A DNA stretch of 37,120 nucleotides from assembly GCA_023954635.1 (NCBI GenBank), contig JAGSHI010000024.1:1-37120 (forward strand), read 5' to 3'. This document shows positions 1 through 37,120 of the stretch, in pieces (the first letter of the stretch is position 1; each line of letters begins with the position of its first letter). This DNA is from Bacteriovoracaceae bacterium. GTDB taxonomy: Bacteria > Bdellovibrionota > Bacteriovoracia > Bacteriovoracales > Bacteriovoracaceae. Under the pieces are notes generated by a model. That model saw only the letters and a list, made by a program, of their open reading frames with translations, did not search any database and was not told the origin of the DNA. Both the position numbers and the translations under genes were made by a program.

Positions 1-11
1 AAAAGTTAAGC

Positions 12-44
12 CAAGGATCACTCTCATGAATGCAAGTGATCTTG
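12..44. repeat. Bulged hairpin at the left edge
   Basis: CAAG plus ATCACT (12-15, 17-22) pair with AGTGAT plus CTTG (35-44) with one bulged G at 16 and a 12-nt loop. A T6 run lies further on (61-66). It may belong to the end of a gene to the left or to the GST transcript end; not decidable here. Confidence 0.35.
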
Positions 45-74
45 TATCAAGATAAAATAATTTTTTAATCATAT

Positions 75-692
75 CTAAGATGGTAAATACTTTTTCACGT
101 TAGGAAAATGATCTCTATCACGACATTTTGCCATATATTGATTTATTTCTTCACTATAAGGTATTTCAAGTAAGCTTCCCCAAAATAATGCCTGTCCAAT
201 AACGATATCTGCCACAGTGAACTGAGTTCCGATCATCCACTCAGAATCTTTCAAATGCTCAGTGAGTACCTTCAGACTACCTTCAAGCATCATTTTTGAT
301 TGATCAATGGCCTCTTGAGACTTCTTATCTCCATAAAACCATTCATTCCTAGCGATAACCCAAAGATAAGCATCAATTTCAGTCATACCAAAATGAAGCC
401 ATTGGTTCATTTGTGCCCTATTAATTGAACCACTCGCTGGGGCTAACCCTACTTCTGGTTTTAAATCTGCGAGATATAAGCAAATAGCCGCACTCTCAAA
501 AATATGATGTCCGTCTGATGTTTCAAGAACTGGAACCTTCCCATACGGATTCATTTTTAAAAAATCCTCTGATCTGTTTTCTCCTTTTTTCATGTCAACT
601 TGAACATGTTCAAAAGGCATTTCTAATTCCTCTAATGCCCATACACATCTAAAGGCCCTACTTCTTACTGGTCCATAAAGTTTTAAACTCAT
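75..692 (-). CDS. Glutathione S-transferase family protein
   Basis: Cytosolic GST of 205 residues, normal length for the family. The N-terminal thioredoxin-like half (about 1-80) begins LYGPVRSRAFRCVWALEEL and carries the cis-proline stretch KVPVLE and the glutathione-contacting FESAAI motif. The helical C-terminal half has the typical N-capping stretch FTVADI. Such enzymes conjugate or reduce electrophiles with glutathione; the substrate cannot be told from sequence. Its ATG overlaps the stop of the upstream acyl-CoA dehydrogenase gene by 4 nt (ATGA), so the two are almost certainly cotranscribed and translationally coupled. The family is clear; a specific class is not assigned. Confidence 0.9.
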   Translation of the reverse strand: MSLKLYGPVRSRAFRCVWALEELEMPFEHVQVDMKKGENRSEDFLKMNPYGKVPVLETSDGHHIFESAAICLYLADLKPEVGLAPASGSINRAQMNQWLHFGMTEIDAYLWVIARNEWFYGDKKSQEAIDQSKMMLEGSLKVLTEHLKDSEWMIGTQFTVADIVIGQALFWGSLLEIPYSEEINQYMAKCRDRDHFPNVKKYLPS

Positions 693-1840
693 TTTATTAA
701 ATCCCTTGATATAATTTCTTTCATTATTTCAGTTGTACCGGCATAAATTCTTTGTACTCTTGCATCCACATAAGCTTTAGATATTGGATATTCACTCATA
801 TAACCATAACCCCCAAACAGCTGGACACCTTCATCTGCAACTCGACATAACATTTCACTACACCAGTATTTTGCTTTGGATGCCTCGACAGTCATTTCTT
901 TTCCATCTACTAGGCCTTGTATACATCTATCCACAAAGGCCTCTGCGACACTTATCTCAGTTGCCATTTCAGCAAGTTTAAATTTTGTATTTTGAAAATC
1001 ACTTATACTTTTACCGAAAGCTTTTCTTCCTTTCGTATATTCTACTGTTAAATCAAGACATCTTTTTGCTGTGGCCAAACTCCAGACAGCAACAGTGAGC
1101 CTTTCGGTAGCCAATTCATTTGTTAAATACAAAAAACCTTTGCCTACTTCACCGAGGAGGTTTTCTTTTGGTATCTTGCAATTGGTAAAAGACAATTCTG
1201 CTGTATCCTGTGCCTTTAAACCCATCTTCGATAAGTTCCGACCTCTTTCAAATCCTTCGGCTCCTTCTTCAACAACAAACAAACTTAAAGGAGCATATTT
1301 AGATTTTTCAGATCCTTCGACCTCTGTTCTTGCAACAACAATTACCCAATTTGAAACATGACCATTACTTATAAAAGTTTTAGCTCCGTTTAAAACCCAA
1401 TGATCATCCTTTAATTCTGCTTTTGTTGAAATGGCCTGAAGGTCTGAACCTGTTCCTGGCTCAGTCATTGCGATTGCGGAAATGAGGCTTCCATTGATAA
1501 GTCCTGGTAACCATTTTCTCTTCTGTGTATCGTTTCCATAATTTGAAAGGTAAGGAACAATCACATCAGAATGTAAGAAGAATGCGACTCCACTTGTAAG
1601 GGCATAAGCTAGTTCTTCAATCACGATTGCAGAGTATCGAAAATCTAACCCCATTCCCTCATATTCTTCAGGAGCAGTTAGGCATAAAAATCCTTGCTCT
1701 CCTGCACTCGTGTAAACTTCTCTTGGAGTAATTCCCTTTTGTTCCCATTCTTCATGATGAGGAACAACTTCGTTATCTACCCATTTTTTAAATGTATTTT
1801 TAAATTCAGTTAACTCTGTCGTCATCATACTTTCATGCAT
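689..1840 (-). CDS. Acyl-CoA dehydrogenase
   Basis: FAD-dependent acyl-CoA dehydrogenase (383 residues, usual length about 380), which introduces the alpha,beta double bond in acyl-CoA, the first step of beta-oxidation. Visible family signatures are AMTEPGTGSD (FAD and substrate region, middle of the protein), FGGYGYMSEYP near the C-terminus, and YAGTTEIM, whose glutamate (about E371) is the usual catalytic base position. The ATG at 1840 is chosen because AAGGAGAGG lies directly upstream; methionines 5 and 6 have no such site. It is the first gene of a two-gene leftward operon with the GST and is divergent from the thiolase operon, so the rest of the pathway is next door. Chain-length preference is unknown. 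Confidence 0.93.
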   Translation of the reverse strand: MHESMMTTELTEFKNTFKKWVDNEVVPHHEEWEQKGITPREVYTSAGEQGFLCLTAPEEYEGMGLDFRYSAIVIEELAYALTSGVAFFLHSDVIVPYLSNYGNDTQKRKWLPGLINGSLISAIAMTEPGTGSDLQAISTKAELKDDHWVLNGAKTFISNGHVSNWVIVVARTEVEGSEKSKYAPLSLFVVEEGAEGFERGRNLSKMGLKAQDTAELSFTNCKIPKENLLGEVGKGFLYLTNELATERLTVAVWSLATAKRCLDLTVEYTKGRKAFGKSISDFQNTKFKLAEMATEISVAEAFVDRCIQGLVDGKEMTVEASKAKYWCSEMLCRVADEGVQLFGGYGYMSEYPISKAYVDARVQRIYAGTTEIMKEIISRDLIK

Positions 1841-1923
1841 TTTCCTCTCCTTGGAAAAGTCGATGAATTAAATTTTGATAATGCGCTCTGCACTCAAAAA
1901 AGTATCATAATTTCTAAAGTTAA

Positions 1924-1939
1924 AAGTACCACGTACCTT
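1924..1939. promoter_or_regulatory. Candidate operator dyad between divergent beta-oxidation operons
   Basis: Two GTAC blocks separated by CAC (1926-1929 and 1933-1936), flanked by AA on the left and CTT on the right, form a short dyad in the 142-bp divergent region between the acyl-CoA dehydrogenase and thiolase starts. The position suits a repressor controlling both operons. It does not match the FadR or PsrA consensus known to me, and no regulator gene lies nearby. Function is inferred from position only. Confidence 0.3.
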
Positions 1940-1982
1940 ATTTTTTTGGCAAAATAGTATCACTATAAAAGAAGGATACCCT

Positions 1983-3191
1983 ATGAAAACAGTCTACATT
2001 TATGATGCCGTAAGGACTCCAAGAGGCCGCGGTAAAAAAGATGGAAAGCTACATACAGTAAGGCCAGTCGACCTGGCAGGCTCTGTACTTGAAGCTATTC
2101 AACAAAGAAATAATCTCGATACAACGTTAGTAAACGATGTTGTCTTAGGATGTGTAACTCAAGTTGGTGAACAAGGTGGATGTATAGCCAAGTCAGCTGC
2201 CCTTTATGCAAATTATGCTGACAGTGTAAGTGGGTACACACTAAATCGTTTTTGTGGCTCAGGCCTAGAAGCAATAAATCAGGGAGCTAGCTCTATCATG
2301 AGTGGGTACTTTGACATGATCGTTGCTGGAGGAGTTGAGGCCTTGAGTAGAGTTCCCATTGGAAGTGATGGTGGAGCTTGGATGATAGACCCAGATGTTG
2401 CGACAAAAACTCACTTTGTTCCACAGGGAATATCTGCAGATTTAATTTCAACACTTGCTGGATATTCAAGAACTGATGTTGATTCCTTTGCTGTTGAATC
2501 TCAAAATAAAGCGACGCAGGCATGGGAAGAAAATCGATTTGCGAAAAGTATAATTCCCATTCGAGATCAAAATGGACTCATGATTTTAGAGAAAGATGAA
2601 CACATAAGACCTGGAACAACAGTCGAAAGTTTATCTGGACTTAGACCAAGCTTTCTTGAAATGGGAACCAAGTATGGATTTGATGCTGTGGCCTTACAGA
2701 AGTATCCAGAAATTATGGAAATTGAACATGTTCATCATGCTGGAAACTCTAGCGGCATTGTTGATGGATCTTCAGTCGTTCTTATTGGTAATGAAGAGAG
2801 TGGGCTAAAAGCAGGAATTAAACCACGTGCGAAAATACGATCCTTCAGTATGGTTTCAACAGAACCAACCATCATGTTAACAGGACCAGCACCAGCAACA
2901 AACAAGGCCCTTAAAGCTGCAGGTATGGAAATTGGAGATATTGATCTTATCGAAATCAATGAAGCCTTTGCTTCTGTTGTCCTAAGATTTATTGAAGAAA
3001 CAGGTGCTGATTTAGGCAAGGTGAACGTCAACGGTGGAGCGATAGCTATGGGGCACCCTCTTGGCGCTACTGGAGCAATGCTGTTAGGCACGGTTCTCGA
3101 TGAACTAGAAAGACAAAATAAATCAACCGGTCTTATTACTTTATGTATCGGTGGTGGAATGGGAATCGCAACAATAATCGAGCGAGTGTAA
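1983..3191 (+). CDS. Acetyl-CoA acyltransferase (thiolase)
   Basis: Thiolase of 402 residues that cleaves 3-ketoacyl-CoA to acetyl-CoA and a shortened acyl-CoA. The three family motifs are intact: nucleophilic Cys91 in NRFCGSGLEA, His358 in MGHPLGATGA, and Cys388 in LCIGGGMG. The NEAF motif is also present (INEAFASVV). The ATG has an AAGGA Shine-Dalgarno sequence. The stop is 2 nt before the start of the multifunctional hydratase/dehydrogenase, the usual partner of FadA/FadI in a trifunctional complex, so a degradative role fits better than acetoacetyl-CoA synthesis. It is the first gene of a three-gene operon. Length and partner suggest FadI/FadA type, but a firm symbol is not justified. Confidence 0.93.
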   Translation: MKTVYIYDAVRTPRGRGKKDGKLHTVRPVDLAGSVLEAIQQRNNLDTTLVNDVVLGCVTQVGEQGGCIAKSAALYANYADSVSGYTLNRFCGSGLEAINQGASSIMSGYFDMIVAGGVEALSRVPIGSDGGAWMIDPDVATKTHFVPQGISADLISTLAGYSRTDVDSFAVESQNKATQAWEENRFAKSIIPIRDQNGLMILEKDEHIRPGTTVESLSGLRPSFLEMGTKYGFDAVALQKYPEIMEIEHVHHAGNSSGIVDGSSVVLIGNEESGLKAGIKPRAKIRSFSMVSTEPTIMLTGPAPATNKALKAAGMEIGDIDLIEINEAFASVVLRFIEETGADLGKVNVNGGAIAMGHPLGATGAMLLGTVLDELERQNKSTGLITLCIGGGMGIATIIERV

Positions 3192-3193
3192 TT

Positions 3194-5305
3194 ATGTTAA
3201 AAATAAAATTAGATGAAAATAATATTGTAATTCTAACTATTGATTGTGAAACGAAACCAATGAATGTCATCGACAAAGAGTTTGTTGAACTCTTTCATCA
3301 AAAGATTGAAGAGATTACTTCTGATGAAAAAAACCAAGGGCTTATTCTCACCTCAGCGAGAGATGAATTCGTTGCTGGTGGCGATCTTGAAATGCTTAGA
3401 TCAATAAATACAGCTGAAGATTGTGTCAAAGTTACTTCTCTACTCCACAAAGCACTTCGAAAAATTGAAACTTGGGGAAAGCCAGCCGTGGCGGCCTTAA
3501 CGGGTACAACACTGGGCGGTGGTTATGAACTTGCTCTTGGCTGCCATCATAGAATTTGTATAAATAAGCCAAAAGCAAAGATCGGACTCCCTGAAGTAAC
3601 ACTTGGACTTCTTCCAGGAGGTGGCGGAACTCAAAGGCTACCTAGAATGATTGGACTTCAAAGTTCAATTTTATACTTAACAACAGGTAAGCAATTAAAC
3701 CCAGAAAAAGCTTTAAAAGCTGGACTTATAAATGATTTAGTAGACTCAGAAGATGAACTCATTCAAAAGTCAGTCGACTTTATTAAATCAAATCCTGAAA
3801 TAAAACAGCCATGGGATGAGAAGAAGTTCAAACTTCCAGGTGGAGAAGTCCAGTCTCCAAAAGGTTATCAGATAATTCCAGCATCAACGGCCATGATGAA
3901 TGAAAAAACACATGGAAATTATCTCGCTCCAAAAAATATTCTCTGTGCAGTTTATGAAGGCTGCCAAGTCCCAATAGATCAGGCCCTTGAGATCGAACTT
4001 CGCTACTTCACTGAACTCGTTTTAAACCCATCGACTAAAAACATGATTAGAACTCTTTTCTATGGAATAAATGAGTGCAATAAAGGACAAGCACGACCTA
4101 AAGATGCCCCTAAAAAGGCAATCAATAAAGTTGGAATCTTAGGTGCAGGAATGATGGGAAGTGGAATTGCTTTTTCAACTGCCATGGCCGGAATTCCTTG
4201 TGTCATGAAAGATATTAGTGAAGAAACTCTAGAGAGAGGAAAAGCCTATTCTTCAAATGTTTTAGATAAAATGATTGAGCGTGGCAGATGTACTCCAGAG
4301 AAAAAAGAAAAAGTTCTCTCCCTCATTTCCACAACAACCGAACCAAAAGAGATGGAAGGTTGTGACCTCGTTATTGAAGCAGTTATTGAAGATAGAGCTC
4401 TAAAGGCCCGAGTAACGAAAGAAAGTGAAGATGTAATGCCTAGTGATGGAATCTTTGCTTCCAACACTTCGACATTACCAATTACAGGCCTAGCGAAAGA
4501 GAGCCAAAGACCTAAACAATTCATAGGACTCCATTTCTTTTCTCCTGTAGATAAAATGCCACTTGTAGAAATTATTATGGGAGAAGAAACTGGTGATGAA
4601 GCACTTGCGATGTGTGTCGATTATGTTCGCGCCATTAAGAAGACTCCAATTGTTGTAAATGACGGAAGAGGTTTTTATACTTCTAGAGTTTTTACAACAT
4701 ATGTTTCAGAAGGTATTAATCTCGTCACTGAAGGTGTTAACCCTGCGCTCATTGAAAACGCAGGAAAGATGTGTGGAATGCCAGTGGGTCCTTTGGCCGT
4801 AGCTGATGAGGTCTCAATTGATCTTATCTATCATATTGTAAAACAAACTGTTGAAGATGTAGGTTTAGATGCAGTCGACAAGAAAACATTAGAACTCTCC
4901 ACCAAGTTCGTAGAGGAACTCGGCCGTCTCGGGAGAAAAGCTGGAAAAGGGTTTTATGAATACCCAGAAAGTGGAAAGAAGCATATTTCTCCAGAACTTG
5001 AGAAACTCTATCCCATTTCAAAAGAACAACCCAGCCTAGAAGAAGTAAAAGATCGATTGCTCTATATTCAATCTATCGAAACACTTAGGTGCTTAGAAGA
5101 AAATATTCTAACAACATCTAGAGATGCTGATGTTGGGTCTATTATGGGTTGGGGCTTTCCTGCCTGGGCAGGAGGTTCAATTGGCTTCGTTGAATTGACA
5201 GGTGTCAAAAACTTTAAAGAAAGATGTCTTGAACTTGAAAAGCTTTATGGAAAAAGATTTTCACCTCCAAGTATCCTCGATAAAAAAGAGAGTTTCTACA
5301 GTTGA
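3194..5305 (+). CDS. fadJ: Multifunctional enoyl-CoA hydratase / 3-hydroxyacyl-CoA dehydrogenase (FadJ/FadB type)
   Basis: 703-residue fusion enzyme for the two middle steps of beta-oxidation. Residues 1-190 form the crotonase domain, with the two catalytic glutamates expected in GGGYELALG (E112) and LPEVTLGLLPGGGG (E134). From about 312 a Rossmann domain begins with the NAD motif GAGMMG (317-322), followed by the dehydrogenase domain with catalytic His447 in GLHFFSPVDKMPLVEII and a C-terminal helical domain. I start at the ATG at 3194, where the crotonase fold begins; an in-frame ATG at 3143 would overlap the thiolase and adds no family sequence. Its stop overlaps the next start (TTGA). FadB and FadJ cannot be separated by eye. 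Confidence 0.93.
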   Translation: MLKIKLDENNIVILTIDCETKPMNVIDKEFVELFHQKIEEITSDEKNQGLILTSARDEFVAGGDLEMLRSINTAEDCVKVTSLLHKALRKIETWGKPAVAALTGTTLGGGYELALGCHHRICINKPKAKIGLPEVTLGLLPGGGGTQRLPRMIGLQSSILYLTTGKQLNPEKALKAGLINDLVDSEDELIQKSVDFIKSNPEIKQPWDEKKFKLPGGEVQSPKGYQIIPASTAMMNEKTHGNYLAPKNILCAVYEGCQVPIDQALEIELRYFTELVLNPSTKNMIRTLFYGINECNKGQARPKDAPKKAINKVGILGAGMMGSGIAFSTAMAGIPCVMKDISEETLERGKAYSSNVLDKMIERGRCTPEKKEKVLSLISTTTEPKEMEGCDLVIEAVIEDRALKARVTKESEDVMPSDGIFASNTSTLPITGLAKESQRPKQFIGLHFFSPVDKMPLVEIIMGEETGDEALAMCVDYVRAIKKTPIVVNDGRGFYTSRVFTTYVSEGINLVTEGVNPALIENAGKMCGMPVGPLAVADEVSIDLIYHIVKQTVEDVGLDAVDKKTLELSTKFVEELGRLGRKAGKGFYEYPESGKKHISPELEKLYPISKEQPSLEEVKDRLLYIQSIETLRCLEENILTTSRDADVGSIMGWGFPAWAGGSIGFVELTGVKNFKERCLELEKLYGKRFSPPSILDKKESFYS

Positions 5306-6288
5306 TTTTAGATAAGGCACTTGATCATATTAATGTACTAGATCTGACTCGATTACTACCAGGTCCATTATGTACTCGCTACCTATCAGATATGGGCGCA
5401 AAAGTTACAAAGGTAGAAGACAAAGATAAGGGGGATTATGCTCGCTATTTTCCCCCTCTTGATAAAGATGGAGTAAGCCTTCTTTACAAGGACCTAAATA
5501 GCAATAAAACTATTATAAACTTAGATCTCAAAGACGATAATGACTTAAAAAAGTTTGAAGAGTTAGTTCAAAGTTTTGATGTCATTGTTGAAGGCTTTCG
5601 CCCGGGAGTTATGGACTCCCTAAACTTGTCATTTGAAAAGCTCAAAAAGCTAAACCCTAAAATTATTCTCTGTTCAATTACAGGTTATGGCCAAAGTGAC
5701 TCATTAAAAACCAAGGCCGGTCATGACATAAATTACATGGGTCTATCTGGTTTATTATCAACACTAGAAACTAATCAAAAAATTCCAACTCCAGGGTTCC
5801 ATATGGCAGATATAGCAGGCGGAACCCTAATGGCCTTAACAAGTATCACTTCAGCTCTTCATCAAGTAGCTAAGACAAATAAAGGTCTCCACCTCGATAT
5901 ATCTATGACTCACGGATTAAACTCTTTCCTACCGGCCATTCAAAATCAGTTAAAAACAGGTGCTCCAGGAATTATTACAGGAGAAGCTGCTTGTTATAAT
6001 ACATATCGTACCAAAGATGAAAAATTCATGGCCCTTGGAGCTGTCGAGAAAAAGTTCTGGGTCGAATTCTGTAAGGCCATTGAAAAACCTGACTGGGTCG
6101 ATAGACACCCAGGAGTTGGGTCAGAATACTCTCCCCTTTCCAATGATATTCAAACTATTGTTTCAACAAAATCCAGAGAGGAGTGGACAACTCTTTTCAA
6201 AGAGGTTGATGCTTGCTTTACACCTGTACTTGAGCCTCTAGAGTCTTATTCAACATCAAATAAAAACTTCTCTTTTCCAATAAAATAA
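5302..6288 (+). CDS. Class III CoA-transferase (CaiB/BaiF, AMACR-like), C-terminally short
   Basis: 328-residue protein resembling alpha-methylacyl-CoA racemase. Conserved points are VLDLTRLLPGPLCTRYLSDMGA at the N-terminus, VEGFRPGVMD, AGHDINYMGLSG with the catalytic His141, and MADIAGG with catalytic Asp170. Racemases of this group interconvert 2R and 2S methyl-branched acyl-CoAs, letting branched fatty acids enter beta-oxidation, which suits the operon. The start is a TTG overlapping the fadJ stop by 4 nt. Oddly, the protein ends soon after the DACFTPVLEPLE motif and lacks the usual tail of some 40-60 residues with the P-G-x-H-T stretch (relatives are about 360-400 residues). It may be a naturally short form or a truncated gene; the catalytic pair is intact. 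Confidence 0.85.
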   Translation: MILDKALDHINVLDLTRLLPGPLCTRYLSDMGAKVTKVEDKDKGDYARYFPPLDKDGVSLLYKDLNSNKTIINLDLKDDNDLKKFEELVQSFDVIVEGFRPGVMDSLNLSFEKLKKLNPKIILCSITGYGQSDSLKTKAGHDINYMGLSGLLSTLETNQKIPTPGFHMADIAGGTLMALTSITSALHQVAKTNKGLHLDISMTHGLNSFLPAIQNQLKTGAPGIITGEAACYNTYRTKDEKFMALGAVEKKFWVEFCKAIEKPDWVDRHPGVGSEYSPLSNDIQTIVSTKSREEWTTLFKEVDACFTPVLEPLESYSTSNKNFSFPIK

Positions 6289-6290
6289 CA

Positions 6291-6386
6291 AGTACTTACT
6301 AGACTGAAGAAATTACACAGCCAGGTGGCGAATGACCTTTCCCATGGGATAGTCCAGCTATATTTAGCCATCTGGGAGTAAGCACT
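6291..6386 (+). ncRNA. Structured 5' leader (candidate cis-regulatory RNA) of the caspase-like gene
   Basis: The whole gap between the CoA-transferase stop and the next ATG can fold on itself. An outer stem pairs 6291-6300 with 6377-6386 (9 of 10 pairs). An inner stem pairs 6321-6329 with 6367-6375 (9 of 9, one G-U). Only G6376 separates the two stems on the 3' side, while a 20-nt bulge (6301-6320) separates them on the 5' side. The Shine-Dalgarno GGGAG (6374-6378) is buried in the paired strand. A second CCAG at 6354-6357 can compete with CCAG 6321-6324 for CTGG 6372-6375, giving an alternative hairpin with TATT loop. It matches no riboswitch class I recognise. Regulation is inferred. Confidence 0.45.
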
Positions 6387-6387
6387 T

Positions 6388-7725
6388 ATGAAATCATTAT
6401 TTTTCGTTTTCCTATTTATTATTTCTTCTCAAGCTTTTGGGGCCAATAATAAATACTATGGAAATCAATCTGTAGAAGCAATTCTCACTTTTAGAACTAA
6501 GATTTTATTAAATGACTATCAGGCCTACTCAAACTCAGAGATTAGAGAGCAAATTGATTTTCAAATACAACACCTCATGGGAACTTTTCAGGCAGAGACT
6601 TTCCTTGAAGAATTTCCGTATCCAGGAGTACTTGGTGAAACTTATAAAATTAAAAATATAAAGAAAAAAGTAACTACAGAAGGACTTCAAGTAACTTATT
6701 CGTTCGAGGGAAAAGTTGCGTGGAGCAAAAAAGCCTTTAACGGTGGAAGAAAAACAAGAGCTCTTCCTATAAAGTTACCTCTTAACCCAAATAGAATTTA
6801 TGACCAAAGTCTGGTTAACGGGTTCAACCCTTGTACTGATGAACACTACAACTCTGAAGGTGATTTCTGGTATTTCTGGGACCCAGACAAAGAAGGTTGT
6901 CCACTTACTTCAAATTTCAAGGATGTTCTAAGAATTAAAGGAAAACTTAAAAAGCTACCGAATACTCGTTCAACTTACCCTGAGTACAATAAGCTTTATG
7001 CAGATAATGGAAATAAGGATAATGTCGATATTCATCTTTATATCGGTTATATCGATGAAGAAAATCTAAATCTTTCCAAACCAGATAAAGATGACCATGC
7101 TTTTTATGCTATGGAGTTCGTAGAAGAAGAACTTCAGAACCAAGGCTATGAGTTAACAAAAAAGAAAGATGCTTTCAGAGAATTCAAAACAAAAGTTGGA
7201 AAAGGTATTAATTTTCTTCGACTATATGAAAAGAAAATGAAAACAGCGACTGGGAAACAAGTAAATCTCAGAGTTAAGATCTTACTTTCTGATACTGGTA
7301 TTAATTCAAAAGATAATACTTTTCATAATCACATAACTAAAGGTCTAGAAGAAGCAGACGTACTCATTTACGATGGTCACAGTGGACTTGGAGGAAACTT
7401 AAACCTCGATTACCTACCGGCTATTGACTTCAATAAAAACAAGTATCAAATTTTCTTTTTTAATGGCTGTAGCTCATACCCATATTTTAATGGAATGTTT
7501 TTTGATGCAAAAGGTGGAACAAAAAATTTAGAAGTTGTGACCTCTGGACTTCCTACCTACTCTGATACTGCAGGTGAAAATATGATTGGCTTTATCGATG
7601 GTTTTATTAGAGGAAGAGCTTGGAGTTATCAAACAATAATGAGTGACCTTGAGGCCTCTAATGGCCACAATGGTACTTACCTTACAGGTGTAAATGGAGA
7701 TGAGGATAATACTTTCCGTCCCTAA
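6388..7725 (+). CDS. Exported protein with caspase-like (clan CD) His/Cys layout
   Basis: 445-residue protein with a clear Sec signal peptide (cleavage near SQAFG-AN, residue 18-19). I do not recognise a named family. The C-terminal third has a hydrophobic strand then VLIYDGHSGLGG with His331, and about 30 residues later a second strand IFFFNGCSSY with Cys361. A strand-His-Gly followed by a strand-Cys is the arrangement of caspase-like clan CD peptidases (caspase, gingipain, clostripain). A further strand LEVVTSGLP follows. Cys149 and Cys171 could form a disulfide. The ATG is preceded by GGGAG inside a paired leader, and a terminator follows, so the gene probably stands as its own unit. Peptidase activity is inference from motif geometry only. 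Confidence 0.75.
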   Translation: MKSLFFVFLFIISSQAFGANNKYYGNQSVEAILTFRTKILLNDYQAYSNSEIREQIDFQIQHLMGTFQAETFLEEFPYPGVLGETYKIKNIKKKVTTEGLQVTYSFEGKVAWSKKAFNGGRKTRALPIKLPLNPNRIYDQSLVNGFNPCTDEHYNSEGDFWYFWDPDKEGCPLTSNFKDVLRIKGKLKKLPNTRSTYPEYNKLYADNGNKDNVDIHLYIGYIDEENLNLSKPDKDDHAFYAMEFVEEELQNQGYELTKKKDAFREFKTKVGKGINFLRLYEKKMKTATGKQVNLRVKILLSDTGINSKDNTFHNHITKGLEEADVLIYDGHSGLGGNLNLDYLPAIDFNKNKYQIFFFNGCSSYPYFNGMFFDAKGGTKNLEVVTSGLPTYSDTAGENMIGFIDGFIRGRAWSYQTIMSDLEASNGHNGTYLTGVNGDEDNTFRP

Positions 7726-7757
7726 AGTGCCTCAAAATATAGTCAAAAAGATCCACT

Positions 7758-7781
7758 AAAGGCCCTATTTTGGGCCTTTTC
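7758..7781 (+). terminator. Intrinsic terminator
   Basis: AAAGGCCC (7758-7765) pairs perfectly with GGGCCTTT (7772-7779) across a 6-nt loop, and the stem runs into TTTT. It lies 33 nt after the stop of the caspase-like gene and ends that unit. Confidence 0.85.
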
Positions 7782-7926
7782 TAATTCGGAAATTATCCCT
7801 TAGAAGCATTATCCATTTGAATTTATTCTATTTGTCGATTAATTCGATGCCTTTCGAAAGTATAAGAAGAAGCAGTGTTACCATAATTTGGCTTTAGAGT
7901 TGAATACGAAACAAAGGATAGCAGTG

Positions 7927-8670
7927 ATGAAGATACCTAAACTGACGATGGCACTAATGTTGCTTTTCATAGTGGCAAGTTGTTCAAGTAAAAAGAAAGA
8001 AGCGTACCATGGAAGCATGGATGAAAGCATAGAGATGAGTGAATCAAGTTCTCTAGATGGTGTAGAGGGCGAAGATGCCGATATTGTTTTAGATGAAGAT
8101 ATTGAAGTCTCAGAAGAAGGCGGAGATGAGATCGCCGATAGTGAAGGCGAAGAAGTACAAGGAATTGAAGAAGAAGATGAAGAGAACCAAGATCTTATGG
8201 TTGTCGATGTTGAGGAAGAGGAGCAAGTTGAAATTGCTGAAGAAAGTAGCGATATCCAAGAGGAACATATATCTCTCTCGGAAGAGGTTGGAGAATACAC
8301 TGTTCAAAAGGGTGATACTCTAATGGAGATTGCGTTTAAGCTTTATGGTGATTTTGGTAAATGGAAAGATATCAAATCTCTTAATCCAGATATTAATGGA
8401 GCGTTAAAATTTGGTTCAATTGTTAAGTATCATGTTCCAGAAAGCTCATTTAAGTGGACCCCAAAAGGGAACCCTTACCTTGTAATGAGAGGAGATACTC
8501 TTAGTACTATTTCTCAAAAGGTTTATGATAAAGCTAGTTGGTGGCCACATATCCACGAAAATAATAAGCCTATGATCAAAGATCCTGATCAGATTTATGC
8601 AGGTTTTACTCTCTATACTCTTCCAGAGTCACAAATCTTGAAAAAGAGAGAACTGGCCAGCCAGGAATAA
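7927..8670 (+). CDS. Lipoprotein with acidic linker and two LysM domains
   Basis: 247-residue envelope lipoprotein. The start at 7927 follows an AAGGA site and gives a signal peptide ending in the lipobox IVASC (Cys19). Residues about 25-120 are extremely rich in Glu/Asp/Ser and probably disordered. Two LysM peptidoglycan-binding domains follow: 124-170, opening YTVQKGDTL, and 184-232, opening YLVMRGDTL. A longer in-frame version from a TTG at 7888 would put residues before the signal peptide and is rejected. Likely role: an outer-membrane- or inner-membrane-anchored protein that reaches peptidoglycan through the acidic arm. No catalytic domain is visible. The next gene begins 18 nt after its stop. 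Confidence 0.88.
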   Translation: MKIPKLTMALMLLFIVASCSSKKKEAYHGSMDESIEMSESSSLDGVEGEDADIVLDEDIEVSEEGGDEIADSEGEEVQGIEEEDEENQDLMVVDVEEEEQVEIAEESSDIQEEHISLSEEVGEYTVQKGDTLMEIAFKLYGDFGKWKDIKSLNPDINGALKFGSIVKYHVPESSFKWTPKGNPYLVMRGDTLSTISQKVYDKASWWPHIHENNKPMIKDPDQIYAGFTLYTLPESQILKKRELASQE

Positions 8671-8688
8671 TTTAACTTAAAATGAATT

Positions 8689-9558
8689 ATGGCAAATATT
8701 AAACTCTCGAGGCCACAAAATGTGGCCTCTTCTTTTTATGTCGACTCTACCTGTATAGACTGTGGTACTTGTTATTGGGTTTCTCCCGATACTTACAAAA
8801 GAGATGACGGAGCGTCTGCTGTCTATAATGACCCTTTGGACTCAGAGAGCTTTAAGTCTGCTTACAGAGCACTTCTCTCTTGCCCAACTAGCTCTATTGG
8901 AGTTAACGATTCAAAGAAACTAGACACTCCTCCAGCGGACCTATTTCCTAACCTCATAGAAGAAAATGTATTTCATACTGGGTTTCATTCAGAAAAAAGT
9001 TTTGGAGCTGCTTCCTATATGATTCAGAGGGAAGAGGGAAATATTCTTATTGATAGCCCAAGAATGCTCAATCTTTTGAAAAGAAAAATTCATGAGCTGG
9101 GGGGATTAAAGTTTCAATACCTCACTCACCGTGATGACATAGCTGACTCAGACCTTTATCATGAAGAGTTTGGTTCGAAGAGGATCATCCATAAGGGAGA
9201 CAAGATAGAAAGAACTGATCATTACGAGTTATTTATTGAAGGTGATGCTGAATATAAACTTGCTGAAGATTTAATAATTATTCCTGTTCCTGGTCATACG
9301 GAAGGTCATTCAGTCCTCTTGTACAAAAATAAATACCTCTTTACTGGAGATCATCTTTGTTGGTCTACTCGATTAAACCAACTCTATGCTTTTAAGAACC
9401 ATTGTTGGTTTAACTTTGAAGAGCAAATAAAGAGCATGGAAAAGCTTCTCGACTATAATTTCGAATGGGTACTTCCAGGCCATGGTTCACCTATTAAGCT
9501 CTCCCAAGAGAAGATGAAAGAAGAACTTCAAAAGTGTATCGAATGGATGAAAGAATAG
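8689..9558 (+). CDS. Ferredoxin domain fused to metallo-beta-lactamase-fold hydrolase
   Basis: 289-residue cytoplasmic protein. Residues 15-70 form a single-cluster ferredoxin with Cys22, Cys25, Cys28 and Cys65 followed by Pro. Residues 95-270 form a metallo-beta-lactamase fold. The usual HxHxDH metal motif is replaced by THRDDIADSDLYHEEFG (His147 to Asp150), while His203 (PGHTEGHS), Asp221 (TGDH) and His265 (LPGHG) remain. As far as I know this altered motif is typical of a ferredoxin-MBL family in cyanobacteria, plastids and some other bacteria, so it is probably a family feature and not damage. The reaction is unknown; redox control of the hydrolase domain is a guess. No good Shine-Dalgarno is visible before the ATG. 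Confidence 0.87.
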   Translation: MANIKLSRPQNVASSFYVDSTCIDCGTCYWVSPDTYKRDDGASAVYNDPLDSESFKSAYRALLSCPTSSIGVNDSKKLDTPPADLFPNLIEENVFHTGFHSEKSFGAASYMIQREEGNILIDSPRMLNLLKRKIHELGGLKFQYLTHRDDIADSDLYHEEFGSKRIIHKGDKIERTDHYELFIEGDAEYKLAEDLIIIPVPGHTEGHSVLLYKNKYLFTGDHLCWSTRLNQLYAFKNHCWFNFEEQIKSMEKLLDYNFEWVLPGHGSPIKLSQEKMKEELQKCIEWMKE

Positions 9559-9559
9559 A

Positions 9560-10549
9560 ATGAAAAATATTTTTCTAAGCTTGTTTGGTATCATCTTTTC
9601 CATTGCAATGCTTGAGGGTGCCCTTAGATTACATTTTCATATTCAAGACCCAATCATACAATCCAAAAAAACCTCGACATTACCTGACCCAATATTGGGC
9701 TGGGATGTAAGACCTAATCTTGAATACAAAATTAAAGATAGTGGGTTTTATAAAGTAGACGTTCAAGGATTCAGAAGTTCTCCTAAAAAACATGATCCAT
9801 TAAAAAAAACAATTCTTCTCATTGGCGATTCATTTACGCATGCTCCAAATATATCAAATGAAAACCTTTATTACGCTCCTCTATCAAAAGGAAACTATAA
9901 CTTTTATGCTTATGGCATGACGGGATGGGGCAACATTCAAGAAGTTCTAAAAGTTAAGAGCCTACTTAGTAAGATCAAACCAGACCTCGTCATTTGGCAA
10001 CTGAGTTCAAATGATCTTATCGAAAATATTTTAGAAATTGAAGTAAGGCTTGGGAAAATATCATCTAATCGCCCCTATTTATCTAAAGAGAAAAAAGTAT
10101 TCTATGATCATGAGGTTAGGTTTATTTCCAAAATCTTATATGTTTTACAACCTTCAAGGGCAGCAAGCTTCATCTTTAACAGATTTTTTAGTCTAACCTC
10201 TTCTCGATCTAAAAAAATAAACCTTGAGAATTCAGAGATTGAAAAAGCGAAATTAATAACTTCTCTTATTATAAAAAAAATGAAAGAGATTTTACCAAAA
10301 GACACAGAACTAATTTCTTTTAATGCTGGTCCTCTTCCCTTCGAAAATAAACTCATAAAAAAGATCGCTATTTCAGAAGGTCTTATTCATATTTCAGAAA
10401 TAGAAGATACCTTAACAACGGCCAAGAGTGACAAACTTAAGATTTTTAATGACGATAATTTCCATTGGAATATAAAAGGCCATGCCATGATAGGAGAAAT
10501 TCTTAGAAAAAGAATGACAAAACTTTTAGAGAGCGACAAAAAGCAATAA
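9560..10549 (+). CDS. Membrane-anchored SGNH/GDSL hydrolase-like protein
   Basis: 329 residues. An N-terminal hydrophobic helix (about 2-22) without an obvious cleavage site suggests a periplasmic domain tethered to the inner membrane. The SGNH esterase blocks are present in order: LLIGDSF with Ser91 (block I), AYGMTGWG (block II, about 118-124), SSND with Asn151 (block III), and DDNFHWN with Asp299 and His302 (block V). Such proteins remove or transfer acyl groups from lipids, polysaccharides or peptidoglycan; the substrate is unknown. The start is 1 nt after the stop of the ferredoxin-MBL gene, so the two are in one operon. Confidence 0.85.
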   Translation: MKNIFLSLFGIIFSIAMLEGALRLHFHIQDPIIQSKKTSTLPDPILGWDVRPNLEYKIKDSGFYKVDVQGFRSSPKKHDPLKKTILLIGDSFTHAPNISNENLYYAPLSKGNYNFYAYGMTGWGNIQEVLKVKSLLSKIKPDLVIWQLSSNDLIENILEIEVRLGKISSNRPYLSKEKKVFYDHEVRFISKILYVLQPSRAASFIFNRFFSLTSSRSKKINLENSEIEKAKLITSLIIKKMKEILPKDTELISFNAGPLPFENKLIKKIAISEGLIHISEIEDTLTTAKSDKLKIFNDDNFHWNIKGHAMIGEILRKRMTKLLESDKKQ

Positions 10550-10622
10550 ATTCAAGCAGTTACACCTTCCACTAAATTGCCTCAAATTCATATTCTCAAG
10601 AAAGAATGTCGAAAAGTAACTG

Positions 10623-12266
10623 ATGTGTACCAAAAATATTCTACTCATATTTTTAGCCACTACCTCAGTAGTATTTGCTCAAGGTAATTCTTCTTCTCCT
10701 TCCTTTTCTAGGGAAGCACTTCTTGGAGAAAACTCCACTGAAGAAACAACTCAAGAGGAAGAAGCCTACCGAATAAGGGCCAGAGATTATATTCGAAAAG
10801 CAATGAATAAAGAAGTAAGAAGAACTTATTCAACGAGTTCCAACAGAAGCGAATCCCAGAGGAATGAAGACTTAAGTAACTTTAATGATTGCGTAGAAAG
10901 AATTAGAGCAGATTTTGGCGGAAGAGATTTAAAAAAGTATCTCGATATGTACAATTTTTGTAACAATAAAATTAATCTCATGACCAAAACACAACTTGAT
11001 AAGTTAAGAGAAATGGGAATTAGAAGTGCCATCGAATTTGAAAATCGTTTAGGAAATGAAATTCTAGAAGCATCGATTCGAACACACGATAACGATAGGT
11101 CGAGTCAGATCGAAAAGAAATTAGAGTACCTTCGATTTGATGCAATTGAAATTGAAGGAACTCAGACACCTATTCACGGGATGGATGGAGTATTTAAAGT
11201 AATCAATGACTTCACTTCTATCGCGGTCGAATTTAATAGAGAGCAAAACCTACAAGGAGTCATTGATAACAACGAAGAATTAAGCGAAGAGCTGAGAAAG
11301 GAGCTTGTTCAACTAAATTATCTAACCTATAGACTTAGTCATGATACGGACCCATGTCCAGGAGATAACAAAATCATTCATCTTGCAGATGATGATCAAA
11401 CTGCTTATTCGATTTTATCAGATTTCAAAGGATTTAATGATCAAGAGTTCTCAACAGTATCACCCAAACAAATATTTCTGGGTTTGAATGAAGAAAAGTT
11501 CAAAAAAGATGTCAGCAAATATAAATTATCTGTCTCTGAATACAAAGATCTATATCTGTTTAAACACACACTCCCAGGTACACAGAATGAAGTATGGGTG
11601 ATGGCAGAAGTTGATAAGACAAACAATACAGTTAAATACTCACACTACAATCTTATTAAGTCACATCCCGACAGACGTTTAGAAAGAACAAGTCAGGGAG
11701 ATATAACAATCGTTGGAATTAGGAATTTTCATCGCAGGCTTAGTTCTACACCGGGTAGAGACATTTACTTGGATGCGAATGTTGGAATATCACTTGATGC
11801 TAATCTGGAAAGAGTCCCACTCATAGGAGACTCTCCTATTCCAACTGGTACAGTAGATCTTGCTTACGTAAAACTTAGTTCGCATGCTCCAGGTCTATGG
11901 ACCGAGACAAAGTTGGCCCTCCAACTAGATAGAGCAAAAATATCCACAATTATGCGACCTAATCAAAATGCGAATTGGGGAACTTCTGCAGAGTTGAGTT
12001 ATCAAACCTTTGATAATAAATGGAGAGCAGGAGGGAGTGTTAGAGTACACAACCTACTCGTAGGTGTTTCAAGTAATCTAGATGATGAAATTAACATGAG
12101 TGCTGGGTTGTACAGAGGTCGATCATTTATTATCTATGAGACAAATTTTAATGACGTTAGAAAATTAAAAGTTGGAACAGCTTTTAGGAATAACAGAGGT
12201 GGTGTTTATGCTGACACCGATTTTAAAAAGTTCCACAATGTGACGTTATTTATAAATCTAAATTGA
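10623..12266 (+). CDS. Large exported protein of unknown function
   Basis: 547 residues with a Sec signal peptide (cleavage near VVFAQG, about residue 20). I do not recognise a family. The mature N-terminal half is charged and probably helical, with a Cys pair (SNFNDCVERI and MYNFCNN) that could form a disulfide. The last 170 residues alternate polar and hydrophobic residues with many glycines and aromatics (for example GRDIYLDANVGISLDANL and KWRAGGSVRVHNLLVGVSS). This looks like a series of antiparallel strands and could be a small outer-membrane barrel or a periplasmic beta-domain. The ATG has only a weak upstream AAAAG. Its TGA forms a palindromic TGATCA with the stop of the convergent gene, leaving no terminator space. 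Confidence 0.75.
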   Translation: MCTKNILLIFLATTSVVFAQGNSSSPSFSREALLGENSTEETTQEEEAYRIRARDYIRKAMNKEVRRTYSTSSNRSESQRNEDLSNFNDCVERIRADFGGRDLKKYLDMYNFCNNKINLMTKTQLDKLREMGIRSAIEFENRLGNEILEASIRTHDNDRSSQIEKKLEYLRFDAIEIEGTQTPIHGMDGVFKVINDFTSIAVEFNREQNLQGVIDNNEELSEELRKELVQLNYLTYRLSHDTDPCPGDNKIIHLADDDQTAYSILSDFKGFNDQEFSTVSPKQIFLGLNEEKFKKDVSKYKLSVSEYKDLYLFKHTLPGTQNEVWVMAEVDKTNNTVKYSHYNLIKSHPDRRLERTSQGDITIVGIRNFHRRLSSTPGRDIYLDANVGISLDANLERVPLIGDSPIPTGTVDLAYVKLSSHAPGLWTETKLALQLDRAKISTIMRPNQNANWGTSAELSYQTFDNKWRAGGSVRVHNLLVGVSSNLDDEINMSAGLYRGRSFIIYETNFNDVRKLKVGTAFRNNRGGVYADTDFKKFHNVTLFINLN

Positions 12267-13205
12267 TCACTTACATTTATTGAGATCAACTGGAAAATCT
12301 TCAGGCACCGTATATTTAAATGGAACAGGAACTGTAAATATTTTTCCGTGATGTTTAAACTGACCCCAAATTTTATAGTTACCTTCAGGGAGTGCATTCT
12401 TATGATCGTGGTATGGGAAAACGAACTCTCCATCGGTACTCATGGGTAAAAATGCATGTAAGTGATAAAAGAGTTTTTCTTTTAAGATAGACTTATCTGT
12501 ATCCAGAAGAATTGAATGTCCACCCATATCAAGCCATCGTTCAAAGTTCTTGGCCCGTATGTAATCGCCATCTACATTTCGCTCGAACCACTCGAAATAA
12601 AACTTAGGTAACCAGCGATCGCAAAAATCAAATTGTTCATAACTAAAAGTGACTTTGAATTGATCCCCAGAAGCCCCTCTTTGCCCATTCTCGTCAAAGA
12701 AAAGGTCTATCCCGTCTTTCCCTTCAGGGTGATCTTCAATAATAGGATCAGGAGTATTGCCGTTAGATATAACTTCAAAACGATTCATTAACATTGGCTT
12801 TTCAGTATCCCCACCCATTGGCATCACTTCAGTAAAGACAAAGTAACGTCCTCCGACAGGAACTGCATCAATGACTCCTTGATTATCAAAGTCTGGAACA
12901 CTCGTGGTATTTAAATCTAGTGAAAAAATTCCGGTTTGCTTATCGAGGTAAGGATGAACATGGGCCACATGAGAGTAATCATCCCGAATAATAATCATAT
13001 GCATCTCTTTAGCATGCATTTTCATAAACATTCTGTGGTTCATTCCCCTGCTAGGGTTTAAAAACGAAAAGCTCCAATTGGTCTGTTGCCCGGCATTCAT
13101 CTCAAACTGTGGCTCTCCATCAACTAGAAAGCGCGCCTCAAGGTTCAAGGAAGAAGCTGCTTGAAACGAAATGCATAAAAATATCAGACCAATCAGAGTT
13201 TTCAT
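12267..13205 (-). CDS. Periplasmic Met/His-rich protein, possibly metal-binding
   Basis: 312 residues with a Sec signal peptide (cleavage near QAASS, residue 18-20). The most striking part is residues 55-85, RMFMKMHAKEMHMIIIRDDYSHVAHVHPYLD. This resembles a small beta-sandwich module of periplasmic proteins with K-x-MH-L-hydrophobic-D-hydrophobic-H-x-HP, often near copper handling genes. More His-rich stretches follow (FYHLHAFLP, PYHDHKN, FKHHGK). Two conserved-looking cysteines are FDFCDRW and the penultimate residue. The closely spaced Met and His residues make copper or another soft metal a reasonable ligand guess, but this is inference. It is the second gene after the LVIVD protein, 12 nt apart, so they form an operon. 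Confidence 0.8.
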   Translation of the reverse strand: MKTLIGLIFLCISFQAASSLNLEARFLVDGEPQFEMNAGQQTNWSFSFLNPSRGMNHRMFMKMHAKEMHMIIIRDDYSHVAHVHPYLDKQTGIFSLDLNTTSVPDFDNQGVIDAVPVGGRYFVFTEVMPMGGDTEKPMLMNRFEVISNGNTPDPIIEDHPEGKDGIDLFFDENGQRGASGDQFKVTFSYEQFDFCDRWLPKFYFEWFERNVDGDYIRAKNFERWLDMGGHSILLDTDKSILKEKLFYHLHAFLPMSTDGEFVFPYHDHKNALPEGNYKIWGQFKHHGKIFTVPVPFKYTVPEDFPVDLNKCK

Positions 13206-13217
13206 TTTACTAACCTC

Positions 13218-14249
13218 TTAATCTCTTTGAGCTGATTCGTGGTGAACCACAAACAACCCATCTTCAATATCTGAAATTAGAATTTTACCTGATTTAAAAA
13301 ATGGATATGCTCCCCAAACAGAAACAAATCCTCTTCTTGAACTTGTCGACTTTTGCCAATAGGCCACTTCATTCATACCTGCTGGATTTGAAACGTCGTA
13401 AATTCGAAGTCCCGAACCATAATGAGCAACGTAGGCAAAGTTACCTTTAATGTGAGTATTGTGAGCTAGTTTCCCCGGAGCTAATACTTCTCCTACCTGT
13501 CTCACATTTGATAAGTCAGCTAGGTCAAACATCTTCATTGTTTTCCCTGTGTTTTCTTCAGTAGTCATTAGGTAACGACTATCTTGAGTCAGCCATGCAT
13601 TGTGAACATAGCCAGATCTTCTTATCTGAAATCTTGAAACAAGGGTTGGATTTGAAGGGTCGTCATAGTTAAAAATCCCAATCGTTCCATGTCCACCTTC
13701 AGAAACATAGAGAAGTCCATCTCTTGCAAAGATATCGTGACATTCAACACCAAGGCTTGAAAGCTTTACTGGAGCAAGTGGGTTTTCAATCGAAAAAATT
13801 CGTACTGGCTCGCTATGATTTCCTTCTGCAAATAAAAGCTTTCTTCCTTCATCAATAAAAATATTATGAGATGTTTTGAATCCTGTGTATGTTGCTGCAA
13901 CAGTCACATCACCTGGAAGCTTTGAAAGATCTAGGATTTGCATCCCTCCACCACTTTCATTAACAACATAGGCATAGTGACCGTAAGTTTTAATATCTTT
14001 CCAAGTCGATCTATTTGAGGAGATAAACTTAATCTCTCTTAGGTTAGAAGGGTCACTCACATCAACAATACTTGTTCCGTCTTGTACACCCAGTAATGCA
14101 TACTCTTTCCCATCTGGAGCTTCGTAACCCCAAATGTCATTGTATTCAATATTTCGATTTCTCTTAAACTGCCCGAGTGGGCTTAACTGAGTTGAGGCCA
14201 CAGCATTAGAGGCCAAAACCAAAAATAACAACAGAATCATTCTGTTCAT
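13218..14249 (-). CDS. LVIVD-repeat / choice-of-anchor B family secreted protein
   Basis: 343 residues with a Sec signal peptide (cleavage near NAVAS, residue 15-19). The mature protein is a run of LVIVD-type beta-propeller repeats: GTSIVDVSDPSNLREI, GGGMQILDLSKLPG, VRIFSIENPLAPV, IGIFNYDDPSNPTLV, KMFDLADLSNVRQV and GLRIYDVSNPAGM. Each gives a strand ending in D-hydrophobic-S-x-P. This layout matches the choice-of-anchor B family of extracellular propellers. No C-terminal sorting domain is visible here, so it is probably periplasmic or secreted. The ATG follows AAGGA. It is first in the operon with the Met/His-rich protein, which suggests that the two act together. The ligand or function is not known. 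Confidence 0.88.
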   Translation of the reverse strand: MNRMILLLFLVLASNAVASTQLSPLGQFKRNRNIEYNDIWGYEAPDGKEYALLGVQDGTSIVDVSDPSNLREIKFISSNRSTWKDIKTYGHYAYVVNESGGGMQILDLSKLPGDVTVAATYTGFKTSHNIFIDEGRKLLFAEGNHSEPVRIFSIENPLAPVKLSSLGVECHDIFARDGLLYVSEGGHGTIGIFNYDDPSNPTLVSRFQIRRSGYVHNAWLTQDSRYLMTTEENTGKTMKMFDLADLSNVRQVGEVLAPGKLAHNTHIKGNFAYVAHYGSGLRIYDVSNPAGMNEVAYWQKSTSSRRGFVSVWGAYPFFKSGKILISDIEDGLFVVHHESAQRD

Positions 14250-14359
14250 AACTTCATCCTTGATACGGTTAATTTAACTCTAAAATATAGTAGCTGTTTT
14301 CACACAAAGTGAAGAGACCTTAAAGGTTCTTGTAAGAATTTATTAGGTGCATTAACTGA

Positions 14360-15217
14360 CTATTTCGGACGGATTGGTATTTTTAAATACATCTGCCCAT
14401 TGTCTTCTGATTTAGGTAACTTAGCTCCATCAATATTTATCTGAAGGCTTGGAAGCAACAATCTTGGCGCCTTCAAAACTGCATCTCTTTCAGTTCTAAA
14501 TTTAACAAAGTCTTCACGAGTTGTTTCTTCTTTTAATTGCTTATTCAATTTCTTAGATTCACCAATACTCGTCTCATAGGCCAGCTCTCTCCCTCCTGGC
14601 TGGTAATCATGCCCTACAAATACTCGAGTTTCATCTGGAAGTTGATAAAGCTTATCGTGAATCGAGTTAAAGAGGTCAGTAGCTGAGCCATCCGGAAAGT
14701 CACATCGACCAGTCCCAAAATCAGGCATAAAAAGTGCGTCTCCAGTGAATAAACAATCTTCAATAAGAAAACAATAACAAGCAGGAGTGTGCCCAGGTGT
14801 ATGGATGGCCTTTATGTTCAAACTCCCAGCACTAAACTCTTCACCATCACTTAAAAGCTTATCAAACTGAGTTCCATCAATGGCCAAGTCTTGAAAATTG
14901 TATAGCTCTTTAAATGTTGCTTGAACTCTAGTAATACTCTCACCAATGGCAAACTGAGACCCTTTGAATCGCTTTTTAAGCTCATCTGCCCCACTTATAT
15001 GATCTGCATGGGCGTGTGTATCCATAATTAACTGAAGCTTCAATTTGTTACTATTTATATAGGACTCAATTTCATCGATGGCCTCTGTACTGTAGACAGA
15101 ACCGTTTGGGTCGTAATCCAGGACAGGGTCAATAGCGATAGCATCACCCGTTTGCTCGTCATGAATAATGTAAGTCAGAGTAAAGGTATCTTTATGGAAT
15201 AAAGTCTTAATTTGCAT
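14360..15217 (-). CDS. Persulfide dioxygenase-type metallo-beta-lactamase-fold enzyme
   Basis: 285 residues from the ATG at 15217, which has a strong GGAGGA Shine-Dalgarno; an upstream in-frame ATG at 15247 would place that site inside the gene. The fold is complete: HAHADH (His68, His70, Asp72, His73), HTPGHTPAC (His143), FTGDALF (Asp160) and FVGHDYQPGG (His203). The stretch MPDFGTGRCDFPDGSA and the loss of a glyoxalase II substrate tail point to the ETHE1/Blh-like persulfide dioxygenases, which oxidise glutathione persulfide to sulfite. This would be sulfide detoxification in the cytoplasm. Glyoxalase II is the main alternative. No rhodanese or sulfide quinone reductase lies nearby. Confidence 0.85.
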   Translation of the reverse strand: MQIKTLFHKDTFTLTYIIHDEQTGDAIAIDPVLDYDPNGSVYSTEAIDEIESYINSNKLKLQLIMDTHAHADHISGADELKKRFKGSQFAIGESITRVQATFKELYNFQDLAIDGTQFDKLLSDGEEFSAGSLNIKAIHTPGHTPACYCFLIEDCLFTGDALFMPDFGTGRCDFPDGSATDLFNSIHDKLYQLPDETRVFVGHDYQPGGRELAYETSIGESKKLNKQLKEETTREDFVKFRTERDAVLKAPRLLLPSLQINIDGAKLPKSEDNGQMYLKIPIRPK

Positions 15218-15267
15218 AGAATCCTCCGAGAGAAAGGGTAGCCTCAAGCTGATGAAAAATCCAGTTC

Positions 15268-15570
15268 TTACTGACCCAGTTTCTCTTCAACACTTTTGAT
15301 TTTATCTTCTATACTTTGCTCTCTGTCGACTCTAGTACCCATTCTTAAGGAAGAGGTTATCCGTGGAACTCCATTTCCATGCAACCTAAGGTGGCACTCT
15401 TTAATGGCGGCCATGACATCTTCCCATTCCCCTTCAAGGTTTGTTCCGTAGCCGTGCATTCTGTAGGTAAGTTTGAACTCCTCAAAGATTTTTTGGCATT
15501 CTGCTACCTGATTTGAGACTGAAACTCCTATCCCTATAGGAACTAGACATATATCAACCATTACTTTCAT
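15268..15570 (-). CDS. MTH1187/YqgV-family thiamine-binding-type protein
   Basis: About 100 residues, full length for this small cytoplasmic family (formerly DUF77). Typical features are the opening strand VDICLVPIGIGVSVSNQVAECQKIFEE, then YRMHGYGTNLEGEWEDVMAAIKECH, then GVPRITSSLRMGTRVD and the ending KSVEEKLGQ. Family members form ferredoxin-like tetramers and some bind thiamine or related compounds; a physiological role is not settled. Two adjacent ATGs exist: 15573 is only 2 nt after GGGAG, 15570 is 5 nt away and is preferred. It lies 50 nt upstream of the persulfide dioxygenase gene on the same strand, so cotranscription is likely. Confidence 0.88.
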   Translation of the reverse strand: MKVMVDICLVPIGIGVSVSNQVAECQKIFEEFKLTYRMHGYGTNLEGEWEDVMAAIKECHLRLHGNGVPRITSSLRMGTRVDREQSIEDKIKSVEEKLGQ

Positions 15571-15619
15571 CATTACTCCCTGCTTATGAATAGATTTATT
15601 TCAGACGAAAATTTTACAA

Positions 15620-15649
15620 TTGACAAGACACAGCAAGTTAGTGTATTTA
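15620..15649 (+). promoter_or_regulatory. Sigma70-type promoter of the peptidase/ATP-grasp operon
   Basis: A perfect -35 box TTGACA (15620-15625), an 18-bp spacer and the -10 box TATTTA (15644-15649) lie about 33 bp upstream of the GTG at 15682. Confidence 0.65.
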
Positions 15650-15681
15650 TTGTGAAAATCACGACTATTGGCGGGTCCTAA

Positions 15682-16701
15682 GTGAGTAAAAAACGATCAA
15701 TTCAATGGGCAGACTTATCTGACGAACAGCTTCTAAAAATGAGAATTTGCGACCTCAAATTGAAGCTAAAAAACACTTGGGTCGAAAAGCAAGTCAATAA
15801 ACTTCATAAAGAGCTAGATAAAAAAAACCTACATTTTAAACCTCATGTATGGATTTCAGATGACTGGTACTCTCCAGATGGAATCGCAGGTTTTGCAGTC
15901 CCCTTTTATCTTCTTCACCCAAGACTTATAGAACTTGAAAGAAAAATGATAGGTGAGGCCGAAGGCGAAACCGTTGATTGGTGCATGCAGCTAATGAGAC
16001 ATGAAGCAGGGCATGCAATAGATAATGCTTTTGGTCTACGCAGGAAAAAGTTAAGACAAAAACTTTTTGGCCTCACAGGCAAGAGCTATCCAAATAGTTA
16101 TAAGCCTAACCTGTACGATAAAAATTATGTCGTTCATCTTGGAGAAGGATATGCTCAAGCACATCCAGATGAAGATTGGGCCGAAACTTTTGCGACATGG
16201 CTAACTCCAGGCTCAAACTGGAAAAAAGTCTATGCCAAATGGCCAGCAATTGAAAAACTTGAACTACTCAACGAGATGATGATTAATTTAAGAGGTAAGA
16301 AACCTCTTAAAAGAAAAAAAGAGACTACTGATTGTGTGGCTACTTTAACTCTCACCCTAGAAGAATATTATCAACAAAAGACTGACCGCTTCGGCATTCT
16401 CACACCTGACCGTATCTGTAATGAGTTAAGCAGTGTCTTTACTCCTGGATTTAGTAACCACTATCCAAAGGCCAGCTCGTTTCTAAGAAAAGGAAGAAAA
16501 GAACTTTGTAAAGAAGTAGCGAAGAAGTCTGATCGCTATGAAAAGAACATCTCAGCAGTCGTAGGAAAACTTGTAACATATTGTCAGGAAAGAAACTTCC
16601 ATCTAAATACCAATGAAGCCGTAGCTCGCAAAAGAATACTTGCCGTATTGACGAAAAATTCGAGAAAATATTTTCGTAACGATAATAAGGTAATTATGTG
16701 A
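15682..16701 (+). CDS. Putative zinc metallopeptidase (HEAGH motif)
   Basis: 339 residues, no signal peptide, so cytoplasmic. It contains MRHEAGHAID with the zinc ligands His107 and His111 and general base Glu108, and 57 residues further HPDEDWAETFATW with Glu168 as the probable third ligand. This is the gluzincin-like arrangement of a putative zinc-binding metallopeptidase family; the substrate is unknown. The N-terminal sequence WADLSDEQLLKMRICDLKL looks like the conserved start of the family, so the GTG at 15682 is accepted although only a GGCGGG stretch serves as possible ribosome site. The stop overlaps the start of the ATP-grasp gene by 4 nt (GTGA), meaning translational coupling and a shared pathway. 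Confidence 0.82.
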   Translation: MSKKRSIQWADLSDEQLLKMRICDLKLKLKNTWVEKQVNKLHKELDKKNLHFKPHVWISDDWYSPDGIAGFAVPFYLLHPRLIELERKMIGEAEGETVDWCMQLMRHEAGHAIDNAFGLRRKKLRQKLFGLTGKSYPNSYKPNLYDKNYVVHLGEGYAQAHPDEDWAETFATWLTPGSNWKKVYAKWPAIEKLELLNEMMINLRGKKPLKRKKETTDCVATLTLTLEEYYQQKTDRFGILTPDRICNELSSVFTPGFSNHYPKASSFLRKGRKELCKEVAKKSDRYEKNISAVVGKLVTYCQERNFHLNTNEAVARKRILAVLTKNSRKYFRNDNKVIM

Positions 16702-17717
16702 GAAAAAAACGAATCCTTGTGATTATGCACAAGGACTTGGTTCCACCAGAAAATATAACGTCCAATGAGATAGACAGAAGTGTATGTCCTTACGTCACTG
16801 AGTTTGATGTTCTTTCAAATCTAAAGAAAAATGGACACGACGTAAGGGCACTTGGAATTATAAGCGACCTGAAACCATTAAGAGAAACAGTCGAAGAGTT
16901 CAAGCCCCATATTGTTTTTAATCTACTTGAGGAGTTTGATGGTGAAGCTGTCTTTGATCAAAATGTTGTTAGTTATTTAGAGTTATTAAGAATTCCCTAT
17001 TCAGGAAATAATCCAAGAGGGTTAATCTTTGCCCGAGATAAAGCACTGACAAAGAAAATTTTAACATACCATCGAATTGGAACACCAAAGTTCCAAGTTT
17101 TTGCAAAAAATAAAAAGACGAAACGCCACATACACCTAAAATTCCCTTTAATTGTAAAATGTCTTGATGAAGAAGCATCACTCGGAATTAGCCAAGCATC
17201 TGTCGTTCACAACGATGAAAAGCTTCAAGAAAGAGTAAAATTTATTCATAGAAACTGGGGAGTTGATGCTATTGCGGAGCAGTTCATTGAAGGTAGAGAG
17301 TTTTATGTTGGTATCTTAGGAAATTATAAACTTACAGTTTTACCTGTATGGGAGTTAGAGTTTAATAAGTCTGATGAACCAGGCAAAGAGCTCTACTCAA
17401 CAAGAGCTAAGTTTAATGAAAAGTATAGAGAGAAGAAGGGTGTAACAACTAAAAGAGCAAATATAACTCCAGAGTTAGAGAAAAAAATTATCGATGCTTG
17501 TAAGAGAACTTATAAAGTTCTTAATCTAAACGGTTATGCGAGGATTGATCTTAGAGTAGATACTAATGATAAAATCTATATTATCGAAGCTAATCCAAAT
17601 CCAGATATTGCCTTAGATGATGAATTTGCCTCTAGTGCTGAGCACATGAAGATAACTTATTCCGAGCTTCTTGATAAAGTGCTTAAACTTGGTATCGCAT
17701 GGAGTAAAACTGACTAA
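16698..17717 (+). CDS. ATP-grasp ligase, D-alanine-D-alanine ligase-like
   Basis: 339 residues. It has the three-part layout of D-Ala-D-Ala ligase relatives: N-terminal lobe with PHIVFNLLEEFDGEAVFDQNVVSYLE and IPYSGNNPRGLIFARDKALTKKIL, the central ATP-grasp lobe with FPLIVKCLDEEASLGIS, IAEQFIEGREFYVGIL, and the magnesium-binding end ARIDLRVDTNDKIYIIEANPNPDI. Such enzymes join a carboxylate to an amine through an acyl phosphate. Its peptide-bond substrate is unknown. A housekeeping Ddl is unlikely, because the gene sits between a peptidase and a hydrolase and not in a mur cluster. GTG start, overlapping the peptidase stop by 4 nt; its own stop overlaps the next ATG by 1 nt. Confidence 0.87.
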   Translation: MRKKRILVIMHKDLVPPENITSNEIDRSVCPYVTEFDVLSNLKKNGHDVRALGIISDLKPLRETVEEFKPHIVFNLLEEFDGEAVFDQNVVSYLELLRIPYSGNNPRGLIFARDKALTKKILTYHRIGTPKFQVFAKNKKTKRHIHLKFPLIVKCLDEEASLGISQASVVHNDEKLQERVKFIHRNWGVDAIAEQFIEGREFYVGILGNYKLTVLPVWELEFNKSDEPGKELYSTRAKFNEKYREKKGVTTKRANITPELEKKIIDACKRTYKVLNLNGYARIDLRVDTNDKIYIIEANPNPDIALDDEFASSAEHMKITYSELLDKVLKLGIAWSKTD

Positions 17718-18343
17718 TGAAAAAATCTGACCTTTTAATAAATGGAAGAAAAAACAAACCCATTTTTATTATGGCCCATGGAGCAGGTGCTCCCATGGAT
17801 TCTGAATGGATGAACGATATATCAAAACTATTGGTAAAAAAAGGAATTCAAGTTGTTAGATTTGAATTTCCTTATATGACAGAACGAAGAGAGAGTGGAA
17901 AAAAAAGACCACCCAATACAATGAAAATACTTACTGAAACTTGGGAAAAAGTGATCTCATTATACGAAGGCCGAAGTATTTTTATTGGAGGAAAATCAAT
18001 GGGCGGTAGAGTCGCTTCACTGATAGCAGATAAGTCTGATATTAATGGTCTTATTTGTTTAGGATTTCCGTTTCATGCTCCAGGTAAAGAACCTAAAGAT
18101 AGAATCCTGCATCTACAGTCAATTAAAGTTCCTACATTAATTCTACAAGGTTCTAGAGACCCTATGGGTACTTTTGAAGATGTTAAAACTTATAAATTAA
18201 GTAAGAAAATAAAGATCTCTTGGCTCGAGGATGGTGATCATGGTTTTAAACCTAGGGTAAAATCAGGTCTTACCCTCCAGCAACATTTAGAGAAATCGTC
18301 TGAGGAAATCGTTAAGTTTATAAAACTCTATAGCAACGTATAA
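17717..18343 (+). CDS. Alpha/beta hydrolase of the TEX30/KANL3-like family
   Basis: 208-residue cytoplasmic alpha/beta hydrolase. It has the short-form family markers MAHGAGAPMDSEWM (oxyanion region), FIGGKSMGGRVAS with nucleophile Ser94, LQGSRDPMG with Asp148 and DGDHGFKP with His175, giving a complete triad. Members are annotated as dienelactone-hydrolase-like; the natural ester or amide substrate is unknown. It is last in the operon after the zinc peptidase and ATP-grasp ligase and shares one base with the ligase stop, so it probably acts on the same product. The start is fixed by the overlap. No terminator is visible in the 22 bp before the convergent gene. Confidence 0.87.
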   Translation: MKKSDLLINGRKNKPIFIMAHGAGAPMDSEWMNDISKLLVKKGIQVVRFEFPYMTERRESGKKRPPNTMKILTETWEKVISLYEGRSIFIGGKSMGGRVASLIADKSDINGLICLGFPFHAPGKEPKDRILHLQSIKVPTLILQGSRDPMGTFEDVKTYKLSKKIKISWLEDGDHGFKPRVKSGLTLQQHLEKSSEEIVKFIKLYSNV

Positions 18344-18365
18344 GAATTAAACAATTTAAAATCAT

Positions 18366-18887
18366 TTATTCTGATTCACTATCTTTATAATTAATCTCCA
18401 TGTAAAAAGGACCTAAGTCGCTTTCAAATGGAATAATAATAGTTACTGTTCCTTTTTCACTATCAACACTATGATCTTTTCCTACTATACAATTTGGGAC
18501 ACTCATTTCGATTTTATAACCCAAAGGATTTACAATTTTTTTTGCATTTCCCATAGCAATATTTGAAATCTCCATCCCTACATCTTTAATATCATCATCA
18601 AATTCAGAATATTCTTCCATTAACATTTTCGATGATGTTTTCAAATATGTATCCATTGGCCATGAGATTACAAGTGAACCTTTAAAGTCTATAGGTTTTG
18701 ATTCTTCCGACTCGAAGACTCCATTAATTCCCATGACAGAACTATAGTCAGAGAACTCGCAGCTTTCTCTCTTCAATTGAGGAGTTCTATGTTTTATTTC
18801 AGTAAAAACCATTGTTGAATAAACATTTTTTAATCCATCAACAAACGGTTTACAAAACTCAAGATATCTTTCCTGAAAGCTTTTCAA
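18366..18887 (-). CDS. CheX-like phosphatase domain protein
   Basis: 173 residues forming a single CheX-type domain. The diagnostic motif is GMEISNIAMGNAKKIVNPLGYKIEMSVPNCIVG, with the ExxN pair Glu106 and Asn109 that in CheX, CheC and FliY inserts into the active site of phospho-CheY and positions water for dephosphorylation. Length is slightly over the usual 150. The start is TTG at 18887 with a good AAAGGAG site 6 nt upstream; no better ATG is present. The receivers encoded at 20054-21865 are plausible partners, but they are separated by the dus gene and this link is inference. No chemotaxis or flagellar genes lie in the window. Confidence 0.8.
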   Translation of the reverse strand: MKSFQERYLEFCKPFVDGLKNVYSTMVFTEIKHRTPQLKRESCEFSDYSSVMGINGVFESEESKPIDFKGSLVISWPMDTYLKTSSKMLMEEYSEFDDDIKDVGMEISNIAMGNAKKIVNPLGYKIEMSVPNCIVGKDHSVDSEKGTVTIIIPFESDLGPFYMEINYKDSESE

Positions 18888-18955
18888 CTTAAACTCCTTT
18901 TAAAATTATTCTTCATCACTCTAAACAATTACCCACCATTTTAAATTTGATTGTG

Positions 18956-18985
18956 TTGCCATTTACTTTCTGAAAAAGGTATTTT
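18956..18985 (+). promoter_or_regulatory. Promoter of the dus gene
   Basis: TTGCCA (18956-18961), 18-bp spacer, TATTTT (18980-18985). The predicted start point falls only 7-13 nt before the GTG codons, so the leader would be very short. Confidence 0.5.
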
Positions 18986-18998
18986 GTTAGTATAAGAA

Positions 18999-20057
18999 GT
19001 GTTCGTGAATAAAGAAAGAATTGAACTCAAAGAATTAGCCGAATTTCCATTTTGCCTAGCTCCAATGGTAGGGCTTAGCCACGTAGTTTTAAGGGATTTA
19101 ATAAGACAGTATATTCCAGCAGGAATGGATACCATTTGGCCGACTGAAATGCTCAACAGTAGAAGGATATTTGCTCAACCAATTGGCGACACTCCTGAGA
19201 CAAAAAAGTCTCCTTTTGATTCAAACTTAGTTCCTCAAATTCTTGTAAACGAAGAGAAGTTTTTAAAAGAGTCTTTACCTAAATTAGAGAGTTGGGGTGC
19301 GTGCGCTTTAGATATAAATATGGGTTGTCCACAGTCAAAGGCCCTAAGCCATAACTATGGAGTATCACTTATGGGTGATCCTAGTTATGCTCACGAAATT
19401 GTCCGTAAGGCCAGGCAATACACAGAACTCCCGTTATCTGTAAAACTTAGAGCTGGTTTTAACAATGATAAAGAGTTTCTTTTAAAATTTTGCGAAGGAT
19501 TATATAAGGCCGGTGCAAACTGGCTTACGCTTCATCCGAGAACCCCAAAACAAAAGCGTCGAGGTGACGCAGATTGGGCCCAAATAAAAATGATAAAAGA
19601 TACTTTTAATCTTCCCTTAATTGGGAATGGAGATGTCCAAACTTGGGAAGATGCATTGCAAATGAGACAAGAAACAAATTGTGATGCAGTTATGATTGGG
19701 CGTGCATTGTGCTCAAGACCTTGGTTGCTTTGGCAACTGGCCCATAAACTTGGTTATCCCTCTCCAAAAGGTAGAGAGGGTGAATCCCCCCCTTTTTCTC
19801 CAGAGGAAGAAGCACTTGAGTATGGAAAATCTGTAATGTTTTTCATTCAATCTTCATTTAAGTATTTTGAAAAGAAAGATGCATACAAAAGAATAAATTT
19901 TTACATTAGAGTTAGTCATCCCTGGTTAAACTTTGGACATTCTCTTGTTTCTAAAATGGCGAAGAGTAAAAGCTGTGAAGAAATGCTCGAAGAGTGTGAC
20001 AACTTTTTTGGAAAATCACAGTTATTAATGAGTCAGAAAACAGAACTTAGATATTAA
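18999..20057 (+). CDS. dus: tRNA-dihydrouridine synthase
   Basis: FMN-dependent Dus-family enzyme that reduces uridine to dihydrouridine in tRNA. 352 residues, in the usual range. Motifs: APMVGLSHVVLR at the FMN site, DINMGCPQSKAL with the catalytic Cys110, VKLRAGF, LHPRTPKQKRRGDADW, LIGNGDVQTWEDAL and VMIGRALCSRPWLL. Which of DusA, B or C it matches is not clear; the INMGCP form with a C-terminal helical domain is nearest to DusC/DusB types. Two GTG codons (18999 and 19005) could start it; AGAAG is better spaced for 19005. The stop overlaps the convergent response regulator gene by 4 nt. Confidence 0.92.
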   Translation: MFVNKERIELKELAEFPFCLAPMVGLSHVVLRDLIRQYIPAGMDTIWPTEMLNSRRIFAQPIGDTPETKKSPFDSNLVPQILVNEEKFLKESLPKLESWGACALDINMGCPQSKALSHNYGVSLMGDPSYAHEIVRKARQYTELPLSVKLRAGFNNDKEFLLKFCEGLYKAGANWLTLHPRTPKQKRRGDADWAQIKMIKDTFNLPLIGNGDVQTWEDALQMRQETNCDAVMIGRALCSRPWLLWQLAHKLGYPSPKGREGESPPFSPEEEALEYGKSVMFFIQSSFKYFEKKDAYKRINFYIRVSHPWLNFGHSLVSKMAKSKSCEEMLEECDNFFGKSQLLMSQKTELRY

Positions 20058-20743
20058 ACTTCAAACTTATAACCTATAGACCTAATCGTTTTAATATGTT
20101 TTCCGTAAGCTCCAAGTTTTTTACGTAACGTACTAACATGCATATCTAGAGTTCTTTGTAGACTGTCACTTTCTTTATCCCAAATTGACTCATATAATTT
20201 TTCCCGACTCATTACGAGGCCTTGATTTTTCACTAGGTTTACGAGAATTTTAAACTCTTTCCCCGTTAAATCTACTTCTTCCTCTAATTCTTGATCACCA
20301 AGAGTTACCTTTAAAGCTGATAAGCTTATATTGAGTGCACCGATTTTTAGTTCATCTTCGTTCTTTCCCTTTAGTTTCATGGCATTTTTTTCAACAATGG
20401 CCCTAAAAACTTGAGGATTGATTGGTTTTTTAATGTACTCATCAACACCTATTCGGTGGCCTTCTATTTCTTGAGATACTGCATGTTCGCCAGTGAGAAT
20501 GAATACTTTTTTACCTTCTAATAAGTTTTCTGTATTAAATTCTTTAATTAGTTTAATTCCATACTCATCTTCTAAATATAAATCAACGATTACGATCTCA
20601 TACTTTTTTGATTTTAACAGTGTTCTTCCGACCTCTGAGGTTTCGGCATGATCTACAGAAAATAATCCCTCTAAAGATTTTTCTACAATTTTGAAAATAT
20701 CTTCATCATCTTCGATTATTAATACATTTGATAAAACGGACAT
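20054..20743 (-). CDS. OmpR-family response regulator
   Basis: 229 residues. Receiver domain 5-120 with acidic pocket Glu11/Asp12/Asp13, phospho-acceptor Asp54 (IVIVDLYLED), Thr in FILTGEH and Lys in YIKKPINP. Winged-helix domain from about 135 to the end: DLTGKEFKILVNLVKNQG, MSREKLYESIW, RTLDMHVSTLRKKLG and IKTIRSIGYKFEV, all typical of OmpR/PhoB. It is a DNA-binding transcription factor. ATG has GGAGAGG close upstream. It is the last of four leftward signalling genes (receiver, Hpt, receiver, this one) and the only one with an obvious output domain, so it is the likely endpoint of the relay. Its targets are unknown. Confidence 0.94.
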   Translation of the reverse strand: MSVLSNVLIIEDDEDIFKIVEKSLEGLFSVDHAETSEVGRTLLKSKKYEIVIVDLYLEDEYGIKLIKEFNTENLLEGKKVFILTGEHAVSQEIEGHRIGVDEYIKKPINPQVFRAIVEKNAMKLKGKNEDELKIGALNISLSALKVTLGDQELEEEVDLTGKEFKILVNLVKNQGLVMSREKLYESIWDKESDSLQRTLDMHVSTLRKKLGAYGKHIKTIRSIGYKFEV

Positions 20744-20777
20744 ACCTCTCCCTAATTTCGATTTCTAAATAAAACAA

Positions 20778-21173
20778 TTATAACATACTTGCAAAAGCTG
20801 GTATTTTTTTAAGCCTATCCTTCAATTGTTCATAGGAATCAAAAGGTTTTTTTATAAAATCTTTTATACCGTTATTGATACATTCCTTAACCATTTTCTG
20901 TTCAGTATGTGATGATATAATCACAACCGGTATTTTTTTAATATCACTCATTGAGTTTCTAAATTTTAAAAAGTCCACACCTGTTTCAAACTCCAAATTA
21001 AGATCAAGTAAAATAAAAGCGATATCTTGATTCTCAATGATATCGATTGCCTGAACTAGAGACTCAGCTTCAAAAAGTTGGATATCTGAGTTTACTATTT
21101 TAAAAAACTTATTAAAGTATGATCTAATTTCTGGATCATCATCAATAATTAAAATATTTAAGTTATCTAGCAT
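20778..21173 (-). CDS. Stand-alone receiver domain (CheY-like)
   Basis: 131-residue single-domain response regulator. Acidic residues Asp11-13 (LIIDDDPEIR), phospho-acceptor Asp57 (FILLDLNLEFETG), hydroxyl residue in VVIISSH and Lys in FIKKPFDSYEQL are all in place. There is no output domain, so it should act by protein contact or as a phosphate shuttle. It lies 13 nt downstream of the Hpt gene and 34 nt upstream of the OmpR-type regulator, all leftward. GAGGAT precedes the ATG by 5 nt. Confidence 0.92.
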   Translation of the reverse strand: MLDNLNILIIDDDPEIRSYFNKFFKIVNSDIQLFEAESLVQAIDIIENQDIAFILLDLNLEFETGVDFLKFRNSMSDIKKIPVVIISSHTEQKMVKECINNGIKDFIKKPFDSYEQLKDRLKKIPAFASML

Positions 21174-21186
21174 CAGATATCCTCAG

Positions 21187-21486
21187 TTACCCTCTGAATA
21201 AGACTTTAATTTCATTTAGAAATGAAGAAAGTTCCTCTAAAGAGTTCTTCACTTTCAAGGCATCTTCAGAAATTGAAGCGACCTCCATTTCTTTACCTAT
21301 CCTTGATATTTCCTCTAAACCGTAACTTCCCCCACTCCCGGCAATTTTATGGGCAATCTTTTGAATCTCAGAAAAATCTCCAGCAATAAGAAGCTCTCTC
21401 AAGGAATCAATTTCTTTTTTTCTTTTTATGATATACGGAGGAGTTAGGTCCTCATAAAATACAGGTAATTCAATTTCCTTCGACAT
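21187..21486 (-). CDS. Histidine phosphotransfer (Hpt) domain protein
   Basis: 99-residue protein made of one four-helix Hpt domain. The phospho-accepting His46 sits in IAHKIAGSGGSYGLEEISRIG, matching the family's HxLxGSGxxYG pattern. It carries phosphate between receiver domains. Its start overlaps the 3' end of the upstream receiver gene by 17 nt, and GGAGGGATC precedes the ATG, inside that gene. The overlap indicates coupled production with the receiver. No hybrid kinase is encoded in the window, so the phosphate source must come from elsewhere. Confidence 0.9.
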   Translation of the reverse strand: MSKEIELPVFYEDLTPPYIIKRKKEIDSLRELLIAGDFSEIQKIAHKIAGSGGSYGLEEISRIGKEMEVASISEDALKVKNSLEELSSFLNEIKVLFRG

Positions 21487-21865
21487 GATCCCTCCAAAAC
21501 TTTTCTATACTTTGTGTTAAAGTGACAGGGTCAAAAGGTTTCTCAAGTACTCCAGAGGCTCCTAATTCGACCAACTCTGTTGGATCTCTAACATAATTGG
21601 ATTTCGCCGTTATAAAAACAATTGGTGTATTTTTAATAGAGTCCAGTTCTTTTAGTTTACCGAAAAGTTCCTTACCATCCATTCCCGGCAACATAATATC
21701 TAACAAGATAAGGTCAGGGTCTGAATCTTCTATCCCTTCCATGGCCTCCGTTGCATTTGAAAAAATACTAACCTGGTAACCTCCAAACTTTTCCAAACAG
21801 ATTTTTGCAATCCTTTGAATATCTGGCTCATCTTCTACATAAGAAATTTTTTTTAATTCTTTCAC
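21470..21865 (-). CDS. Stand-alone receiver domain (CheY-like)
   Basis: 131-residue receiver. Acidic pair Glu11/Asp12 (YVEDEPDIQ), phospho-acceptor Asp56 (LILLDIMLPGMDG), Thr86 (FITAKSN) and Lys109 (LEKPFDP) form a complete active site. No output domain. It opens the leftward four-gene cluster. The start is GTG at 21865 with AAAGGGG 6 nt upstream, which is a good site. Together with the Hpt gene that overlaps it, this receiver probably belongs to a multi-step phosphorelay; direction of phosphate flow cannot be read from sequence. Confidence 0.92.
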   Translation of the reverse strand: MKELKKISYVEDEPDIQRIAKICLEKFGGYQVSIFSNATEAMEGIEDSDPDLILLDIMLPGMDGKELFGKLKELDSIKNTPIVFITAKSNYVRDPTELVELGASGVLEKPFDPVTLTQSIEKFWRDHVEGN

Positions 21866-21922
21866 TAAGACCCCTTTGTTAGGTAAATCCTAAGCTTAGT
21901 TTGTAAAGAAATACTCCAATTA

Positions 21923-21963
21923 TTGTAAGTTTAAATTTACAAAAAATCCATGTAGAATATGTT
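21923..21963 (+). promoter_or_regulatory. Promoter with overlapping 20-bp dyad upstream of the ABC exporter
   Basis: TTGTAAGTTT AAATTTACAA (21923-21942) is a 20-bp inverted repeat with one mismatch pair. Its right arm contains a -35-like TTTACA (21936-21941). Sixteen bp later comes TATGTT (21958-21963). A dyad over the -35 box is where a repressor would bind. The exporter ATG is at 22013, with AAAGGAG ahead of it. Confidence 0.4.
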
Positions 21964-22012
21964 CTAACTAATTGTTTTCAGGAGTCCGGGAAACAAAATT
22001 TAAAGGAGATAA

Positions 22013-22906
22013 ATGACTGATATTATTCTGGAAATTAAAGATTTATTCAAAAGTTTTAAGGATATTCACGCTGTAAATGGGGCTTCTTTTAAAGTTACAA
22101 AGGGCACATGTTTTGGCCTTTTAGGCCCAAATGGCGCAGGGAAGTCTACTACTATTGAAATGGTTGAGAAGATTACTTCACCAGACAGTGGGGTAATTCT
22201 TTATAAAGGCGAAAAGCTTGAAAAGGATTATTTAAATAATTTAGGTGTTCAGTTTCAACAAACTGCCCTTCCACCGATGTTAACGGTTAAAGAATCTATT
22301 GAAGTTTTTAGAAACCTTTATCCTAATCCCAAATCACTAGAAGAGTTGATTACTCTTTGTCAGTTAGGAAGTTTCGTCAATCAAAGACACGACAAAATCT
22401 CAGGAGGTCAAAGGCAGAGATTACTTCTGGCCCTAGCTCTTTGCCATAACCCAGAGCTCATCTTATTGGATGAACCTACAACTGGTCTTGACCCACAGGC
22501 CAGACGACACTTATGGGATATCGTAAGAGACATAAAAAGTTCTGGTAAGTCTGTAATCTTAACGACTCATTATATGGAAGAAGCATTTGAACTATGTGAT
22601 GAAATCGCAATTATGGACAAAGGAAAAATTATAGCCAAGGGAACTCCAAAAGAGCTCCTATCAATTCATTTTAAAAATAGTATCATTCAAATCCCTCCCG
22701 GAAAAACTTATGATGAAATAAAGTCGAGAAGTGATCTAGGGGAAATCCATATAAAAGACCATCTCTTAGAAATTCACACTGAGAACTTAAATGACACTCT
22801 AAAGTTTCTAACGACTTTAGGGCTAGATTTAACAGGTCTCAATATTCGTCATAGTAACTTAGAAGATCTTTTTATACACCTAACCGGAAAGGAGCTAAGA
22901 TCATGA
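22013..22906 (+). CDS. ABC transporter ATP-binding protein (ABC-2 exporter type)
   Basis: 297-residue ATPase. Walker A GPNGAGKST (38-46), Q-loop FQQT (about 81-84), signature SGGQR (130-134), Walker B LILLDEP (149-155) and H-loop His186 are all intact. A C-terminal extension of about 80 residues (DrrA/CcmA-like) follows the nucleotide-binding domain. It powers the membrane protein encoded next, whose ATG overlaps its stop by 4 nt. Class: drug, lipid or polysaccharide exporters of the DrrAB/NatAB type; substrate unknown. Shine-Dalgarno AAAGGAG is strong. Confidence 0.95.
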   Translation: MTDIILEIKDLFKSFKDIHAVNGASFKVTKGTCFGLLGPNGAGKSTTIEMVEKITSPDSGVILYKGEKLEKDYLNNLGVQFQQTALPPMLTVKESIEVFRNLYPNPKSLEELITLCQLGSFVNQRHDKISGGQRQRLLLALALCHNPELILLDEPTTGLDPQARRHLWDIVRDIKSSGKSVILTTHYMEEAFELCDEIAIMDKGKIIAKGTPKELLSIHFKNSIIQIPPGKTYDEIKSRSDLGEIHIKDHLLEIHTENLNDTLKFLTTLGLDLTGLNIRHSNLEDLFIHLTGKELRS

Positions 22907-23919
22907 AATTTAATTTCAGAAGATTCCTTGCCGTTTTCAAAGCTAGAAATATTGAGTTTTTTAGAGATAAAGGAGCATTAGGATGGGTATTTGTTTTCCC
23001 GATGTTAGTCACTTTTGGTTTTAGTTATCTTTTTAATTTAGGAGACAGTGGAATTTATAAAGCAGCGACAATTGGAGACTCTCTTGCTCCAAAGTCAGAG
23101 CTGATCCAATGGATAACATACTCAGATATTGAAGAAGCAAAAAATAAACTACGCCATCACCAAGTTGATCTACTTGTAGACTTTACTTCAAAGCCTTTGA
23201 CTTACTATATGAACTCAACGTCACCCAACTCTAGAATTGCAGAGAAAGTCTTTCTGGAGTCGAGATCTCCTATTTCAATCTCAGGGATTACGAAGATCGC
23301 TATAGATGGAAGAGAGATCAAATACATCGATTGGCTTTTCCCAGGTTTACTTACTATGAATGTTTTATGGATGGCCTTGTGGGGAGTTGGTTGGGTTGTT
23401 GTTCGCCATCGAAAGCTAGGTGTACTTAAGCGGTTTAAAGCTTCTCCACTTACTCCTTTAGAATACCTTCTAGCTCAAGTCTGCTCTAGGTTATTCTTAC
23501 TTGTCTCAAGTGGAGTCATGATCTTCATTGGAGGTCATTTGATACACCCATTTGTTACAGAAGGTTCTTACCTAACTCTTCTTCTCATTTATACATTAGG
23601 TTGCTTAAGTCTCTCCTCCATTGGACTCGTTGTCGCAGCGAGGTTAACGAGCGAGGAGTTTGCAAATGGTATCCTTAACTTAATTACCTATCCGATGATG
23701 TTTCTATCAGAGATTTGGTTTTCACTGGAAGGATCTTCAGAAACAACTCAGCTTTTGGCAAAGTTCATGCCTCTTTGGCATATGACAAGTAGTTTTCGAC
23801 GAGTGATGAGTGAAGGAGCGACTGTTAGTGATATTGCCCCAAGTTTATATATTCTCTTGGGGATTACTGTTGTTTTCACATTACTTGGAGCTGCAATGTT
23901 TAAGTGGAATAAGGATTAA
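22903..23919 (+). CDS. ABC-2 type permease
   Basis: 338-residue inner-membrane protein. One transmembrane helix near the N-terminus (about 26-46, GWVFVFPMLVTFGFSYLF) is followed by a roughly 110-residue extracytoplasmic segment and a block of five helices in the C-terminal half (LFPGLLTMNVLWMALWGVGWVVV, LFLLVSSGVMIFIGG, LTLLLIYTLGCLSLSSIGLVVAAR, GILNLITYPMMFLSEIW, APSLYILLGITVVFTLLGAAM). This is the ABC-2 topology with a large loop, as in Drr/YhhJ-type exporters. It dimerises and works with the ATPase upstream. The stop is 1 nt before the end of a convergent gene. Confidence 0.92.
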   Translation: MKFNFRRFLAVFKARNIEFFRDKGALGWVFVFPMLVTFGFSYLFNLGDSGIYKAATIGDSLAPKSELIQWITYSDIEEAKNKLRHHQVDLLVDFTSKPLTYYMNSTSPNSRIAEKVFLESRSPISISGITKIAIDGREIKYIDWLFPGLLTMNVLWMALWGVGWVVVRHRKLGVLKRFKASPLTPLEYLLAQVCSRLFLLVSSGVMIFIGGHLIHPFVTEGSYLTLLLIYTLGCLSLSSIGLVVAARLTSEEFANGILNLITYPMMFLSEIWFSLEGSSETTQLLAKFMPLWHMTSSFRRVMSEGATVSDIAPSLYILLGITVVFTLLGAAMFKWNKD

Positions 23920-23920
23920 C

Positions 23921-24769
23921 TTACTTTTTAATCACAAGGTAATCTGCAATTGATCCATAAACTGAGTGAGGAGTAAGAAGTTCTGTCAACTCATCTTCAC
24001 TTAGTAAATTTCCATCGACAAATTTTAATGAAATGACATCTCTATTAACAAGTCCCTCTAGTCTTACGACAGTTCCATCTCTGTAATCATTATGAAATGC
24101 CCCAACAACAAGAAAAGTTAAGTCATTTTTTGAAAACTCATTAAGGTAATGGGCCATAACACTATCAGTGTAGCACTGGGCTAAAAAATATGACTTCAAA
24201 ACATCGTCACCTACATGTCCACCCATTGCTTCCCGAAATCTTTCAAGATAATTATCCCCACCAACTTCAACTCTGGGAGGAATCCACATTGGGTCTACAG
24301 AAGATAAGCCACCATCCATAATTTGTTTCTTTATATTTCGAGGAGCGTTCACTCCATAGTAATTACCTTTAAGATTTATAGCAGCATTAAAGATTGGCAA
24401 ATATGAATCTGCTTTAGATTGCCCAAAGTCAGAAAGAAAAGTTTTAATGTCGAGATTTCGAGTTTGAACCGCATTCCATTTTGTTTGAATCGAAGCATGG
24501 TCGTTAAAGTTCATAAACTCCCAGGCCAGATCAAATTTGGCCTTTGCTTCATGAGTATTTACTAAAAGCTCCATGACACTCGCCTGAGCTTTCTGAATAG
24601 GTTCGTTATAATGATATTCGCCAAGGATATAAAAAGCTTGAGGTTCAGATTGAAGAGCAAACTCAGTTGGTGTTAAGTACCTTTGCGTTTTAAAGTCATA
24701 AACTTCATAGGTCGCTTCTGCAATTAACGGAAGCAAGATTAAGCAAATAGCTGTAATTAAAGTCTTCAT
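23921..24769 (-). CDS. ChaN-family periplasmic protein
   Basis: 282 residues from the ATG at 24769, which has AAAGGGG upstream and starts a proper Sec signal peptide (cleavage near AEATYE, about residue 18-20); an in-frame start at 24838 would add 23 residues with no purpose. Family markers of the ChaN/haem-binding-uptake group are present: FYILGEYHYNEPIQKAQASVMELL, LAWEFMNF, YYGVNAPRN, LKSYFLAQCYTDSVMAHYL and FLVVGAFHNDYRDG. ChaN members bind haem cofacially in dimers and are often iron-regulated, but related folds include peptidases, so haem binding is known for the family and not proven here. Divergent from rubrerythrin. Confidence 0.82.
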   Translation of the reverse strand: MKTLITAICLILLPLIAEATYEVYDFKTQRYLTPTEFALQSEPQAFYILGEYHYNEPIQKAQASVMELLVNTHEAKAKFDLAWEFMNFNDHASIQTKWNAVQTRNLDIKTFLSDFGQSKADSYLPIFNAAINLKGNYYGVNAPRNIKKQIMDGGLSSVDPMWIPPRVEVGGDNYLERFREAMGGHVGDDVLKSYFLAQCYTDSVMAHYLNEFSKNDLTFLVVGAFHNDYRDGTVVRLEGLVNRDVISLKFVDGNLLSEDELTELLTPHSVYGSIADYLVIKK

Positions 24770-24950
24770 AATTCCCCTTTTCGTGAAAAAGATACTACCA
24801 AAGGTACTTCTTTTAGAAAAGTCTAACAAAAGTAACACGTTACACTACAAGTACATAGATTAAGACTATCGCATCATAGAAACTATCGAATATATTTATA
24901 CAAGGTTAAGTGCGATTATTATTGTAGAGAATTTAACTAAGGAGAAAGAT

Positions 24951-25478
24951 ATGACAAAGAAACCAGAATTAAAATCATTAAAGAATGCAGAAGCAGCACT
25001 TGCAGGTGAAAGCATGGCCTATCAAAAATATTTATATTTTGCCAAAATTGCTCGAAAGAATGGAGACGAAGATGTGGCAAAACTTTTTGAAGAGACGGCG
25101 AAGCATGAAACGAGACATGCTGAGGGCTACTTGAGACAAATGTTTCCAATGAAAAGTACAAGTACTGAGGAACTACTTAGAGTCGCTGCAGAGGGTGAAA
25201 AGTATGAATATACTGAAATGTATCCAAAGTTTGCTCAGATAGCTGAAGAAGAAGGAGCTGATGAGTGGTTGTTAAAAGAGTTTAAAGATGGAATTGAAGA
25301 CACTAAAGAGCATATGGAATTATTCCAATCTCGGCTTAAGAAACTTCAGAGTGTTTTTAAGGGACTTGCTCGAGTTGAAGAAGAACATTACAAAAATTAT
25401 GCAAATGCCTTAAAGGATCATAAAAATGTTTCTTCTAAGTTTGAAGAATCTGAAGAATACACAAAAAGCGATTTCTAA
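24951..25478 (+). CDS. Rubrerythrin-like diiron protein without rubredoxin domain
   Basis: 175 residues. The N-terminal ferritin-like half is classical: EAALAGESMAYQKYLYFAKIARKNG with Glu20, and EETAKHETRHAEGYLRQMF with Glu53 and His56. The helix GEKYEYTEMYPKFAQIAEEEGADE matches the third helix. There follow two similar stretches with an acidic-xx-His pattern, EFKDGIEDTKEHMELFQSRLKKL (His121) and FKGLARVEEEHYKNYANAL (Glu143, His146), where usual family members have one. There is no C-terminal CxxC rubredoxin domain. Likely a peroxide-reducing diiron protein using an outside electron donor. AAGGAG precedes the ATG. A terminator follows immediately. Confidence 0.88.
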   Translation: MTKKPELKSLKNAEAALAGESMAYQKYLYFAKIARKNGDEDVAKLFEETAKHETRHAEGYLRQMFPMKSTSTEELLRVAAEGEKYEYTEMYPKFAQIAEEEGADEWLLKEFKDGIEDTKEHMELFQSRLKKLQSVFKGLARVEEEHYKNYANALKDHKNVSSKFEESEEYTKSDF

Positions 25479-25485
25479 TATATTT

Positions 25486-25514
25486 GACCCTCTTGAACGG
25501 AGGGTCATTTTTAA
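25486..25514 (+). terminator. Intrinsic terminator after rubrerythrin
   Basis: GACCCTC (25486-25492) pairs with GAGGGTC (25500-25506) across a 7-nt loop, followed by ATTTTTAA. It lies 7 nt after the stop codon and overlaps the stop of the convergent gene. Confidence 0.85.
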
Positions 25515-26416
25515 TTTTTCCAGAAAGCGCCAGAGGGTGTTGCAACATCTGATGATTGGAAAATAAGTCCATAAGACTCGCCAGTCCTAGAAATTGAAGC
25601 GGCTGGATAATCCATATTTTGAACTCTCTTCATAACCCATCTATACATTGTGTCTGGATCCCAAAAGAAAATTTTCTTATGTTCCTCACTCTCTTTCGCC
25701 CACTGATTTTTAGACTTTTTTAAGAAATAGAGTTTAAAGAAACTAACTTTATCAATATCATCTTCAGGATGAAATTTTCCGCCAATTAATCCCGCTGGAA
25801 CATTTAAATTATAACTCCAGTTTTCATGAAACTCTTTTCTCATGAGTCCACCAACTTGAAGAAAGCTAACTCCAAAAGCTGAACATCCGGCACCTTCACG
25901 TTTTAAAGGGTCTAGTGGTAAACCATAATACTCTCCATATCCCAAAGAGCGATATTCACTTAGGTAACTTGCAAGTCGACGACATGTTTTTGAACTTATA
26001 AAATGTTTTACAAAAGCATAACGATTCTTCTTCTTCTTTTTGTTCATTTTCTTTTCAATTTCAGCTTTCAGCTCAGATGAGTTTTCTAACCTTCCTGCAT
26101 AGGTATCAAAAATGACTCCAAACCCTATTCCCTTGAATAATAACTGTTTGCTATACACAGATGAGTCTTGATTAGACATCCCTGTAAACTCATGAATGGC
26201 CTCTTCATTCTTTGTCGCTTCGCAATTTATCTCAACAGCAACGTGACCTATCATTCTATTTTTTGGACTTAAAGCATTCCCAACAACTGTTCTGGCCAGA
26301 GATTTTGGAGTACTCCAGTCCAGGCCTTTTGGAGAGCGGATGATGTGTAAAGTTAAAAAGTCTGATGCTTGAACTGTTGTTGAAAATAAAAGGCATAGTA
26401 AAAGAATAAGTCGCAT
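25511..26416 (-). CDS. Exported protein, possible permuted papain-like hydrolase
   Basis: 301 residues from the ATG at 26416, preceded by GGGAG; this start gives a clean signal peptide (cleavage near VQASD, residue 16-18), unlike an upstream ATG at 26485. No named family is recognised with certainty. MIGHVAVEINCE (His58) and later EGAGCSAFGVSFLQVGG (Cys178) have the His-before-Cys order of permuted NlpC/P60 or YiiX-type papain-like enzymes. Between them is a very basic run KKMNKKKKKNRY (123-133). The pattern is weaker than in the protein at 27852-29468, so enzymatic function is tentative. Confidence 0.72.
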   Translation of the reverse strand: MRLILLLCLLFSTTVQASDFLTLHIIRSPKGLDWSTPKSLARTVVGNALSPKNRMIGHVAVEINCEATKNEEAIHEFTGMSNQDSSVYSKQLLFKGIGFGVIFDTYAGRLENSSELKAEIEKKMNKKKKKNRYAFVKHFISSKTCRRLASYLSEYRSLGYGEYYGLPLDPLKREGAGCSAFGVSFLQVGGLMRKEFHENWSYNLNVPAGLIGGKFHPEDDIDKVSFFKLYFLKKSKNQWAKESEEHKKIFFWDPDTMYRWVMKRVQNMDYPAASISRTGESYGLIFQSSDVATPSGAFWKN

Positions 26417-26437
26417 TGTGTTCTCCCGAGGTAGGGT

Positions 26438-26467
26438 ATCATATATATAGTATTCACTATTACACAA
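26438..26467 (-). promoter_or_regulatory. Promoter of the exported protein gene (leftward)
   Basis: On the minus strand TTGTGT (26467-26462), 18-bp spacer, TATGAT (26443-26438). The gene's ATG is 21 bp further on. It stands back to back with the rightward promoter at 26469. Confidence 0.5.
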
Positions 26468-26468
26468 G

Positions 26469-26497
26469 TTGACACCGTGTGCCAAAAAGTGTAAATA
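26469..26497 (+). promoter_or_regulatory. Promoter of the pseudouridine synthase gene
   Basis: Perfect -35 TTGACA (26469-26474), exactly 17-bp spacer, -10 TAAATA (26492-26497). It is the best sigma70-type promoter seen in the window. The ATG is at 26532. Confidence 0.7.
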
Positions 26498-26531
26498 CTT
26501 GGAATTAACATTATTTTGGAAAGTTTTTCAG

Positions 26532-27221
26532 ATGGAAAAGATTAATATTTTATATCAAGACGATTTCGTTATTGCTGTGGAGAAACCTTCAGGACTCCTC
26601 GTTCATCCTTATTGGAAAGAAACAAACGAAAAAGAAAACTTAATGAAAACTGTTCGAGATCAAGTTGGGAAAAAGCTTTACCCATTACACCGATTAGATA
26701 GACCAGTTTCAGGAATAGTCTTATTTGGCTTGAGCGGGCAAGTCGTTAAAGACCTTCAATTACATTGGCATTTTGCTAATACAAAAAAAGAATACATTAC
26801 ATTATGTCGAAATATTATTACTGAACCTGGTGAGTGGAATTTTACTCTTAAAAACGATAAAGGGGTTGAGCAAAAAGCAAGAACTCTCTATTGGCCCCTG
26901 GCTCAATTTGAAGATACTACGTTATGTAGAGTCAGAATTAAAACAGGCAGGAAGCATCAAATTCGAAGGCATTTTGCGAGACGAATGTTTAATATAATTG
27001 GAGATACTGCAAAGGGTAATGGACCAATGAATCGGAAGTTTCGAGAAGAGTTTGACCTACAAAGAATATTTCTACACGCATGGAAATTTGAAATTGAGCA
27101 TCCTGAAACAGAAGAGCTTTTAAAACTTGAGTGTGAACTTCCACCAGAACTGGCTTCAGTCGTAGAAAAGCTTGGCCTTCCAATAGAGAAACTAAAAGAG
27201 ATCCTTCACAAAGACTGTTAA
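26532..27221 (+). CDS. truC: tRNA pseudouridine synthase, TruC-like
   Basis: 229-residue RluA-family enzyme. Catalytic Asp56 lies in LHRLDRPVSGIVLF; other blocks are INILYQDDFVIAVEKPSGLLVHP at the N-terminus and VRIKTGRKHQIRRHFARR plus IIGDTAKGNGPMNRKFREEF. Short length, no S4 domain, and the GDT...G...NR...R stretch match TruC, which makes pseudouridine 65 in tRNA-Ile/Asp. The ATG at 26532 is chosen because the conserved part starts right there and the promoter at 26469-26497 would lie inside a longer reading frame that begins at 26469. Exact target nucleotide is inferred. Confidence 0.88.
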   Translation: MEKINILYQDDFVIAVEKPSGLLVHPYWKETNEKENLMKTVRDQVGKKLYPLHRLDRPVSGIVLFGLSGQVVKDLQLHWHFANTKKEYITLCRNIITEPGEWNFTLKNDKGVEQKARTLYWPLAQFEDTTLCRVRIKTGRKHQIRRHFARRMFNIIGDTAKGNGPMNRKFREEFDLQRIFLHAWKFEIEHPETEELLKLECELPPELASVVEKLGLPIEKLKEILHKDC

Positions 27222-27222
27222 G

Positions 27223-27271
27223 TTGAGAGCTTCGCCAGGGACAATTGGAGAAAAACTTTTGAAGCTCTCAA
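27223..27271. repeat. Perfect 11-bp inverted repeat between convergent genes
   Basis: TTGAGAGCTTC (27223-27233) and GAAGCTCTCAA (27261-27271) are exact inverses, with 27 nt between. They fill the gap between the TruC-like and CBS-domain gene ends. No T-run follows on either strand, so it is not a standard intrinsic terminator, though it could act as an mRNA 3' stem for both genes. Confidence 0.7.
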
Positions 27272-27284
27272 TACTAAGGGTGAG

Positions 27285-27725
27285 TTAAAGCCAGATACTC
27301 TCTTTAAGCTCACCTAGTTCTAATGGAAAAGCATCGTTAAATATCTCAACAAGAGCGTTTAAAGCATCAGTAGTTGTAAAGATACCGTATAGTGTGCCGT
27401 TATCATTAAAAACAAGTACCGATCCCACCTTTCGATTAGACATCTCATATGCCACTCTTCCAAGAGAGGTATTTTTCGATACTGCAAATGGGTCATCAGA
27501 CATGATTTCTCTTGCTGTTAAGCAAGCTGCTCCATCCATGTGTGAACAGAACCTCACGTCTCTATCGCTAATAATTCCTACTGCCTTGTCTCCATCAACA
27601 ACAGGTAAATGACGAATACCTTTCTCTTTCATCATGTGATAGATTTCAACAATAGACGAATCAATATCGACCACCATTAGGTCTTCTGTTGTGAACTCAG
27701 AAACGGGAACTTGTACTCTTTTCAT
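27285..27725 (-). CDS. CBS-domain pair protein
   Basis: 146 residues consisting of two CBS domains (about 12-62 and 72-132). Typical motifs: FTTEDLMVVDIDSSIVEIYHMMKEKGIRHLPVVDGDKAVGIISDRDV in the first, and AREIMSDDPFAVSKNTSLGRVAYEMSNRKVGSVLVFNDNGTLYGIFTTTD in the second. Such pairs form a Bateman module binding adenosyl ligands (AMP, ATP, SAM). There is no attached enzyme or channel, so its partner is unknown. The start codon has an almost ideal AGGAGG site 6 nt upstream, suggesting high translation. Confidence 0.92.
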   Translation of the reverse strand: MKRVQVPVSEFTTEDLMVVDIDSSIVEIYHMMKEKGIRHLPVVDGDKAVGIISDRDVRFCSHMDGAACLTAREIMSDDPFAVSKNTSLGRVAYEMSNRKVGSVLVFNDNGTLYGIFTTTDALNALVEIFNDAFPLELGELKESIWL

Positions 27726-27805
27726 GTCTGCCTCCTATAGAAAAAGGATAGACCCAGATGAAGAAGAAGTAGCTGATTTAAATCAGGATTTCGAATGAGA
27801 ATTAC

Positions 27806-27838
27806 AAGGCCCTAAAGGATTAACTTCATTAGGACCTT
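27806..27838. repeat. Imperfect hairpin downstream of the YiiX-like gene
   Basis: AAGGCCCTAA (27806-27815) pairs with TTAGGACCTT (27829-27838) with one mismatch, loop 13 nt. It lies 14 nt beyond the 27852 gene end and may stop or stabilise that transcript. No T-run is seen. Confidence 0.4.
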
Positions 27839-27851
27839 AAAGATAGGTTAA

Positions 27852-29468
27852 CTATTGAAGACCGATTAGAAAGTTGGGTCTTTCATACTTGAAATGCTTG
27901 TAAGCTGTATAACAAACTCTTCTCTTCTTCCCATCTCTTACAACCTTTACACATTTTTTATAAGGCTGATCATAATAAGGAAGATCAAGTGTACTGAGCT
28001 CTGGGTTTTTTCTAAAACCTAGATCTCTAGCGAGATCCTCTTCAGTTTTATAAAGAACACTTCTGTCTTCTTGCCCTTTAATATAATACTCAAGATTAAG
28101 AGGTCCTAAACTGTACATAATAAGTGAAGCAACGTTATCAGGAGAGATTGTTGTCCTTCCAAGATAGGCTTCAGTCGGCCACGCTATATCACCAAACGAT
28201 TGGTATAAAAGCTCTGAACAAACTAATTTATCAGTCGTTTCAACATCAAAGTTAAAGTCATATGTTTTACCTAACTGTGCAATGGCAACTTTATAAACTT
28301 CTTCAAGGTAGTTCCTAGAATCTGTAACTCCATCAAGTCTCATAATGGCAAAGTCATCAACATTCATGAACTTATCAATATTTTTAAGATGTGTACCTGA
28401 ACGGTCTGTTTCAATGATACTGTATCCAATTTCAATCATGGGTTGTAATTTCTTGATTGAAGGATGTTCCCACATTCCCATATCAATTAATTGTTCTTTA
28501 GTTCCAAGCCAAATAGCATTATGGCCAAAGTTTCCAGGGATAAACTTATCAGTTAAAATGAATGGTGTTTTCTCTGTAATCATATCCAGAGGCTTAAGTT
28601 CAGAGATAATTTCTTGATTTAAATTATCATTTTTATCTAGAAAACCTCTTCTAAATTTAATGGCACCCATTGAATTTCCAAATAATCCAGAAGCATGATG
28701 GAGAAGAAATCGGCCTGTTTTAAACCAACGATCTTTTCTGTAACCTTTTCTTAAATCTTTTCGAGTTTTCTTTAGTAGTTTCTCTCTAACTTCAACAGAT
28801 GTTTTTCTCTTCAATAATTGATGAGCTGAGGCTTGGAGGTCTCCCCTATATCCCTTGATTTTCTTAAATGATCTCTTGAGGTTTTTCTCTGTCCCTCTTG
28901 AAATCAAAAGTGATGTAAAGTCCTTTAGCTGATTGGCCTTTACCTGATAACTTTTATCTTCAGCATTCATTAATATTCTAAGCTTTTTAACCTTAAAGTA
29001 TCCTCGGTATGAATTCATAAAGTAGTTGATATTATCAAGTTGTAAGTTTAACCAAGTTAGACCGAGTCTGTTCTTTTGTTCATCATCAGAATCTAAATAT
29101 TTTCTTAAGTCTTTCTTTGAGTGGATCCCTGTTTGAGAAGCTAAAGTTTGAACTTTTGAAGAAAGAGAAAGGTATGTTTTAACAGCTCTATGCAAGACTG
29201 TAAGTTGAAGACCTCTTAATACTTCATCGTTTTCAACTTGAGTTATTAGAGTTGCAGTAAATTTGTTATTGAATTGGTTAAATCTATTAAAGAGTAAGTT
29301 TATGTCTGCTCGAGTTCTCTCAAGCTTGACTATATTGTCTCCAACATTCATATCAAGATTAATAACTCCCTGATCAATCTCTCTAAAAAGTAAGTAAGGG
29401 TTATCGGTACACCAGGCGCCAGAACTTAAAAAAAGGAAACTCAATAATAGAATCTTCATTACTCGCAT
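27852..29468 (-). CDS. Exported YiiX/YaeF-type permuted papain-like hydrolase
   Basis: 538 residues from the ATG at 29468, which follows AGGAG and begins a Sec signal peptide (cleavage near GAWCTD, about residue 19-21). Residues about 40-280 are rich in Lys/Arg and helices, without a known domain. The C-terminal region (about 290-500) is a permuted papain-like fold: FIPGNFGHNAIWLG with His316, then, 100 residues later, TTDKLVCSELLYQSFGDIAWP with Cys417. In YaeF/YiiX enzymes (family C92) this His-first order is diagnostic, and they act on amide bonds in lipids or peptidoglycan. The long N-terminal arm and cysteine-rich C-terminus (KKCVKVVRDGKKRRVC) are unusual. Divergent from tcdA. Confidence 0.83.
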   Translation of the reverse strand: MRVMKILLLSFLFLSSGAWCTDNPYLLFREIDQGVINLDMNVGDNIVKLERTRADINLLFNRFNQFNNKFTATLITQVENDEVLRGLQLTVLHRAVKTYLSLSSKVQTLASQTGIHSKKDLRKYLDSDDEQKNRLGLTWLNLQLDNINYFMNSYRGYFKVKKLRILMNAEDKSYQVKANQLKDFTSLLISRGTEKNLKRSFKKIKGYRGDLQASAHQLLKRKTSVEVREKLLKKTRKDLRKGYRKDRWFKTGRFLLHHASGLFGNSMGAIKFRRGFLDKNDNLNQEIISELKPLDMITEKTPFILTDKFIPGNFGHNAIWLGTKEQLIDMGMWEHPSIKKLQPMIEIGYSIIETDRSGTHLKNIDKFMNVDDFAIMRLDGVTDSRNYLEEVYKVAIAQLGKTYDFNFDVETTDKLVCSELLYQSFGDIAWPTEAYLGRTTISPDNVASLIMYSLGPLNLEYYIKGQEDRSVLYKTEEDLARDLGFRKNPELSTLDLPYYDQPYKKCVKVVRDGKKRRVCYTAYKHFKYERPNFLIGLQ

Positions 29469-29586
29469 GTCTCTCTCCTCAATAGATACTGCTATTTGTG
29501 GCATGAAGATCACATTCGTTACAGACGCATCGCGCAACTCAAATTCGAAAAAGACAAAGTCCTGTAAATGTTTTATACAATGCACT

Positions 29587-30369
29587 GTGCAAATAGAAAA
29601 TAAATATAGATTTAGCGGAATCGAAAGGCTCATGGGCCATAAAAGCTTAACTAAGCTTCAAAACTCGCACGTCCTTATTATAGGAATTGGTGGAGTTGGT
29701 TCATGGACATGTGAGGCCTTAATCCGATCAGGTATTGGCAATATAACTCTCCTCGATGCTGACGATATCTGTATTACTAATACCAACAGACAAATTCATA
29801 CACTGAGTTCAACTATAGGCTCTTCGAAAATTCAAACTATGAAAGACCGATTGTTAGATATTAATCCAGATGCAAACGTGAATATTATTAACGACTTTCT
29901 AACTAAAGATAATATTGATGAACTAATCACAGATAAATATGATTTTATTTTTGATGCTATAGATAGGGTCAGTCTCAAGTGTTTAATGCTACTCATCTCA
30001 AGAAAAAAGAACATTCCTCTTTTAATGGCCGGTGGAGCTGCCGGAAAAGTTGACCCATCAAAAATAGTCATTAAGAACCTTGAAAAAAGTTCTAATGACA
30101 TGCTTCTGATGAAGGTAAAAAAGAGACTTAGGCAAGAGTATGGTTTTATTAAAAAGTGTACAAGGTTTCGAACTAAATGCATTTACTCCTCTGAGCCAGC
30201 GAAATACCCATCAGCAGATGGAGAAGTGTGTAGCTCCAAACCGGAGGGGAGCTCAAACCTTGACTGTCATACAGGAATGGGGACAGCATCCTTTGTTACT
30301 GGAACTTTTGGTTTTTTAGCCGCTGCTCATATGGTTGAAGTAATAGGGAAAGAGAATGAGCTGGTTTGA
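29587..30369 (+). CDS. tcdA: tRNA threonylcarbamoyladenosine dehydratase (TcdA/CsdL)
   Basis: ThiF/MoeB-like ATP-dependent enzyme that cyclises t6A37 in tRNA to ct6A. The Rossmann start VLIIGIGGVGSWTCEALIRSGIGNITLLDADDICITNTNRQIHTL is near textbook for the family, followed by FDAIDRVSLK, LLMAGGAAGKVDP and SSEPAKYPSADGEVC. The protein is 260 residues from the GTG at 29587, close to the 268 of E. coli TcdA, and starts just before YRFSGIERLMG, where relatives start. Frames from ATGs at 29467 or 29503 would add residues with no family similarity. A TATACA lies only 10 bp before the GTG, so the leader may be very short or absent. The 3' end overlaps the TatD-family gene by 14 nt. Confidence 0.88.
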   Translation: MQIENKYRFSGIERLMGHKSLTKLQNSHVLIIGIGGVGSWTCEALIRSGIGNITLLDADDICITNTNRQIHTLSSTIGSSKIQTMKDRLLDINPDANVNIINDFLTKDNIDELITDKYDFIFDAIDRVSLKCLMLLISRKKNIPLLMAGGAAGKVDPSKIVIKNLEKSSNDMLLMKVKKRLRQEYGFIKKCTRFRTKCIYSSEPAKYPSADGEVCSSKPEGSSNLDCHTGMGTASFVTGTFGFLAAAHMVEVIGKENELV

Positions 30370-31000
30370 TTTTCATACTCATCAAGAAAATAAAGAAAAC
30401 TCTATTTATAACTTAACCATAAACGAAAATGATAACACTTCTCCCCCAGATTCTTCTCCTTTCTCAATTGGATTACACCCCTGGTTCCAATTAAATGACA
30501 CCATCTTTAATAAAGTAAAAATGATTTCAAAATTAAAAAACTGCGTCGCGGTCGGAGAGACTGGTCTAGATAAAGTAAGAGATGAAAATTTTGAACTTCA
30601 AGTCATTTATCTAAAAAAACATTTTGAGCTTGCTGAGGAAATAGAAAAGCCAGTTATTTTACACTGTGTAAAAGCTTACAACGATATCCTTAAAATTGCT
30701 TTAGATATGAAACTTACTGTTCCGGTTATATTTCATGATTACAATGGTGGTGAAGAAATAACGATTCGCTTAATTAAGGAAAGCAATTTTTACTTTTCAT
30801 TAGGACGTCTTTTTATGTCTAAAAGCTCTAAAGTAAGGCAATCTGTCAGTCATATTCCGATAAATCGAGTTTGCTTCGAAACTGACGATAAAAAGATTGA
30901 TTTAGACTTATTAGGAGAGACTTTATCAAATATAAAATTTTTAACAAAACAGAAAATAGAAGAAGAACAAGGAAAAACTTTTTATAGACTATTTAAGTAA
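30356..31000 (+). CDS. TatD-family metal-dependent hydrolase (short form)
   Basis: 214 residues, shorter than the usual 255-265. The metal and catalytic residues are in order: FDFHTH (His7, His9), SIGLHPW, VGETGLDK (Glu68), VILHCVKA (His103), VIFHDYNG (His127) and CFETDD (Asp177). TatD proteins are DNases or tRNA/peptide-editing hydrolases of the amidohydrolase superfamily. The start lies inside the end of tcdA with GGGAAAGAG before the ATG, so the two genes are coupled. Missing loops account for the shortness; no frameshift is seen. In other bacteria the two families are not usually adjacent, as far as I know. Confidence 0.85.
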   Translation: MSWFDFHTHQENKENSIYNLTINENDNTSPPDSSPFSIGLHPWFQLNDTIFNKVKMISKLKNCVAVGETGLDKVRDENFELQVIYLKKHFELAEEIEKPVILHCVKAYNDILKIALDMKLTVPVIFHDYNGGEEITIRLIKESNFYFSLGRLFMSKSSKVRQSVSHIPINRVCFETDDKKIDLDLLGETLSNIKFLTKQKIEEEQGKTFYRLFK

Positions 31001-31090
31001 ACTTCTTTATTTCTTAAATAAGTTCAAATCTTCCAATAAAACACTTTGTTAGGTTTTAAAGATACCTATAGTTGGCTCAAGGAATTTCTC

Positions 31091-32257
31091 ATGAATCAGT
31101 TTTTCGACCTCCCAAATGACATTATAAATATGAACTCAGGTACACAATCTTCTTACCCAACCCAAGTAAGGGACTTCATCTTTGAGCACAAAGAAAAGTA
31201 CAGAGTAAGCCCAACTCGAGGCCACTTCGAATTCGTTCCTTCAATTTGGAAAGCACAAAAATCTATGGCCGATTTTTTTAATTTAGATCCAAATGATTTT
31301 TTCTTCTGTCATAATGTAACGGAAGCTCTCAATCATTTTATATTAGGCCTAGAATCGAATTCTCTAAAAAGAATAATCACAACTGACCTTGAGTATGGAG
31401 CAACTTTAAATATATGTCGGTTCCGATCCGAAAAAGATGGAGTTCCCTTGAATACAATCAAGCTGGAAAACCTAATTGATGAAAATTTAATTGTTGATTA
31501 CGAAAAGTTTAAAGATGAATTACGCACAAACTTAAAAAGCGGAGACCTACTTGTCCTTAGTCATATAATGACATCTAATGGAGATATTCTTCCTATTGCA
31601 GAGATAAGTAAAATTTGTCATGAAAAAGGAGCACTTATCGCAGTTGACGGAGCTCACGCTCCGGGAGCTTTTAAAAATGATTTTTCAAAATTCAAAGATC
31701 TAGACTTTTATGGAGGAAATCTCCATAAATGGATGATGGGTCCTCCAGGAACAGGCTTTGGGTGGATAAATAAGAAGTCAGCATCAAAAGTTTCAAGTCA
31801 ACTTGCAGGCTGGCCAACTTACGACAATGCTTTTCATCTTGAGGAATTTAAAGGTCAAGGAACAGCTAAAGAATTCTACCTAAAAGGAACCTTTGATTTT
31901 TCAAATTTTATGTCTTTAAATTCTCTTATGGATTTTTGGAATACTGTAGGAGAAGAGAAAATTTACACCGCGAGAAGGGAGTTAAGATCTCAATTAAACG
32001 ATTTAATGTCTACTGAACTCGGCTGGAAACTCATAAGCAATGATTGGAAAACGTGTCCTCTCATCTCGTATGAGACCCCCAAGAAGATATCTGAAATGGG
32101 TTGGGATTACATGGTAAACCTTTGGCATGAGCATAACTTAATCGTTTCAACACCTAAGTTTTTTGGAAAACACATATTAAGACTTTCTCCAAATATTTAT
32201 AATAATAGTGAACAGATTGTTAAAACTGTTGAAAAATTAAAGCTTACTAATAATTGA
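31091..32257 (+). CDS. Class V aminotransferase family protein (isopenicillin-N-epimerase-like)
   Basis: 388-residue PLP enzyme. The ATG at 31091 has AAGGA 8 nt upstream; an in-frame start at 31046 has none. It opens INMNSGTQSSYPTQVRDFIFEHK, has the substrate/PLP stretch HNVTEALNHFI, VDGAHAPGAF with the pyridine-binding Asp186 and His189, and GGNLHKWMMGPPGTGF with Schiff-base Lys213. This pattern resembles the isopenicillin N epimerase-like branch of class V, which includes cysteine desulfurases and epimerases. No desulfurase cysteine loop is visible, so cysteine desulfuration is not favoured. The substrate is unknown. The 3' end overlaps a convergent gene by 21 nt. Confidence 0.87.
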   Translation: MNQFFDLPNDIINMNSGTQSSYPTQVRDFIFEHKEKYRVSPTRGHFEFVPSIWKAQKSMADFFNLDPNDFFFCHNVTEALNHFILGLESNSLKRIITTDLEYGATLNICRFRSEKDGVPLNTIKLENLIDENLIVDYEKFKDELRTNLKSGDLLVLSHIMTSNGDILPIAEISKICHEKGALIAVDGAHAPGAFKNDFSKFKDLDFYGGNLHKWMMGPPGTGFGWINKKSASKVSSQLAGWPTYDNAFHLEEFKGQGTAKEFYLKGTFDFSNFMSLNSLMDFWNTVGEEKIYTARRELRSQLNDLMSTELGWKLISNDWKTCPLISYETPKKISEMGWDYMVNLWHEHNLIVSTPKFFGKHILRLSPNIYNNSEQIVKTVEKLKLTNN

Positions 32258-32914
32258 ATTTGTAAGTTTCAAAACTTCTTGATCATGTGAATTGTTTAAG
32301 ATTTTAATAAAGGCCACTCGAGCTAGTTCGGGATTTACTCTTGCCATGTGGGAGAGAACTTCGATTTTTCTCAAAATATAGTTTTTGTCATCACCATGCA
32401 TTTTCAAACTTGCGTCGAGATCATTAATTTCTGTTGTTAGATTTCTACCTACATTATTAGAATGAACAACTTGCTCTCTAATTATTCTCTCAGGATGAAG
32501 TTTAACTCTTTCAAGTAGGCTAAGCCCTGAAAAAAGCAAAACCCCACTAAATATAAAATAAATGGCAGGATTATTTTTTAAGGATACTGCTTGTCTAAAA
32601 ACTTTCTTTCTAGAAATCTTTGTTTCTTTAGGGACTAGAAGAAACTTATTGTTATTGATTCTTAACTCTTGCCCAGGAGACATTAAAAGAGAATTTACTA
32701 CAGGTCTGCCATCAACAGTAACATCTGCCAGACAATCATCTGCTGTTTCAATAAGACATAGACCGTCTTTTCTTTTAAATGTCAGCCTAAGACCTTGCTC
32801 AAGCCAAACACTTTCTTCAAGAGCAATTTTGATTTCTTCTCTATCTTCCTCAAGAGAAATAATCAGTAAGCTTACCTTCAGACTAGTCTTTCTATCCATG
32901 CCTTTGCTGATCAT
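32237..32914 (-). CDS. FHA-like membrane protein of unknown function
   Basis: 225 residues. No confirmed family. Residues 8-95 resemble a forkhead-associated or secretion-ring-type cytoplasmic beta-sandwich: LKVSLLIISLEED, then VTVDGRPVVNSLLMSPGQELRINNNKFLLVP, which follows the FHA ending pattern NG-x-x-V-x-x-x-x-L-x-x-G-D-x-I. A single transmembrane helix follows (about 116-134, AIYFIFSGVLLFSGLSLLE), and then a helical C-terminal part of about 85 residues, so topology would be N-in, C-out as in YscD-like proteins. The FHA phosphothreonine-binding Arg/Ser residues are not obvious. The ATG has AAGGAGGAG, a strong site. The 3' end overlaps the aminotransferase gene by 21 nt. Confidence 0.72.
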   Translation of the reverse strand: MISKGMDRKTSLKVSLLIISLEEDREEIKIALEESVWLEQGLRLTFKRKDGLCLIETADDCLADVTVDGRPVVNSLLMSPGQELRINNNKFLLVPKETKISRKKVFRQAVSLKNNPAIYFIFSGVLLFSGLSLLERVKLHPERIIREQVVHSNNVGRNLTTEINDLDASLKMHGDDKNYILRKIEVLSHMARVNPELARVAFIKILNNSHDQEVLKLTNSIISKL

Positions 32915-32984
32915 GTTCTCCTCCTTGAGAATCAGTTAACCCGCAAGCATAATAAACCCAATTCAAAGTTTAATTTTGCTTCAA

Positions 32985-33010
32985 ATTGATGCCCTTGATA
33001 TCAAATCAAT
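32985..33010. promoter_or_regulatory. Nested dyad in divergent region before the MFS gene
   Basis: ATTGAT (32985-32990) and ATCAAT (33005-33010) surround the perfect 10-bp palindrome TTGATATCAA (32995-33004). The site is in the 190-bp region between the FHA-like and MFS starts; it may be an operator, but no clear -35/-10 pair could be assigned to it. Confidence 0.3.
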
Positions 33011-33104
33011 GACCGCCCTATTTTACCTTTAATTTCAATTTGTTACCAAGATTATTAACAAAAAGAGATTTCCGCTTTGAACAAGCTATGACAGTATAAA
33101 TGAG

Positions 33105-34274
33105 ATGAATGACAAACATACTAGTCAAGTAAACTGGAAGCTCCTATTCACAGCATACTTCAGCTTATTATGCCATGCCCTTTTTGAAAATGGGAGAGGT
33201 CCAGCATACCCAAGAATACTTGAGTTCTATGACATTAATAGTGATAAAGGTTCATTAATTTTTGCCCTATCAACTCTTACAGGCCTTTTCATTAACCTAA
33301 CTAGTAAGTGGTGGTTACCAAAGTTTGGCGCAATTAAGGCCTTAAGATATGCATCTATATTTATGTTTTTTGGGTGCTTCTCTTATTACTTATTCCCCTC
33401 CCTTGGTTCGAGTTTCACTATGTTGATTCTAGGTTCTTGCATTGCCGGACTTGGAACATCTGGTTCAGCGATACCAATGAACCTTCTTGCAGCGAAGGCC
33501 ACTGGACCAAATTTAAGAAGAAGAGCACTCGCAGGACTTCATGGAATTTATGGATTGACGAGCTTAACAGCGCCATTACTTTTCTCAGTTTGGATTAACA
33601 AAGGGGAATATTGGTATTCATTTTTCCTACTTGTTAGTTTGTTTCCTTTTCTTTTATATTTTATGACCTACCGTAATTTTTCATTTGAGAAGCATGACTA
33701 TTCAACAAAAAGTATGAAAGCTCCAGTTTCGTATAAGACTAGATTTTTAATCGGTCTGTGTTTTGCTCTTTATGTTTCTGGAGAAATATTAATTTCAAGT
33801 AGACTTGTTTTCTACTTACAAGAAGTCACTCCCCTCACACGGCAAATGACAGAATGGGCCTTAGGTTTATTTTTTCTCTTTTTAACAATTGGTCGATTAT
33901 CATTTGCCTTTTTTCATCTACCTATTTCCAGTATAAAGGCCTTATTTTTGAGCCTTTCCTTAAGCATCATCTGTATGCTTCTTGGATTGTATGTGAATCT
34001 ATGGTTTTTACCTCTAACAGGACTATTTGTTTCATTCTTCTTCCCTGTTGGTATTGAATGGCTAGCAGAGAAGTTTGAGAGTGGTCTTGATGTGATGACT
34101 GCTTCAATGTTTACATGGGTGAATTTTTTCTTAATTTTTATGCATTATGGATTTGGAATAGTAGTAAAGAACTATAACATCCAAATAGCCTTCACACTTC
34201 CTGTATACTTTTTCTTTATAACTCTTGTTATATTATCACTTCTTGAGTTCAAGATCCTGAAACAAAAGGATTAG
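33105..34274 (+). CDS. MFS transporter
   Basis: 389 residues with about twelve hydrophobic helices in two sets of six, the major facilitator layout. The inter-half cytoplasmic loop is the polar stretch FSFEKHDYSTKSMKAPVSYKTR (about 192-215). The first helix pair is followed by the polar segment FENGRGPAYPRILEFYD, where transporters carry charged substrate contacts, and the typical GxxxDRxGRR motif A between helices 2 and 3 is degenerate (SKWWLPKFGAIKALR). Substrate cannot be named. The Shine-Dalgarno is weak (GAG). The stop lies within the convergent MBL-fold gene by 26 nt. Confidence 0.88.
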   Translation: MNDKHTSQVNWKLLFTAYFSLLCHALFENGRGPAYPRILEFYDINSDKGSLIFALSTLTGLFINLTSKWWLPKFGAIKALRYASIFMFFGCFSYYLFPSLGSSFTMLILGSCIAGLGTSGSAIPMNLLAAKATGPNLRRRALAGLHGIYGLTSLTAPLLFSVWINKGEYWYSFFLLVSLFPFLLYFMTYRNFSFEKHDYSTKSMKAPVSYKTRFLIGLCFALYVSGEILISSRLVFYLQEVTPLTRQMTEWALGLFFLFLTIGRLSFAFFHLPISSIKALFLSLSLSIICMLLGLYVNLWFLPLTGLFVSFFFPVGIEWLAEKFESGLDVMTASMFTWVNFFLIFMHYGFGIVVKNYNIQIAFTLPVYFFFITLVILSLLEFKILKQKD

Positions 34275-34905
34275 TCTTCTTCTCTTCATAGATTCTTGTC
34301 GTAGGTCCATGACCAGTAATCACTTTAGTTTCATCAGGAAGTGTGTAGAGTCGGTTTTCAATTGATGATTTAATGACATCAAAACTTCCACCTGGAAGGT
34401 CTGTTCTCCCTATAGATTGATTAAAAAGAGTATCTCCGCTAAAAAGTAAGGGCTCATCTTGAATTTCTGTATAAAAACAACATGAACCTTCTGTATGACC
34501 TGGAGTGTGAAGAGACTTCATAAAGTTTTTGAGACCAGAGTCTTCAAGAGAATATTCCTCTTCATCTTCAATCCACTTATCGACTTTCCCCGCAAGCAAG
34601 GGAGCTTGTCCAAACATCATTGCTTGTGCCGGTAAAGCTGTATAAAGCATTCCATCTTTTTTATGTAAATGAATTTCAGCACCTGTTTTTTTCTTTATCT
34701 CTTTGCTACATCCAATGTGATCGAAATGTGCATGAGTATGTAACAACTTCTTCACAATCAAGTTTCTCGATTCAATCTCTTTCATCAGAGTGTCACCATC
34801 ATTACCTGGGTCGATAATGATCGCTTCACGTGTTTTTTCAGAATAAATAAAAGAACAGTTACAGGCAAAGCTGCCCATTGGAAATGTTTCTATTTTAATG
34901 TCCAT
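34249..34905 (-). CDS. MBL-fold hydrolase, glyoxalase II/YcbL-like
   Basis: 218 residues. Start ATG at 34905 with GGGAG 7 nt upstream; an in-frame TTG at 34911 lies too near that site. Metal ligands are complete: LLHTHAHFDHIG (His58, His60, Asp62, His63), LHTPGHTEGSCC (His137), LLFSGDTLFNQSIGRTDLPGGS (Asp158) and ITGHGPTTRI (His199). The protein ends about 20 residues after the last ligand and lacks the substrate domain of glyoxalase II, as in YcbL. These enzymes hydrolyse S-D-lactoylglutathione or related thioesters. The convergent MFS gene overlaps its last 26 nt. Confidence 0.9.
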   Translation of the reverse strand: MDIKIETFPMGSFACNCSFIYSEKTREAIIIDPGNDGDTLMKEIESRNLIVKKLLHTHAHFDHIGCSKEIKKKTGAEIHLHKKDGMLYTALPAQAMMFGQAPLLAGKVDKWIEDEEEYSLEDSGLKNFMKSLHTPGHTEGSCCFYTEIQDEPLLFSGDTLFNQSIGRTDLPGGSFDVIKSSIENRLYTLPDETKVITGHGPTTRIYEEKKTNPFVSGS

Positions 34906-34930
34906 TTTCAACTCCCTGTGGACATCTTAG

Positions 34931-34963
34931 CAAAAAAAAGAGGGAGTGGAAAACCACTCCCTC
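34931..34963 (-). terminator. Intrinsic terminator of the lipoprotein gene
   Basis: A perfect 10-bp stem, GAGGGAGTGG (34940-34949) with CCACTCCCTC (34954-34963), and AAAA loop. On the minus strand it is followed directly by eight T residues (34939-34932). It is 33 nt after the lipoprotein stop and separates it from the MBL gene downstream. Confidence 0.92.
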
Positions 34964-34996
34964 ATATGTATGGGAATACAACTTTAAGAGAGTAGC

Positions 34997-35725
34997 TTAT
35001 TGGAGGTTACTCTCCCAATCTTGAACTTCATATCTTTGTTCACGTGTACAATACTTTACTCTTATATTTCCTCCAACCTCTGGAGAATGAATTGATGAAC
35101 TAAACCGACTTCGACAAAATGAAATATAAACGTAATTTCCGTCTAATTCCTTTAATCTATGGGGCTCTAAGTAAACGCTCCCTTGTGATTCACTTACATA
35201 AGGATGAAGATTAAAACTCTTTCCACGTGTATCCTTAACCGTAATTTCTAAGTTTTCTTTTTTTCCAGAATAATTACGAAGTTTCCATTTTAAAGTTCCT
35301 CCAGAGCTTTTACTTAATTGACTAACAAGAAAAAAATCAACACCAGAGGGCATATCCAATATGTTTTCGAAAACCTGCTCATCCTCGTTACTGTATCGAA
35401 CTCTAAATGTTTCGGGAAAATCATGTGTCGATCGTGATGAAGAGTATTTATACTGTATGACTTTAAAAACGTCATCATCACTACTCATAGGATGGCCATC
35501 AACGCTCAATGAACTCTTATCTGTTAGCCAAACCTGAGATCCAAACTGACCTCCAACACTTAAGGTCGCCGTTATCTTCAAATCACCACTCTCTTCAGAA
35601 TAAAGACCAGAATAAGAAGTAAATATTTCACTTTGATCAACTTGATCAGAATCTATTTGACCACACCCAACCATCAACCATGATTGTAAAATAAGGAAAA
35701 GACATAAAATTATTTTGTTTCTCAT
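34997..35725 (-). CDS. Lipoprotein of unknown function
   Basis: 242 residues from the ATG at 35725, preceded by AAAGGGG. The signal peptide ends with the lipobox LMVGC (Cys21), after which residues Gly-Gln do not give the Asp+2 inner-membrane signal, so outer-membrane localisation is likely if E. coli rules apply. The mature part is predicted beta-rich with strands such as KITATLSVGGQFGSQVWL, FRVRYSNEDEQVFENIL, SGGTLKWKLRNYSG and NLEITVKDTRG. No known domain is recognised. It is a single-gene unit: an exact terminator follows, and a 14-bp palindrome lies 41-54 nt upstream of the start. Confidence 0.8.
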   Translation of the reverse strand: MRNKIILCLFLILQSWLMVGCGQIDSDQVDQSEIFTSYSGLYSEESGDLKITATLSVGGQFGSQVWLTDKSSLSVDGHPMSSDDDVFKVIQYKYSSSRSTHDFPETFRVRYSNEDEQVFENILDMPSGVDFFLVSQLSKSSGGTLKWKLRNYSGKKENLEITVKDTRGKSFNLHPYVSESQGSVYLEPHRLKELDGNYVYISFCRSRFSSSIHSPEVGGNIRVKYCTREQRYEVQDWESNLQ

Positions 35726-35765
35726 TTCAAACCCCTTTAATTTAGGCAAACATAACTTGCTGCCT

Positions 35766-35779
35766 GTAAATTAATTTAC
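35766..35779. promoter_or_regulatory. Perfect 14-bp palindrome upstream of the lipoprotein gene
   Basis: GTAAATTAATTTAC reads the same on both strands. It lies 41-54 nt before the lipoprotein ATG, a usual operator position. Its half-site GTAAATT also occurs, in near identical form, in the dyad at 21923-21942. Confidence 0.4.
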
Positions 35780-35804
35780 GGTTTAATTTGAGCAGATTCC
35801 ATTA

Positions 35805-35827
35805 TTTTGGATCAAAGTGATCCAAAA
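35805..35827. repeat. Perfect 10-bp hairpin between two leftward genes
   Basis: TTTTGGATCA (35805-35814) pairs with TGATCCAAAA (35818-35827) across a 3-nt AAG loop. It lies 17 nt after the periplasmic MBL gene end. On the minus strand the T-run is on the 5' arm, and the 3' arm ends AAAATAATGG, so it lacks a downstream U-tract for a classic terminator. Confidence 0.6.
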
Positions 35828-35844
35828 ACGGAACGAGTGAAAAA

Positions 35845-36747
35845 CTATTTTAGTCCATTAAAGATGGTTGTAATCCATTTCTCTTTTGAAATGAAGCCAT
35901 TACCCCAACCTTCATAAGATTCGAATAGAGTCATTTTTTGAATTGTTTCTAATGATTTTTCTAAGTTTTTAAGACCTTTAATTCTATCAATCGTCTCATT
36001 CAACATAGTATAAAATTTTTCTAAGTCGCTATAGTTTGCGAGCTCTCCGTGACCAGGGATTATCTTGTAATTCTTAGGGATAATCTCCAGGAGTTTTTTA
36101 ATATTATTCTTGAATCCAGTAATACTTCCACCAGCACCTAAGTCAATATATGGAAATTTATTTTTAAAAAAGTGATCTCCAACATGTACAACTTTTGAGT
36201 TTCTGAAAAAGACAACTGAGTCACCATCAGTATGCCCAGAAGGTAAATGCTTAATTTGAACTTCCTCATCTCCAATATGAAGAACGAGTTCAGATTTAAA
36301 AGTAATGATAGGCAATGCTTTAGGAGGAAGAGCTTTTGTAGTCTTTTGTAAAAACTCACTGACTTGATCTTCTGAGAGCCTCTTTCTCACATTCTCATGA
36401 GCAACGATGTGAGAAGACTTCCCAAAGAACTTGTTCCCATTTGTATGATCACCATGCCAATGAGTATTTACGATAAAATCAATTTTACGTTTACTAATTT
36501 TTCGAAGAACACGATTCACTTTTTTTGAAACTTTTTCAAACTGGGTATCGATTAAGACAAGGCGTTCTTTACTTGAGCACACGCCAATATTTCCACCCAT
36601 CCCCTTAATCATATGGACACATCCAGCAATTTTCTGTGAAGTCACCTTCAATGTATTTTTCTTTTTAGCGGCCGTCTTGCGACCCGAGTGGGAATACGCC
36701 GTTGAAAGAGAAGTAAAAATAAAGAATAGAACAATCGATAATTTCAT
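35845..36747 (-). CDS. Periplasmic MBL-fold hydrolase
   Basis: 300 residues with a Sec signal peptide (cleavage near TAYSH, about residue 17-19). Metal motif is complete: NTHWHGDHTNGN (His96, His98, Asp100, His101), LPSGHTDGDSVVFF (His172), VHVGDHFF (Asp191) and IPGHGELA (His233). This is the SoxH/quinoprotein-relay-like or class-B3-like secreted branch. The HxHGDH tryptophan form and GHTDGDSVVFF are common in such periplasmic enzymes of unknown substrate. Beta-lactamase activity cannot be assigned from motif alone. AAAGGC lies before the ATG. Confidence 0.88.
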   Translation of the reverse strand: MKLSIVLFFIFTSLSTAYSHSGRKTAAKKKNTLKVTSQKIAGCVHMIKGMGGNIGVCSSKERLVLIDTQFEKVSKKVNRVLRKISKRKIDFIVNTHWHGDHTNGNKFFGKSSHIVAHENVRKRLSEDQVSEFLQKTTKALPPKALPIITFKSELVLHIGDEEVQIKHLPSGHTDGDSVVFFRNSKVVHVGDHFFKNKFPYIDLGAGGSITGFKNNIKKLLEIIPKNYKIIPGHGELANYSDLEKFYTMLNETIDRIKGLKNLEKSLETIQKMTLFESYEGWGNGFISKEKWITTIFNGLK

Positions 36748-36834
36748 TTTTCAGCCTTTAGATAATCAAAGGCTATTCTACATGAAGCCACCGCGAGAAA
36801 AAGATGCGATGCAATCAGAACTATAGGCAAAAGG

Positions 36835-37110
36835 TCAGAATTCGTCCGTTTTAATCTTTTTACCGTCACACTTTAATTCAAATCTATACTTTAAGGACTT
36901 ATCTCGTTTAGATATGTACTTTCTAATGACTACAGTCTCTTTGGGAGAAACTTTCACATAACCACCCTTTCTAGTCATGTTAAACATATCGTAGATCCAG
37001 TCTCCATCAATTTCTTTTTGGACAGTAAGAGCTACTTTTCCAGACTGAGCTTCAATTTTAACAGGTTTAGAGCTGGTATTTGTAATGTTAACCAACACAA
37101 ACCTCCCCAT
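36835..37110 (-). CDS. Protein of unknown function, probably cut by the window edge
   Basis: 91 residues from the first ATG, but the frame is open to the window end, so the true start is probably outside. Sequence MGRFVLVNITNTSSKPVKIEAQSGKVALTVQ looks like a beta-sandwich strand set with the N-x-S/T-x-K-P-V turn common in periplasmic chaperone-like or DUF domains. It ends LKYRFELKCDGKKIKTDEF. No family is claimed. AGGA 4 nt before this ATG would be a poorly spaced site. Confidence 0.55.
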   Translation of the reverse strand: MGRFVLVNITNTSSKPVKIEAQSGKVALTVQKEIDGDWIYDMFNMTRKGGYVKVSPKETVVIRKYISKRDKSLKYRFELKCDGKKIKTDEF

Positions 37111-37120
37111 ATCTTCCTGC

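Follow-up and report, generated by a model that had tools for sequence, protein, structure and literature searches.

In the mgtC-mgtB intergenic region of Salmonella, translation of a small upstream ORF, mgtQ, opens a stem that holds the ribosome site of mgtB (PMC8092293). A structured RNA of a different kind is merRNA of Bdellovibrio, a c-di-GMP riboswitch RNA that is abundant and stands alone (PMC3627812). The locus described here, from a member of the Bacteriovoracaceae, has a short gap between two genes, and the RNA of this gap is predicted to cover the ribosome site of the downstream gene with two nested stems.

Gene order and the intergenic gap

The DNA analysed belongs to contig JAGSHI010000024.1 (assembly GCA_023954635.1) of Bacteriovoracaceae bacterium, and the whole stretch of 37,120 nt is referred to below as the window. 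It contains, in this order, a thiolase/fadA-like gene (1983), a fadJ-like gene (3143), a CaiB-type gene (5302), the gene starting at 6388 (the 6388 gene) and a gene for a LysM protein (7888). The stop codon TAA of the CaiB-type gene (6286-6288) opens a gap of 99 nt, 6289-6387, which ends at the ATG at 6388. A promoter scan of the plus strand from 6244 to 6388 gave no sigma-70-type promoter-like match. From this result for the gap we infer co-transcription, in which case a single polycistronic message would carry the fadA-like, fadJ-like, CaiB-type and 6388 genes, with the gap as an intergenic segment. The CaiB-type gene has a TTG start that overlaps the stop codon of the preceding fadJ-like gene, and this TTG overlap is also present in a congener. 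Two other genomes of the genus were compared, G002 (L038, the congener with the TTG overlap) and G001 (L091). The features of the locus are as follows.

5302-6288, plus strand: CaiB-type (family III) CoA-transferase gene (Pfam PF02515, E 9.8e-75); order the same in L038 and L091
6290-6300, plus strand: 5' arm of the outer stem in the MFE fold (6290-6293 and 6295-6300 paired, 6294 mismatched)
6321-6329, plus strand: 5' arm of the inner stem, CCAGGTGGC, from the sequence and the MFE fold
6332-6352, plus strand: possible upstream ORF MTFPMG, probably due to chance, with AGGTGG 3 nt upstream of its ATG and within the inner 5' arm
6354-6357, plus strand: CCAG, the proposed competitor (alternative fold 7.2 kcal/mol worse; absent from L038)
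6367-6375, plus strand: 3' arm of the inner stem, GCCATCTGG, from the sequence and the MFE fold
6374-6378, plus strand: GGGAG, the likely ribosome-binding site (9 nt from the ATG at 6388; mean pairing probability 0.78)
6377-6387, plus strand: 3' arm of the outer stem in the MFE fold (6377-6382 and 6384-6387 paired)
6388-7725, plus strand: gene with the covered start, encoding a 445-aa protein with an apparent signal peptide and without a Pfam or NCBIfam family

The predicted fold of the gap

Re-reading of the sequence shows that the coordinates given in the first-pass annotation for the stems, GGGAG, CCAG and TATATT (6359-6364, inside the gap) are all correct. The two nested stems that it described, separated on the 3' side by one unpaired base, are also found, this base being 6376. 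In the inner stem all 9 of 9 positions pair, one as G-U, and the outer stem (6291-6300 with 6377-6386) has 9 of 10, with a mismatch at 6294/6383; the MFE fold adds the pair 6290/6387. GGGAG spans the junction of the two stems. The MFE of the gap is -27.6 kcal/mol with both stems included, and the fold covers nearly all of the 99 nt, in line with the claim that the whole gap is used. Dinucleotide shuffles of the gap have a mean of -21.0 kcal/mol (z -2.1), and 6 of 200 fold equally well. Of 1500 gap shuffles, 3 have nested stems with 9/9 and 9/10 pairs that extend into the final 25 nt. None of 1000 shuffles matches the complementarity seen between these 25 nt and the upstream part, and 0.25% of shuffles match the pairing probability of the start region. 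As a prediction, the two-stem structure is real.

Leaders from the window and from 20 other parts of its genome (21 stretches in total, about 298 kb) served as background. This set comprises 147 leaders with a gap of at least 50 nt, next to ORFs that were called simply (longest, leftmost start) and of which some starts will be wrong. The studied leader ranks 13th of 147 by folding energy and 18th by folding z-score, and nested stems comparable to its own are present in 4 of the 147, the studied leader counted. A z-score of -2.97, lower than that of the studied leader, is found for the leader of a minus-strand gene at 34997-35749. For the pairing of the 12 bases at the ribosome-site position the studied leader comes first of 147, with a mean of 0.91 against a median of 0.53. 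Within the genome, an ordinary stability is combined with an unusual placement on the ribosome site; the pairing potential, this placement and the rank within the genome are established. A GGAG-like 4-mer occurs at about 43% of the sampled starts, and the organism therefore plausibly uses such ribosome sites. The hiding of the ribosome site claimed in the first-pass annotation is thus supported as a prediction, with GGGAG 0.78 paired, the start region at the top of the 147 and a differently built predicted stem over the start in L038.

It had further been proposed that the leader can refold, with CCAG at 6354-6357 competing for CTGG. The energies speak against this switch: the forced CCAG/CTGG fold reaches -20.4 kcal/mol compared with -27.6 kcal/mol. 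In this fold the outer stem remains, and CTGG, which takes in two bases of GGGAG, is not released, so that the ribosome site stays paired. CCAG is absent in the congener. An alternative pairing of ATGG with CCAT gives -18.0 kcal/mol. Among the suboptimal folds there is no well-populated alternative, and the lowest-energy ones shown retain both stems. Deletion of 6289-6300, which roughly mimics a ribosome at the CaiB stop, leaves the inner stem in place and GGGAG 0.63 paired, and in an RNA begun at 6330 GGGAG is still 0.93 paired, in a weaker fold.

Comparison with congeners and other genera

In L038 the whole gene order is kept, the orthologue of the 6388 gene is 76% identical and the gap measures 97 nt versus 99 nt. 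The two leaders are identical at 51 of about 95 aligned positions (54%), which exceeds the identity of 0.36-0.45 at fourfold-degenerate sites of the neighbouring genes; the gap is therefore probably under some constraint. The blocks common to both leaders, TGAAnAAnTTACA, GCCA and CATGGGATA, are located in the 5' and middle parts of the gap. Five of the nine pairs of the window's inner stem are broken in L038, and of the ten pairs of its outer stem four are broken and four gapped. In alignment A3, 73.5% of the cells are paired, mostly contributed by the window itself, and there are two double changes between window and L038, a number that 123 of 500 shuffles also attain. For this pair of leaders RNAalifold yields only 7 weak pairs (-3.15 kcal/mol), and a covariance model built from the window alone with the proposed structure places the L038 leader among noise (7.0 bits, E 7). 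No base pair has real covariation support in this comparison, because there are only two leaders to compare and their stem registers differ.

L038 has a predicted stem of its own over the start region, GGCC.CUCGCA with UGCGGGGGCU, the sequence of which is unlike that of the window stem. As much complementarity between the last 25 nt and the remainder of its gap is found in 0.8% of shuffles (p about 0.008), start-region pairing by partition function gives p about 0.08 (8% of shuffles), and the overall stability of the leader equals that of its shuffles (z -0.1). L038 is without a clear Shine-Dalgarno sequence to hide (GGGGG), and this weakens the evidence from its start stem. The L038 test is independent of the choice of gap made in the first-pass annotation and provides the best evidence that the covering of the start may exceed chance.

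The congener L091 has the fadJ-like, CaiB-type and LysM genes adjacent and is without the 6388 gene (L091 1343-1462), a clean case of presence and absence within the genus. The gap of L091 contains no detectable leader. Following the CaiB stop, the window (6286-6312) and L091 (1435-1464) resemble each other over about 20 bases, with the pattern CAAG(C)TACTTA....ACTGAA (p about 0.01). In view of this similarity, the region of the outer 5' arm may be part of the CaiB end rather than of the leader.

Orthologues of the 6388 gene in other genera are 41-51% identical and have different neighbourhoods and variable folds, and their upstream DNA does not align with the window leader. A shared motif across genera, TGAAKAWWTTTAC, was recognised by eye in five leaders and was rejected, as the background is too high and other leaders are without it.

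Rfam 15 gave nothing at gathering score in the window and, at E 10, only a chance snoRNA match (E 9.9). A DNA search found no second copy of the leader in its own genome and none in 59 relatives. The first-pass annotation had also suggested a covariance search over the leaders of homologues. A covariance model of the two leaders, run against 129 genomes of the order, returned the leaders of the window and L038 and two weak matches, and no family was found beyond these two species. The weak matches, L124 and L125 in other genera, score E 0.004 and 0.05 per genome (129 genomes searched); they have unrelated genes downstream or, in the case of L124, overlap an ORF start, and were judged to be chance. 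By these searches, the leader is a member of no described RNA family and lacks the conservation features that would define a new riboswitch class. Non-conserved pairing in homologous leaders, named in the first-pass annotation as a refuting result, is largely what the L038 pairs, the other genera and the covariance searches gave.

The product of the 6388 gene

Neither Pfam nor NCBIfam has a family for the 445-aa product, and its relatives constitute an unnamed family. They are mainly found in MAGs named as Bdellovibrionota-type (Bacteriovoracaceae, Bdellovibrionales, Oligoflexia) and Elusimicrobia. The motifs GHSGLGG and NGCSS are invariant among the relatives, and the CTDEHYNSEGDFWYFWDP block is strongly conserved. 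Across 14 relatives neither His331 nor Cys361 varies, and three of the family members touch Peptidase_C25, at E 0.05 or worse; together these observations weakly hint at a clan CD (caspase/gingipain-like) peptidase. The predicted fold has a pLDDT of 81, and a PDB fold search with the predicted structure gave no meaningful match (TM-scores about 0.2). A genome of the same family, G010 (C57, C49, C186 and C101), contains several paralogues of the protein (7 matches).

A proposed static hairpin and its alternatives

The explanation favoured here, with moderate confidence, is a static, lineage-specific hairpin that would damp translation of the 6388 gene, which follows a fatty-acid-oxidation cluster and would share its message with CaiB. 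The RNA of the gap would fold into one long imperfect hairpin over GGGAG and, because GGGAG would be covered, ribosomes would start on the 6388 gene only rarely. Beyond thermal breathing, regulation would perhaps come only from ribosomes that terminate on CaiB and would get no further than the outer 5' arm. The hairpin would be specific to the lineage, the congener covering its start region with a different predicted stem and other genera being without a counterpart. The low translation rate and the lack of a ligand or of further regulation are likewise what we infer. The main rival of the hairpin is chance complementarity in a short non-coding gap, without a regulatory role, the first-pass annotation having picked the best-looking gap of many. 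This is a possibility to be taken seriously, if a somewhat doubtful one. It is consistent with the ranks for energy and z-score (13 and 18 of 147), with comparable nested stems in four of these leaders and with pairing that is out of register in L038 and absent elsewhere; the outer 5' arm, moreover, resembles the post-CaiB sequence of a congener that lacks the 6388 gene, and may thus have another reason. Chance would not, however, lead one to expect the first place among 147 for start-site pairing, or an independent stem at the same place in L038 (p 0.008).

The conservation of the leader above fourfold sites could also reflect a regulated switch, riboswitch-like or a translational operator, in which the leader would open or close in response to a ligand, small RNA or protein and the blocks TGAAnAAnTTACA, GCCA and CATGGGATA could form a binding core. 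This is unlikely, as the leader is single-copy in its own genome, matches nothing in Rfam, has no family beyond two species in the 129 genomes of the order and shows no well-populated alternative fold, while the downstream gene offers no hint of a ligand. Very unlikely, too, is a young genus-restricted cis-regulatory RNA, in which single-stranded TGAAnAAnTTACA and CATGGGATA would bind a ligand, small RNA or protein and the sequence of the occluding stem would turn over fast. If the conserved blocks in the 5' and middle gap instead served the 6388 gene as signals in the DNA, such as a promoter or an operator, the RNA fold would be incidental. Two sequences in the gap, TCCCATGGGA and AAGTACTT, are indeed perfect palindromes, but neither is kept in L038, the gap has no sigma-70-type promoter match and the search for a shared motif across genera did not rise above background. 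The DNA operator offered as an alternative in the first-pass annotation finds no support: the promoter scan gave no match in the gap and the TCCCATGGGA palindrome is not conserved. DNA signals are likewise an unlikely explanation. Translation of the MTFPMG ORF might open the stem, its AGGTGG being the inner 5' arm, as mgtQ does for mgtB. Although its ATG follows AGGTGG at 3 nt and the mechanism exists in Salmonella (PMC8092293), this is extremely improbable: ATG, stop and ribosome site are all not conserved in L038, the aligned leaders carry no coding signal (96 of 500 column permutations score as high), and if 6318-6352 is kept unpaired, GGGAG takes 6354-6357 as its new partner and is 0.87 paired. 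A coding reading of the gap itself, based on an HSQ..HGI similarity in one frame, was rejected, being not above column permutations and having no shared start codon.

Comparison with known systems

If the static hairpin works as predicted, it would set a low level of translation for a secreted protein behind a fatty-acid-oxidation cluster, which is useful for annotating this lineage and adds no new principle. The main lesson is that a two-stem leader that is convincing in one genome can fail a comparative test. Like merRNA, the leader would be a structured RNA in the wider Bdellovibrio group, but it matches no Rfam family, and merRNA is stand-alone. It resembles the mgtC-mgtB region with mgtQ (PMC8092293) in having the downstream ribosome site in a predicted stem and a tiny ORF between the genes. 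In contrast to mgtQ, the tiny ORF of the window is not conserved, and freeing it leaves GGGAG unexposed in the predicted fold. The Shine-Dalgarno-sequestering intergenic stem-loops of operons differ from the window in that its pairs are not conserved, no coupling element has been identified and the structure is known here from prediction, yet both have a gap between genes on the same strand and a ribosome site placed in the 3' arm of the stem.
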